Below are positions 1 through 49,655 of a stretch of DNA of 49,655 bases, piece after piece (the stretch's first letter is position 1; each line of letters begins with the position of its first letter). The stretch is from contig JANYGK010000067.1 in assembly GCA_025362395.1 (NCBI GenBank), positions 1 through 49,655 on the forward strand. The letters are read 5' to 3'. Under the pieces are notes generated by a model that was not told where the DNA came from, did no database searches, and saw only the letters and a program-made list of their open reading frames with translations. The translations under genes and the position numbers were made by a program. The stretch is from Bacteroidota bacterium (GTDB lineage: Bacteria; Bacteroidota; Bacteroidia; B-17B0; Aurantibacillaceae).

Positions 1-2
1 CT

Positions 3-287
3 GATATACTAACTCCTGAAATTGTAAGTGCTACAGATTATTATCCTTTTGGGATGCCTATAAGTGATCATAAAGTAAATTCTGCTGATTACAGGTATGG
101 ACATAACGGACAGGAAAAAGATGAAGATGTGGGCCATGGTATTTACACAGCAGAATTTTGGCAGTATGACAGTAAGATTGCAAGAAGGTGGAATGTAGAT
201 CCTATTTTTGATCCTTCTACATCACCATATGCCTGTTTTTCTGATAATCCTATTATGTTATCTGATCCGAATGGCGATACCCCATGA
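3..287 (+). pseudogene. RHS core, 5'-truncated by window edge, ended by premature TGA
   Basis: The frame is open from the window edge and reads DILTPEIVSATDYYPFGMP, the typical Bacteroidota RHS-associated core. It continues through the second conserved part (DYRYGHNGQEKDED, then a degraded RRWNVDP and SDNPIMLSDPNGD). A TGA at 285-287 stops it, but the same frame stays open for another 273 codons to 1107-1109. The stop therefore lies exactly between the end of the core and the variable tip. The core is atypical: the usual FNGKE is HNGQE and the usual DYGARIYDPRLG block is replaced. It may be the end of a full-length RHS gene reaching left of the window, or another displaced tip. A stop-to-sense difference would restore one protein. 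Confidence 0.75.
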
Positions 288-1109
288 GAGCCTGAAAAAG
301 GGAAAACCAATGCTTCATCTTCAGCAAAAGGCTATATTGGTAATGAGAAACCTGAAGGCTCAGCAGGATTAAATAAACCTGAACGAGGAGCTGCAGAACC
401 AGATAAAACAATTACACCTTCAAGTAGAATCGTAAATATTCAACCTAAAAATGTTACTCATCAAATTAATAGGATTATCCCAGGGCCCATTTATGATAAT
501 GATGCTCCTGACGTGTGGGTAGGGGGCAGCCCAAAATTACTAGCTGCTGGCAAAGGAAACACTCAAAATATGCCACATCCAGTAAATTTTAAACAACCAG
601 CTTCAAATGAAGGAATGACATTTCCGGGAGTTGGATTTGGGATTAAAGCAGGAATGGTTGAGGCAACGTCAGATGGGCTAGTTACAGTTAATGTAGGGCC
701 TTTTTCACTAAATTCAGATGGTGAAGCTGATGCCTCAGTAAGTTTTGGTCCGGTTGGTGTTGGCACAGGAGGATTTACTCAAAATGGATACACGTCTGGT
801 ACAAGTAAAGAAATATCTGAACCGAGTTCTTTCTACGTAGTAAGCGGAACAACTTTAATTAAAAGAGTTGATGTTGTAGATGTAACAACTACAATAGTTG
901 CAGCAAATGCCACTTCCACTAATATCCAAAGATTCCAAAATGAAAATTATGCTAATGGTACTTCTACGGGTTATGTTAAAATAAAAGATTCTACTCAAAT
1001 AAATGGTAATTATTCAGGTGAATTTGGTAAAATAGGAGGAAGTTTATCTTTACCACTAATATATAAAAACAATATGCCGTCAAAACCATTCTCATTTATT
1101 AAAAATTAG
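288..1109 (+). pseudogene. RHS variable tip after the in-frame stop, unknown domain
   Basis: This is the continuation in the same frame of the preceding core after the TGA at 285-287. An in-frame GTG at 513 could start a 198-residue product, but nothing suggests that it is used. The first 75 residues or so are a Pro/Lys/Glu-rich linker. The rest is Gly/Ser/Thr/Val-rich with alternating polar and hydrophobic residues (for example SFGPVGVGTGGFTQNGY), suggesting a beta-rich domain. I recognise no catalytic motif. Its position, between an RHS core and a lipoprotein gene 3 nt downstream, is that of a polymorphic-toxin tip. The function is unknown. Confidence 0.6.
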
Positions 1110-1112
1110 ATA

Positions 1113-2014
1113 ATGAAAATTATAATTAAATGTTTCGCTTTATCATGTTTAATATATTTCTATTGTTGTAATAATAGTGACACAACAACCAGTGGAATAG
1201 ATGCAAAAAAAAAACTTTATCTACAATAAATTCTAAAAGGAGATTTGATAGCATTGGGATGATTGCAGATTTTATAACTAATTCGGGAGGAAAGCTAACT
1301 ACAAAGGAAACCTCTCAAATTTATTATTCTGACACTAACATAGTTGGCAACCTACTTAATTACGGATATACTCTTATACAGGATGGAAGAATTGAGGATG
1401 GCTTTTTATGTTTAGATAAAGCTTTACTGAAAAATAAAAGTTTTATGCCTTTAATTTGCTCTTATAAATCATTAGGATGGAGCATGTTAAAAGTAAAAGA
1501 CAGTGTTTATTATTATATAAACAAAGCTATTTCCCTTGATAGCAGTAATGCAAGATTCTATTATTTCAGATCCATAGTTTATGCTGAAGATTCTCTGTTT
1601 AAACAAGCTGTTTCTGATATATCAAAAGCAATTATTTTACAACCGAATAATAAGAGTTTAATTGTTATAAGGGGACAATTTAAAATTGCATTAAACGATT
1701 TTAATGGAGCTGCAATAGATATGGAAGAAATTCCTCCGTCCATGAAGGGAAATTTTATGATTTATAGGAACAGAGCATTAATATGTCTTAAGTTAAATGG
1801 GTTTGAAGATTGTATTAAACAATGCGATATCAGTATAAAGTTGAATAATAATTATGGAAATATATATGGTATACGTGCTGCGGCTAAATCTCAATTAGGC
1901 GATTATGAAGGTGCTTTCCAGGATTTAAAAAAAGCTGTAATGTTAGGTGATGAAGAATCAGTGTCTTTATTAAAACAGTATGAGCAATATTACAGACAAC
2001 ATAAAAAGGTTTAA
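1113..2014 (+). CDS. TPR-like lipoprotein, immunity candidate, frame-shifted in an A10 tract
   Basis: An ATG at 1113, 3 nt after the upstream stop, begins a short lipoprotein signal (MKIIIKCFALSCLIYFYCCNN) with Cys in a lipobox-like context. That frame runs into ten A residues at 1205-1214 and stops soon after. A -1 shift (equivalent to one more A) in the tract joins it to the long frame, which has its own possible ATG at 1259 and continues to 2014. The joined protein would be about 300 residues, a Cys-anchored exported protein with several TPR-like helical pairs (for example CLDKALLKNKSF, SDISKAIILQPNN, FQDLKKAVMLGD). Causes could be a sequencing or assembly error, transcriptional slippage or decay. 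Its place after an RHS tip suggests an immunity role, which is inferred. Confidence 0.6.
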
Positions 2015-2026
2015 ATCCATAAGTTA

Positions 2027-2120
2027 GGTAGTGTTCAGATTAGCGCTTTTGCAATAGTTAAAACATAAATGCCTGTAATCTTCACTTTATAAACATAATA
2101 AAAATTCAATAAACGACGTA
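2027..2120 (+). repeat. Boundary repeat copy A (long form)
   Basis: It starts GGTAGTGTTCAGATTAGC, continues CTTTTGCAA, then TAGTTAAAACATAAATG and an AT-rich stretch. It is closest to copy E (7217). Stops occur in all three frames: TAG at offsets 3 and 15, TAG at 29, TAA at 40. It follows the lipoprotein gene of the first cassette. Confidence 0.85.
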
Positions 2121-2122
2121 AT

Positions 2123-2155
2123 TAAAAGAGGGAGGACTATATATCATCTCTTTTA
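2123..2155 (+). terminator. Weak hairpin at end of boundary repeat A
   Basis: TAAAAGAG (2123-2130) is complementary to CTCTTTTA (2148-2155) with a 17-nt loop and no U tract. The same stem is present after copy I (11554-11579), so it probably belongs to the ancestral 3' flank. Termination activity is uncertain. Confidence 0.35.
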
Positions 2156-2219
2156 GATAAGTTTAAGTACTTATTTACAAAAAAGAATTGACAAAGTATT
2201 ATAAAAGTCATTGTAATAA

Positions 2220-2687
2220 TTACAGACAGTATAAATAATATGTTGGGATTAGCTGATATGGTTTACCCTCTTTATATTGAATAGTGCTGGTAAAATTTAG
2301 TTTTTTATTATTAATGATTCTTCCTCTGTACACTGCTTTATATTCGTTTTTATTCACGCGGTTATTGATAAAAGTAAATATAATAGAATCATTTTTTATA
2401 ATAGTATACTTACCAATTTCTGCATAATTTTTATTTATTAATTTATCTACGGTATCACATTTTAAACTGGAAGTCATACTAATAACTGATCCATCCTTTT
2501 TAAATTCTAAGTATTCCCTATAAAAACCCCCTGTATCTGAAGGTGTTTTTTCCGTACAATATAATCCTTCTAAATAATTTTTTTTAGCAGACTTATGTTT
2601 GTGTGTAATGCAGGACTGATAAATTAAGCAACTAATAGTACATAGAAGAGTGTATTTTAAATGGAACAATTTATTGGTTTTTTTCAT
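2220..2687 (-). CDS. Small lipoprotein, unknown, opposite orientation to the array
   Basis: The 155-residue product has a Lys-rich start, a hydrophobic segment and Cys at 20 or 26 (TISC or YQSC), consistent with a lipoprotein signal. The mature part has alternating hydrophobic and polar segments (GLYCTEKTPSDTGGFYREY, IGKYTIIKNDSIIFTF) like small lipocalin-type beta-barrel lipoproteins of Bacteroidota; this is a fold impression only. It is the only minus-strand gene in the array and lies between boundary repeats A and B. Upstream, 2750-2757 reads TATTTTTG on the minus strand, fitting the Bacteroidota -7 box TAnnTTTG, so it may have its own promoter. It could be an orphan immunity gene; function unknown. 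Confidence 0.6.
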   Translation of the reverse strand: MKKTNKLFHLKYTLLCTISCLIYQSCITHKHKSAKKNYLEGLYCTEKTPSDTGGFYREYLEFKKDGSVISMTSSLKCDTVDKLINKNYAEIGKYTIIKNDSIIFTFINNRVNKNEYKAVYRGRIINNKKLNFTSTIQYKEGKPYQLIPTYYLYCL

Positions 2688-2749
2688 TGCAGTTTAATTG
2701 CGTCAGTTTTCTATAATAATATTTATAATTTTTGGTACATATAAAGAGA

Positions 2750-2757
2750 CAAAAATA
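2750..2757 (-). promoter_or_regulatory. Possible -7 promoter box for the minus-strand lipoprotein
   Basis: TATTTTTG on the minus strand matches the Bacteroidota -7 consensus TAnnTTTG, about 60 nt before the ATG at 2687. No convincing -33 TTTG at the usual spacing was found, so support is weak. Confidence 0.25.
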
Positions 2758-2884
2758 ACTTATAAAATATAATGTATTATAAACTTGAGTTTATTGTTGA
2801 AAACTCTTGTAAATTAAAACATTATTAGAACTCACCATGAGGATTCGTGGAGTAATATTTATTTAAGAACCAACTCAACTATTT

Positions 2885-2913
2885 GGTAATGTTCAGATTA
2901 GTGCTTTTGCAAA
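2885..2913 (+). repeat. Boundary repeat copy B (short form) abutting an RHS core tract
   Basis: It starts GGTAATGTTCAGATTAGT and ends GCTTTTGCAAA, then passes directly into the RHS core tract at 2914. Copy F at 9012 has the same junction. Confidence 0.8.
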
Positions 2914-3030
2914 TTGGTAGTATCTGATGCTAAATTAATTGTATCTTCGGATAACGTGATAGATGTGACTGATATACTAACTCCTGAAATTGTAAGTGCT
3001 ACAGATTATTATCCATTTGGTATGCCGATG
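2914..3030 (+). repeat. RHS core anchor tract, copy 2
   Basis: This tract of about 117 bp encodes VVSDAKLIVSSDN through DYYPFGMPM. By eye it differs from 9041-9157 at only four positions, and the window start (1 to about 60) matches its second half. Identity falls sharply after the GMPM codons, so it forms a constant 5' arm in front of variable tips. Confidence 0.8.
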
Positions 3031-3945
3031 CCGGGGAGGAGTTTTAATAGTGGAGATTATCGCTTTGGATTTAATGGGAAGGAGAAAGTTGATGAAATAA
3101 GCGGAAGCGGAAATAGTTATGACTTCGGTGCAAGAATCTATGATCCAAGATTAGGTAAATGGTTAAGTACCGATCCATTACAAGCTAAATATCCTGCTTT
3201 AAGTCCGTATAGTTTTTGTGTTAATAATCCTATTTATTATGTTGACCCAGATGGAAATAAGATTGTTGTTCATTACAGGGACGATAGAGGTAGATCTCAC
3301 AGAGTAGTAATTAGAAAAGTTGCTGATATAGAGAAGTTAAAGGAGGCCCAAGGATTTGGTCAAGATATGTATAAAACATTAACTTATTTAAAAGATGATG
3401 AGCATTTGCAGGAAGCAATATCATTGCGTACAGCGGTTCATACTCGTGAAGTAATGGGGGGTGATTTTGTTGCTTTTGTTCCAAAGGAAAATACAGATCA
3501 ATCGACTGGAGAAAGCTATCAACACCAAATTTATTTTGAAGCCTATGACCCTTTAAATTTAAAAGATAATGATGGAAATTTCACCGGAGAATATCAGTCA
3601 CCGGCCTTAGGATTTCTTCATGAAATAGGGCATTTTCTAAATCGTATAAAAAATGGTGCAAAACAACATGCTATAAATTCTGAGATTAAGAAAAATCCGG
3701 ATGGTAGTTATGTGGATCCTATTTATCATTCTCCAGAAGAGAAAAATGTTATAATAAATGTTGAGAATCCATTTGCGAAAAAGCACGGTGAACCATTGAG
3801 AACTAATCATAAAGGAGATATAGGCAAGCCTGTTGAAAATCCTTCTCAACATTCATCACAAACAGAAGGAGCTGGGCACAATACTAGAGGAGATGGAGGC
3901 AATAATGATAATAGCAACCTTCCAAGAACAATTCCAACCGAGTAA
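2914..3945 (+). CDS. Orphan RHS tip with HEIGH zinc metallopeptidase domain
   Basis: The 343-residue frame starts at a TTG that is simply the first codon of the core tract, so the true start is doubtful and the cassette may be silent. Residues 1 to about 112 are a good Bacteroidota RHS core (DYYPFGMPMPGR, DYRFGFNGKE, ARIYDPRLGKWLSTDP, YSFCVNNPIYYVDPDGN). The tip contains HEIGH at residues 236-240 (FLHEIGHFLN), the HExxH zinc motif. An acidic block follows (SPEEKNVIINVENP, then GEPLRTNHKG). Together this resembles the M91/NleD-type effector peptidases found at the ends of polymorphic toxins. The last 45 residues or so are a Ser/Asn/Gly-rich tail. The likely role is an effector peptidase; its target is unknown. 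The immunity candidate starts 9 nt downstream. Confidence 0.75.
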   Translation: MVVSDAKLIVSSDNVIDVTDILTPEIVSATDYYPFGMPMPGRSFNSGDYRFGFNGKEKVDEISGSGNSYDFGARIYDPRLGKWLSTDPLQAKYPALSPYSFCVNNPIYYVDPDGNKIVVHYRDDRGRSHRVVIRKVADIEKLKEAQGFGQDMYKTLTYLKDDEHLQEAISLRTAVHTREVMGGDFVAFVPKENTDQSTGESYQHQIYFEAYDPLNLKDNDGNFTGEYQSPALGFLHEIGHFLNRIKNGAKQHAINSEIKKNPDGSYVDPIYHSPEEKNVIINVENPFAKKHGEPLRTNHKGDIGKPVENPSQHSSQTEGAGHNTRGDGGNNDNSNLPRTIPTE

Positions 3946-3954
3946 TTATTTAGT

Positions 3955-4467
3955 ATGAAATCAAATAAATTCTATATCTTCTTAATAGCACTAACGTTCT
4001 TCTTTTTAAAAACGAAAGCAATTAGTGCCGCTAATAATAACGATAGTTCTAAAATTAAATCTGTTGATATTATGTCTTTTTATTTTAATCATTTTCCTAG
4101 ATTTGATATTGGAGTATCAACGCTTTTAAAATTAAAGGATGAAAACCAGATGGATAAACGTGGGTTTTATAAATCATTAAATGAAACTGAGTCAGTAAAA
4201 TTATTAGAAAAAATAAGTAGCCTTATAAAATTTGATACTATCATGGGTGTGATTGATAATAATATGGATTTAAGATTCTTAATTGTTATAAATTACGAAA
4301 GTGATAAATTCCCTATCTATATTGGAATTGAAGCTGGTGCATCTGGCAGGATGTTCATAAATGGAAAAAGATACAAAAGAGATAAAATGTTTATAGTGTT
4401 TACCTTAAATTATATAACTAACAAAGGAGTTAAAAAAAGTATTCAAAAAGACATGAAAAGTTGGTAG
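3955..4467 (+). CDS. Exported immunity candidate for the HEIGH effector
   Basis: The 170-residue protein has an N-terminal hydrophobic signal (FYIFLIALTFFFLK) and a probable cleavage near KAISAANN, so it should act outside the cytoplasm. No known domain was recognised. Its position right after the metallopeptidase tip (9-nt gap) makes it the obvious immunity candidate. The final codons and the TAG stop at 4465-4467 lie inside boundary repeat C, so the C-terminus may have been fixed by the recombination junction and the ancestral gene could have been longer. Confidence 0.65.
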   Translation: MKSNKFYIFLIALTFFFLKTKAISAANNNDSSKIKSVDIMSFYFNHFPRFDIGVSTLLKLKDENQMDKRGFYKSLNETESVKLLEKISSLIKFDTIMGVIDNNMDLRFLIVINYESDKFPIYIGIEAGASGRMFINGKRYKRDKMFIVFTLNYITNKGVKKSIQKDMKSW

Positions 4468-4538
4468 TGTTCAAATTAGCGCTTTTGCAATAGTTAAAAC
4501 ATAATGTTTGTAATGTTCTTTGTCAACTGACTTAAAAT
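4463..4538 (+). repeat. Boundary repeat copy C (long form)
   Basis: It starts GGTAGTGTTCAAATTAGC and continues through TAGTTAAAACATAATG and a TTCTTTGTCAACTGAC stretch. It belongs to the same subfamily as copies G and I. It supplies the TAG stop of the preceding gene; homology ends near CTTAAAAT. Confidence 0.85.
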
Positions 4539-4567
4539 AACTCTTTTTACGAGTATAATTTAATTTG

Positions 4568-4784
4568 GCCATTTGGAATTGGCGAATTAGGTAAAGCAAG
4601 CCGTGAATTTATGACTGAAAAAAGCATAGAGTATGTTAGTCCGGCGAAAAAATTCAATTTAAATGGAAATCATCAGGGTTGGGATGAAATGAATTATAAT
4701 GTTTGGCCCCCACAATTAAAATCTGAAAAATCAACCGAAGATTTAAGTGATGGTTCTTACCAAAATACAAGACAGTTAGATTAA
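4568..4784 (+). pseudogene. 3' remnant of an RHS effector tip (no core)
   Basis: The frame encodes a tail from PFGIGELGK through GNHQGWDEMNYNVW to QNTRQLD and a TAA at 4782-4784. It has no RHS core, no plausible start and a mismatch at its left end. The same tail recurs at 10706-10925. The residues have no recognisable motif. It is the end of an effector gene whose front was lost when the boundary repeat was joined to it. Confidence 0.65.
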
Positions 4785-4910
4785 AAGAATATTTATAAAT
4801 AAGGAGTAAACTCTATAATAATCTATTATATGATAAAAAAATTTGAAATAATAATTATCTGTTTGTTTGCATTTATAATCTCTTGCCATCCCTGCTATAA
4901 ACGTTTAACA
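4568..4910 (+). repeat. Long direct repeat, copy 1 (effector tail plus immunity leader)
   Basis: It matches 10709-11047. By eye there are about seven substitutions and one 4-nt indel over 343 bp, roughly 98% identity. It covers the effector remnant, the spacer and the lipoprotein signal of the next gene. Similarity drops abruptly after CGTTTAACA. Confidence 0.85.
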
Positions 4911-5321
4911 AGTTTAAGGAATGGATGGGGTAAAGATACTGTGCTAATAAGATTTCCTGATTTACCAAAACCTATCTTAGATACATTATCAAAATATTAT
5001 GAAGCTAAGTTTACTAAAGATACGACAGATAATGTCCCGTATTTAATTTCATTTAATCATGCAAAACAATTTAAAGAAATGTATTATTATGATATGGATA
5101 GCCCCAAGTTTCGGCTCCCTTTTGGTTTTTTTTTCAAACTTGGTAAAAAAAAATATTTTATTTACAGAAGTGATTTTAGAACGCCATTAGTATATAGTGA
5201 GAACTATTTATATTTTCCTTCCGGAAAATTCTTTGAAACTTTAACTAATAAAGAGCGATATAATGATAGTAATAAGACATGGATTAATAAACAACTCTAC
5301 ATTAAGTACAAAATAAAATGA
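4830..5321 (+). CDS. Lipoprotein immunity candidate (intact paralog)
   Basis: The 163-residue protein starts with a clear lipoprotein signal (MIKKFEIIIICLFAFIISC, lipobox IISC, Cys19). The mature part has several Tyr/Phe-rich strands (MYYYDMDSPKFRLPFG, KKYFIYRSDF, YSENYLYFPSGKFF). A paralog at 10971-11451 has the same mature pattern (YYDAYSKKFRIPFG, KKYFIHYSEL, YNNYLYFPSGGFF) but is frame-shifted. I recognise no family. It follows a decayed effector tail and is therefore an orphan immunity candidate, probably anchored in a cell-envelope membrane. Confidence 0.65.
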   Translation: MIKKFEIIIICLFAFIISCHPCYKRLTSLRNGWGKDTVLIRFPDLPKPILDTLSKYYEAKFTKDTTDNVPYLISFNHAKQFKEMYYYDMDSPKFRLPFGFFFKLGKKKYFIYRSDFRTPLVYSENYLYFPSGKFFETLTNKERYNDSNKTWINKQLYIKYKIK

Positions 5322-5324
5322 TTT

Positions 5325-5444
5325 GGTAATGGGTAATATCGGATGCCAAATTTATTGTATCTTCGGATAACGTGATAGATGCTACAGATATATTAATCCC
5401 TAATATTTTAAGTGCTACAGATTATTATCCTTTTGGTATGCCGA
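5325..5444 (+). repeat. Degenerate boundary (copy D) plus RHS core anchor tract, copy 4
   Basis: A shortened boundary GGTAATGG passes directly into GTAATATCGGATGCC and the core tract. The tract matches 2914-3030 up to GTGATAGATG and again from AGTGCTACAGATTATTATCC, with a diverged middle. Past this it resembles the left-edge core (ISDRKVNSADYRYG versus ISDHKVNSADYRYG). Confidence 0.7.
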
Positions 5445-6370
5445 TAAGTGATCGTAAAGTAAATTCTGCGGATTACCGGTATGGGTTCAATGGCAAAGAG
5501 AATGATCAGGAATCAGGAACAATTGATTTCGGAGAAAGAGCTTATGACTGTCGAATCGCAAAATTTTTTAGTATAGACCCTAGAGCTACAACTTTCCCTT
5601 ATTGGAGTCCATATCAATATGCTGCAAACAATCCTATTAAATTAATAGATGTAAATGGTGAGTCTGCCGGAGACCCAACCAATGTCGCAACTATATCTGC
5701 GAAATTAGATGATGGAAAAGAAGCCGCGAAATATCAATTTACATTATATGTCTTACAACCTAACAGAAATACACGCGATAAATTTGCGTTACCTACAGAA
5801 GTCGGTCATACTTTTATAAAAATAACAAAGATTAATAAAGATGGAACACAGGTAGAAGTAATATTTGGTTATTATCCGTCCTCTGCAGGTGGTATAAAAG
5901 CGGGATCCCCACTGGGCCCAAGATCTGTACCTGGTACATTAAATGATGATAGTGGGCATAAATATGATGCCGCTGTTTCAGTGGAAATTAATAAGCTATA
6001 TGTTGACCTAGTTATTTCTACTGCGCAGTCTTTTGAAAACGGACAGTATGCGTTATGCGGTAAAAATTGCACAAACTTTGGTATCCAAGCTGCTAAAGTT
6101 GTTGGTTTAGATATACCTGAAACAGAATCTCTTATTCCAGTAAAAATCGATTTTGTACCTACGGGCTTAATTATAAAGGAAAAAGTTAAAGGTGCAAATC
6201 CTGCAGATTTAGGTCAAGATTTATTAGATGGTAAATATAATCCTTTAGCCGATGGCGCAACATTAGATACCACTCCTGGAATAGCGACAGACAATACAGG
6301 AACCATTTTAAAACCAATTAATTTGCCCGCTGCGGGAACGTATGGAACAACTCCAATTATACCAAAATAA
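5372..6370 (+). CDS. Orphan RHS tip with permuted NlpC/LRAT-like domain
   Basis: The frame is open back to 5330; the GTG at 5372 is nominal (332 residues). Residues 1 to about 97 are RHS core (DYYPFGMP, DYRYGFNGKENDQE, YQYAANNPIKLIDVNG). The tip has GHTFIKI at 145-151 (His146) and, about 85 residues later, CGKNCTNFGIQAA (Cys229, Cys233). His first and then NC-x-x-F is the order seen in circularly permuted papain-like folds (LRAT, DUF4105 and related NlpC/P60 members), so a peptidase, amidase or acyltransferase activity is plausible. This rests on motif recognition alone. The TAA overlaps the next ATG by 1 nt, so the immunity candidate is translationally coupled. Confidence 0.7.
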   Translation: MIDATDILIPNILSATDYYPFGMPISDRKVNSADYRYGFNGKENDQESGTIDFGERAYDCRIAKFFSIDPRATTFPYWSPYQYAANNPIKLIDVNGESAGDPTNVATISAKLDDGKEAAKYQFTLYVLQPNRNTRDKFALPTEVGHTFIKITKINKDGTQVEVIFGYYPSSAGGIKAGSPLGPRSVPGTLNDDSGHKYDAAVSVEINKLYVDLVISTAQSFENGQYALCGKNCTNFGIQAAKVVGLDIPETESLIPVKIDFVPTGLIIKEKVKGANPADLGQDLLDGKYNPLADGATLDTTPGIATDNTGTILKPINLPAAGTYGTTPIIPK

Positions 6371-6882
6371 TGAAATATAAATTTATCATACTTGTTTTAT
6401 ACTCTTTTCACACGCTTACTGGGCAGAATGAAAGTAAAAAAATACTAAACAGTTTTTTTTTAGAATTAATGAATGGAAATAAAAATAATGATGTCTTATT
6501 TGAGAATTACTTCTACCAAAATCCTCCTTTACCAGATGAGGGTAGAAGCCTAGAAGACATATTATATTATAAAGATACTTTAATACAAAATATTAGAGGT
6601 TTATTTAAAAATCAACGTGTTATGGTAGCGGTGTATACTCTCCAGGAAGCGAAAAAAGAAGAAAAATCATTTATTGTTTATGATTATTATTATGAATTGC
6701 AAAAAGATTATATTTATGTTATTAAATTGAAATCAGATAATTTTGTTAAATTTTTTTACGCTTTAATGATAGATTTTAATGAAATGAATAAAGATCTTAA
6801 ATTTAAAATTTATAAGAAGAATAAAATCGTTTCCTTAGAACCGCAACTTGTAAAGCTTAATAGGATTATTCAATGGAGATAA
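6370..6882 (+). CDS. Exported immunity candidate
   Basis: The 170-residue protein starts on a TAATG overlap with the RHS tip. It has an N-terminal signal (KFIILVLYSFHTLTG, probable cleavage before QNESKK). The mature part is charged and Tyr-rich (YYYELQKDYIYVIKLKSDNF). No known family was recognised. Its position directly after the effector and its export signal suggest periplasmic or surface neutralisation of the effector. It overlaps the next gene by 10 nt, so the three genes look like one unit. Confidence 0.6.
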   Translation: MKYKFIILVLYSFHTLTGQNESKKILNSFFLELMNGNKNNDVLFENYFYQNPPLPDEGRSLEDILYYKDTLIQNIRGLFKNQRVMVAVYTLQEAKKEEKSFIVYDYYYELQKDYIYVIKLKSDNFVKFFYALMIDFNEMNKDLKFKIYKKNKIVSLEPQLVKLNRIIQWR

Positions 6883-7220
6883 TAAAACATGTACTATCTT
6901 TTATTATTTCATTAAGCATTCTTTTTCTTTTAAGATGTTGGGGATATCATCAGCCCTACTTTGGAGTAACTTTTACTGTGATGTATTTATTTGGATGCTC
7001 GTGTTTATTATGTATTACTTTATGTTTTTTAATAATTTCGATTTCATATAAAGCATTATCAAATAATATTTTTTATTTGATTTTTAGTTATTTATCAATT
7101 TTAATGTTTCATGGATTCTCAGTTTATTCCAGCTGGAACTTTTTCTATGTAATTATCGGCATTAACGTAACTATAGGTATTACAATGTTAATCATGTTTT
7201 TTTATAATAGAATTAAGTAG
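6873..7220 (+). CDS. Small integral membrane protein, second immunity candidate
   Basis: The 115-residue protein is hydrophobic throughout, with four likely membrane segments (around residues 8-22, 32-56, 62-84 and 90-111). No charged domain or catalytic motif is seen. It overlaps the previous gene by 10 nt. The TAG stop (7218-7220) is provided by boundary repeat E, so the C-terminus coincides with the junction and may be trimmed. A multi-spanning immunity protein would be usual for an envelope-acting effector; this is inference. Confidence 0.6.
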   Translation: MEIIKHVLSFIISLSILFLLRCWGYHQPYFGVTFTVMYLFGCSCLLCITLCFLIISISYKALSNNIFYLIFSYLSILMFHGFSVYSSWNFFYVIIGINVTIGITMLIMFFYNRIK

Positions 7221-7320
7221 TGTTCAGATTAGCGCTTTTGCAACAGTTAAAACATAAATACCTGTAATCTTTACTTTATAAACATAATAAAAATTCAATA
7301 AATAATGTATTTAAGAGAGG
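7217..7320 (+). repeat. Boundary repeat copy E (long form)
   Basis: It starts GTAGTGTTCAGATTAGCG and follows copy A closely, including CTTTATAAACATAATAA and AAATTCAATAAA. Homology runs to TTTAAGAGAGG, inside the left arm of the hairpin that follows copies A and I, and is then joined to an effector tail. Confidence 0.85.
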
Positions 7321-7471
7321 GGGTGTAAAAAATGCAGCTGCTAAAACGGTTAATATGGTTGTAAAATCCCAAGTTAGTCAAGTAGCTAAAAATGTTGCAG
7401 CTTCTACAACAACGGATAAAGCTACAGAGCAAAGACCAGCAGAGCCAGTTACTATTTATGCTAAATTCTAA
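7319..7471 (+). pseudogene. 3' remnant of an effector tip (no core)
   Basis: The frame gives GVKNAAAKTVNMVVKSQ and ends in TEQRPAEPVTIYAKF with a TAA at 7469-7471. The Ala/Val/Lys-rich character fits the end of a secreted effector. There is no start and no core, and its left end coincides with the end of boundary homology. The next gene starts inside it, as is common for effector/immunity pairs, which supports it being a former effector terminus. Confidence 0.55.
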
Positions 7472-8021
7472 AGTGAAGAAAAAGGTAAAAGATTGGTTAA
7501 TATTTATTTTAATTGCTTTAGGTGGCTTTGCTTTTTTTTATTCAATTTATTACATTTGTAAAAAAGAGAAAGACATTAAGAAACAGAGTATTAATAAACA
7601 TCTTGGAATTGATACAGCTAAGATTATAAAGACCGGATACTTAAAAGGAAGCTACGTTATAGCGAAATTTTCATATAATAATAAAACATATCAGGTAAAG
7701 GATTTTCCTCCATCAGATAGAAATATTACAGGAATGTGTTACCTAATAAAATTTGATAAGAATAACCCTGAATCAGCTCTAATTAATTTTACGCATCCAT
7801 TTTTTAATAAGAATGAATTTGTGGATAACACTGAAGGTATCGTACAAGATTTACTTGCAAGGAATATTTTAAAATTTTCCTATACAGTTAATGAAAAAGA
7901 ATATCTACAGTTTCAAGAATATTCATCTGAAAACACGGTTAAAAAAGGTAATACCTTTGTAGTAATATATAGTAAAAAAGATCCTCAAGTAGCATACATT
8001 AAACTATCTAATTATGATTAA
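7458..8021 (+). CDS. Membrane-anchored immunity candidate
   Basis: I chose the ATG at 7458 (187 residues) over an in-frame start at 7392. The protein then begins MLNSKVKKKVKDWLIFILIA with one N-terminal membrane anchor (about 14-32), and the start overlaps the effector remnant by 14 nt. The rest is a soluble domain with two similar halves: SYNNKTYQVKDFPPS followed by YLIKFDKNNPESALI, and SYTVNEKEYLQFQEYS followed by VVIYSKKDPQVAYI. That is the pattern of a duplicated DUF3592-like or SH3-like unit. The effector it matched is lost apart from its tail. No exact family is recognised. Confidence 0.6.
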   Translation: MLNSKVKKKVKDWLIFILIALGGFAFFYSIYYICKKEKDIKKQSINKHLGIDTAKIIKTGYLKGSYVIAKFSYNNKTYQVKDFPPSDRNITGMCYLIKFDKNNPESALINFTHPFFNKNEFVDNTEGIVQDLLARNILKFSYTVNEKEYLQFQEYSSENTVKKGNTFVVIYSKKDPQVAYIKLSNYD

Positions 8022-8205
8022 AAATTTCTTAGTAATACTATTTTTTCTATTGATAAATTTATTTGTAAAAGCTCAAAATTTTGAAGGTAAAGTATTGTAT
8101 AGAAATACGTTTGTGAGTAAATTACCAAATATATCAGAAGAAAAATTTAAAAAGCTTATAGGCTCAGAACAATTATATGTAATTAAATTAAATTGTGACA
8201 AATAG
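8014..8205 (+). CDS. Truncated exported protein, weakly DUF4412/GLPGLI-like
   Basis: The 63-residue product has a strong signal peptide (FLVILFFLLINLFVKAQ) followed by FEGKVLYRNTFVSK. That opening is like secreted DUF4412 or GLPGLI-type proteins of Bacteroidota, which are usually more than 180 residues. It stops after KLNCDK, so it is probably a 3'-truncated gene. It overlaps the previous gene by 8 nt. Family assignment is weak. Confidence 0.45.
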   Translation: MIKNFLVILFFLLINLFVKAQNFEGKVLYRNTFVSKLPNISEEKFKKLIGSEQLYVIKLNCDK

Positions 8206-8211
8206 TCTCAA

Positions 8212-9003
8212 ATGAAACATTTTAGAGTTTTGGTTTTATTAATGTTCATTTTTTTTAAAATTGAATCTCAAAATAAAATAAAATATGATTCATTGAATAA
8301 TAGTAAATATTTAAATTTATCTCTAAATTTTTGCTATACTAATACAGGCAAAATTTCAACAGGAAGTAAAGGTGTAAATTTTGGTATAGGATTTAATCTT
8401 GGGAGATTGTTTTCTAAAACATTAATTTTTACCCCATCTGTGGACATAAAAGTTTTTTCCGGTTTTTTCCAACATGATTTTAAGAAAGAGTTTGTATCTG
8501 ATTTTAATAATAATGTAAGTTTAAATAACCAAGATAGTTTAGGCGCTCAAACTTTATATAAAAGTTTAAACAACAATAACTCCTATTCTCACTACGGAAA
8601 TGTTTTATTTACTTACGGTATTAATTTTAGCCCATTTCCTAAAAAGTTTGCCGGACTTGGGATTTCAGTTAAAAAAGGAATTATTAGTTATAGATTTACA
8701 AATGCTAATTTTTTAGGAAATAATGCTCCTGATAATGCTTTTATATCTGTGCCAATAAATTACAATATTGAAATTACAGCAAAACCATTTTTAGAACTTG
8801 GCAAAATTAATTTTTTTAAATCAAATTTATTTTTTAAATATTTAATATCAAATATACGTATAGGGGTATTTTTTCAAGAGTTAACTTGGGGTAAAGCTAA
8901 ATTCGAAAACATTTCATTTAATTCAATTTTAACAAATGGTTTTATGCAAAAATATAAGTCTGATAGACAAATTGGATTATCAATTAAATTTGTTTATGAA
9001 TAA
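8212..9003 (+). CDS. Exported protein, probable outer-membrane beta barrel
   Basis: The 263-residue protein has a signal peptide (FRVLVLLMFIFFKIESQ). Aromatic and Gly-rich alternating strands follow (GVNFGIGFNLGRLF, NVLFTYGINFSPF, GLGISVKKGIISYRF). It ends DRQIGLSIKFVYE, similar to the last strand of small outer-membrane barrels. No specific family is recognised. It is the last gene before boundary repeat F and may be an accessory or immunity factor of the cassette. Its GC content is very low even for the array. Confidence 0.55.
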   Translation: MKHFRVLVLLMFIFFKIESQNKIKYDSLNNSKYLNLSLNFCYTNTGKISTGSKGVNFGIGFNLGRLFSKTLIFTPSVDIKVFSGFFQHDFKKEFVSDFNNNVSLNNQDSLGAQTLYKSLNNNNSYSHYGNVLFTYGINFSPFPKKFAGLGISVKKGIISYRFTNANFLGNNAPDNAFISVPINYNIEITAKPFLELGKINFFKSNLFFKYLISNIRIGVFFQELTWGKAKFENISFNSILTNGFMQKYKSDRQIGLSIKFVYE

Positions 9004-9011
9004 GGTAACGT

Positions 9012-9040
9012 GGTAGTGTTCAGATTAGCGCTTTTGCAAA
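9012..9040 (+). repeat. Boundary repeat copy F (short form) abutting an RHS core tract
   Basis: It starts GGTAGTGTTCAGATTAGC and ends CTTTTGCAAA, then passes straight into TTGGTAGTATCTGATGCC of the core tract. It has the same junction as copy B. Confidence 0.85.
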
Positions 9041-9157
9041 TTGGTAGTATCTGATGCCAAATTTATTGTATCTTCGGATAACGTGATAGATGTGACTGAT
9101 ATACTAACTCCTGAAATTGTAAGTGCTACAGATTATTATCCTTTTGGGATGCCGATG
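9041..9157 (+). repeat. RHS core anchor tract, copy 6
   Basis: It is nearly identical to 2914-3030 (four differences by eye) and encodes VVSDAKFIVSSDN to DYYPFGMPM. Similarity to the other cassettes weakens right after it. Confidence 0.8.
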
Positions 9158-10012
9158 AATGACCGTAAATTAAATTCTGCGGATTATAGATACGGCTTTA
9201 ATGGTAAGGAGAATGATCAAGAAACAGGAAATCAGGATTATGGTATGAGGATATATAATCCTGATATTGCAAAGTTCTTGAGTGTGGATCCTTTATTTAA
9301 ACAATACCCTTGGTATACACCATATCAATTTGCGGGGAATAAGCCAATAAAATATGTTGATATAGATGGATTAGAAGAAGGAGAACGAGCTGCCAAAGCA
9401 GGTGAAGCATTATTTAAGGCTACAGATAAGGCGGTTGAGGATGCTTGTAGAAAAGCGGGTTTAGGCCCCCATCAAATTTTAGTTGTAAAGGCTAATCCGA
9501 TAGATGCTTTTAGATCAAGAAACAGCAATAATTTAGCATATTCAATTCAAAAGTCTGCAGGTTTCGGCTTTCGAGAAGATGGTTCTGGCGATGCATTTAG
9601 ACATACTTATTGGAATGCTTTAATGAAAAAATCTGGGAATAGGGATTTTGCAAAAAAAATGGGCGAAGCTCATGAAAAAGATAGCCCAAATCCTAGAAAA
9701 TTAACAACAGTTATGGATTTAGCTAATAATGCAATTGGACAAAAACTTGCAGAAGATAATCCAAAATCTACAGAAAAAGAATTGGCTCTATTAACACTCG
9801 AAGCGGTAAAAAATGGGGGAACATATGTGGTTGAGAAAAATGAAAAAGGAGAAGACCAATTAGTTAAATCATTCTTAACGAATGAAGAATATAAATCAAT
9901 GAAAAAACAAATTGAATCATTTGATTTTGAAAAAGCAAAGAATGATTCAAAAAGTAATAACGTAGAATACGGAAAAGATGATGGAATTATTAAACAGGAA
10001 ACTAAACCATAG
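9041..10012 (+). CDS. Orphan RHS tip with DAFRH/AHE/MDLANN domain (DUF6973-like)
   Basis: The 323-residue frame opens at a nominal TTG. The core occupies residues 1 to about 110 (DYYPFGMPMNDR, DYRYGFNGKENDQE, YQFAGNKPIKYVDIDG). The tip has DAFRH at 184-188, AHE at 210-212 and MDLANN at 225-230. This combination of conserved His/Asp/Asn motifs is what I recall for the DUF6973 family found at the ends of secreted toxins. Its activity is not known to me; the His-rich motif spacing would suit a metal or nucleophile site. The C-terminal 50 residues or so are Lys/Asp/Ser-rich. The gene overlaps its immunity candidate by 35 nt. Confidence 0.7.
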   Translation: MVVSDAKFIVSSDNVIDVTDILTPEIVSATDYYPFGMPMNDRKLNSADYRYGFNGKENDQETGNQDYGMRIYNPDIAKFLSVDPLFKQYPWYTPYQFAGNKPIKYVDIDGLEEGERAAKAGEALFKATDKAVEDACRKAGLGPHQILVVKANPIDAFRSRNSNNLAYSIQKSAGFGFREDGSGDAFRHTYWNALMKKSGNRDFAKKMGEAHEKDSPNPRKLTTVMDLANNAIGQKLAEDNPKSTEKELALLTLEAVKNGGTYVVEKNEKGEDQLVKSFLTNEEYKSMKKQIESFDFEKAKNDSKSNNVEYGKDDGIIKQETKP

Positions 10013-10517
10013 TCTTTTTCTGATTTGCTTGACCGTTTATTTAATCGGTTGCGATAACTTTGTAGAAAAGCCTATTAAAATAATAGCTGATGATATTAAT
10101 GAAAAAAATCAATTAATCATTTCATACTTTCAAAGTATCGGTTCTACTAATTGCAAATCAATTTTTTTGGATTTCGTCATAATACACGACTCTATAAAAA
10201 TAAAAGATTGCTTAATACAATTTGATTCCGATAGTGTTTTTTTAATACCTGGAAACATGTTGATTGAAGATATCAATAAATCCGACAATTTACTTTTACC
10301 GGGTATATATACACCTGAGGGCAAAAGTTTTATGATATTTAAAAAAAACAATAAACACACAAAATTTATTAATATTTCAGATGATACATTATTTTTTGAT
10401 CTACAGTCTAATCAAAAGCTTGGATACTCAAAAACTGACAGCGATTTGTTAATAACGAAAATAGTTTATCCTAATGGTCGATTAGATTTGAAAATATCTG
10501 ATAAAAAGATTCCTTAG
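9978..10517 (+). CDS. Lipoprotein immunity candidate
   Basis: The 179-residue protein starts inside the effector (ATG at 9978, 35-nt overlap). It has a lipoprotein signal (NHSLFLICLTVYLIGC, lipobox LIGC). The mature part mixes beta segments (SIKIKDCLIQFDSD, KSFMIFKKNNKHTKFINIS). No family is recognised. The overlap with the DAFRH effector and the lipid anchor make it the likely cognate immunity protein at the envelope. Confidence 0.65.
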   Translation: MMELLNRKLNHSLFLICLTVYLIGCDNFVEKPIKIIADDINEKNQLIISYFQSIGSTNCKSIFLDFVIIHDSIKIKDCLIQFDSDSVFLIPGNMLIEDINKSDNLLLPGIYTPEGKSFMIFKKNNKHTKFINISDDTLFFDLQSNQKLGYSKTDSDLLITKIVYPNGRLDLKISDKKIP

Positions 10518-10547
10518 CAATTAAATAATTAATAAAGCAGTTAATCT

Positions 10548-10625
10548 GGTAGTGTTCAGATTAGCGCTTTTACAATAGTTAAAACATAATGTTTGGTAAT
10601 GTTCTTTGTCAACTGACTTAAAATT
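10548..10625 (+). repeat. Boundary repeat copy G (long form)
   Basis: It starts GGTAGTGTTCAGATTAGC and continues with TAGTTAAAACATAATG and TTCTTTGTCAACTGAC as in copy C. It ends at CTTAAAATT, where copy H begins. Confidence 0.85.
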
Positions 10626-10641
10626 GGTAATGTTCAGATTA
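10626..10641 (+). repeat. Boundary repeat copy H (minimal form)
   Basis: GGTAATGTTCAGATTA fused in frame to an effector tail (GNVQITSHYQ). It is the shortest copy, and two boundaries in tandem (G then H) suggest successive junctions at this spot. Confidence 0.65.
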
Positions 10642-10925
10642 CATCACATTATCAAGTTTTTACTCAGACTGACAAAGTTCAGGCTTCGGGAGGAAATGAT
10701 GTTACTTTGCCATTTGGAATTGGCGAATTAGGTAAAGCAAGCCGTGAATTTATGACTGCAAAAAGCATAGAGTATGTTAGTCCGGCGAAAAAGTTCAATT
10801 TAAATGGAAATCATCAGGGTTGGGATGAAATGAATTATAATGTTTGGCTCCCACAATTAAAATCTGAAAAATCAACCGAAGATTTAGGTGATGGTTCTTA
10901 CCAAAATACAAGACAGTTAGATTAA
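10626..10925 (+). pseudogene. 3' remnant of an RHS effector tip (longer copy)
   Basis: The open frame runs from the boundary repeat through VQITSHYQVFTQTDK, PFGIGELGK, GNHQGWDEMNYNVW and QNTRQLD to a TAA at 10923-10925. A TTG at 10707 gives a nominal 72-residue ORF. It has about 30 residues more at its left than the copy at 4568-4784 and no RHS core. The sequence gives no recognisable activity. Confidence 0.6.
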
Positions 10926-11047
10926 AAGAATATTTATAAATAAGAAGTAAACTCTATAATAATCTATTATATGATAAAAAAATTTGAAATAATAATTATT
11001 TGTTTGCATTTATAATCTCTTGCCATCCCTGTTATAAACGTTTAACA
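10709..11047 (+). repeat. Long direct repeat, copy 2
   Basis: It is the partner of 4568-4910 and is shorter by exactly the 4-nt deletion of one GTTT unit in the lipoprotein leader. Confidence 0.85.
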
Positions 11048-11451
11048 AAAGGAGATTGGAAAAAAAATCGGAATTAATTAAATATACAGATTTACCAAAA
11101 TTATTACAGGATACAATTATAAAATACTATGAGTCAACCTTTACAAAGGATACAACTGATGATTTATCAGATTTAATTTCATTTGATCCAAATAAAAAGA
11201 TGATTGATGTCGCATATTATGATGCGTATAGTAAAAAATTCAGAATTCCGTTCGGAAGATATTTTAAAATTGGCAGTAAAAAATATTTTATTCATTATTC
11301 TGAATTAGATTCTCCATTAATTTATTATAATAATTATTTATATTTTCCTTCGGGAGGCTTTTTTGATAAATCACTTGAACATAAATTATACTCTCAAGAT
11401 GAAAAAATACCGTACGATAAAAAATATTTTGTGAAATATAAATTAAAATAA
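10971..11451 (+). pseudogene. Lipoprotein immunity candidate, twice frame-disrupted
   Basis: This is a paralog of the gene at 4830. The leader starts at ATG 10971 but has lost one GTTT of the tandem pair present at 4861-4868, and the frame stops within 15 codons. After the conserved HPCYKRL codons, a second shift at an A8 tract (11060-11067) is needed to enter the long frame. The long frame is open from a TTG at 11056 (131 residues). Mature-region matches to the intact paralog include FTKDTTD, KFRIPFG and NYLYFPSG. Unless both shifts are sequence errors, the gene is dead. Confidence 0.65.
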
Positions 11452-11460
11452 GGTAAATGG

Positions 11461-11553
11461 GGTAGTGTTCAGATGAGTGCTTTGCAATAGTTAAAACATA
11501 AATGTCTGTAATGTTCTTTGTCACCTGACTTAAAATTCAATAAACAACATATT
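11461..11553 (+). repeat. Boundary repeat copy I (right end of array)
   Basis: It starts GGTAGTGTTCAGATGAGT, then TAGTTAAAACATAAATG, TTCTTTGTCACCTGAC and AAATTCAATAAACAAC. It combines segments typical of both long subfamilies and is the last copy, so it may be closest to the original 3' flank of the locus. Confidence 0.8.
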
Positions 11554-11579
11554 TAAAAGAGGGTTATATATCTCTTTTT
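11554..11579 (+). terminator. Probable terminator at right end of array
   Basis: AAAAGAG (11555-11561) pairs with CTCTTTT (11572-11578) across a 10-nt loop, followed by T-rich sequence. The equivalent stem follows boundary copy A. Confidence 0.45.
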
Positions 11580-11847
11580 ATTTGAGTTTAAGAGTGGATT
11601 TATAAGCGGTATAGAAATACCGGATGTATCTAATATAAAACCAAAATAGTTTTTTAGCACATGATTTATAAATGTATCTGTAAATTCTCCTCTGTGATAA
11701 TTATTATAAAAGCCCTGAATTTACTGTTTAAATGGGCTTTAGTGATATCTTCAAAACCTTATACTTGGGGGTAACCATCAAGGAACCAAAAGAAAACAAA
11801 GAACAAGTAACCGTGTTTATTAGCAGTACTTTTAATTAAGCCGATAC
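11580..11847. other. Gene-free stretch right of the array
   Basis: I see no supportable gene here. It contains a small hairpin CGGTAT-AGAA-ATACCG (11607-11622), a plus-strand open stretch of about 20 codons ending FISGIEIPDVSNIKPK, and an inverted repeat AAAGCCC/GGGCTTT (11711-11741) without a U tract. Confidence 0.5.
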
Positions 11848-11982
11848 TTAATAATGGAGTTCATATTCATCGGCATAGTCCTTTAATTCATTGCGAAAAA
11901 AATTATCAAATAAATCATTATCCTCACTTATTCTCCCCACATTAATTTTTAATGTTCTGGCTTTTTTAAAATATACTAATAA
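11848..11982 (-). pseudogene. 44-codon remnant in frame after the TPR gene stop
   Basis: Reading through the TAA of the neighbouring TPR gene (11983-11985), the same frame is open for 44 codons and contains KARTLKINVGRISEDND and NELKDYADEYELHY. The composition looks protein-like, but there is no start codon and no recognisable family. It may be the tail of a lost gene or chance. Confidence 0.25.
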
Positions 11983-13410
11983 TTATTTACAGCCGTTTTT
12001 AGATAGCTCATTATCTGCCGCTTCATTACCAAGCAGTTTTGCCTGCTTAAGGTCGGCACAGCAGCCCGCAAGGTCATTCATAAATTTTTTAAGCTTGCCC
12101 CTGTAATAAAAAGCCCTTCCGTTTTTAGGAGCAAGCTCTATTGCTTTGTTCAGGTCTGTTAAGGCTAAGGCATCTTTTTCCAATACATAGTACGTAATAC
12201 CTCTTTCTAAAATTGCGGATTTATAGCCCGGTTTTAAATTAAGGGCTTCATTAAAATCTTCTAAAGCCCCTTCGTAATTTTTAATTAAATACCTGCTAAG
12301 GCCCCTTTGGTAATATACATCGTAGTTTTTTTTTATGGTAAGGGCCGAGGTACAATCTTCTATAGCGCCGGCGTCGTCTTCCGAAATAAATTTACAAAGT
12401 GCCCTGTAATAATAAGCAGTTTCATCGGTATTGTCTTTTTGAATGGAACTATTAAGATCGCTTAGCGCCTGTACAAATTTATCTTCATAATAATAGTTTA
12501 TACCCCTCCATTTATAGTGTTTGGATTCATTTAATTTAAGGTCAATAGCGGCATTAAAGTCGGGCTCTGCTTCTTTATATTTATTAAGCTCATATTTTAC
12601 CAACGCCCTGTTATAATACGCCACCGCTTTTGAAGGGTCGAGCTCAATTGCTTTTGTGTTATCGGAAAGTGCCTTTTCATAATTTTTCAATTCAAAATAC
12701 GCTAATCCCCTGTTATAGTAAGCGGTTGCATACTTTGGGTCGTGTATAAGCACTGTATCATAATCTGCTACGGCTTCCTTATAACGGGCTAAGTTTATAT
12801 AATTTAACCCACGCCAAAAATAGGTATCATAGTAGGTTTTACGTGCTAAAGATTTGTTGCAATCGGCTACACTCCCTTCATAATCTTTTAAGTTATATTT
12901 GGTAATGGCCCTGTGATAATAAGCATTTTCGTAAGTGGGATCAGCGTCTGCGGCCAAGTCCAATATGGCAAGTGCCTCAGTATATTTTTTTAATTCATTT
13001 AAGGAAGCGCCTTTATACGTATAAGCCCTGTAATCGGGTTTTAAAGTGAGTGACGTATCAAAATCCGCAATGGCCGTAGTAAATTTTTTCAGTTGGTAAT
13101 GACATAATCCCCGGCTGTAATATACATCCTGTTTTATACGACCCAAGGTAATGCTTTTAGTAAAATTTGTAATCCCGTCTTTGTAATCTTTTAATTCGTA
13201 AGCGCATAAGCCGCGATTATATGTGGCAACCGGGTCGTCGGGCTTTCTTGTAAGATAATTGGTATACTCTAAATAAGAGCCTGTATAATCTTTATTTAAA
13301 AATTTTTTGTAAGCGCTGTTAAATACGGGGTCACCTTCTTCAACGTCTCTTTGCGCAATGCCGCAAACGGTAGCGTATAGAAGTGTGATCAGTAAAATAA
13401 GTTTATTCAT
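11983..13410 (-). CDS. Exported TPR-repeat protein
   Basis: The 475-residue protein has a signal peptide (KLILLITLLYATVCGIAQ, cleavage near residue 20) and then about 13 tetratricopeptide units across nearly the whole length. Typical units read AYYNRGLAYFELKNYEKA and AYYHRAITKYNLKDYEGS. It should form a superhelical binding scaffold in the periplasm or at the outer membrane. There is no catalytic domain and no type IX sorting tail. It lies 37 nt downstream of pfkA on the same strand, so co-transcription is possible. The partner is unknown. Confidence 0.8.
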   Translation of the reverse strand: MNKLILLITLLYATVCGIAQRDVEEGDPVFNSAYKKFLNKDYTGSYLEYTNYLTRKPDDPVATYNRGLCAYELKDYKDGITNFTKSITLGRIKQDVYYSRGLCHYQLKKFTTAIADFDTSLTLKPDYRAYTYKGASLNELKKYTEALAILDLAADADPTYENAYYHRAITKYNLKDYEGSVADCNKSLARKTYYDTYFWRGLNYINLARYKEAVADYDTVLIHDPKYATAYYNRGLAYFELKNYEKALSDNTKAIELDPSKAVAYYNRALVKYELNKYKEAEPDFNAAIDLKLNESKHYKWRGINYYYEDKFVQALSDLNSSIQKDNTDETAYYYRALCKFISEDDAGAIEDCTSALTIKKNYDVYYQRGLSRYLIKNYEGALEDFNEALNLKPGYKSAILERGITYYVLEKDALALTDLNKAIELAPKNGRAFYYRGKLKKFMNDLAGCCADLKQAKLLGNEAADNELSKNGCK

Positions 13411-13447
13411 CGGTATTTCATTAACGCATCTAAATTAACTAAAAATA

Positions 13448-14422
13448 TCAGGCAGATAAAATATCTAAAACATGTAATAATTCCGGATCAAGCTCGCTAA
13501 TGTGCTTAATGGCATCTTTGAAAGGCGTGTAGCATACTTTTTTATTAACGATGCCTATCATTTCGTTATTGTGTCCGTTTTGCAACGCTTTAACCGCGTA
13601 GTAGCCCATTAAGCTGGCATTTACACGTTCCATACAGGTTGGGTTTCCACCGCGTTGTATGTGTCCTAATATAGTTACCCTTACATCAAACTCAGGGCAT
13701 TCTGTTTTAATGATCTTGCTTACTTCTGTTGCCCCTCCTGTTTCATCGCCTTCCGCCACAATAATAATTTTACTGGATTTCGATTTTCGCCACGATTTTA
13801 TTTTACTCAGCAACACATCCACATCATCTTTTTTCTCAGGTATTAAAATAGCCTCTGCACCGCAACCTATCGCGCTTCTTAAAGCTATTAAACCGGCATC
13901 GCGCCCCATCACTTCTACAACAAAAATACGATCGTGGCTCTCGGCAGTGTCCCTTATTTTATCAATGGATTCTACTACATTATTAATAGCTGTATCGTAA
14001 CCAATGGTAAAATCGGTTCCTATAAGATCATTGTCAATAGTTCCCGGACAGCCAACTGTTTTTACGATATGGAGTTTACTGAATTCCAAGGCGCCTTTAA
14101 AACTGCCGTCACCGCCAATAACAATAAATCCGTCGAGCTGATGGGTATTAAATGTATTAAGTGCCGTTTGCATGCCTTCCGGGGTTCTAAAACGGTCGCT
14201 GCGCGCTGTCTTTAAAATAGTGCCGCCGCGGTGAATGATGTTAGATACTTTGCTTTTAGTCATCTTCATAAAATCATTTTCAATAATACCTTCATAGCCT
14301 CTGAAAAAAGCAACTACATCAATTTGCTCGCTGCGCGCGGTTCTAACAATGGCCCTGATACAAGCGTTCATACCGGGGGCATCCCCGCCTGAAGTAATGA
14401 GTCCTATTTTTTTTATCATCAT
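13448..14422 (-). CDS. pfkA: ATP-dependent 6-phosphofructokinase
   Basis: It phosphorylates fructose 6-phosphate to fructose 1,6-bisphosphate, the committed step of glycolysis, in the cytoplasm. I start it at the ATG ending at 14422 (MMIKKIGLITSGGDAPG), giving 324 residues, the usual length for bacterial PfkA. A longer frame to 14542 would run into the RND gene. Visible motifs are SGGDAPGMN (11-19, nucleotide loop), GGDGS (103-107, ATP/Mg), GTIDND (127-132, catalytic Asp) and MGR (172-174, sugar phosphate). Presence of GGDGS suggests ATP rather than pyrophosphate as donor. It lies 49 nt after the RND gene on the same strand. Confidence 0.95.
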   Translation of the reverse strand: MMIKKIGLITSGGDAPGMNACIRAIVRTARSEQIDVVAFFRGYEGIIENDFMKMTKSKVSNIIHRGGTILKTARSDRFRTPEGMQTALNTFNTHQLDGFIVIGGDGSFKGALEFSKLHIVKTVGCPGTIDNDLIGTDFTIGYDTAINNVVESIDKIRDTAESHDRIFVVEVMGRDAGLIALRSAIGCGAEAILIPEKKDDVDVLLSKIKSWRKSKSSKIIIVAEGDETGGATEVSKIIKTECPEFDVRVTILGHIQRGGNPTCMERVNASLMGYYAVKALQNGHNNEMIGIVNKKVCYTPFKDAIKHISELDPELLHVLDILSA

Positions 14423-14471
14423 ATGTATTTTTTTTATACCAATATGGTTCACGGTTTTAGTACTATTTAAT

Positions 14472-16733
14472 TTATTTCTTTTTTTTACCGAGGATCCAAA
14501 ATAATAATACCGGCAATAAAAACAGATCGGCCAATACGGCAATAATAATAGTAATGCAAATTAAAAACCCGAAATAAAACGTGCTTTGAAAATTACTCAC
14601 CATTAAGCTCATAAAGCCTCCCATTAAAATAAAGGTAGTGAGCAGAATGGGTTTCCCGGTTTCAAAATAAGTGCGCTTAAAAGCGTATACCAACGATTTG
14701 CCATAGCCAAGTTCAATTTTGAGCCGCGAAATAAAATGGATGGTATCATCGGTGGCCACCCCAAAAGCAATACTAAATACTAATGATGTTGCCGCTTTTA
14801 ATTCGATACCCGCGTAGCCCATAATGCCGGCTATAATTAATAAGGGCACTACATTAGGTAATATAAATACGATGACCATACGCCAGCTGCGGTGTAAAAA
14901 ATAAGTAAGCAGGGCAATAACTATAATTGAGAAAATAAATCCTTGTGTCATGTTAGTAACCATGTATTGATTATTACGGTCAATTAAATGTGCGGCTCCG
15001 GTAATGCGGATCTCTATATCATTTTGGTTAATATGTGTTTTTATAAATTCTTCAAAGCGTTCGTTCTGCGCGTTCACAACAATACTTCCCACATCACTTA
15101 TTTTTCCGTTAATGCGGGCATAACGTCCGTCAGGGGTAATAATATGCTTAAGGTCTTTGTTTTTTTTATTACTTATTAATTGTTTTTTTACGGCTTCATA
15201 CTCTTCTTTATCCGGAAACGTATTTTCACCTGCAGGCAGGTCATTTAATGCCCTGTTAATATTTTTAGTGATCATGGCAGGCGAATACATAAAGCCCGCG
15301 TGGTATTCTTTTTTTAAAAATTCATCAACAGAATTAAGCTGTTGCATAATATCATAATCCCAAACAGTTTTGTTTTTATTTTTTATTTCAATGGCTAATT
15401 CTAAAGGTCGCACACCGCTATAATGCTTATCGAAGAACATAAAATCCTGCTTAATCCTTACTTTATCGGAAAGATCTTCCAATAATATATTATTTACTTT
15501 TATTTTATAAACGCCAATAATAGATAGGCCAATAATAACTGCCGTAGCGCCAATAATTATTTTCTGACTGCGAAAGATCCAGAACAAGATTTTACGCATT
15601 ACGTTATAAGCCGTGTTATCATGGCTGTGTACTTCTACCAATTTTTTAGGGGTAAAGAAATAGAGTAACGCAGGCAGTAAGGTGTACGTTAGGATAAAGG
15701 CAATAACAATGCCTACGGATGTAAAGATCCCGAAATCTCTTATCGGTACGATGCTTGAAAATAACAGTGATAAAAATCCTACTACGGTTGTAATAAGTGT
15801 TAAAAAGGTTGGGAAGCCTACTTCCTTTAGTATTAGAGGAAAAATATGTTGCTTGGGTGTGCCTTTGCCGATCTCTTCAAAATATTTGGAAAAGAAATGG
15901 ACGACATCGCTCATGCCCGATATAAATATCATCACAGGCAGCATCACCGTCATAATATCCAATGGCTGGCCCACCATCGACATGATGCCGAGAGTCCAAA
16001 AGATAGACACAATAACAATGGTAATAGGAACTACCACACCGTAAGCAGAACGGAATGATAACCAGAGAAACACAACAATTAAAATAAACGAAATGCCTAA
16101 AAAGTATTTAAATTCCTTCTGCAGATTCTCCAGATATACTGCCTGTGCCACAATACGGCCCACAAAGTGAACATCGTCAAACTTATATTTTTTAAAAGCG
16201 GCTTCAATATTTTTAGCAAGGCTGTCACACTTTATTTTACTGAGTCCTTCATCCGTTTTTATAAAAATAGAAATAGATTTAGCGTCATTCGGAAAAAAAG
16301 AACCGATGAGTTCGGGTGTATTATAAATGATCACACTGTCTTCTTTATACAGTGTTTCATCTTCTATATGCAGCAGTCGCTTTTGTATAGGAGCCAACCC
16401 GCTTAAAGAAATGTTTTTAATATTGGTTGGCGAAATAATTTTGTTGATGTAACGAATGTTTTTCAAGTCATTTGAAAGAGCTTCTACTTTTTGAAGAAAA
16501 TCTTTTTTGAAAATTCCTTTTTTATTTTCTAAGCCTAACAATACAAATTCATTGTCCCATTCAAACCGATCCCGGTGTGTATGGTATACCTCCAGTTCAC
16601 TGTCTTCATTGGGGAAAAATGCTTCGAAGTCGTAATTAAATTTAAGGTCTTTTATTTTGAAAGCGCAAATAACAGTGAACGCAACCACAAAACCTAAAAC
16701 AACATAACTTAATTTTTTTTGGTTCAATTTCAT
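14472..16733 (-). CDS. RND/MMPL-family permease
   Basis: The 753-residue inner-membrane protein has the duplicated RND layout. There is one membrane segment near the N-terminus (about 9-27), a periplasmic domain, and a block of about five segments around 205-365 (FLGISFILIVVFLWLSF, ILTYTLLPALLYFF). A second single segment near 390-410, a second periplasmic domain and a final block from about 595 follow. The length and single-protein architecture match MMPL/patched-like exporters rather than the roughly 1000-residue AcrB group. No periplasmic adaptor or outer-membrane factor gene is adjacent, so the substrate (often lipids in such families) cannot be told. Confidence 0.8.
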   Translation of the reverse strand: MKLNQKKLSYVVLGFVVAFTVICAFKIKDLKFNYDFEAFFPNEDSELEVYHTHRDRFEWDNEFVLLGLENKKGIFKKDFLQKVEALSNDLKNIRYINKIISPTNIKNISLSGLAPIQKRLLHIEDETLYKEDSVIIYNTPELIGSFFPNDAKSISIFIKTDEGLSKIKCDSLAKNIEAAFKKYKFDDVHFVGRIVAQAVYLENLQKEFKYFLGISFILIVVFLWLSFRSAYGVVVPITIVIVSIFWTLGIMSMVGQPLDIMTVMLPVMIFISGMSDVVHFFSKYFEEIGKGTPKQHIFPLILKEVGFPTFLTLITTVVGFLSLLFSSIVPIRDFGIFTSVGIVIAFILTYTLLPALLYFFTPKKLVEVHSHDNTAYNVMRKILFWIFRSQKIIIGATAVIIGLSIIGVYKIKVNNILLEDLSDKVRIKQDFMFFDKHYSGVRPLELAIEIKNKNKTVWDYDIMQQLNSVDEFLKKEYHAGFMYSPAMITKNINRALNDLPAGENTFPDKEEYEAVKKQLISNKKNKDLKHIITPDGRYARINGKISDVGSIVVNAQNERFEEFIKTHINQNDIEIRITGAAHLIDRNNQYMVTNMTQGFIFSIIVIALLTYFLHRSWRMVIVFILPNVVPLLIIAGIMGYAGIELKAATSLVFSIAFGVATDDTIHFISRLKIELGYGKSLVYAFKRTYFETGKPILLTTFILMGGFMSLMVSNFQSTFYFGFLICITIIIAVLADLFLLPVLLFWILGKKKK

Positions 16734-16772
16734 TTGTAAATATGTTTTATTGTTTTAAAAAACAGTGCATGA

Positions 16773-18152
16773 TCAATTATGCATATCTGTTAAGTAAATA
16801 ATAGAACCAATAACACCTGCACTAAGTTCAAGTTCGCGCTTATTTATTTTATCAAACGTATCATCAGCTGTATGATGGTAGTCAAAATATTTTTGCCCGT
16901 CGGGTTCAAAACCAATCAAAGGCACACCTAATTGTTTTAAAGGAGAAATATCTGCACCGCCTCCTCCTCTTTCAATATATTGTAAAAAATAAGGATTTAA
17001 CAGTTCTTTAAAGCTCACCAATTTTTTATAAAGGCCTAACGTAGTATCGGCCCCAATACCCCGCGGAGAAAAGCCACCGGCATCACTTTCTAAAGCAGCA
17101 ATGTGTTTTAATTTATTTTTTTTAGTGTCTTCCAAATACGCTCTGCCTCCCGCACCGCCGTTTTCTTCATTCATAAACGCTACTGCACGAATGGTATGCC
17201 TTGGTTTAATGCCTTGTTTTTTATACATAGCTAACACTTCAATACTTTGTACAACGCCTGCACCATCATCGTGTGCGCCTTGTCCGAGGTCCCACGAATC
17301 TAAATGGCCGCCCGCCAAAATTATTTCATTTGGTTTTTGTGTTCCTTTTATTTCGCCTACTACATTAAAAGAAGGCTCGTCTTTTAAGGTAGCACAATTC
17401 ATTTTTAAACTTACTTTCAGTTTTGGATTTTCTTTCAGCTCTTTTAAAAGTTTATCGGCAGCTACATAACTCATGGCACAGCAAGGAATCTTTGTTTTGC
17501 AAACCGTTGTATCATAGCCCATAGCACCTGTGTGAGGAAAATCATTATTAATGGAGCTCATGCTTCTTACAATAGTTGCTACAGCGCCATACTTAGCGGC
17601 TTTGCTCGGGCCGGCCCAACGGTATTTTACGGTTTCTCCATAGCAGGTGCCTGTGCTTAAATGTTGGTGATCAAAAAACACGTTATAAAAAACGATCTTC
17701 CCTTTAACTCCGGCTTCTCCTAATTTATCGAGCTCATCGAAGCTATTTACCTCAATAACTTCTGCAATAAGTCCCGGTATTGGTGTAGCTACCGAACCTC
17801 CTAAGGCGCAAATAGTATAAGTTGTTTTTTGTTTGGTTTTTATATTTACAGTCGTGCAGGTTTCTTTTACACCTCTTACCCAATGCGGTACCATGCAAGG
17901 CTGTAAATAAACGGTGTCAGCACCGGCTTCATACATGGCTTTCTTAGCCCATGTTACAGCTTGTGCCGCTTGCGTTGACCCGCTTATGCGCCCGCCGATT
18001 TGTGTGGTTAAATATTCTAAATTTTTATAGCAGTGACTTTCGGTTAAATAAAAATCAAAAATTTTTCTGAGAGAGGTACTGTCTTGTGACGGAGATTGTG
18101 CAAATGAAACACTATTCAAAAAAACAGCTGATAAAATGTAGAATTTACTCAT
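16773..18152 (-). CDS. M28-family zinc aminopeptidase, carboxypeptidase Q-like, exported
   Basis: I chose the ATG ending at 18152 because the protein then starts MSKFYILSAVFLNSVSFAQ, a clean signal peptide (459 residues); the open frame reaches 18221. A protease-associated insert lies around 120-240. The M28 metal and catalytic residues are present: His283 (GGHLDSWDLG), Asp295/296 (HDDGAG), Glu329-Glu330 (FMNEENGG), Asp357 (LESDAGG) and His427 (DYHHTADDTFDKI). It should hydrolyse peptides with a co-catalytic zinc pair outside the cytoplasm. It is followed 39 nt later by the RND gene on the same strand. Confidence 0.9.
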   Translation of the reverse strand: MSKFYILSAVFLNSVSFAQSPSQDSTSLRKIFDFYLTESHCYKNLEYLTTQIGGRISGSTQAAQAVTWAKKAMYEAGADTVYLQPCMVPHWVRGVKETCTTVNIKTKQKTTYTICALGGSVATPIPGLIAEVIEVNSFDELDKLGEAGVKGKIVFYNVFFDHQHLSTGTCYGETVKYRWAGPSKAAKYGAVATIVRSMSSINNDFPHTGAMGYDTTVCKTKIPCCAMSYVAADKLLKELKENPKLKVSLKMNCATLKDEPSFNVVGEIKGTQKPNEIILAGGHLDSWDLGQGAHDDGAGVVQSIEVLAMYKKQGIKPRHTIRAVAFMNEENGGAGGRAYLEDTKKNKLKHIAALESDAGGFSPRGIGADTTLGLYKKLVSFKELLNPYFLQYIERGGGGADISPLKQLGVPLIGFEPDGQKYFDYHHTADDTFDKINKRELELSAGVIGSIIYLTDMHN

Positions 18153-18261
18153 TATAGAATTGTAATTAATGAGTTTAAAAATACGGTTTTTTGCGGAATG
18201 AATTAGGGTATAGAAATACACTACAAAACGGTAAGTATGAGCTAAAAATTTTTACGACTTT

Positions 18262-18933
18262 TTAAAATTGCCCCGCTTCTATCAGCTTAATGGCACGTTC
18301 AATCATAATATCTTCACCTTTCGGGTCATATTCAGACTTCATATTACTTCCAAAGAGGCGAGCCAGGCTTTGCCACATAAACGCCTGGAAATTACCGCGC
18401 AGATCTTTTACCAGTTGATAGCCGGTGTTCCCTGTTTCACGATCAATGAGTTTTAATAAAATTCTTCCCTGCGTTATCGTAAGGTCTTTCATCGGCTCCT
18501 CAAACTCATCCTTTAATTGTTTTTCTATAATTTTTAAATAGGCCTTTTTTAGTTTTTCACTCGGCATCTTTTCCAGGATTACGTTATACTCCTTTAGCTT
18601 AGCAGCAGCGAGTATTGCATACGGATATACTTTTTTGACATTGTATTTAACACGTGTCCATTCTTCGTATTGTTTTTTGTTTTTATAAATATAATCCGCG
18701 TATACATATATATCCTGGAACCTAATAGATGGAATAGTGTCGCCGTTATAGATTTCGGCATAAACCCTGTATTGCGTTTTTTGTTTTTCGGCAGGCACAA
18801 TAACATCGTCCGTTGTTTGAGAAATACTTTGAAAAGAAAGGGAGAATAATACTGATATTAAAGTAACAACTAAAGTAGAGTTCCGTTTTTTCCGGAAACA
18901 AATTATTACTCTATTATAAAACAGGGTATTCAT
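18262..18933 (-). CDS. DUF4294 family protein
   Basis: The 223-residue protein has an N-terminal hydrophobic signal region (STLVVTLISVLFSLSFQSISQ). It then carries a conserved Bacteroidota domain rich in Lys/Tyr (YVYADYIYKNKKQYEEW, YNVKKVYPYAILAAAKL) with a helical C-terminal half (DLRGNFQAFMWQSLARLFG). This fits DUF4294, whose function is not established. It lies between the accC terminator and the M28 gene and is probably read from its own promoter just upstream. The start could also be a few codons inside. Confidence 0.75.
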   Translation of the reverse strand: MNTLFYNRVIICFRKKRNSTLVVTLISVLFSLSFQSISQTTDDVIVPAEKQKTQYRVYAEIYNGDTIPSIRFQDIYVYADYIYKNKKQYEEWTRVKYNVKKVYPYAILAAAKLKEYNVILEKMPSEKLKKAYLKIIEKQLKDEFEEPMKDLTITQGRILLKLIDRETGNTGYQLVKDLRGNFQAFMWQSLARLFGSNMKSEYDPKGEDIMIERAIKLIEAGQF

Positions 18934-18955
18934 TTATACTTTAATTCCTTTAACG

Positions 18956-18978
18956 AAAAAGGTAACCTTTGGGTTACC
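18956..18978 (-). terminator. Intrinsic terminator after the biotin carboxylase gene
   Basis: On the minus strand GGTAACC-CAAA-GGTTACC is followed by TTTTT. It starts 7 nt past the carboxylase stop codon and separates that gene from the DUF4294 gene. Confidence 0.8.
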
Positions 18979-18984
18979 TCTCAA

Positions 18985-20466
18985 TTACACGCGGTTTAAG
19001 CGCCATTTCGATTTACCGGGAGACTCATTTCTCAGTTCCTTAGCGGTATTAGACAAACTCGATGCCACAAACGCGCTAAAAATGGAAGCAACCTCTTCCT
19101 CCTCTTTATTAAAATTATTTAACATCTCAGGCTTAAAATATTTAGGAATAAATCCTGTGTCAAATTTTCCGGTTACAAAAGCTTCATGTTTTAATACAAA
19201 AGCGCAAAAGTTCAATGTAGTCTCCACCCCCGTAATTTCGTAATCGGCAATGGCCCTTAGCATTTTTTCAATGGCCTCTGTCCTGTCTTTACCATGCACA
19301 ATTAATTTAGCAATCATAGGATCGTAAAAAATAGGAATGTCCATTCCTTCTTCAAAAGCGTCATCCACACGCACTCCCGGGCCTGTAGGCACCCTGTATG
19401 TTTTTAATTTACCGATGTCGGGTAAAAAATTGTTTGCCGGATCTTCCGCGCATACACGCACTTCAATAGAGTGCCCGTTAATTTTAAGATCATCTTGTGT
19501 AAACGCTAATTTTTCTCCCATAGCTACTTTTATCTGTTCTTTTACAAGATCAAGCCCTGTAATAAATTCAGATACGGGATGCTCCACCTGTAAGCGTGTA
19601 TTCATTTCCAGAAAATAAAAATTAAGCTGATCGTCCAATAAAAATTCAACCGTGCCCGCACCGCTATAGTTGCAGGCCTTCGCCACATTAACGGCGCATT
19701 CGCCCATGGCTTTTCTAAGTTCGGGAGTCAGAACAGAGGAAGGCGCTTCTTCAATTAATTTTTGATGGCGACGTTGAATGCTGCACTCACGCTCAAATAA
19801 ATACACACAGTTTCCGTAATTATCGGCCAGTAATTGTATTTCAATATGTCTTGGGCCTGACGCATAACGCTCAATAAATACGGCACCGTTCCCAAAAGCG
19901 GAAATAGCCTCGCTTATAGCCATCTTCATTTGCTCTTCTACTTCACTTTCTTTTTCAACAAGGCGCATTCCTTTACCACCGCCACCGGCAGAAGCTTTTA
20001 TTAATAAAGGAAAACCAATTTCTTTAGCCAATTTAGTTGCATCGGCAAGGTCACTTATAGCTCCTTCAGAACCCGGGATCATTGGTACATTGTATTTTTT
20101 TGCCGTTGCCTTAGCGCTTAATTTATCGCCCATCAGGTCCATGGCTTCAGCGCTCGGCCCAATAAATATAATACCGGCCTTAACCACCTTTCTTACAAAA
20201 TCCGCATTTTCCGATAAAAATCCGTAGCCCGGGTGTATGGCATCTACCCCTAATTCCTTACATAAGGCAATTATTTTATCGCCTTGTAAATACGATTGTG
20301 AGCTTGGGGGCGGCCCTACACAAACTGCTTCATCGGCATAACGTACAAAAGGCGCGTTCCTGTCTGCTTCGCTGTAAATAGCAACGGTTTTTATTCCCAT
20401 TTCTTTGGCGCTGCGCATGATACGCAAGGCTATTTCTCCCCTGTTGGCAATTAATATCTTCTTCAT
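18985..20466 (-). CDS. accC: Biotin carboxylase subunit of acyl-CoA carboxylase
   Basis: It carboxylates protein-bound biotin with ATP and bicarbonate for fatty-acid or acyl-CoA carboxylation. The 493 residues hold an N-terminal domain (MKKILIANRGEIALRIMRSA, HPGYGFLSEN at 79-88), an ATP-grasp domain with the glycine loop KASAGGGGKGM (157-167), ERECSIQRRHQK, and EMNTRLQVEHPVSE with the active-site region, then the C-terminal carboxylase domain. There is no biotinyl (BCCP) or carboxyltransferase domain, so these must be encoded elsewhere. It is slightly longer than E. coli AccC (449) because of a C-terminal extension typical of Bacteroidota copies. It may serve propionyl-CoA rather than acetyl-CoA carboxylase; the sequence does not decide. 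Confidence 0.9.
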   Translation of the reverse strand: MKKILIANRGEIALRIMRSAKEMGIKTVAIYSEADRNAPFVRYADEAVCVGPPPSSQSYLQGDKIIALCKELGVDAIHPGYGFLSENADFVRKVVKAGIIFIGPSAEAMDLMGDKLSAKATAKKYNVPMIPGSEGAISDLADATKLAKEIGFPLLIKASAGGGGKGMRLVEKESEVEEQMKMAISEAISAFGNGAVFIERYASGPRHIEIQLLADNYGNCVYLFERECSIQRRHQKLIEEAPSSVLTPELRKAMGECAVNVAKACNYSGAGTVEFLLDDQLNFYFLEMNTRLQVEHPVSEFITGLDLVKEQIKVAMGEKLAFTQDDLKINGHSIEVRVCAEDPANNFLPDIGKLKTYRVPTGPGVRVDDAFEEGMDIPIFYDPMIAKLIVHGKDRTEAIEKMLRAIADYEITGVETTLNFCAFVLKHEAFVTGKFDTGFIPKYFKPEMLNNFNKEEEEVASIFSAFVASSLSNTAKELRNESPGKSKWRLNRV

Positions 20467-20640
20467 AATACTGGATCTATATAATAGACGAATATACTAT
20501 AAATTCTTTTTTTGCCGGTTCCTTTTCTTGAAAATTGTAGAAAGTATGTTATTTTAAAATCAGTTTTGTTGATAGTTTGTGAATACTCTGAATAGCGATA
20601 TCAGGGCTTTTTTATAATATTTGTTAAAATACTTGCCACT

Positions 20641-23001
20641 ATGAAAAAACTGCTACTTTCCCTTTCTGTTTTATTATTTGCTTGTGCGCTGCATGCACAG
20701 GATTTTAATTTAGACGACCTGCCAAACCATTTAGTAAGAGAGTTAAATAAATTCAGAAACTTAAACGGGCTTGATACCTTTGAAGTAAATGATATTTTAA
20801 TTAATGCTGCAGCTATTGATGCCAAAAAAATGGCTAAATCAGGCCAGGCAAAAGTAGATCCCGAAAAAGTAAAAAAGAATTTAGTAAAGGCCGGCGGCAC
20901 AAATAAAGGAGAAGAAACCGCCATGCTCGCTCCTGTGAGTAAAGGCAGAGACACATATAATACCGCGCAGGTAGCAAAGGTTATTTGGACGCGTTGGGAA
21001 AATACTAAAAAAGATAAGGCCGTTTTGCTCAGTCCGCAATACATGATGGTTGGGTTTAAATGCACCATGGATAAGGATAATAAAAAAGTAGTGGCTGTTG
21101 CTGTATACGGTGGTTACGACAGCTTTAATGCCGGTGCCAAGAAGAAAAAAGAATTAGCGGTGCCGTTCAATACAAAATCTAAAAAATTGCAAGCACCTGA
21201 TCTTAAAGCATGCAAAAACTGTGATAAATGGAAAAACTACGATCTGCTGCAAAAAGGGTTAACGGTTGAAAACGGAAAAATCTATTTAGAATATGCAAAC
21301 CTTAAAGACCTGAAACGCTTGTTGAAGAAAACAAAAGACGGATTGGCTGTAGACATTGTGCAGCGCGCCCAGTATGAGAAACCGGATTATAACATTGTAG
21401 ATAACAATTTGCAAAGTAAAGGAGTAATGCAAAAAGTAATTTATAAAGACAATGTGTTTTCTAAAAATTTAATTAAACCCGACAAAAAAGCTAAGAAAAA
21501 GATCAAGACCAATAAACTAAGGTTAGAAATGGGTAAATTCAATAAGAAAATTACAGGTCCTTATGAATTAAATTTAATTGTGGTGCAGGATGGGCACGTT
21601 TGCAGAACCGTAACACGAAGCTATTTAGAGGAAGGCGATCAAGATAGTAATACGCCTATCGGTTTGCTGCCTGCCCCCGAAAGTGTTGGTTTAAAGCCGC
21701 CTTTTGAGCCAAAATCAGAAAGCTCAATTTTAAATTTCACCATTCCTTTCGAAAAAAATAAATCTGAATTTAAAGCGGAAGATGTTCAGCCTTTTATCAG
21801 GGCATTAAATGAACCTGATTTTGTGATCGACGGCTTATACATTTATGCCTATTCATCTATTGAAGGAGATGCCAAGGCTAATGCCAAGCTGCAACGTAAG
21901 CGCGCGGAAAGCGTAACTAAAGTGTTGCAAAGCATGCAGAACAATAAAATAAACCCTACTATTGAAACAAAAGATTCGTGGAATTTATTTGAAATGGAAA
22001 TGGAAGACGGAAAATATGCGGAGCTTGTGAAAATGGGTAAAGATAAAGCCGTTAAAAAAATTAATGCTGACGGCTCTTTATTAAGCGAACTGGAACCTGT
22101 TTTGGCGAAGCAACGTTTTGCACAAATTGTGATGGATGTAACCTATGATATTTCAGGCGATAAGGAACAACGTTTTACCACCGTTTCTTTTAACCGTGCG
22201 TTAAAGGCAAATAAAATACCGCAGGCTTATAAAATTATGGAATACGCTGCTACAAAAGTTATTCAGAAAAAATATACGGAAGACGCTATGGATAGTCTAA
22301 AACTGCCCAATGATGCTAAGTTTGCTAATTTTATGAATAATAAGGTCTACTTTAATTATTTAGGTAACAGCAGTATTGTGGATGAAGATGATTATATTGA
22401 ATTGAAACGATTAGAAAAACTGGATCCTGCAAATGATGTGATTCGCTATAACAGGATTTTTAGTTCTATAAAATTAGATACAAGCTTAGGCACAAAAGAG
22501 CAGCAGTCTAAATTACAACAAGACATTGACGCTTTATATAAATCGAAGATCACTAAAAAACAAGTGGACGGCTTAAATATTGAATGGCAATTTAAAATTA
22601 TGGAATCATTGGATACCGTTGAAAATGCAGAGCCTCAAATTGAAGCCTGTATTACACGCATCAAAAGCTTTTATAATTTTAAAGACGCCACCTGGCAAAA
22701 TGCTTTAAAGTTGGCGTATGTATTTACCCGGGGAAAAGATTATAAATTCTCCGGTAATATACTCGAGCCTTTCTTAAAAGTAGAGGGTGTAGATGAAGGA
22801 TTATTATTCAGCTACATCTCAATAGCATCTCACTTGCCTGAAAAGTTTTACAGCCGTAATTTTAACGATGCCTTGCATAAAGCAAAAGAAAAAAATCCTC
22901 AAAGGTATTGTGAGCTCTTTGGTGACCCGAGAATGTCGTTTCAGGTATTAGGCAACCCTAATGCTAAAGCGGATTACAAAGAAGCAGGCTGTGCAAAATA
23001 A
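20641..23001 (+). CDS. Secreted CAP-like plus OmpA-like protein
   Basis: The 786-residue protein has a signal peptide (KKLLLSLSVLLFACALHAQ). Residues about 25-165 look like a CAP/SCP fold (LVRELNKFRNLNGLDTFEVN, VIWTRWENTKKDKAVLL, YMMVGFKCTMD) but lack the usual His-rich active site. Residues about 362-507 resemble an OmpA-type peptidoglycan-binding region (FTIPFEKNKSEF, YSSIEGDAKANAKLQRKRAESV). A helical C-terminal part follows. It may act at the envelope; the combination is unusual and the exact function unknown. It is divergent from accC and about 50 nt upstream of the attenuator leader. Confidence 0.6.
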   Translation: MKKLLLSLSVLLFACALHAQDFNLDDLPNHLVRELNKFRNLNGLDTFEVNDILINAAAIDAKKMAKSGQAKVDPEKVKKNLVKAGGTNKGEETAMLAPVSKGRDTYNTAQVAKVIWTRWENTKKDKAVLLSPQYMMVGFKCTMDKDNKKVVAVAVYGGYDSFNAGAKKKKELAVPFNTKSKKLQAPDLKACKNCDKWKNYDLLQKGLTVENGKIYLEYANLKDLKRLLKKTKDGLAVDIVQRAQYEKPDYNIVDNNLQSKGVMQKVIYKDNVFSKNLIKPDKKAKKKIKTNKLRLEMGKFNKKITGPYELNLIVVQDGHVCRTVTRSYLEEGDQDSNTPIGLLPAPESVGLKPPFEPKSESSILNFTIPFEKNKSEFKAEDVQPFIRALNEPDFVIDGLYIYAYSSIEGDAKANAKLQRKRAESVTKVLQSMQNNKINPTIETKDSWNLFEMEMEDGKYAELVKMGKDKAVKKINADGSLLSELEPVLAKQRFAQIVMDVTYDISGDKEQRFTTVSFNRALKANKIPQAYKIMEYAATKVIQKKYTEDAMDSLKLPNDAKFANFMNNKVYFNYLGNSSIVDEDDYIELKRLEKLDPANDVIRYNRIFSSIKLDTSLGTKEQQSKLQQDIDALYKSKITKKQVDGLNIEWQFKIMESLDTVENAEPQIEACITRIKSFYNFKDATWQNALKLAYVFTRGKDYKFSGNILEPFLKVEGVDEGLLFSYISIASHLPEKFYSRNFNDALHKAKEKNPQRYCELFGDPRMSFQVLGNPNAKADYKEAGCAK

Positions 23002-23051
23002 AAATGTTCAATTAAATTTTTAATATTCGAATTATTACTTAGTATTGTATA

Positions 23052-23111
23052 ATGAAAAAAATGAACACCTCTTTCTATTATTATTACCTGCTTTCAGTTA
23101 TGAAACGGTAA
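23052..23111 (+). CDS. Phe/Tyr-rich leader peptide of an attenuator
   Basis: This 19-codon ORF encodes MKKMNTSFYYYYLLSVMKR. It has one Phe and four consecutive Tyr codons (23073-23087). The TAA is at 23109-23111. It lies upstream of a strong terminator and of the phenylalanine 4-hydroxylase gene, which makes tyrosine from phenylalanine. That is exactly the arrangement of ribosome-mediated attenuation. No other role for it is apparent. Confidence 0.75.
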   Translation: MKKMNTSFYYYYLLSVMKR

Positions 23112-23177
23112 AGTGTGCGTAATATTTTTATTTTACAATACTAAATACAACCCGTTTCTTTTGAAACGGGTTTTTTT
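23102..23177 (+). promoter_or_regulatory. Attenuator: antiterminator/terminator switch
   Basis: GAAACGG at 23102-23108 (end of the leader ORF) is complementary to CCGTTTC at 23152-23158, the left arm of the terminator. A ribosome stalled on the Tyr codons 23076-23087 would leave GAAACGG free to form the antiterminator and expression would proceed. A ribosome reaching the stop codon would cover it and the terminator would fold. This predicts induction when tyrosine is short. Confidence 0.7.
23149..23177 (+). terminator. Intrinsic terminator of the attenuator
   Basis: AACCCGTTTC-TTTT-GAAACGGGTT is a perfect 10-bp stem followed by a run of T (23171-23177). It lies 34 nt before the hydroxylase start. 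Confidence 0.9.
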
Positions 23178-23211
23178 ATGAGCTTATATTAACCTCTAAA
23201 ACCAAAATACG

Positions 23212-23955
23212 ATGATCAACAAAAGACCAACAAGGCAAATTTATACGGACTATACGCCACAAGACCTTAACGTATGGCAAACCTTATTTACCCGGCAGAT
23301 GGAAATTTTACAGCCGATAGTTTCTTCAGAATATTTAAATGCTTTGAAAGCTGTTAATTTTACCGCAGCTAAAATTCCTGATTTTGAAGAGATCAATTAC
23401 TTATTAAAACCGCTGACAGGTTGGTCGTTAGAAGTAGTGCCGAATATTAGCCCTCAACATGAATTTTTTGAATACTTGTCGAAGAAAAAATTTACGGCAA
23501 CCTGCTGGTTACGCACTTTTGATCAATTAGATTACCTGGAAGAGCCTGATATGTTTCATGATGTATTTGGCCATGTGCCATTGTTGAGCAATATACATTA
23601 TGTTGCCTTTTTTAAAGGCATCAGCACTATTTTTTTAAAGTACAAAAATAATGATCGGGTAATTGAATTGCTTGGAAGAATGTATTGGTTTACCATTGAA
23701 TTTGGGCTTATAAAAGAAAACCATGCTTTAAAAATTTACGGTGCGGGAATTATTTCTTCCAAAGGAGAAACCCGGCACTGCATGAGTGATCAGGCTGTTC
23801 ATTTGCCGTTTGATGTAGAAAATATTTTTAATACGTCTTTTAGAACAGATATTTACCAGAAAACTTATTTTGTGATTGAATCATTCGACCAATTATACAA
23901 GTCGTTATCACAAATAGAAGAAGCATTAAAGGAATATATAACTGTTGCTTTGTAA
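23212..23955 (+). CDS. phhA: Phenylalanine 4-monooxygenase
   Basis: It hydroxylates phenylalanine to tyrosine with a tetrahydropterin cofactor, O2 and non-heme iron in the cytoplasm. The 247 residues cover only the catalytic domain, as in other bacterial enzymes. Iron ligands are visible as His116 and His121 (FHDVFGH) and Glu163 (MYWFTIEFG). Other family signatures are LEEPDMFHDVFGHVPLL and YGAGIISSKGET. It has no ACT regulatory domain. The upstream leader peptide, antiterminator and terminator place it under tyrosine-sensitive attenuation. No pterin dehydratase gene is adjacent. Confidence 0.92.
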   Translation: MINKRPTRQIYTDYTPQDLNVWQTLFTRQMEILQPIVSSEYLNALKAVNFTAAKIPDFEEINYLLKPLTGWSLEVVPNISPQHEFFEYLSKKKFTATCWLRTFDQLDYLEEPDMFHDVFGHVPLLSNIHYVAFFKGISTIFLKYKNNDRVIELLGRMYWFTIEFGLIKENHALKIYGAGIISSKGETRHCMSDQAVHLPFDVENIFNTSFRTDIYQKTYFVIESFDQLYKSLSQIEEALKEYITVAL

Positions 23956-23959
23956 CAAG

Positions 23960-24080
23960 CATGGAGATTAAATATATATAAAAAGCTCACGCCAAACAAA
24001 ATTATTTTTTCTTAACCTCGTAGAGGTGTCCTGTTTGTAACACTCATCCAATACCAATCTTATTAGCTCCGTGGAGTTGC
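23960..24080. repeat. Possible degenerate REP-like intergenic element
   Basis: The stretch contains AAATATATATAAAAAGC, a hairpin CCTC-GTA-GAGG (24016-24026) and a second CTCC-GT-GGAG (24067-24076). It resembles the short hairpin-bearing intergenic repeats scattered in Bacteroidota genomes. Only one copy is in the window, so repetition cannot be shown here. Confidence 0.3.
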
Positions 24081-24114
24081 CTCACATAATAATACATTAT
24101 TTTAATTCACTACC

Positions 24115-25704
24115 TTAATTAGTCACTACTATTTTTTGTTTAATGATTTGTTGATCGTTTTGACCAATCACAAAGTAAATTCCCATAGGTAAGTTTTCAA
24201 TATTAATTGTGTTATTATGAGAAGCGTTTAATTCAACAGACCTCACAGTTTGCCCTATTTCATTAACAACGGTTAGCTGCATGCCGGCTATTGCTTTGAT
24301 CGTAAAAGATCCTTTATTGGGATTTGGAAATACAACGAATGAGGTGTTTTGTAATTCTTCAATACCTGTACAGGCATTTACTACCGACGAAACTGTTGTG
24401 CTTGCCGAACAGTTGTTGGCATCTGTATATACGTACGTTATTGCATGAGTGCCAACTCCTGCGGCTGCCGGTGAAAAGCCTGATCCGGTAATACCTGCTC
24501 CCGAATAAGTTCCTCCGGAAGGTGTTGCGTTTAATGTAATGCTTGGCGAGCTGCTGCAAAATGTAGTTTGTGATAATGAAAAATTAATAACAGGCAATGG
24601 ATTAACCGTTATATTGATGCTGCCGGTTACGAGGCAATTTACTGATGTTGTGCCTGCAACACTATAAGTGCCTGAACCCGTTGGTGTAATAACTGCCGTA
24701 GCGGTTGATGCTGAATTGCTCCAAGTATACGTTGTTGCGCCTGTTGTTGTTAACGTAACTGTACTCCCTGTGCATAATGAAGTGGAAGAAGCAGAAATAG
24801 CGACTACGATTAGTGTAGGTTGTGTAATTATCGCTGTTACAGTATTTATGCAGGCTGCCGCGTCTTTTATAGTAGCCGTATAGGTTCCTGCATAAAGGTT
24901 ATTTACACCGGCCGTATTTTGAACAGGGCTTGTAGTCCATGTATATGTAAATGCAGGTAAACCGTTTATTGCTGTAATAGCAGCGGTTCCGTTGGCATTG
25001 CCGTTGCAGGTTGCAGCTGTTGTGTTAACAGAATAAGTTGGTAACGCTGCACCCGACACGGCAAATATGCAAATACGGGGGTTGGTAGTTGTGTTTTGAA
25101 TAACAATGCGTTGCACATTTTTAGTTCGGTTAGCGCATGATAAAATAAGGTCAGTTGCAAACATATTGGGATTGTATGAGTTATAATCCGGTGAATTCGA
25201 TGATCGGCCCGCACGATCAATGCCGCTTTGAATAACATTGGAATTACTGAACCAATCGGGCAATGTGAGACCGCTGAATACCTGGCCGGTACCATCGGTA
25301 AATTTTATGGTAATAATCATTCCCGCCGAACCTTCAGTTGCAAGGCCCAGTAAGCTTATAGCCGCGTAGGATGCAGGTGTTGTAATAATAAGGGAGTCCT
25401 TTAATCCTGCATTAATATAACATGTATTATTGGTTGAAAAAGAATTCATCTGGTAAGTTCTTAAACCGTTAGTAATGGTTCCATTATTAGGTATTCCATA
25501 TCCTGTACTAAAAACAGTACCGTAAGCATAACTGTATAATACATAATCGCTTCCGTCTATAGAGCCGCTCGTAGAACTTAATGCCGGTGAACTTTCAGCA
25601 ACAGCATCTCTGTTATAGCCTGTTACACCTATAGGTGAATAGGTTTGTGCGAAACATGATATGGTCAGCGTTGCACAAGCTAAAAAAAGTAAAAGTGTTT
25701 TCAT
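24115..25704 (-). CDS. Type IX-secreted protein with SprB-like and Ig-like repeats
   Basis: The 529-residue protein has a signal peptide (residues 1-20). An N-terminal region of unknown fold is followed by an SprB-type repeat (about 222-298: NGNANGTAAITAINGLP, YAGTYTATIKDAAAC) and one or two Ig-like domains (about 300-443). A type A C-terminal sorting domain follows (about 455-529: FPNPNKGSFTIKA, ENLPMGIYFVIGQND, QKIVVTN). The sorting domain directs it through the type IX system to the cell surface or outside. It is likely an adhesin-like or structural protein. It is flanked by clear intergenic regions, so it is probably monocistronic. Confidence 0.85.
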   Translation of the reverse strand: MKTLLLFLACATLTISCFAQTYSPIGVTGYNRDAVAESSPALSSTSGSIDGSDYVLYSYAYGTVFSTGYGIPNNGTITNGLRTYQMNSFSTNNTCYINAGLKDSLIITTPASYAAISLLGLATEGSAGMIITIKFTDGTGQVFSGLTLPDWFSNSNVIQSGIDRAGRSSNSPDYNSYNPNMFATDLILSCANRTKNVQRIVIQNTTTNPRICIFAVSGAALPTYSVNTTAATCNGNANGTAAITAINGLPAFTYTWTTSPVQNTAGVNNLYAGTYTATIKDAAACINTVTAIITQPTLIVVAISASSTSLCTGSTVTLTTTGATTYTWSNSASTATAVITPTGSGTYSVAGTTSVNCLVTGSINITVNPLPVINFSLSQTTFCSSSPSITLNATPSGGTYSGAGITGSGFSPAAAGVGTHAITYVYTDANNCSASTTVSSVVNACTGIEELQNTSFVVFPNPNKGSFTIKAIAGMQLTVVNEIGQTVRSVELNASHNNTINIENLPMGIYFVIGQNDQQIIKQKIVVTN

Positions 25705-25805
25705 GAGTTATTTTTTAGGATTATACTACAAATTTACTAAAATGATTTAGTTAAATTTTAATTTTACTTTTGGATTACTATAATTAGGTCATTTTAGTTA
25801 GTCGG

Positions 25806-27587
25806 TTATTCTATTGAACTTTCAATAAGCACTTCCCTGTATTTTTCGAGGATAGTGGATTTGGAGATAAACCCTTGGTATTTGCCTTCAAAAATTACGG
25901 GGATATTCCATAGATGAGATTCTGAAAATAGTTTCATGGAAGAGATAATATCGTCTTTTTCTGTAATGATATATTTAGGAGCATGCATAATCTCTTTTAC
26001 AGTTACTGAATCATATAATTCCTGCTTAAACATTATTTCCCTAATGTCATCAATACTGATCAAACCTTTTAAATTAAGTTCTTTATCTAATACCGGGAAA
26101 ATATTGCGTTTAGATAAGGTAATGAGTTCTATCAGCTTTCTTAAGTTAACATTTACGGGAACTTCCAAAAAATCGCGTTCTACATAGGTTGAAAGGTCAA
26201 TGTTGCTTAGTAAATAGGAGTCGGTATTGGTGGTAACGATCTTCTCTTTTTCAGCCAGTTTAAGCATATCAATACTAAAGTGCATAAAATATTTTGATAC
26301 CGCATAGCTTAGGGCAGACACGATCATTAACGGAATAATTAATTCATAACCGCCTGTAATTTCAGCAATTAAAAATATACCGGTAAGGGGTGCATGGAAA
26401 ATCCCGCTTAATAACCCGGCCATGGCAACTATGGTAAAGTTACTGATGGGCAGCGGAATGCCAAGGTCTGAAAGAAGAGATGAAAATAAAAAACCGACAA
26501 ATGCTCCTAAAAACAGGGAGGGTGCGAAGTTGCCACCGTTACCGCCACTGCCAATGGTAATGCCTGTAGCGATAGGTTTTAATAAAATAACCACCAGTAA
26601 TAATAAATATAAAACGGGTTTTGATAAGGTGGAAAGCGGAAATAGCGAATGGTTAAAAACCAGGCTCGGATGACTTTCGGAAAGTAATTTAATGCTGTGA
26701 TAGCCTTCCCCTAAAAGAGGCGGAACAAGTAATATAAGCACAAATAAACCAAGCCCGCCAACCAATACTTTAATAGTCTTTTTATCTTCAAATTTTTTAA
26801 AATAATGCTCGGTAGCAATAAAGAGCTTAGAATAGTAATAGGAACACAGGCCGGCAACTACGCCTAATAAAATATAAAAAGGCACATTATTATAATCAAA
26901 CGGTACCTGTAGCTTAAATTGTAATAACACATCTTCATGTAAAATAATTTTAGAGCATAAAGCCCCTGAAGCCGCTGAAATTAATATAGGGATAAAAGCG
27001 GAAATGTTTGCTTCTACCAACAATACCTCTAAAGCGAATAATACTCCCGCAATGGGCGTATTAAAGGCTGCGGCAATTCCTGCCGCTGCGCCGCAGGCTA
27101 ATAATAGGGTGCGTTCTTTATAAGTTAACTTATACGTTTTTCCAAAGTTTGAACCGATGGCCGAACCCGTTGTAACAATAGGAGATTCAAGCCCCGCTGA
27201 ACCGCCGAACCCAACGGTTAGCGCACTGCTTATGATGTGACTGTAAGTTTGGTCTTTTGGTAAAATACTCGATTTTTTAGCAATTGAGTATAAAATATTA
27301 GAAAGCCCTTTACCCAGTTTATTGCCGTTTAAATAATGAATGTATAAGGTGCATAAGGCAATGCCTATTATAGGAAATAAGGCAATAATAAAAGGTTTAT
27401 TTGCAGAGATGTGTTCAATATTGATAATTAGAAAGTGCACAAAAAATTTTAAAAATACTGCCGCGAGCCCCGCAGTTAAGCCAATAAGAATAGCACTGAA
27501 AATAAGGAACTGTTTAGGTGTGAGCTTATGCTGTATCCAGGTAATAAGCATGTTTGATTTAAAAAATATGGACAGCAAAAATTTCAT
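25806..27587 (-). CDS. clcA: ClC-family chloride channel/transporter with CBS domains
   Basis: The 593-residue protein has a ClC membrane domain (about 20-430) with the gating motif GLESP (132-136) that keeps the gating Glu134, and GNFAPS (352-357), the GxFxP anion-site motif. A C-terminal cytoplasmic CBS pair follows (about 455-590: NIFPVLDKELNLKGLIS, LWNIPVIFEGKYQGFIS). CBS domains usually bind adenine nucleotides. Presence of the gating Glu fits either a Cl-/H+ exchanger or a gated channel. It neighbours nhaA (42-nt gap, same strand) and a stress gene cluster, suggesting a part in pH or salt homeostasis. Confidence 0.9.
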   Translation of the reverse strand: MKFLLSIFFKSNMLITWIQHKLTPKQFLIFSAILIGLTAGLAAVFLKFFVHFLIINIEHISANKPFIIALFPIIGIALCTLYIHYLNGNKLGKGLSNILYSIAKKSSILPKDQTYSHIISSALTVGFGGSAGLESPIVTTGSAIGSNFGKTYKLTYKERTLLLACGAAAGIAAAFNTPIAGVLFALEVLLVEANISAFIPILISAASGALCSKIILHEDVLLQFKLQVPFDYNNVPFYILLGVVAGLCSYYYSKLFIATEHYFKKFEDKKTIKVLVGGLGLFVLILLVPPLLGEGYHSIKLLSESHPSLVFNHSLFPLSTLSKPVLYLLLLVVILLKPIATGITIGSGGNGGNFAPSLFLGAFVGFLFSSLLSDLGIPLPISNFTIVAMAGLLSGIFHAPLTGIFLIAEITGGYELIIPLMIVSALSYAVSKYFMHFSIDMLKLAEKEKIVTTNTDSYLLSNIDLSTYVERDFLEVPVNVNLRKLIELITLSKRNIFPVLDKELNLKGLISIDDIREIMFKQELYDSVTVKEIMHAPKYIITEKDDIISSMKLFSESHLWNIPVIFEGKYQGFISKSTILEKYREVLIESSIE

Positions 27588-27629
27588 TAATAATTATTAA
27601 ATATAAATAGGCGGTTACTCCGATTGTAT

Positions 27630-28802
27630 TTATTCTTTTATAAATTTATGTTTTATCTTAAACAAACTATAACCTATAATTGCTGCCGCGCATGAAGCAA
27701 TTAAGATCATCATTTTAGAAGATTGAATAATAGGTTGTTCCGAAAAAGCCAGTTGCGTAATAAATATAGACATGGTAAAACCTATGCCCGCTATACACCC
27801 CATACCCAGCACATCATAAGCAGTTATACCGGCCGGCAGAGTTACTATTTTTAATTTTATTAAAGTAAATATAGAGAACATGATGCCCAGCGGCTTCCCG
27901 ATAATTAAACCTACTAAAATACCTATTGAATGCGGCGCATTTAATTCAGTTATAAATTCAGGCTTAACCGAAATTGCTGTATTAGCGAGTGTAAATAAAG
28001 GAAGTATAATATACGCTACCGGCAAATGCAGTGCATGTTGAAGCTTAATAGACGGCGACTTATTTGAACCGTCGCCGAAAGGATAGGTAAAAGCCAGTAA
28101 TACACCTGAAATGGTAGGATGTATGCCCGATTGCAGCATAAAAAACCACATTATTATTCCCAATACTATGTAGGGTAAGAACGAATAAACCTTTAACCAG
28201 TTTAATAGGATGAGAATAGCAAAAATTCCTAAGGCAATGCTTAAACAGATTAAGTTAATGTGAGAGCCATAAAAGAAGGCGATGATCAGGATTGAACCAA
28301 GATCATCAATAATAGCAATAGCCGTTAAAATAATTTTTATAGAGGCAGGGACGCGGTTTCCGGCCAGTGCAATAACAGCGAGGGCAAAAGCGATATCAGT
28401 ACCCATAGGAATGCCAAACCCGTTTATGGTGGATGTATTGTAATTAATTAAAATAAATACCAAGGCCGGTATCGCCATGCCGCCTATAGCTCCCGCTATG
28501 GGCAACACAGCGTTTTTCAGGGGGTTTAATTCTCCGTTATATAATTCTCTTTCTATCTCTAAGCCAACCATTAAAAAGAAGATAGTCATCAAGCCGTCAT
28601 TGATCCAATGCTCCATACTTAAATGCATATCAAAATTCAAAAATGAAAATCCAAATGTTGTATGCCAAAAATGAATATAGCTTTCCGATAAAAGCGAATT
28701 AGATAAGATGAGAGAAATACCGGCACAGCATACTAAGATTATTCCCGCCGTTTTTTCGCTTGATGTAAATTCTTTAAAGTATGGGGTCGGACTGTTTGCC
28801 AT
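27630..28802 (-). CDS. nhaA: Na+/H+ antiporter NhaA
   Basis: It exports Na+ in exchange for H+ across the inner membrane. I prefer the ATG ending at 28802 (MANSPTPYF, 390 residues); the open frame goes 9 codons further. Motifs include GTDIAFA (134-140, with the conserved Asp136) and AIIDDLGS (163-170) containing the double Asp166-Asp167 that binds Na+. About 11-12 hydrophobic segments are visible. It is divergent from the universal stress protein gene and is followed by clcA on the same strand, so the two could form an ion-homeostasis operon. Confidence 0.93.
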   Translation of the reverse strand: MANSPTPYFKEFTSSEKTAGIILVCCAGISLILSNSLLSESYIHFWHTTFGFSFLNFDMHLSMEHWINDGLMTIFFLMVGLEIERELYNGELNPLKNAVLPIAGAIGGMAIPALVFILINYNTSTINGFGIPMGTDIAFALAVIALAGNRVPASIKIILTAIAIIDDLGSILIIAFFYGSHINLICLSIALGIFAILILLNWLKVYSFLPYIVLGIIMWFFMLQSGIHPTISGVLLAFTYPFGDGSNKSPSIKLQHALHLPVAYIILPLFTLANTAISVKPEFITELNAPHSIGILVGLIIGKPLGIMFSIFTLIKLKIVTLPAGITAYDVLGMGCIAGIGFTMSIFITQLAFSEQPIIQSSKMMILIASCAAAIIGYSLFKIKHKFIKE

Positions 28803-28927
28803 GACAATTGCAACCGGCAAATTAAGCAATTTGTATAAACGAAGACGGGTTTTATTTTAAGTTATTTTTCAATTATGCGAAATGGCAGCTTAACCGATGG
28901 CATTAAAGTTGAATTAACTATAGTATT

Positions 28928-29764
28928 ATGAAAACAATCTTAGTTCCCACCGATTTTTCTGATGTGTCGCGAAATGCTTCAAGATATGCCGTAAACTTAG
29001 CTAAATCATTAAATTATAAGGTTTTACTATTTCATGTATATAATTTACCGGTTTTAACGGCGGGAGATTTTTCTACAACCGAAATGATTGATATCAGTGA
29101 ATTGGAAAAGGGCTATACAGAGCGTTTAAACGAAGAAGCCACTTTTTTAAGAAAAGGTTCGGATATAACAATTGAATGTAAAACGATGAGCGGCTTCGCA
29201 GTTGACGAAATAGCTGTGATAGAAGAAAAGGAAAAACCTGACTTAATTGTTATGGGTTTAAGCTCAACAGGCACCATTAGTGACTTTATGTTTGGCAGTA
29301 TTACAACCGATGTTGTTAAGAATACGCAAACACCGGTAATTATTGTTCCTGAAGCGTCACAATATAAAGAAATAAAAAAAATAGTATTTACAAGCGACCT
29401 TAAAATGGAATGCGAAATGTGTATGCACGCGCCATTAAAGGATCTTATAGAATCGTTTAACTCTAATATTTCCATATTAAATGTAGTAAAAGAACAGGCC
29501 GATAAAATTGGAAAAGATGACGGTGTTTCCGGAAGAAGAATAGAAAAATATTTTGAAAACAAAGAACACATGTATCATTTTTTAGAGAACAATGATATTA
29601 TTGCGGGTATAAGCGAATTTATTGTTAATCAAAATATTGACATGATTACAATGATCCCTCAAAAACATAATTTAATTGAACGGTTATTTAAAGAAAGCAA
29701 TACAAAAAAAATGGCTTTTCATGTAGATATCCCTTTATTAACATTGCCTGCCATTCCTTGCTAA
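28928..29764 (+). CDS. Universal stress protein (tandem UspA domains)
   Basis: The 278-residue cytoplasmic protein has two Usp-like halves. The first (1 to about 142) has MKTILVPTDFSDVSRNAS, DLIVMGLSSTG and a GS/T-rich stretch (FGSITTDVVKNTQTPVIIV). The second (about 145-278) is more degenerate and starts KKIVFTSDL. The first half keeps a G-2x-G-9x-G(S/T)-like nucleotide-binding pattern. Such proteins are induced by stress and may bind ATP. It is divergent from nhaA and sits 30 nt upstream of the PorE-like gene. Confidence 0.9.
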   Translation: MKTILVPTDFSDVSRNASRYAVNLAKSLNYKVLLFHVYNLPVLTAGDFSTTEMIDISELEKGYTERLNEEATFLRKGSDITIECKTMSGFAVDEIAVIEEKEKPDLIVMGLSSTGTISDFMFGSITTDVVKNTQTPVIIVPEASQYKEIKKIVFTSDLKMECEMCMHAPLKDLIESFNSNISILNVVKEQADKIGKDDGVSGRRIEKYFENKEHMYHFLENNDIIAGISEFIVNQNIDMITMIPQKHNLIERLFKESNTKKMAFHVDIPLLTLPAIPC

Positions 29765-29794
29765 TAAACACTTATTCAACTTTAACTTTTATTT

Positions 29795-31771
29795 ATGCAT
29801 AAATTTACATTAATTTTTATTTTCATATTAAGCAGCTTACGTTTTTTTTCTCAGAAAGATTCTGATTTTGAATTTAAGTTTAATAAAGTAGAGGAAGTTT
29901 TTAAAGAAAAAAATTATGAACGTGCGCTCCCCATGTACATTGAATTGTATAACGGGGATACAGCAAACGCTAACCTTTGTTATAAAATAGGGTTTTGTTA
30001 TTTACAATCCGGCATGGCTAAAGAAAAAGCCGTGCAGTTTCTTGAAAAAGCCGTTAAATCTGTTTCTCCAACCTATAAAGAACATGAGGCGAGCGAAAGA
30101 AATGCTCCGATTTTAGCTTATAAATTATTAGGAGATGCTTACCATACACATTCAAAATTTGATAAAGCAATTAATACCTATAATCTTTACAGGCAGCAAA
30201 TGGTTAAATACCACAAATCTGATAAAGAAAATGAAAAAGAGGCCGCCCGTAAAATAGAAATGTGTAATACGGCTAAAGAATTAATGGTAACACCGGTTCG
30301 ATTAAAAGTAGAAAACATGGGTAAGTCAGTAAATTCAAAGTATCCCGACTATTCACCTGTAGTAACAGCCGACGGAAATACCATGATTTTTACATCAAGA
30401 AGGGAAGGCAGCACGGGCGGAAAAACGTATGATGACGGAAAATATTTTGAAGACATTTACATTACGGATTTTGTAAACGGCAAATGGACGGATGCAAAAG
30501 GTATTGGCAGCCCTATTAATACAGATGGTAACGAAGCTACTGTAGGAATAACGATTGACGGGCAAAATATTTTGATTTATAAGGATGATAACGGCGACGG
30601 AAATATTTACAAAACCCATTTGAACGGTGATGTGTGGTCGGAACCTGAAAAATTAAATTCAAATATTAACAGTAAACACTGGGAACCCAGCGCTTTTATT
30701 ACGGCCGACGGTAATACCATATACTTTGTAAGTGACAGGCCCGGCGGATTTGGCGGAAGAGATATTTACAAAAGCGAGCTGACGGATAAAGGAGATTGGG
30801 GAAAGGCAGTTAATTTAGGAAGCACTATAAATACCGCGTATGATGAAGAGGCGCCTTTTTTACATCCTGACGGGATTACTCTTTTCTTTAGTTCTACAGG
30901 GCATAAAACCATGGGCGGCTTCGATATATTTTACAGTACCTTATCAGATAATGGTACCTGGCAATCTCCTGTAAACGTAGGCTTTCCTGTAAACTCACCG
31001 GATGATGACGTGTTTTATATTGTATCGCCTGATAAAACAAAAGCGTATTACTCTTCTTTTAAAGAAGGCGGGGTAGGAGAGAAAGATAATTATATGATCA
31101 CGTTTCTCGATCAAAAACAGCAGCCGCTTACATTATTGAAAGGTGAAGTAAAGGACTCGGAAGGAAAAGTTCCTAAAAATATTGAGATCACCGTAACCGA
31201 TAATGAAACCGGTAATGTGGTTGGTGTGTATAGAACAAACAGTAAAACAGGACAGTACGTAATGATCCTTACACCGGGTAAAAATTATAATATTTCTTAT
31301 GAAGCAGAAGGATTTATGTTTTATTCTGAAAACAGGGATATTCCTAAAAAATCAAACTATTATGAGATTTATAGGCCTGTTATGTTGCCGCCTATTATTG
31401 TGGGATCAAAAATTGTGTTGAACAATATCTTTTTTGATTTCGATAAAGCAACGCTTCGTCAAATATCAAATGTGGAGTTGAGGAACCTTGTACGCTTTAT
31501 GAATAAATACCCTGCTTTAAGTGTCGAGATTTCGGGGTATACGGATTCGAAGGGAACAGCAGAGTATAACTTAAAGTTGTCACAAGATAGAGCAGGGGCT
31601 GTTGTTTCATACCTCATCAATAAAGGCATCAGTAAAGGCAGAATGACGGCAAAAGGGTATGGAGAAAGTAACCCTAATGCTACCAATCAAAAAGCTGACG
31701 GCAGCGATGATCCTAATGGAAGGCAATTAAACCGAAGAGTAGAATTTAAAATTACAGAGATCAAGCCATAA
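29795..31771 (+). CDS. PorE-like TPR/PD40/CRD/OmpA protein
   Basis: The 658-residue protein has a signal peptide (LIFIFILSSLRFFSQ). TPR-like helices (about 23-165) are followed by PD40/WD40-like beta-propeller repeats (about 172-432: YPDYSPVVTADGNTMIFTS, FITADGNTIYFVSDRPGG). A carboxypeptidase-regulatory-like domain (about 447-513) and an OmpA peptidoglycan-binding domain (about 539-658: NIFFDFDKATLR, YTDSKGTAEYN, NRRVEFK) follow. This order is that of PorE, the peptidoglycan-associated part of the type IX secretion system. Bacteroidota have several paralogs with the same layout, so PorE itself is not certain. Confidence 0.8.
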   Translation: MHKFTLIFIFILSSLRFFSQKDSDFEFKFNKVEEVFKEKNYERALPMYIELYNGDTANANLCYKIGFCYLQSGMAKEKAVQFLEKAVKSVSPTYKEHEASERNAPILAYKLLGDAYHTHSKFDKAINTYNLYRQQMVKYHKSDKENEKEAARKIEMCNTAKELMVTPVRLKVENMGKSVNSKYPDYSPVVTADGNTMIFTSRREGSTGGKTYDDGKYFEDIYITDFVNGKWTDAKGIGSPINTDGNEATVGITIDGQNILIYKDDNGDGNIYKTHLNGDVWSEPEKLNSNINSKHWEPSAFITADGNTIYFVSDRPGGFGGRDIYKSELTDKGDWGKAVNLGSTINTAYDEEAPFLHPDGITLFFSSTGHKTMGGFDIFYSTLSDNGTWQSPVNVGFPVNSPDDDVFYIVSPDKTKAYYSSFKEGGVGEKDNYMITFLDQKQQPLTLLKGEVKDSEGKVPKNIEITVTDNETGNVVGVYRTNSKTGQYVMILTPGKNYNISYEAEGFMFYSENRDIPKKSNYYEIYRPVMLPPIIVGSKIVLNNIFFDFDKATLRQISNVELRNLVRFMNKYPALSVEISGYTDSKGTAEYNLKLSQDRAGAVVSYLINKGISKGRMTAKGYGESNPNATNQKADGSDDPNGRQLNRRVEFKITEIKP

Positions 31772-31969
31772 CTGTTTCCTGTTTATAAAATGGGGCATAT
31801 TTTCCACACAACTTACAGTTTCTGTGAACACATTTATCAATGTAGTAATAACTATACTATTTTTAAGGTAACTTTTATGAGTGTTAATTATTTTAACCGG
31901 CATAAAACTATAATATAGGATTTGAGTTTATAAAAATTTATTTTTAAAACCCTCATACTTAAATTAAAT

Positions 31970-34336
31970 ATGAAATTATTAAATACACGATTTAAAAAAA
32001 TAGTTTTTTGGTTCCTTTTGGTAATCATAGTCTTAGTGGCTGCTATTATTATATTTATTTCTCCTATTGCTAAATATGTAGTAGAGAAATATGACTATAA
32101 GTATTCGGGTCGTGAAATAACGATGGATCTGCCTTATATCAATCCATTTACGGGTTACGTTAATTTAAGAAACATAAAAGTTTATGAGGCAAAAAAAAGC
32201 GACAGTATTTTTTTCTCCGCCGATAATATTATTGTCAATTTAGAAATGACCAAGCTTATTTCAAAAACGTATGAAATAAGCAATTTAACTTTAAATAATC
32301 CTAAAGCAACCATAATTCAAGATAGTACTAAAGCTTTAAACTTTAATGACATCATAGAAAAGTTTACATCTAAAAAACCTAAATCAAAAAAGAAAAAAGA
32401 ACCGGCACATTTTAATTTGTTAGATATTAATATAAAAAACGGAACTTTTATTTATAAAGAAACTACTATTCCTATTAATTATTCAGTAAAAAAAGTGGAT
32501 GTATCATCTGAAGGTATGAGATGGAATGTGGATACGATCGCTGCAAAATTTTCTCTTCAGTCAGGTGTAGGAACGGGTACTATTACCGGTAACGCTTTAT
32601 TTAACCTGAAGAGTATGGATTATAAGGTTGCTGCCGTGGTTAACAAATTCGATCTCTCTATTATGGAGCAATACATTAAGGATATTGTTAATTACGGAAA
32701 GTTCAGGGCAAATTTAGATGCTGATATAAAAGCATCCGGTAACGTTAAAAGCAAGGAAGAGCTGAACGCAACGGGTGTAGTGGCAATTAATGACCTGCAT
32801 TTTGGTAAAGACAGTTTAGAAGATTATTTAGCATTTAAAAAATTAACGGTTGCTATTTTACAGTTAAGTCCCGCAGGTAAAAAATATTCTTTCGATTCTA
32901 TTTCTTTAGTTAAGCCTTACTTTAAATATGAACGGTACGACCATTTGGATAATTTACAGAACATGTTTGGTAAAGGCGGAAAAAATGTAAAAAATGCTAA
33001 AGCTAAAAAGGGGGATGTCAATATTTTATTTCAGATCGCTGATTATGTGAAGGTATTAGCGAAAAATTTCTTCAGAAGTAATTATAAGATTAATCGTTTA
33101 GGGATTTATAATTCGGATATAGTATATAATGATTTTGCCCTGAATGAAAAATTTAACGTAGCAGCCAATCCCTTAACCATTGTTGCTGATTCAATTGAGA
33201 GAAGTACCAAATGGGTTGACCTGAGCTTAAAAACGGGCTTAAAACCCTACGGAGATGTAAACTTCAACTTAAGTATTAATCCTAAAGACAGTACGGATTT
33301 TGATATTAAATACCATTTACAAAAGATCCCGGCCGCTATGTTCAATCCCTATTTAATAACCTATACCTCTTTCCCGCTCGACAGGGGAACTATTGAATTA
33401 AAAGGTAAATGGAATGTGAGAAATGGCTTTATTAAAAGTGATAACCGGTTAACGATTATTGATCCAAGGATAAATAATAAGCAAAAACGAAACGGAGATA
33501 AATGGATCCCCTTAAAACTAATTATGTTTTTTGTGAGAGACAGAGGCAATGTTATTGATTATGAAGTGCCGATAGAAGGTAATTTAAAAGATCCAAAATT
33601 TAAAATAGGAGATGTTATATTAAGTATCATCACTAATATTTTTGTAAAACCCGCCACCACAAAATATCGCACGGAAGTGAAGTATGCGGAAAATGAAATT
33701 GAGAAATCAATGATGATACGATGGGATAAACGGAAAAGTATATTAGAATCAAGCCAGGAAGAATTTGTTGAAAAAATGGCTGAGTTTTTGAAAGACCACG
33801 AGGATGTTTCTATAACCGTGAGCCCCTTAGTGTATGAAGAAAAAGAAAAAGAGTACATTTTATTTTTTGAAGCTAAAAAACAGTTCTACGAATTTGCCAA
33901 TAAAATAAAAAATAAAGATCTTAAAGAGGGCGATACTACTAATATTGAAAAGATTTCTGTTAAAGATTCAACGTTTATCCGTTACCTGGACTCAAGGGCA
34001 AACTCAAAACATTTATTTACCATACAAGATAAGTGTAGGCAGATTGTAAGCAGTGAGGTTGTAAATAATCGCCTTAGCGAATTATTGAAAGCGAGAAAGC
34101 AGGTTTTTTTAGCTTATTTTAAAAGAGATAATTTACAAGGACGTGTTAAGATGCTTGGCAATATTAACAAGATACCTTATAACGGCTTCTCGGTATATAA
34201 AATTAATTATAAAGGTAAAGTACCTGATGATTTGCTGGAAGCCTATAGGGACATTAACCAATTTGATAACGAGAACCCGCGAAAAAAATATAAAGAGTTA
34301 CGCGAAAAAAATCGAAAAGCCACTAAGGGAAAATAA
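31970..34336 (+). CDS. DUF748/AsmA-like envelope protein
   Basis: The 788-residue protein has one N-terminal membrane segment (about 12-34) and a long, beta-rich periplasmic part (YINPFTGYVNLRNIKVYE, PLDRGTIELKGKWNVRNG, GNLKDPKFKIGDVI). DUF748 proteins are relatives of AsmA and are thought to span the envelope in lipid or outer-membrane processes. The last 150 residues or so are charged and helical. It is convergent with the histidine kinase gene, leaving 7 nt. Confidence 0.7.
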   Translation: MKLLNTRFKKIVFWFLLVIIVLVAAIIIFISPIAKYVVEKYDYKYSGREITMDLPYINPFTGYVNLRNIKVYEAKKSDSIFFSADNIIVNLEMTKLISKTYEISNLTLNNPKATIIQDSTKALNFNDIIEKFTSKKPKSKKKKEPAHFNLLDINIKNGTFIYKETTIPINYSVKKVDVSSEGMRWNVDTIAAKFSLQSGVGTGTITGNALFNLKSMDYKVAAVVNKFDLSIMEQYIKDIVNYGKFRANLDADIKASGNVKSKEELNATGVVAINDLHFGKDSLEDYLAFKKLTVAILQLSPAGKKYSFDSISLVKPYFKYERYDHLDNLQNMFGKGGKNVKNAKAKKGDVNILFQIADYVKVLAKNFFRSNYKINRLGIYNSDIVYNDFALNEKFNVAANPLTIVADSIERSTKWVDLSLKTGLKPYGDVNFNLSINPKDSTDFDIKYHLQKIPAAMFNPYLITYTSFPLDRGTIELKGKWNVRNGFIKSDNRLTIIDPRINNKQKRNGDKWIPLKLIMFFVRDRGNVIDYEVPIEGNLKDPKFKIGDVILSIITNIFVKPATTKYRTEVKYAENEIEKSMMIRWDKRKSILESSQEEFVEKMAEFLKDHEDVSITVSPLVYEEKEKEYILFFEAKKQFYEFANKIKNKDLKEGDTTNIEKISVKDSTFIRYLDSRANSKHLFTIQDKCRQIVSSEVVNNRLSELLKARKQVFLAYFKRDNLQGRVKMLGNINKIPYNGFSVYKINYKGKVPDDLLEAYRDINQFDNENPRKKYKELREKNRKATKGK

Positions 34337-34343
34337 AATAGGA

Positions 34344-35414
34344 TTATTCTTTTGGCAATTCTACAAAAAAAGTTGAACCGTCTTTCTCATTGCTTTCAAA
34401 CCTTACTTTACCGTTAAGCACGTCAACCAGTTTTTTTGCAATAGAGAGGCCTAAGCCTGAAGACGTTTCTCCTTTTAAACCCATTCTTCCTTTTACTTTT
34501 TTGTGGAATAAGGAAGAATGGTCAGCTTCAGGAATTCCTACACCGTTATCTTTAATGGCTATTATATAACAGTCTTCAAACTCTTTCACATTAATATCAA
34601 TGATGCCGTTATCGCCTGTAAATTTTATGGCGTTGGATAAAATATTATGTATGATTTGAAAAAACTTTACGGCATCAGATGTAATATTTAAATTTTCAAG
34701 ATCGGAGGTCAGGGTAAATATTTTATCTTTATTCATGGCCCTGAGCTTGTCAAGGGTCACATAAATTTTTTCAATCACATCAAACCTTGTTTTTCTTACA
34801 TAAGTATGGGTCGATTCATAATGTTCCTGCCTTAAAAAATCGTTTACAATATCAATACATTGCTGGGTATTTTCTTGCATAATATTGAGCAGCTTATTAA
34901 TATCGGCACTATTATTTTCATTATATCCTCTTTTTAAGGATGAGACCATATCTTTTGAAAGTTGCAACGGACCACTTAAATTATGTGTCAGCATATCAAG
35001 CAATGTGTCTTTTTGAGCAGTATATTTTATTAAATAATCTTCATGTTGTTTTGCTTTACTCACGTCTTTAACAAAAGCGGTTATCAGGTTGGTATCTTCC
35101 AATACCAATACATCGCAACTAATGTGTTTTATAACGGCTTCAGGAAAAACCAGCCTGAATTCGGTTGTGTTAATACACCCTTTTTCTATGAGCTCATTAT
35201 ACCGCAATTTTAAATAAGAGCTGTCCTCGGCAAGAACAAACTTTAATATGATCTTTGAATCAAACAAAATATCTTTTTCGTTAATGCCGAAAATTTTAGT
35301 AAAGTTTTCGTTTACATATAAAAAGGTACCCGTCTTTACATCATAAACAGCTATTCCATCATCCGTAATTTCTCCAATTTTTTTGATGAAGTTATAGTTG
35401 GTTACCTTTTCCAT
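34344..35414 (-). CDS. Soluble PAS-type sensor histidine kinase
   Basis: The 356-residue kinase has an N-terminal PAS domain (about 5-125), a dimerisation/phosphoacceptor helix with His144 (LDMLTHNLSGPL) and a HATPase domain with N-box Asn261 (HNILSNAIKF), G1 DNGVGIP (289-295) and G2 GLGLSIAKK. No membrane segment is seen, so it should sense a cytoplasmic signal through PAS. The gene follows its probable partner regulator (35419-36096) by 4 nt on the same strand, suggesting a cognate pair. Confidence 0.9.
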   Translation of the reverse strand: MEKVTNYNFIKKIGEITDDGIAVYDVKTGTFLYVNENFTKIFGINEKDILFDSKIILKFVLAEDSSYLKLRYNELIEKGCINTTEFRLVFPEAVIKHISCDVLVLEDTNLITAFVKDVSKAKQHEDYLIKYTAQKDTLLDMLTHNLSGPLQLSKDMVSSLKRGYNENNSADINKLLNIMQENTQQCIDIVNDFLRQEHYESTHTYVRKTRFDVIEKIYVTLDKLRAMNKDKIFTLTSDLENLNITSDAVKFFQIIHNILSNAIKFTGDNGIIDINVKEFEDCYIIAIKDNGVGIPEADHSSLFHKKVKGRMGLKGETSSGLGLSIAKKLVDVLNGKVRFESNEKDGSTFFVELPKE

Positions 35415-35418
35415 AACC

Positions 35419-36096
35419 TTAATCCATTAAAATTTTACGTGAGTACGTAAAAGCAATCAGCTCGGCTGCGTTTTTTACGTTTGCTTTAACGAACAAGTGC
35501 TTGCGGTGTGTTTCAATTGTTTTTTCGGAAACTTCTAACTGTTGGGCAATTTCTTTTGTTGAAAACCCTTTTGCTATTTTTTCAAGAATTTGCTTTTCAG
35601 CTTTTGTAAACGGCTCTTCTAAAGCCTTTAGAATATCATCGCTATTTTTAATAAAATTTTTCGCGTTCTTTGATTTCTTTTCTATTTCAGGACATATATA
35701 CTTTTTTCCGGCAGCTACAGCCTTAATAGCACTTATCAATTCGTCGCATCCTGATTTTTTAGATACAAAGCCTTCAGCACCCTTGCTGAACATGGCATTT
35801 ACGCTATCTATCGTATCATACATAGAATGCGCAATAATTTTAATGTGAGGATATTTTTGTGTAATTATTTGGCAGAGCTCATAACCGTTTAAATCATTTG
35901 GCTGTTTAGGGCTGTGTAACTGAAGATCTAAAATAAAGATGGAGATATTATGGGATGTAATAAACGCATCCATTTTATGATAGTTAAATTCATCTTCAAT
36001 GATTTCTATTTCCGGTTGTTGAGATAATAAGAAGCTAATGCCGTCTTTAACGGATTTATGGTCTTCAATGTAGGCAATTTTTATTTTTTCGCTCAT
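35419..36096 (-). CDS. NarL/LuxR-type response regulator
   Basis: The 225-residue regulator has a receiver domain (about 4-122) with Glu11/Asp12, phospho-acceptor Asp57 (FILDLQLHSP) and Lys113. A LuxR-type helix-turn-helix follows (about 155-215: FTKAEKQILEKIAKGFSTKE, TIETHRKHLFVKANV). It probably regulates transcription when phosphorylated by the adjacent PAS kinase, whose gene follows 4 nt later on the same strand. Confidence 0.9.
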   Translation of the reverse strand: MSEKIKIAYIEDHKSVKDGISFLLSQQPEIEIIEDEFNYHKMDAFITSHNISIFILDLQLHSPKQPNDLNGYELCQIITQKYPHIKIIAHSMYDTIDSVNAMFSKGAEGFVSKKSGCDELISAIKAVAAGKKYICPEIEKKSKNAKNFIKNSDDILKALEEPFTKAEKQILEKIAKGFSTKEIAQQLEVSEKTIETHRKHLFVKANVKNAAELIAFTYSRKILMD

Positions 36097-36243
36097 AATA
36101 CCAGGTTTTTGGTTCCTGTAGCGTACAAAACTACTAATTATTTATAACTAAGACATAAGGGTTTTACCCTATAAATTAATTGAATCAGGAATACTTTTTT
36201 AACATATCTTCGAATAATAAATTAAGCCCGCAGATCTGCCATT

Positions 36244-36699
36244 TTGAACATTCCTATCTTACATATTTTGCTTGCTGATGATGATGAAGATGACAGTCAT
36301 CTATTTAAAGAAGCAATCTATTCTATTGATGCAACTTGTCAATTAACAATTGTAAATAATGGCGAAAAAGCCGTTAACTATTTTAAAGAAACGCTTAATT
36401 TACCTGATTTCATATTTTTAGATATTAACATGCCTAAAATGAACGGTATTGAAGCCTTAAAATCTATTAAGGAAATTCATCCCTCAAATGATCTGCATGT
36501 AATCATGCTTTCAACTGCTATGTCTGATAAAATGGTAGAACTAAGTTACCGTTATGGCGCCGGTATGTACATTCAAAAGCCTACTAATTTTAACGACCTT
36601 GTAGATTATTTGAATTATTGCCTTCATGATTTTAAAAACACAACCATTCAAAAGGGTTTTGTATTGAATGAAAAATTTAAAAATTCAAGTTCCATTTAA
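36244..36699 (+). CDS. Stand-alone receiver (CheY-like) protein 1
   Basis: The 151-residue protein is a receiver domain only. Acidic pocket residues are in LLADDDEDDSHLF, the phospho-acceptor is Asp60 (FIFLDINMPKMNG) and Lys is in YIQKPTN. The start is a TTG at 36244, since no ATG or GTG precedes the conserved N-terminus. It has no output domain, so it probably interacts with a kinase or phosphotransferase protein. Its 3' end overlaps the convergent NlpC/P60 gene by 4 nt. Confidence 0.85.
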   Translation: MNIPILHILLADDDEDDSHLFKEAIYSIDATCQLTIVNNGEKAVNYFKETLNLPDFIFLDINMPKMNGIEALKSIKEIHPSNDLHVIMLSTAMSDKMVELSYRYGAGMYIQKPTNFNDLVDYLNYCLHDFKNTTIQKGFVLNEKFKNSSSI

Positions 36700-37199
36700 A
36701 GTATTTTACAAACACGTACAATTTTTATAAACCGTTTTTGGTAGTTCGGTGTATCTTTAAAGTTCGAAATTTTCACTCCAGGTTTTCTTTTATCTGACGA
36801 GCTGTGGATAAAGCTGATCATCGGCTTCCCTGTTAAGATAATTCCTACATGCCCCGGCGAACGTTTAGAAGCATCAGTGCCTGTAAATACTATAATATCA
36901 CCCGTTTTGCAGGAATCCTCAGAAACCATTGTTCCAAAACTGTTGTATTCGGAAGAGGAACGTGGCACCTCCACTTTAAAATGATTGAATACATAATACA
37001 CAAACCCGGAGCAGTCGAATCCTGTTTTTGGTGTGCAATTAGCATAACTGTAGTTTTTTCCTAATTGCCGTTTACTGAAATTTATTAGACTGTCTTTATT
37101 AATGACGGGTTCTTTGTAGGTATCCTTATTAAGCGGCCGCCCTGAAGTTAATAAGGAAATTAATATAAGAAGGCTTATTGTTTTTAGTACAGGTTTCAT
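36696..37199 (-). CDS. NlpC/P60 family peptidase, exported
   Basis: The 167-residue protein has an N-terminal signal (VLKTISLLILISLLTSG) and an NlpC/P60 domain with Cys63 (GFDCSGFVYYVF), His117 (SPGHVGIIL) and His132 (SFIHSSS) as the likely triad. Such enzymes cut peptidoglycan stem peptides in the periplasm. It is divergent from the receiver gene at 37334 and convergent with the receiver gene at 36244. No SH3 domain is attached, so substrate anchoring may be direct. Confidence 0.88.
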   Translation of the reverse strand: MKPVLKTISLLILISLLTSGRPLNKDTYKEPVINKDSLINFSKRQLGKNYSYANCTPKTGFDCSGFVYYVFNHFKVEVPRSSSEYNSFGTMVSEDSCKTGDIIVFTGTDASKRSPGHVGIILTGKPMISFIHSSSDKRKPGVKISNFKDTPNYQKRFIKIVRVCKIL

Positions 37200-37306
37200 T
37201 TATAATTAAAAATACACATAAACCGCTTAAATTTACTAGTGCATAAAGTATGCATTAATTTTGTCTTAAATAAACTTAAAATTGAGTAAACGTTTTTATC
37301 ATTAAC

Positions 37307-37314
37307 TATATTTG
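37307..37314 (+). promoter_or_regulatory. Probable -7 promoter box of receiver gene 2
   Basis: TATATTTG matches the Bacteroidota -7 consensus TAnnTTTG exactly and lies 19 nt before the ATG at 37334. A TTG 22 nt upstream (37282-37284) could be the -33 element at slightly long spacing. Confidence 0.45.
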
Positions 37315-37333
37315 TTATTCAACCTTTACCATT

Positions 37334-37732
37334 ATGATAACTGAACCACTAGTTTGCCTGCTGATTGATGATGACCACGATGACAGTGAAATGTTTCAGC
37401 TTGCTATTGAGCGAACGAAAATCCCTGTAGACTGTATCGTTGCAAACAGCGCTATACAGGCTTTGAAAATTTTAAAAGATGATGAAGAAATTATTCCTGA
37501 TTTTATTTTTGTTGACCTGAACATGCCGTTAATGAACGGAAAAGAATGTATTGAGGAATTAAAAAAAATGGGTAAGCTTAAAGATGCAACCATCATTGTG
37601 TATTCCACTTCCTCTAATAAACAGGAAATTAAAGAAATGCTGGAGTTGGGAGCTTCGCATTTTATTACAAAGCCTTCAGATATTTCTCATTTAGAACAGG
37701 CTTTAATTGAATGCCTTCAACAAAAAAAATAA
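37334..37732 (+). CDS. Stand-alone receiver (CheY-like) protein 2
   Basis: The 132-residue protein is a single receiver domain with LLIDDDHDDSEMF (pocket Asp12-13), phospho-acceptor Asp61 (FIFVDLNMPLMNGK), Ser91-Thr92 (IVYSTSSN) and Lys113 (FITKPSD). There is no output domain. A good -7 box lies directly upstream. It is followed by a strong bidirectional terminator. It resembles the receivers at 36244 and 40047, suggesting local duplication. Confidence 0.88.
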   Translation: MITEPLVCLLIDDDHDDSEMFQLAIERTKIPVDCIVANSAIQALKILKDDEEIIPDFIFVDLNMPLMNGKECIEELKKMGKLKDATIIVYSTSSNKQEIKEMLELGASHFITKPSDISHLEQALIECLQQKK

Positions 37733-37841
37733 TTTGTTGCTGTATTAAATAGGTTCTATGCTGTATCGAAAACAAGTTTAGCATGACCTGATAGAGCATA
37801 TCTTATGTATTTCTCGTAAATTAGTAATAGTGCAGAATAAT

Positions 37842-37869
37842 AAAACAGCCGGTCACTGCCGGCTGTTTT
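37842..37869. terminator. Bidirectional intrinsic terminator
   Basis: AAAACAGCCGG-TCACTG-CCGGCTGTTTT is a perfect 11-bp stem between the receiver gene (plus) and the DUF4142 gene (minus), with A and T runs serving both strands. Confidence 0.85.
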
Positions 37870-37891
37870 ATTTATTAAAATGATTCTAAAG

Positions 37892-38407
37892 TTACTTATC
37901 AACTTTCTTAGCAATGGTACATGTTTCCTTTAAAAGCACTTTGTGTGCTTGCAGCGTGGTAAGCATTTTAGCTGACCAGTCTTTCATATCACTGTCTTTT
38001 GTTTTTTTGTTTATTTTTTTTACATAACAAATTCCTTTTTTATTGGCTTTTGCCGTGCACTTAATATAAGCCTTATCAAAATCTTTACCTTGTTTTTTCG
38101 CAAAATAATTATAAAATTTTTGCTCTTTATCGGTTAGCTGAGTAGGTAAGGTCATGCCTTTTTTACTTGCCAAAACGGTAACGTCGCCTGATGTTAGTGT
38201 GTAGTCGTCTACAAGCCTTTTGGCAGTTGTTTTTACTTGCTGTGCCAAGGCATTTGTTTCCGCAAGGCCGCCTATTTTAATTTCCAACAGGCTTATAGAA
38301 GCCACATGTTTAATGAATTTTTCTTCTTTTTTAGTAAGCATATTTTGCGAGTGTGCCGTATGCAAAAACGCTGTAGCAAGTAATGCTAAAATTATTTTTT
38401 TCATCAT
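37892..38407 (-). CDS. DUF4142 family exported protein
   Basis: The 171-residue protein has a signal peptide (KKIILALLATAFLHTAHS) and a helical domain matching the DUF4142 pattern (FIKHVASISLLEIKIGGLA, VKTTAKRLVDDYTLTSGDV, QGKDFDKAYI). DUF4142 proteins form ferritin-like helical bundles in the periplasm, and their biochemical role is unclear. It has two Cys in the mature part (TAKANKKGICYVKK and KETCTIAKK). It lies in a run of small stress-type genes. Confidence 0.8.
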   Translation of the reverse strand: MMKKIILALLATAFLHTAHSQNMLTKKEEKFIKHVASISLLEIKIGGLAETNALAQQVKTTAKRLVDDYTLTSGDVTVLASKKGMTLPTQLTDKEQKFYNYFAKKQGKDFDKAYIKCTAKANKKGICYVKKINKKTKDSDMKDWSAKMLTTLQAHKVLLKETCTIAKKVDK

Positions 38408-38418
38408 GGTGAGTTTAG

Positions 38419-38784
38419 TTAATTTATCAATTTTGTTTTACAGCAGTAGGATACCACTTTACGCGTTTCATTAAGCAGGTGTTGTTTTATATCATCATAT
38501 CTTTTGGCCGGTATCTCTATTCCCCTGTACCGTATTGTATCACCGGTCTGCAAATCGTGCATTACAGTCATGTTAAAAATCCATTTATTCAATATCCATT
38601 TTAGTTGAGCTTCTCCTGAAATGGTTTCCTCATGTGGATATTCGCATAAAAAAGCATCCACGCTTTCATCAAGGCTTGCCAATTGTAATTCGTTTGTAAC
38701 CGTATAAGTATTTGAAGAATGTGTTTTTATCCAATTTGTAATTTGGTTAACAACAGTAAAATTTTGTAAGCGATGTGGTATCAT
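38419..38784 (-). CDS. Hypothetical protein
   Basis: The 121-residue protein has no signal peptide, membrane segment or recognised motif. It has a mixed alpha/beta pattern (LQNFTVVNQITNWIK, MTVMHDLQTGDTIRYRGIE). It sits 11 nt upstream of the DUF4142 gene on the same strand, so the two are probably co-transcribed. It is set off from the DUF2383 gene upstream by a palindromic terminator. Confidence 0.6.
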   Translation of the reverse strand: MIPHRLQNFTVVNQITNWIKTHSSNTYTVTNELQLASLDESVDAFLCEYPHEETISGEAQLKWILNKWIFNMTVMHDLQTGDTIRYRGIEIPAKRYDDIKQHLLNETRKVVSYCCKTKLIN

Positions 38785-38819
38785 AAAAAGAGTACTATTT
38801 TTTTGTTGAGTGTTTATAT

Positions 38820-38849
38820 AAAAGCATCCGTTAATTAACGGATGCTTTT
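38820..38849. terminator. Perfect palindromic terminator
   Basis: AAAAGCATCCGTTAA followed by its exact complement TTAACGGATGCTTTT makes a 30-bp palindrome. It follows the DUF2383 gene (minus strand) and has T-rich sequence on the minus-strand exit side. Confidence 0.75.
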
Positions 38850-38876
38850 ATAATTTAGCCCTTCTTGTTTTAATAC

Positions 38877-39320
38877 TTACGCGGCATCACGCATGGACTT
38901 AATAAGGTCATGTGATTTTTGAATTTCTCCATTTTGTTTACTGATCACTTCTAAAGCGCCCGCAGGCAATTCTTTAACATCGTCTAAAACATCTTTATAC
39001 TGTTTTTTAGCAGCATCCTCACCAAATTCACAAGACGATAAGATGGCTTTTCTATCATTGCCGGTTACAGCGGCTTTAATATCCATCCATACACGGAATA
39101 ATTTTCCGGCATTTTTAGTTTCATCTCTTTCAGGCTCTTCAGATTTAGGAACAAATTTTCTTAATTCTTCCGAAAATGTTTTGCTTTGAAGAGTGAATTT
39201 TAAAAAGAGTGCTTTTAATTCCGCATCTTTTGTTTCTTCCGCAGCCTTCGCGTAACCTTCAGCCCTGTCATTGTTTATAATGATCAAAGAGTTTAAGGTA
39301 TCAATTTTTTGAGTTTCCAT
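38877..39320 (-). CDS. PA2169/DUF2383 four-helix-bundle protein
   Basis: I use the ATG ending at 39320 (METQKIDTLNSLI, 147 residues); the open frame goes 15 codons further without support. The protein is mostly helical, with NDRAEGYAKAAEETKDAEL, a middle helix LFLKFTLQSKTFSEELRKF and CEFGEDAAKKQYKDVL, matching the DUF2383 family. Members are cytoplasmic four-helix bundles often found in stress or persistence-type gene clusters; the mechanism is unknown. Confidence 0.85.
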   Translation of the reverse strand: METQKIDTLNSLIIINNDRAEGYAKAAEETKDAELKALFLKFTLQSKTFSEELRKFVPKSEEPERDETKNAGKLFRVWMDIKAAVTGNDRKAILSSCEFGEDAAKKQYKDVLDDVKELPAGALEVISKQNGEIQKSHDLIKSMRDAA

Positions 39321-39546
39321 AGTAGTGTTTTTTAAGTTAAGTTTTAAAGTATAATTGTTTTTCAATTTTCAACTCTTGTACCATACAATAAAGCTTTAAA
39401 GAAGTATTTATCGTAAGATTCATAGTACTATTTTTAATTAAACGTTGAGATATTTCCCCGGAACCAAATTTCATAATCATAATTATGTATCACGGGCAGG
39501 TATTAAATATGCAACTAGTTAACTATATAACTTAACTATTACTATT

Positions 39547-40050
39547 ATGGGAAATACTGAAAACTTAAGGAGTTCAGAAGCTGTGAACAAAATAAAAGAG
39601 CTGATCGAAAAAGCGAATATATCTTTATTTACTACTAAATTATCTTCTGCACCGTTTTCAACACGGCCAATGAGTACTTTAAAGGTTGATGAAAACGGCA
39701 TTATCTGGTTTTTCAGTAAAGTATATTCCAATAAAAATATGGATATTAAACAGGATGACAGAGTTCAACTTTTTTATTTGCATTCAGCATTATCGGAATA
39801 CCTTAGCTTATACGGAAGGGCCGAAATAGTGACAGACAGGCGAATGATAGATGAGTTATGGAACCCGTTGGCTAAAGTTTGGTTCGACGGCAAAGAAGAC
39901 CCTACTCTTACTATTTTAAAAATAACACCGGAAGACGGACATTATTGGGATACAAAACACTCTAAAATGGTGCAGCTGCTTAAGCTTGCCATTGGTGCTA
40001 TTATTGGTAAGCCTTTGGATGATGGATTGGAAGGAAATATACGAATTTAA
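39547..40050 (+). CDS. Pyridoxamine-phosphate-oxidase-fold protein (general stress protein 26-like)
   Basis: The 167-residue protein has the split-barrel flavin fold pattern (ISLFTTKLSSAPFSTRPM, NGIIWFFSKVYSNKNMDI, LYGRAEIVTDRRMIDEL) found in GSP26/PPOX-like proteins. Such proteins bind FMN or a similar cofactor. It lacks the residues needed to call it a true PdxH. It is convergent with a receiver gene, overlapping by 4 nt. The context suggests stress response. Confidence 0.8.
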   Translation: MGNTENLRSSEAVNKIKELIEKANISLFTTKLSSAPFSTRPMSTLKVDENGIIWFFSKVYSNKNMDIKQDDRVQLFYLHSALSEYLSLYGRAEIVTDRRMIDELWNPLAKVWFDGKEDPTLTILKITPEDGHYWDTKHSKMVQLLKLAIGAIIGKPLDDGLEGNIRI

Positions 40051-40487
40051 GAAAGCTTTAAATGTGTATTGGTATTAAACCATAACTGTGTAATACCTTT
40101 TGCTATTTTTTTAATTTCATTATAACCGTTTGGCTTTATTACATAAGCGTTACAGCCCAGCTCATAAGCATCCATAATATCAGTGTTGGCATTACTGGTA
40201 CTGTAAACAATTACCGGTACATTTTTAAAAGCACTTATTTCTCTTATTTTTTTAAGAATTAATTTCCCACTGTTTTTTGGCATATTAAGATCCAACATAA
40301 CAAGTGTCCTGTTTTTTTCTGAAGCATGTTCCATTAAATGATCCAGTAATTTAAGGCCGTCATTAAAACCCTGTAAGGGGGTCGGGAAATCAGCTTCTTT
40401 AAAAGCACTTTTCATCAATTCCAGGTCATCCTCATCATCGTCTGCCATTAGCAGGTAGTATTGGTTTATATCCCGGTTAAATAACAT
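40047..40487 (-). CDS. Stand-alone receiver (CheY-like) protein 3
   Basis: The 146-residue protein is a receiver domain with MADDDEDDLELM, Asp66 (LVMLDLNMPKNSG), a Ser/Thr pair in VYSTSNAN and Lys in VIKPNGYNE. It has no output domain. Together with the receivers at 36244 and 37334 it suggests a locally expanded family of adaptor-type receivers. It overlaps the PPOX-fold gene by 4 nt. Confidence 0.85.
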   Translation of the reverse strand: MLFNRDINQYYLLMADDDEDDLELMKSAFKEADFPTPLQGFNDGLKLLDHLMEHASEKNRTLVMLDLNMPKNSGKLILKKIREISAFKNVPVIVYSTSNANTDIMDAYELGCNAYVIKPNGYNEIKKIAKGITQLWFNTNTHLKLS

Positions 40488-40578
40488 CTTTAAAATAAGT
40501 ATGATTTAAGGCACGATTTAAATTGAGTCGCACCTGTTTAGTTTAATAAAATTAAGCCGGTAAAAAGTAAAAGTCAAG

Positions 40579-40604
40579 TAAAAAGGATAACGGAATTGTT
40601 ATCC
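40579..40604 (-). terminator. Intrinsic terminator downstream of tamL
   Basis: On the minus strand GGATAAC-AATTCC-GTTATCC is followed by a run of five T. It lies about 70 nt past the tamL stop codon. Confidence 0.75.
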
Positions 40605-40671
40605 TAACGTTATTTTTTTTCGTACAATAATTAAGCCGGAGCCGCTTGTATAAAGGCAAAAACCCTGAAAT

Positions 40672-42999
40672 TTAAAACGGGTATCCGATAGCGATGTTAA
40701 GTACCAAATTTTGTTTACGCCAATTACCATCGCCAAACCGTATATTGTTATACACCCATCGTTCCTTTTCCGGTAAGGCCGGTTTGCGTAAAGGCATTCC
40801 CACATCGAACCGTATCACAAAAAAAGAAATGTCAGCCCTTAACCCGAATCCTGTACCTACGGCGAGCTCCTTGTAAAAACGGTTCATCCGGAATTCTCCG
40901 TTCGGAAACTCTTCATTTTTTCTGCTTAGCCAAACGTTTCCCGCATCTACAAAAACAGCGCCTTTTAAAACGCTTACAATAGTAAAACGGTATTCAATAT
41001 TACCTTCCAGTTTTATATCACCTGCCTGGTCTAAAAACCCTTTGCTCGCTAAGCTGTCCGGCAACACATAAGACCCCGGCCCAACGGTGCGCGGTAAAAA
41101 GGCGCGGATGCTGTTTGAACCACCGCTGAAAAATTGTTTAATATAGGGCATGGTGGTTGAGTTTCCGTAAGGAATGCCAACGCCTGCCAACACCCGCATA
41201 GCTATTTTATTATTGGGATTAACGTTTAAATAATAGCGTGAATCGGTTGATATTTTGGAATACTGCGAGTACCTGTAATCCAATAATTTAAACGGGTTAT
41301 CATCTGTCGGTTTTCTTTTGGTAATAAGCGATTGTATGGTACTTATAATATTACCCGACAGGTCGAGCGTGGCGTTAAAATAATATTGGTGATGTTTTAC
41401 GGCGCCTACTAATGAGTTAAAGGTAAAGCCGTATTTTCCGCCAAGCGTAAATTGTTCTTCAAAACTTTTACGCAAAAAGGGATTGTCAATTAACAAAGTC
41501 TCAAAAGCAGAAGTGGTACCAAGCAGCCTTGCAAAGTTTATAGAGATAGGGGTTACTTCATATTCTTTTTGTGCGGACTCTTTCCAAACATATCCATAGG
41601 AAAAATTAAAGGCTGCTATTTTAAAATATAATACCCTGTTGAGCACCCGGAAGCCAACATCTAATTTGGTTTTAGGAACATAAAGGCTCGATACGTTACG
41701 AATGTTGAACGGTGTAATAAATTTAGGAATGTACAACTGGCTGTTAGCACCAAACTCGTAGGAGTTAAAGCCCGACTGTATTTTACTGAACTGCGATTCG
41801 AAATTGCCGGTGAAGTTTACCAACAGCAGCTCGGCTCCTTTAAATAAGTTCCGGTTTTTAAAACTCAGCGTTAAAGCGGGCCCGGTATAGTTGTTCGATT
41901 TGGTAACGGTTTCTAATTCGAGCTGCAAGGATTTTTTTTGCATGGGGGTTAAATTAATGTAAGCGTCCATTAAACCTATTCCGTTTATAATAGTATCCGT
42001 AAATTTTATGACAGCGTTTTTAAATACGCCCATACCCATTAACCGGTTTATGGTTAAGCTGTAGTTTTTACGGTTGTAATACTCTCCTTTTTTTAAGAAT
42101 ACAGAACGGATCACCGCGTGCGGGTGAAGCAGACTGTCTTTATTCAAATAATAATAACCGTCAATCTTCACCGTATCTGTTTTAGTATTGGTGGTGTCAT
42201 TTAATTTATAAGATGGGTTAATGTATATATTGTTAATGCGATAGGCTACGCTTGCCTTCGCGGGGATATCTTTCTTTACATTCAATTTTAAATTAATGGC
42301 TTTACTGCCGATGGTGCTGTCTGCTTTAAACAGGATGTAGTCTTGGTTAAAATAATAGAAGCCGTTATTTTTCATGTAATAATCAATGCGCAGGCGCTCA
42401 GCCTTTAAAAGGTCTAAACTGTATTGTGTGTTTACTTTTATGGCTGTTTCGCTTTCCGATTCTTTTACCGTGCGGCTTAAAATATCATTACCCTCAGGAA
42501 AGATAACACTTTTAATAAGGTATGGCGTTGTAACGCCGGCAGTATATTCAACGGTTGTCTTTCTTCTTTTTGTAATAACGGTATACGTGACATTTGCATC
42601 AAAATAGCCCAGGGTATTTAAACGGTTTATCATAATGTCGGACACGTTGGCCGCATTCACATGGCTTTCCAACACCGGTTTTTCTGCAAACTTTCGCCTC
42701 AGCATTCTTTTTAATTTCTTTTTTGGCGCGTCGCCCGTATAATTATAAATGCTCAGCTTCACCCTTAATCCCAATAACTTTTCGTTCGGCTTGGGCCTTG
42801 CTATTTTTGCCAGTTCCGTTTTAAGTTCTCCCTTATCTACTTTATCGGTTGTTTTAATTTTAATAACGGCCCCTGTATATAAATTTTCTCCGGCCGGTAA
42901 ACGCTTTATGTTATTGCAGGCATATAAACATATACACAGGCATATCACTATACTACCGTATACTCTGTGCATGCTATGTTTAGTTGAGCCTGTCTGCAT
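40672..42999 (-). CDS. tamL: TamL, lipoprotein BamA/TamA-family outer-membrane protein
   Basis: The 775-residue protein starts on a TAATG overlap with tamB. A lipoprotein signal ends at Cys28 (CICLYAC), or at residue 19 if the inner ATG at codon 10 is used. Residues about 30-370 are POTRA-like (INRLNTLGYFDANVTYTV, INRLMGMGVFKNAVIKF). The rest is a bacterial surface antigen barrel (FSGGSNSIRAFLPRTVGPG, GFGLRADISFFVIRFDVG) with terminal Phe. A lipid-anchored TamA-like protein beside TamB is the known Bacteroidota arrangement (TamL). It acts in outer-membrane protein or lipid assembly. Confidence 0.85.
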   Translation of the reverse strand: MQTGSTKHSMHRVYGSIVICLCICLYACNNIKRLPAGENLYTGAVIKIKTTDKVDKGELKTELAKIARPKPNEKLLGLRVKLSIYNYTGDAPKKKLKRMLRRKFAEKPVLESHVNAANVSDIMINRLNTLGYFDANVTYTVITKRRKTTVEYTAGVTTPYLIKSVIFPEGNDILSRTVKESESETAIKVNTQYSLDLLKAERLRIDYYMKNNGFYYFNQDYILFKADSTIGSKAINLKLNVKKDIPAKASVAYRINNIYINPSYKLNDTTNTKTDTVKIDGYYYLNKDSLLHPHAVIRSVFLKKGEYYNRKNYSLTINRLMGMGVFKNAVIKFTDTIINGIGLMDAYINLTPMQKKSLQLELETVTKSNNYTGPALTLSFKNRNLFKGAELLLVNFTGNFESQFSKIQSGFNSYEFGANSQLYIPKFITPFNIRNVSSLYVPKTKLDVGFRVLNRVLYFKIAAFNFSYGYVWKESAQKEYEVTPISINFARLLGTTSAFETLLIDNPFLRKSFEEQFTLGGKYGFTFNSLVGAVKHHQYYFNATLDLSGNIISTIQSLITKRKPTDDNPFKLLDYRYSQYSKISTDSRYYLNVNPNNKIAMRVLAGVGIPYGNSTTMPYIKQFFSGGSNSIRAFLPRTVGPGSYVLPDSLASKGFLDQAGDIKLEGNIEYRFTIVSVLKGAVFVDAGNVWLSRKNEEFPNGEFRMNRFYKELAVGTGFGLRADISFFVIRFDVGMPLRKPALPEKERWVYNNIRFGDGNWRKQNLVLNIAIGYPF

Positions 43000-45900
43000 T
43001 ATTTTATTTTAGTTACCGCCGGTGTTTTTGGCGCCGGTTTTTTAAACAGTTCTTTCAAGCGGTTATAATTCCTGACGTAAACAATGCCCGCGCCTGTTTT
43101 AGTGATCTCCCCTTCTATAGGGTTTTCATATTGGTTTTGCCGGAAGCCTTTTAATTTGTAACGTCCGTCTTCCGTTAATTTATAATCAATGCTAATATTG
43201 CCGGCTACATCACTGGCATTATTTTGTTTGGCTTTTTCACCTTCCAGCTCTACATTTCCGCCCACGCGTATGGTTACTTTATCACTGAATAATTGTTTGG
43301 ATACTCCTATCTGCAATTGTGTTCTTCCTTCTCCCTCCCCGGTAGAATAATCTTCAAATGAATTTACGCCTAGGTCGAGGTCAACGGCCTTTATGTATTT
43401 TTGAGACAAGGTGCTGAGCTGTTGTGTTAATACTTTGCTTGCACTGGTGCGCGACGCCGATGAAAGCCCGCCGCCGCTGCCACCGTTATCTAAAGGGTTA
43501 TCGCTTATAAAGCGGCGCAGGGTTAACAAAGCAAACACCTGTTTATTGAGTTGGCTTTCATCACCTCGCAGTTCTTCGAGTTTTGCATTTACGGTCCCGT
43601 TAACAGCACCTTTATCTTTGGGCGCTAATTGAATGTCAAAGCTAATGTCGGGCGCTGATATAAATCCGCTCATTTTTAAAAACACATAAAAGGTGAGCAG
43701 GTTCCTGTATTTATTTTGCTCCAGCTCATCTACACCTGTAAGGTCATTTTGTACCAGGTCAATGGGAGAGGTTTTAATCGTATAAATCGCTTTAATATCT
43801 ACATAAGGATCTAACAGTTCTCCCGACCAACTCACAGAGCTGCCGGGCTCAATTCTAAAATCACGCTTTACCACATCGCTTATTGATAAATGGTACCCGC
43901 CGTCGTCAATTTTATATCTACCCGTTAAAGTTGTTTTACCGCTTTTATCAAGTATTAAGTTTAACGTGCCCCCACCTACAATAAATAATGAATCTCCCGA
44001 CGATTCATCAACCAGCATTTTTAATTGAACGGTTTTATCGAACGTCAATTCAGCGTCGAGGTCAACACCTTTCACTATCGTCATTTGTTCGGTGGTATCA
44101 TTTTGGCGCGTCATGATATTTTTATTGGTGTTTAAACTATCTACAAACTCTATAATGCCTTTGTTGTCCGCCTTCCCTATTTGGCTTTCGGGCTTAACAT
44201 ACGTAATCACCGAGCCTTTGTTCAGCTTTGCTTTTACTTTTACATCGGGCGCGTTCATACTGCCTTTTATTTTAATATCACTGTCTAAAAACACTGTGCC
44301 AAAGTATAAAGGGTTATCGTGTTTGGTGGTGTTAAGCGCTAAAAAATTATCTGATTTCACGCGTAGGTCAAGGTTCATATTTTTAAAGTCATTAATATCT
44401 ATGGCCCCGCTCACCACGGCTTTATTTCCTAACGAATCAATAACAGTAAGGTACTGTAAGATCATTTTTTTAGAGTGAAACGAGACCTGCCCATCCGGAA
44501 TACTTAAATAAGAATCAATAAATTCGGGGGTAAAGGCGCTTTGTTTAAAATGTAAATTTCCGTCGAGATCGGGCGATGCAATGCTTCCTTGTATATTCAT
44601 CTTACCGTCTAATGTTCCCGACATACGCCTAAACTGCCCAAACGTAAAGGGTTCAATGCTTGCCAAGTTTAGGTTTTTAATATCCAGTAAAAGGTTCAGG
44701 GCATTTTCTTTATGTGCGGTATTGTAGCTGCCGGTTATGGTAACATTATTTCCTGACCCTTCAATATCCAGCACAGCACTGTATATATTAGGGTCTGCCG
44801 TATTATTCGCCTTTAATTTAATAGTGCCGATAGGTACCGATTGAAATACGAAATTATTAATAACAAGGTCTGATGAGAACGCGCTCACGTTATTCTTTTT
44901 TTCTAAAAGAACCGTTCCGTTCATCTCTCCTTTCATCAGTTCTTTTTTGTTTTCCAGCAGCTTCGATAGGTTTGTGAGGTCAAAGTTTTTAAAGGTAAAC
45001 TGTAAAGGCGCCCCCGGTGTTTTTGTGGTAGAGTTCATTTCAATTAACTGCTCACCATTGCTTATGGCAAGCTCATTGGCTATTAATCCTTGCTTTGCGA
45101 ACGACAGGTAATTTTGTCCGTTCACGTTCCATTTTTGCGCGTTCAATGTGATGTCAGGGTTCAGTTTCAGCTCAAAAGCGCTATTCATGCTTTTTATGGC
45201 GCCGCCAATAGCCAGCATTTTTATGCTGTCGTCTTTAGAAGTTGACAATTGAAAATGGATCGTATTATTTTGTACGTCACCCGGCAAAGCTATATTCTCA
45301 AACTTAATGGTAGAGTTAGATACTTCGGCAACCGTTAGTGTATACTTTAAACTGTTACCCTCCGACTTGATTTTACACCTTAAACTGTCAACCCGGGTGC
45401 CCGCGTAAGTTAAGCCGGGTACAGACAAATCTGCCGAAACTATTTTTGCTTCGCTGTCATAATTTCCCTTGATGTAGGAAGGTGTTAACCGGTCGAGGGC
45501 GGGAATAAAATTTTCTACCGCTAATCTTGGATCAATTAGGTTAATATCAAAATCAAATTTTTGCGGCTGTAAGCGCATTGCTGCTTTTGGCGCCTGCATA
45601 TCAAAGTAACCATTCATGTAGTGTTTAAAGGAAGCGGCCAGTTCTTTTAAATGAATGGTGCCTTTCATATCAGCGGTTATAATTCCTGATCGTAAGGTAA
45701 TATCTGTAATACCGTTTTTAAATTCACTTTTAAGAACGATCGAATCTATAGGAAATTTTTTAGTGTTCTTAATCATCAGTATATTTTTAATCCGCGCTGT
45801 GCCGGTAATGTTGTCGCCTTGCATTTCAAGGTTCGATTGAATTAAAACGCTCACTCTTGTATCTTCCGCGGTAAGGTGCAGAGCTTTAAGGTCTGCGCCT

Positions 45901-48053
45901 TTAAGGTCGAACGTAAATACATAATTTGGGTTAAGACTGTCAAAATTAAGCGAGCCGTTAAAATTAAACTGCAGGTTCTTATCATCGATGGCGGCTTTGC
46001 CCGTAAACGATTTTTTTAAGAGCGTCCCACTTGCTTTCAGACCCTTATATTCATAGCCTTTCACCACTGCTTTATCAACTTCCAGGGTTACTTCGGTATT
46101 TAAATTTTGAGTGGTAAGCCCGCTGCCGTTAAACGTGGCACTCATACTTACAGGCCCAACGGTTTCGGGCTGTTGTATCAATTTACCCACATTTAACCGG
46201 TCTGTCCTTACATCGCCCGAATAAGGCTGCTCCTTATTACCGGCTTTAGGGTTCATGTTTATATTGGCAATGATATTACCAATGGATGAGGTAACGGTAA
46301 GGGATGTATTAAAATTTTTAATGTACCCTTTCAGCGTTCCTTTCACACTAAAAGTATCGGGTAGGGTAATGCCTGCGGGAATAATTTGCCGCGACACAAT
46401 GGCCAACAGGTCATTGCGCGACGAGCGGACCTCCATTTGTGAAACATCCAGGTACAGGTTTTTACCGGATAATACCTGCTTTAATGCCCCTTTTAGTTTT
46501 ACGGTAGTGTTACGCGCGGTAGATAATTCGAAGGTGTGGATCACTAAATTATTAAGCGTCCCTTTAATATCGGTGTTCAATGTAACAGCCCTGTCTTTTG
46601 TAATGCAAAGGGCTTGTATGGGTAACAGGTTAGGTACAAAAAACAACACATCGCTCATGGTTGCCCGGCTGTTTTTTAATTTGGCGTACGTGTAAAGGTT
46701 TCCTATCGTATCGGCAATGGCAAGTATGGATCGGTAACGAATGCCCATAAGGCCTTTCAGGTGACTGTTGTTGATCTCAATGTCCGCATCGGCCACTTCC
46801 GAATGCAGCGTATCATAGGTGAGTGTGCCTGTAAATTTTTTCAGTTCAAAACCGCATTGCTCTTTAAACCGGAGGTCATGTAATTTAAGGGACGATGCCT
46901 TAGCACTTCCGTATACATTGGTAGCATGCAAATTAAAGTTTGCCGTAAACACGTGGTTGTAATCTACGCCCACTTTTGTTTTCGGTTTTTGATTATTGTC
47001 AAAGTAAAAGTTGTTATCTGTAAGATCCAGCTTTTGTATGGTTGCCAAAAAGTTTGGCAATTTATTTTCGCTTGCCGGCTTTTCGGCACCCTGTTGTTTA
47101 AGAGTTGTCTTCGTTTCTATAACGTGTTTGTCTACTACATATTTTGCGGTGGTGTTGGCTAAAGACACGCTTTCCAGTTCTATCTTTTCATGCAGCAGGT
47201 CAATGTTTTTTGCTCTTACCGAAAGTGTTCCTAAAGCTACCGCACCGTGTTGATGAACAACCGAATTGGTGTATAAGGCATTAATATCGGCAAGTTCCAC
47301 TGAATTTAGGGCAACAGAATAATCAAACGGTTTACCGGGTTTCACTTGTTTTGCGGGTAGGTGCGAAGGGCTTTTGTTAAAGGTGATGTTTGTTTTATTC
47401 AGCACAATGGTATTGATTTTAATTTTCTTTTTAGTAAGGTCGAATACTTCAATGTCTGTTTCAAAATTTCCGAGGTTCAGGTCTGCCTTGGTGCCGCTTA
47501 ACGCGTCGTGGTAAGTAAAATAAACAGCATGTAATGCAATGGTTTTTAAGCTGAACTCAAAAGGCGCGGAAGCCGATACTTTTTTTACGGGAGCGGTTTC
47601 CGGTTTAGGCTTAGAAAAAGCGTTAATGATAAAATCGAAATTAAATGCGGAGTCTGCTAAGCCCCTTTTAATATGCGCGGTGGCAGTATTGAGTTCCACA
47701 TCATTTAATATTATTTTTTTGGAAAGAAGGCTCCATAAATCAAGATCTATTTTTAAATGCTGCACGTAAAGCAGAGTGTCTTTTTTTTCGTCCTCCAAGT
47801 AAAGGTCTTCCAACTGAATGGATTTTGGGAAAGTGATGTTTATACTTTTCAACTCAACCTTAGAGTGTGTTTTGTCTGATAAAAAATGTGTGGCTTTTTG
47901 GGTAATATAAGTTTGAACTCCTGAAAATTGTAATAAGAAAATAATGACCGTCAGTAAAGTAAGGGGAATGGTAATACACCATAACATTGCTTTTAATACA
48001 AACGTTACGGCTCGTTTACCTTTGCCTTGTATGTGAGTGTTATGCGGATTCAC
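42999..48053 (-). CDS. tamB: TamB-like translocation/assembly protein
   Basis: The 1684-residue protein has a single N-terminal membrane segment (about 22-45) and a very long repetitive beta-rich periplasmic body. A C-terminal TamB/DUF490 domain follows (about 1200-1640: GGGTLNLILDKSGKTTLTGR, YSTGEGEGRTQLQIGVSKQL). The protein should bridge the inner and outer membranes and work with TamL. It is longer than proteobacterial TamB (about 1260), which is usual in Bacteroidota. The TAA overlaps the tamL start by 1 nt, so translation is coupled. Confidence 0.9.
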   Translation of the reverse strand: MNPHNTHIQGKGKRAVTFVLKAMLWCITIPLTLLTVIIFLLQFSGVQTYITQKATHFLSDKTHSKVELKSINITFPKSIQLEDLYLEDEKKDTLLYVQHLKIDLDLWSLLSKKIILNDVELNTATAHIKRGLADSAFNFDFIINAFSKPKPETAPVKKVSASAPFEFSLKTIALHAVYFTYHDALSGTKADLNLGNFETDIEVFDLTKKKIKINTIVLNKTNITFNKSPSHLPAKQVKPGKPFDYSVALNSVELADINALYTNSVVHQHGAVALGTLSVRAKNIDLLHEKIELESVSLANTTAKYVVDKHVIETKTTLKQQGAEKPASENKLPNFLATIQKLDLTDNNFYFDNNQKPKTKVGVDYNHVFTANFNLHATNVYGSAKASSLKLHDLRFKEQCGFELKKFTGTLTYDTLHSEVADADIEINNSHLKGLMGIRYRSILAIADTIGNLYTYAKLKNSRATMSDVLFFVPNLLPIQALCITKDRAVTLNTDIKGTLNNLVIHTFELSTARNTTVKLKGALKQVLSGKNLYLDVSQMEVRSSRNDLLAIVSRQIIPAGITLPDTFSVKGTLKGYIKNFNTSLTVTSSIGNIIANINMNPKAGNKEQPYSGDVRTDRLNVGKLIQQPETVGPVSMSATFNGSGLTTQNLNTEVTLEVDKAVVKGYEYKGLKASGTLLKKSFTGKAAIDDKNLQFNFNGSLNFDSLNPNYVFTFDLKGADLKALHLTAEDTRVSVLIQSNLEMQGDNITGTARIKNILMIKNTKKFPIDSIVLKSEFKNGITDITLRSGIITADMKGTIHLKELAASFKHYMNGYFDMQAPKAAMRLQPQKFDFDINLIDPRLAVENFIPALDRLTPSYIKGNYDSEAKIVSADLSVPGLTYAGTRVDSLRCKIKSEGNSLKYTLTVAEVSNSTIKFENIALPGDVQNNTIHFQLSTSKDDSIKMLAIGGAIKSMNSAFELKLNPDITLNAQKWNVNGQNYLSFAKQGLIANELAISNGEQLIEMNSTTKTPGAPLQFTFKNFDLTNLSKLLENKKELMKGEMNGTVLLEKKNNVSAFSSDLVINNFVFQSVPIGTIKLKANNTADPNIYSAVLDIEGSGNNVTITGSYNTAHKENALNLLLDIKNLNLASIEPFTFGQFRRMSGTLDGKMNIQGSIASPDLDGNLHFKQSAFTPEFIDSYLSIPDGQVSFHSKKMILQYLTVIDSLGNKAVVSGAIDINDFKNMNLDLRVKSDNFLALNTTKHDNPLYFGTVFLDSDIKIKGSMNAPDVKVKAKLNKGSVITYVKPESQIGKADNKGIIEFVDSLNTNKNIMTRQNDTTEQMTIVKGVDLDAELTFDKTVQLKMLVDESSGDSLFIVGGGTLNLILDKSGKTTLTGRYKIDDGGYHLSISDVVKRDFRIEPGSSVSWSGELLDPYVDIKAIYTIKTSPIDLVQNDLTGVDELEQNKYRNLLTFYVFLKMSGFISAPDISFDIQLAPKDKGAVNGTVNAKLEELRGDESQLNKQVFALLTLRRFISDNPLDNGGSGGGLSSASRTSASKVLTQQLSTLSQKYIKAVDLDLGVNSFEDYSTGEGEGRTQLQIGVSKQLFSDKVTIRVGGNVELEGEKAKQNNASDVAGNISIDYKLTEDGRYKLKGFRQNQYENPIEGEITKTGAGIVYVRNYNRLKELFKKPAPKTPAVTKIK

Positions 48054-48261
48054 CTTTTTTTACAAGGTAAATTTAAAATATAGGAGCAGCATGGCTAAAT
48101 GCGGGAGTTATGAAGGTTATAGTTTTAACAATTCTTAATAGCAATCAAACTACGCGCCAAAGCGAAATAAGGAAATACCAAAGTTATATACAACAACAGC
48201 ATGGGAAAATAAGACTGCTGTCAGGTCTAAACAGCAAGACAATTTCTAATTCAAATACTGT

Positions 48262-49353
48262 TTATTTAGTTTTATTAAATTCATGTTTCTTCCGCTTTGC
48301 CCTTTCATATTGGTCAGGCCATTTCACATCCGTGTTTAACTCGTTGGCCGCCCTTAGCGGAAAGTAAGGATCACGTAATAATTCGCGTGCTATAAAAACA
48401 ACATCCGCTTTGTTTTCTGAAACGATCATTTCTGCTTCTTCGGAAGTGGTGATAAGGCCAACAGCACCCGTTAATATACCGGTTGCTTTTTTAATATTTT
48501 CTGCAAAGTCTACTTGGTATAAAGGTTTTAAAGGGATTTTTACATTCGCAACATTGCCGCCTGTGGAACAATCGACCAAGTCGACGGTTTTTGTTTTTAA
48601 GATTTCCGCAAGCTTAATCGAATCATTTTCATTCCATCCGTTCTCTGTCCAATCTGTTGCCGAAATCCTTACGAACAAAGGTAAGTCGGCAGGCCATACT
48701 TCCCTTACCGCTTCTATAATTTCTAATAAAAAACGAATGCGGTTTTCAAAAGAGCCGCCATACGTGTCAGTTCTTAAATTACTTACCGGCGATAAAAACT
48801 CATGGATCAGGTAACCGTGTGCGCCGTGTAGCTCTATTACTTTAAAACCCGCTCTTAAAGCGCGTTCGGCAGCGGTTTTAAAATCATTAATAAGGCGTTT
48901 TATTTCAGTAAGACTTAACTCTTCGGGTATCAGGCCCCCTTCTTTAAAGGCTACCGCGCTTGGCGCCAGTGTTTGCCAACCGCCTTCACTTTTAGTCAGC
49001 GCCTGTCCGCCTTTCCAACTTACTTCCATGCTCGATTTTCTTCCGGCATGCGCCAATTGTATGCCTGCTATTGAATGTTGCGCTTCAATAAAAGCGGTAA
49101 TGCGTTTTAAGAAAGGAATGTGTTCTTCTTTCCATATCCCTAAGTCGGCAGGCGTAATTCTGCCATCGGGCGATACAGCGGTTGCTTCTGTTATAACCAA
49201 TGCCGCGCCGCCAACAGCCCTGCTGCCCAAATGCACCAGGTGCCAGTCGTTTGCAAAGCCGTCTTCGCTCGAATACTGGCACATAGGCGAAACAATGATC
49301 CTGTTTTTTAAATCAATGCTTCTTATTTTTAAAGGAGAGAAAAGAGTTGTCAT
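48262..49353 (-). CDS. Old Yellow Enzyme family NADH:flavin oxidoreductase (YqjM-like)
   Basis: The 363-residue FMN protein has the (beta/alpha)8 OYE layout. It reduces activated alkenes (enals, enones, nitro compounds) with NAD(P)H. VSPMCQYSSEDG places Cys25 where YqjM-type enzymes have their redox-sensing Cys. AHAGRKSSM (101-109) and ELHGAHGYLIHEFLSP contain the usual active-site His and phosphate/substrate-binding residues. No iron-sulfur domain is fused. It is probably monocistronic; about 200 bp of non-coding DNA separate it from tamB. Confidence 0.9.
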   Translation of the reverse strand: MTTLFSPLKIRSIDLKNRIIVSPMCQYSSEDGFANDWHLVHLGSRAVGGAALVITEATAVSPDGRITPADLGIWKEEHIPFLKRITAFIEAQHSIAGIQLAHAGRKSSMEVSWKGGQALTKSEGGWQTLAPSAVAFKEGGLIPEELSLTEIKRLINDFKTAAERALRAGFKVIELHGAHGYLIHEFLSPVSNLRTDTYGGSFENRIRFLLEIIEAVREVWPADLPLFVRISATDWTENGWNENDSIKLAEILKTKTVDLVDCSTGGNVANVKIPLKPLYQVDFAENIKKATGILTGAVGLITTSEEAEMIVSENKADVVFIARELLRDPYFPLRAANELNTDVKWPDQYERAKRKKHEFNKTK

Positions 49354-49494
49354 AATTGATGTATTTTAATAAGAACAAAAGTAAGTGCCGGGAGTTTAAT
49401 ATAAAAATAAATTAAGCGTTGCCGTTTAAAGCATGCATTACATAATGTATTAAAGCGGGAATAAAAAAAGTAATACAAATATCATTAGCGCCTC

Positions 49495-49655
49495 TTAACA
49501 CTTATCATCATTACCGCTTAGGCGTTCGGTTTCGAGGGTTGTGTGATGAATGTTTAAATGTTCCAGCTCATGTTTTAAGGTATGTTTAATCTCTGACACT
49601 TGTTTTTCGGTAAGGTCTTTTTCAAGGACTACATGCGCCGTCATAGCGTTTTTAG
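49495..49655 (-). CDS. Cation diffusion facilitator, C-terminal part (cut by window edge)
   Basis: The open frame enters from the right edge and ends with a TAA at 49495-49497. Readable residues are NAMTAHVVLEKDLTEKQ, VSEIKHTLKHELEHLNI and HHTTLETERLSGNDDKC. This is the cytoplasmic regulatory domain typical of CDF (CzcD-like) zinc/cobalt/cadmium exporters, with Hx-type metal-binding positions. The membrane part lies outside the window. Confidence 0.75.
   Translation of the reverse strand, partial: KNAMTAHVVLEKDLTEKQVSEIKHTLKHELEHLNIHHTTLETERLSGNDDKC

Follow-up and report, generated by a model that had tools for sequence, protein, structure and literature searches.

The question raised by this locus is how a phenylalanine hydroxylase (PAH) gene is controlled when a short reading frame with a run of Tyr codons and an intrinsic terminator stand directly before it. 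We examined a 49,655-nucleotide stretch of Bacteroidota DNA (hereafter the window) together with PAH loci of its relatives. It is very likely that the region acts on PAH as a ribosome-mediated transcription attenuator, one of the trp/his/phe type, with charged tRNA-Tyr as the sensed signal. We infer this mode of regulation from the structure of these loci, their conservation and covariation, the spacing of the elements, the place of the promoter as predicted from the sequence, and the metabolic context. The elements in the window are as follows.

23040 to 23047, plus strand: predicted sigma-A −7 box TAGTATTG, matching TAnnTTTG at 5 of 6 positions and separated by 4 nt from the leader ATG
23052 to 23111, plus strand: leader peptide reading frame MKKMNTSFYYYYLLSVMKR, 19 codons, with equivalents known in relatives
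23076 to 23087, plus strand: control codons TAT TAT TAT TAC, four consecutive Tyr
23084 to 23111, plus strand: putative region 1:2 protector hairpin, UUACC..CUUUC / GAAAC..GGUAA, −6.4 kcal/mol
23102 to 23108, plus strand: region 2, GAAACGG in the last codons of the leader reading frame, the 5′ arm of the antiterminator
23112 to 23142, plus strand: inner antiterminator hairpin within the 2:3 helix, AGUGU (23112-23116) / AUACU (23138-23142), an inner extension present in many relatives
23149 to 23158, plus strand: region 3, the shared arm, which is the terminator left arm and whose CCGTTTC (23152-23158) is the antiterminator 3′ arm
23163 to 23179, plus strand: region 4, terminator right arm (23163-23172) and T tract
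23212 to 23955, plus strand: PAH gene, 247 aa (PF00351, NF008877)

A preliminary description of this DNA had reported a 19-codon leader with a Phe and four Tyr codons, a perfect 10-bp terminator with a U tract, and a GAAACGG motif complementary to the left arm of the terminator, and all three were confirmed. Specifically, the leader has Phe8 followed by Tyr9-12 (FYYYY) and ends with a stop codon at 23109-23111; it carries a run of codons for the product of PAH, as is characteristic of attenuators. The terminator (23149-23158 / 23163-23172) has 10 perfect pairs, a 4-nt loop and a T tract after it, and GAAACGG pairs with the CCGTTTC of its left arm. The calculated folding energies were −9.8 kcal/mol for the antiterminator and −14.5 kcal/mol for the terminator; since the antiterminator is the weaker of the two, switching has to be under kinetic control, as it is in known attenuators. 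The antiterminator of the window taken alone was modestly more stable than shuffled sequences (z about −1), an unimpressive value, so that the case for an attenuator rests on comparison among relatives. The fold had a z of −6.4 in the first calculation, which was inflated by a 23-nt inverted repeat (23036-23058 / 23125-23147), and a z of −3.7 when folded from the predicted +1. As an RNA stem this repeat was discarded, since the −7 box and the initial bases of the predicted transcript make up its 5′ arm; it is probably not an RNA element. In relatives, segments corresponding to the 1:2 protector folded more stably than their shuffled versions, with a mean z of −1.4 over 54 leaders and z < −1 in 32 of them, suggesting that the protector hairpin is present, on weaker evidence than the other helices.

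The proposed mechanism would operate as follows. Transcription would begin at the leader AUG or immediately upstream of it, with a ribosome trailing RNA polymerase along the leader. When tyrosine is plentiful, the ribosome would read through all four Tyr codons, reach the stop codon and cover region 2, allowing the 3:4 terminator to form, and PAH would not be transcribed. When Tyr-tRNA is scarce, the ribosome would stall on the Tyr codons and open the 1:2 protector; the freed region 2 would then pair with region 3, the terminator would be blocked, and PAH would be made. If the leader were not translated at all, the 1:2 hairpin would favour termination.

The downstream gene had been taken as a phenylalanine hydroxylase, and profile searches support this. 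The protein matched PF00351 with 158.6 bits (E 2.6e-46; cut-off 22.7) and NF008877 with 253.5 bits (cut-off 247), and its TIGR01267 score of 247.1 was just below the cut-off of 264.75. Among solved structures, those nearest to it are bacterial phenylalanine-4-hydroxylases. The PAH gene seems to be on its own, because the next sizeable open reading frame 3′ of it is on the opposite strand. Note that the gene upstream of the leader (20641-23001) encodes a 786-aa protein with weak matches, to CAP above the cut-off and to OmpA below it. A plasmid search gave no match.

Three sources supplied the PAH loci: the window's family, in which 27 of 87 genomes contributed, GTDB species genomes, which gave 80 loci, and 346 genomes sampled evenly across the class; the order-level search covered the same family only. 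The resulting 140 loci include near-identical pairs across two collections, and 54 distinct leaders remained once duplicates were removed. The comparison of PAH upstream regions proposed in the preliminary description returned recurring Tyr-rich leaders and covarying stems. Within the family, a Tyr-rich leader was present at 25 of the 26 PAH loci with readable upstream DNA, one of them in a degenerate form, and a leader, a terminator and a competing antiterminator were found in about ten families of Bacteroidia. Examples are MNKMNTTYYYYYLMNPIGMVNCCS, MLFTSKYYYQFLYS and MNLSKAYYYWYPRTVGTGMLYIY from three relatives, MTHINNHYYYYYHLFQSGIGNGMVMS from Marivirga atlantica and MQQNRNIQAVYYYYYSQRYCLE from Taibaiella soli. 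The Tyr codons of the 54 leaders were a mixture of TAT (213) and TAC (63), indicating that the amino acid, not a DNA repeat, is conserved. Other Bacteroidia have long PAH genes (~590 aa), and in the 20 loci of these that were read no leader was seen. The locus carrying MNLSKAYYYWYPRTVGTGMLYIY also holds a cobalamin riboswitch (RF00174; 1163-1384, minus strand; 95 bits).

The regulatory logic suggested earlier, namely that an enzyme making tyrosine is preceded by a leader coding for tyrosine, was strengthened by the gene content of the genomes. In the window genome, which is 99% complete, neither prephenate dehydrogenase (TyrA) nor prephenate dehydratase (PheA) was detected at E ≤ 0.001, and chorismate synthase and PAH are present. 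Because TyrA and PheA are undetectable, PAH is probably the only tyrosine source of this genome. Prephenate dehydratase was likewise undetectable in 79 of the 86 other family genomes, and chorismate synthase was nearly always there; judged by these genes, the family looks phenylalanine-auxotrophic. A strong TyrA match was obtained in 1 of the 87 family genomes, and the weak partial matches in 19 others are read as other dehydrogenases. The PAH of the genome with the strong match is distant (37% identity to that of the window) and has no leader, its locus being the sole one without a Tyr-rich leader among the readable 26. Family members without PAH mostly have no recognised tyrosine route at all.

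One could accept the attenuator and still suppose that PAH serves chiefly to degrade phenylalanine. HPPD, which catalyses the following step dedicated to breaking down tyrosine, has a gene at another place in the window genome and gave over-cut-off matches in 81 of the 87 family genomes; tyrosine can therefore also be degraded, and PAH could feed catabolism too. However, Tyr codons in the leader would bring about induction at tyrosine shortage, and a degradative enzyme calls for the reverse. Where PAH lies directly downstream of HPPD, as at four loci of one family (f66; HPPD checked by TIGR01263 at one of these loci), the Tyr leader is missing and TyrA is present, and the PAH of this family is degradative. 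In the class sample, TyrA was found in 1 of 20 genomes with a Tyr leader, 4 of 5 with a mixed Tyr/His leader and 11 of 19 without a Tyr leader, so that Tyr leaders accompany TyrA absence (1/20 vs 11/19; nominal Fisher P 0.0004, uncorrected for relatedness and with some leaders classed by eye). In addition, mutant fitness pointed to a biosynthetic role for PAH in Dyella and in Echinicola, a member of the Bacteroidota in which PAH mattered in tyrosine-free media (PMC7311316). A chiefly degradative role is therefore unlikely, and an attenuator serving tyrosine supply is the preferred reading.

Another reading takes the hairpin as the ordinary terminator of the 786-aa upstream gene, with PAH transcribed from a later promoter of its own and the Tyr reading frame arising by chance in AT-rich DNA. 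The upstream gene does run in the same direction and stops some 50 bp short of the leader, and the region is AT-rich. However, a short reading frame with at least three consecutive Tyr codons together with a terminator was found upstream of PAH at 62 of the 140 loci, compared with 0 of 700 shuffled upstream regions, which excludes a chance origin. The position of the predicted promoter points in the same direction. A perfect Bacteroidota −7 box (TAnnTTTG) was found upstream of 19 of 48 distinct leaders, where 1.1 were expected, usually with a gap of 4-5 nt to the ATG; the box of the window itself is imperfect (5/6). Between terminator and gene, where the gap has a median of about 30 nt, perfect boxes were found at 0 of 53 loci, suggesting that the terminator stands in the path of the PAH transcript. 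Finally, the 2:3 helix covaries, as described below, and such covariation has no role in a plain terminator. We regard this second alternative as very improbable, and the hairpin as the terminator of a PAH attenuator.

The place of the box also bears on how the leader is translated. In Flavobacterium psychrophilum the sigma-A box spans −12 to −5 (PMC9723704); a box in this position, 4-5 nt before the ATG, would place +1 at or near the A of AUG, and the leader mRNA is probably leaderless. Leaderless mRNAs are nevertheless a small class, at only ~4-6%, in the two members of the Bacteroidota that were mapped. The leaderless start and the 1:2 protector are refinements beyond the preliminary description.

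Regions 2 and 3 paired much better within a locus than between loci. Among 49 distinct leaders, the own 2:3 duplex had a mean energy of −14.3 kcal/mol, compared with −11.1 kcal/mol when arms were swapped between loci, and 0 of 20000 permutations were as good. Covariation was measured on a 40-sequence alignment, in which compensatory changes in the antiterminator were two-sided at 7 of 8 pairs and amounted to 33 cells vs 14.9 in shuffled data (0 of 500); those in the terminator amounted to 43 cells vs 14.4 (0 of 500). Alignment columns 116-120 are common to both helices, so that antiterminator and terminator are mutually exclusive.

The spacing had been described as suited to a ribosome that stalls at the Tyr codons and thereby favours the antiterminator, and the conserved geometry of the 54 leaders bears this out. 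If the ribosome is assumed to cover −18 to +12, at least 75% of the antiterminator arm stays free in 52 of the 54 leaders when it sits on the last Tyr codon, and at least half of the arm is covered in 39 of the 54 when it sits on the stop codon. In the remaining 15, the stop codon is too distant for a ribosome halted on it to cover as much as half of the arm.

A third alternative, in which a riboswitch that binds tRNA or a metabolite, or a leader that binds a protein, takes the place of ribosome-mediated attenuation, is as improbable as the plain terminator: terminator/antiterminator logic is common to riboswitches and T-boxes, but at the curated threshold the window matched no Rfam family, T-box and Bacteroid-trp (RF01692) included, with only sub-threshold hits at 22980-23240, and relatives gave no match at their leaders. 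Moreover, the leader has a length of only about 100 nt and no conserved aptamer-like sequence, and its conserved parts are a reading frame with synonymous TAT/TAC variation and the complementarity of the arms.

The leader fits every sequence feature of a trp/his/phe-type attenuator that is open to test. Like the trpL/pheL-type leaders of E. coli, it has consecutive control codons, 1:2, 2:3 and 3:4 helices and an intrinsic terminator before the gene. Unlike them, it would sense Tyr and control a hydroxylase and not a chorismate-branch operon, and it has a predicted Bacteroidota promoter and probably a leaderless mRNA; no sequence relation is claimed. The nearest case to a Tyr leader peptide is AroR of C. 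glutamicum (Phe-Tyr-Phe), located before aroF, which is reported to respond to Phe limitation and not to tyrosine availability (Neshat 2014, reviewed in PMC11802643). It resembles the PAH leader as an aromatic amino-acid leader with a Tyr codon and differs in its signal and in that it controls DAHP synthase. Tyrosine genes elsewhere are under T-boxes (PMC1262725), which likewise sense uncharged tRNA-Tyr and work by antitermination, but bind the tRNA directly, without a leader peptide. Within the Bacteroidota, leader-peptide attenuators have been suggested in F. psychrophilum, with elements before pheA and hisG (PMC9723704), and a trp motif, the Bacteroid-trp RNA (RF01692), has been described (PMC2864571). 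These are also cis-regulatory elements before amino-acid biosynthesis genes, and the parts of the two papers cited here name no PAH or Tyr case.

The preliminary description knew of no such case for a hydroxylase gene in Bacteroidota, and a search of the open-access literature yielded neither a Tyr-specific leader peptide nor an attenuator in front of PAH. Judged by that literature, no tyrosine-specific leader-peptide attenuator appears to have been described before this one, nor any attenuator on a phenylalanine hydroxylase. Bacterial PAH, often read as degradative, hereby gains a biosynthetic role that is readable from sequence alone, and a phylum with few described attenuators gains well-supported ones with covariation and a probable leaderless start. 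The results also suggest that a group of bacteria without TyrA and PheA depends on external phenylalanine, as animals do. A wider picture, which we advance tentatively and with less than even confidence, would join four things: a leaderless Tyr-specific attenuator across Bacteroidia; an animal-like tyrosine supply, with no PheA or TyrA, with Phe uptake, with PAH as the only route and with uncharged tRNA-Tyr as the switch; a leader whose presence or absence separates biosynthetic from degradative PAH; and a mixed Tyr/His leader in the Algoriphagus group that senses two amino acids.

A search of the 87 family genomes with a covariance model of the PAH leader gave no other convincing Tyr-attenuated gene. 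Among the non-PAH matches that were inspected, some were Ile leaders in front of ilvE, one was a Tyr leader at the end of a contig, and the others were weak. The Ile-run leaders, MKQVKNIIIIIQFPN and MKQSTSNIIIIIPLS, precede ilvE-ilvD in the same genus and family; at four loci (e.g., MKQSTSNIIIIIPLS) they have a terminator and an antiterminator and lie about 130-150 bp before ilvE, and they gave no Rfam match. The same device thus appears to be used, with matching codons, for another amino acid at ilvED. The leader-bearing type of ilvE was not found in the window's own genome. The Tyr leader at the contig end is a strong attenuator in a genome where no PAH was found, and the gene was probably lost there in an assembly gap.

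Variants of the PAH leader were also seen. Mixed Tyr/His leaders (MNPTPRTYVHHSHYPLQ, MNQTYHSYSHYHTSFWG) precede PAH at seven loci, in Algoriphagus and in family f15, most of whose genomes also have TyrA; dual sensing of Tyr and His, or drift from TAY to CAY, is possible. In family f47, PAH at three loci has a leader and competing hairpins with no Tyr run (MMNQTAKCFCLNIRPVVDGVGLYCRYGS).
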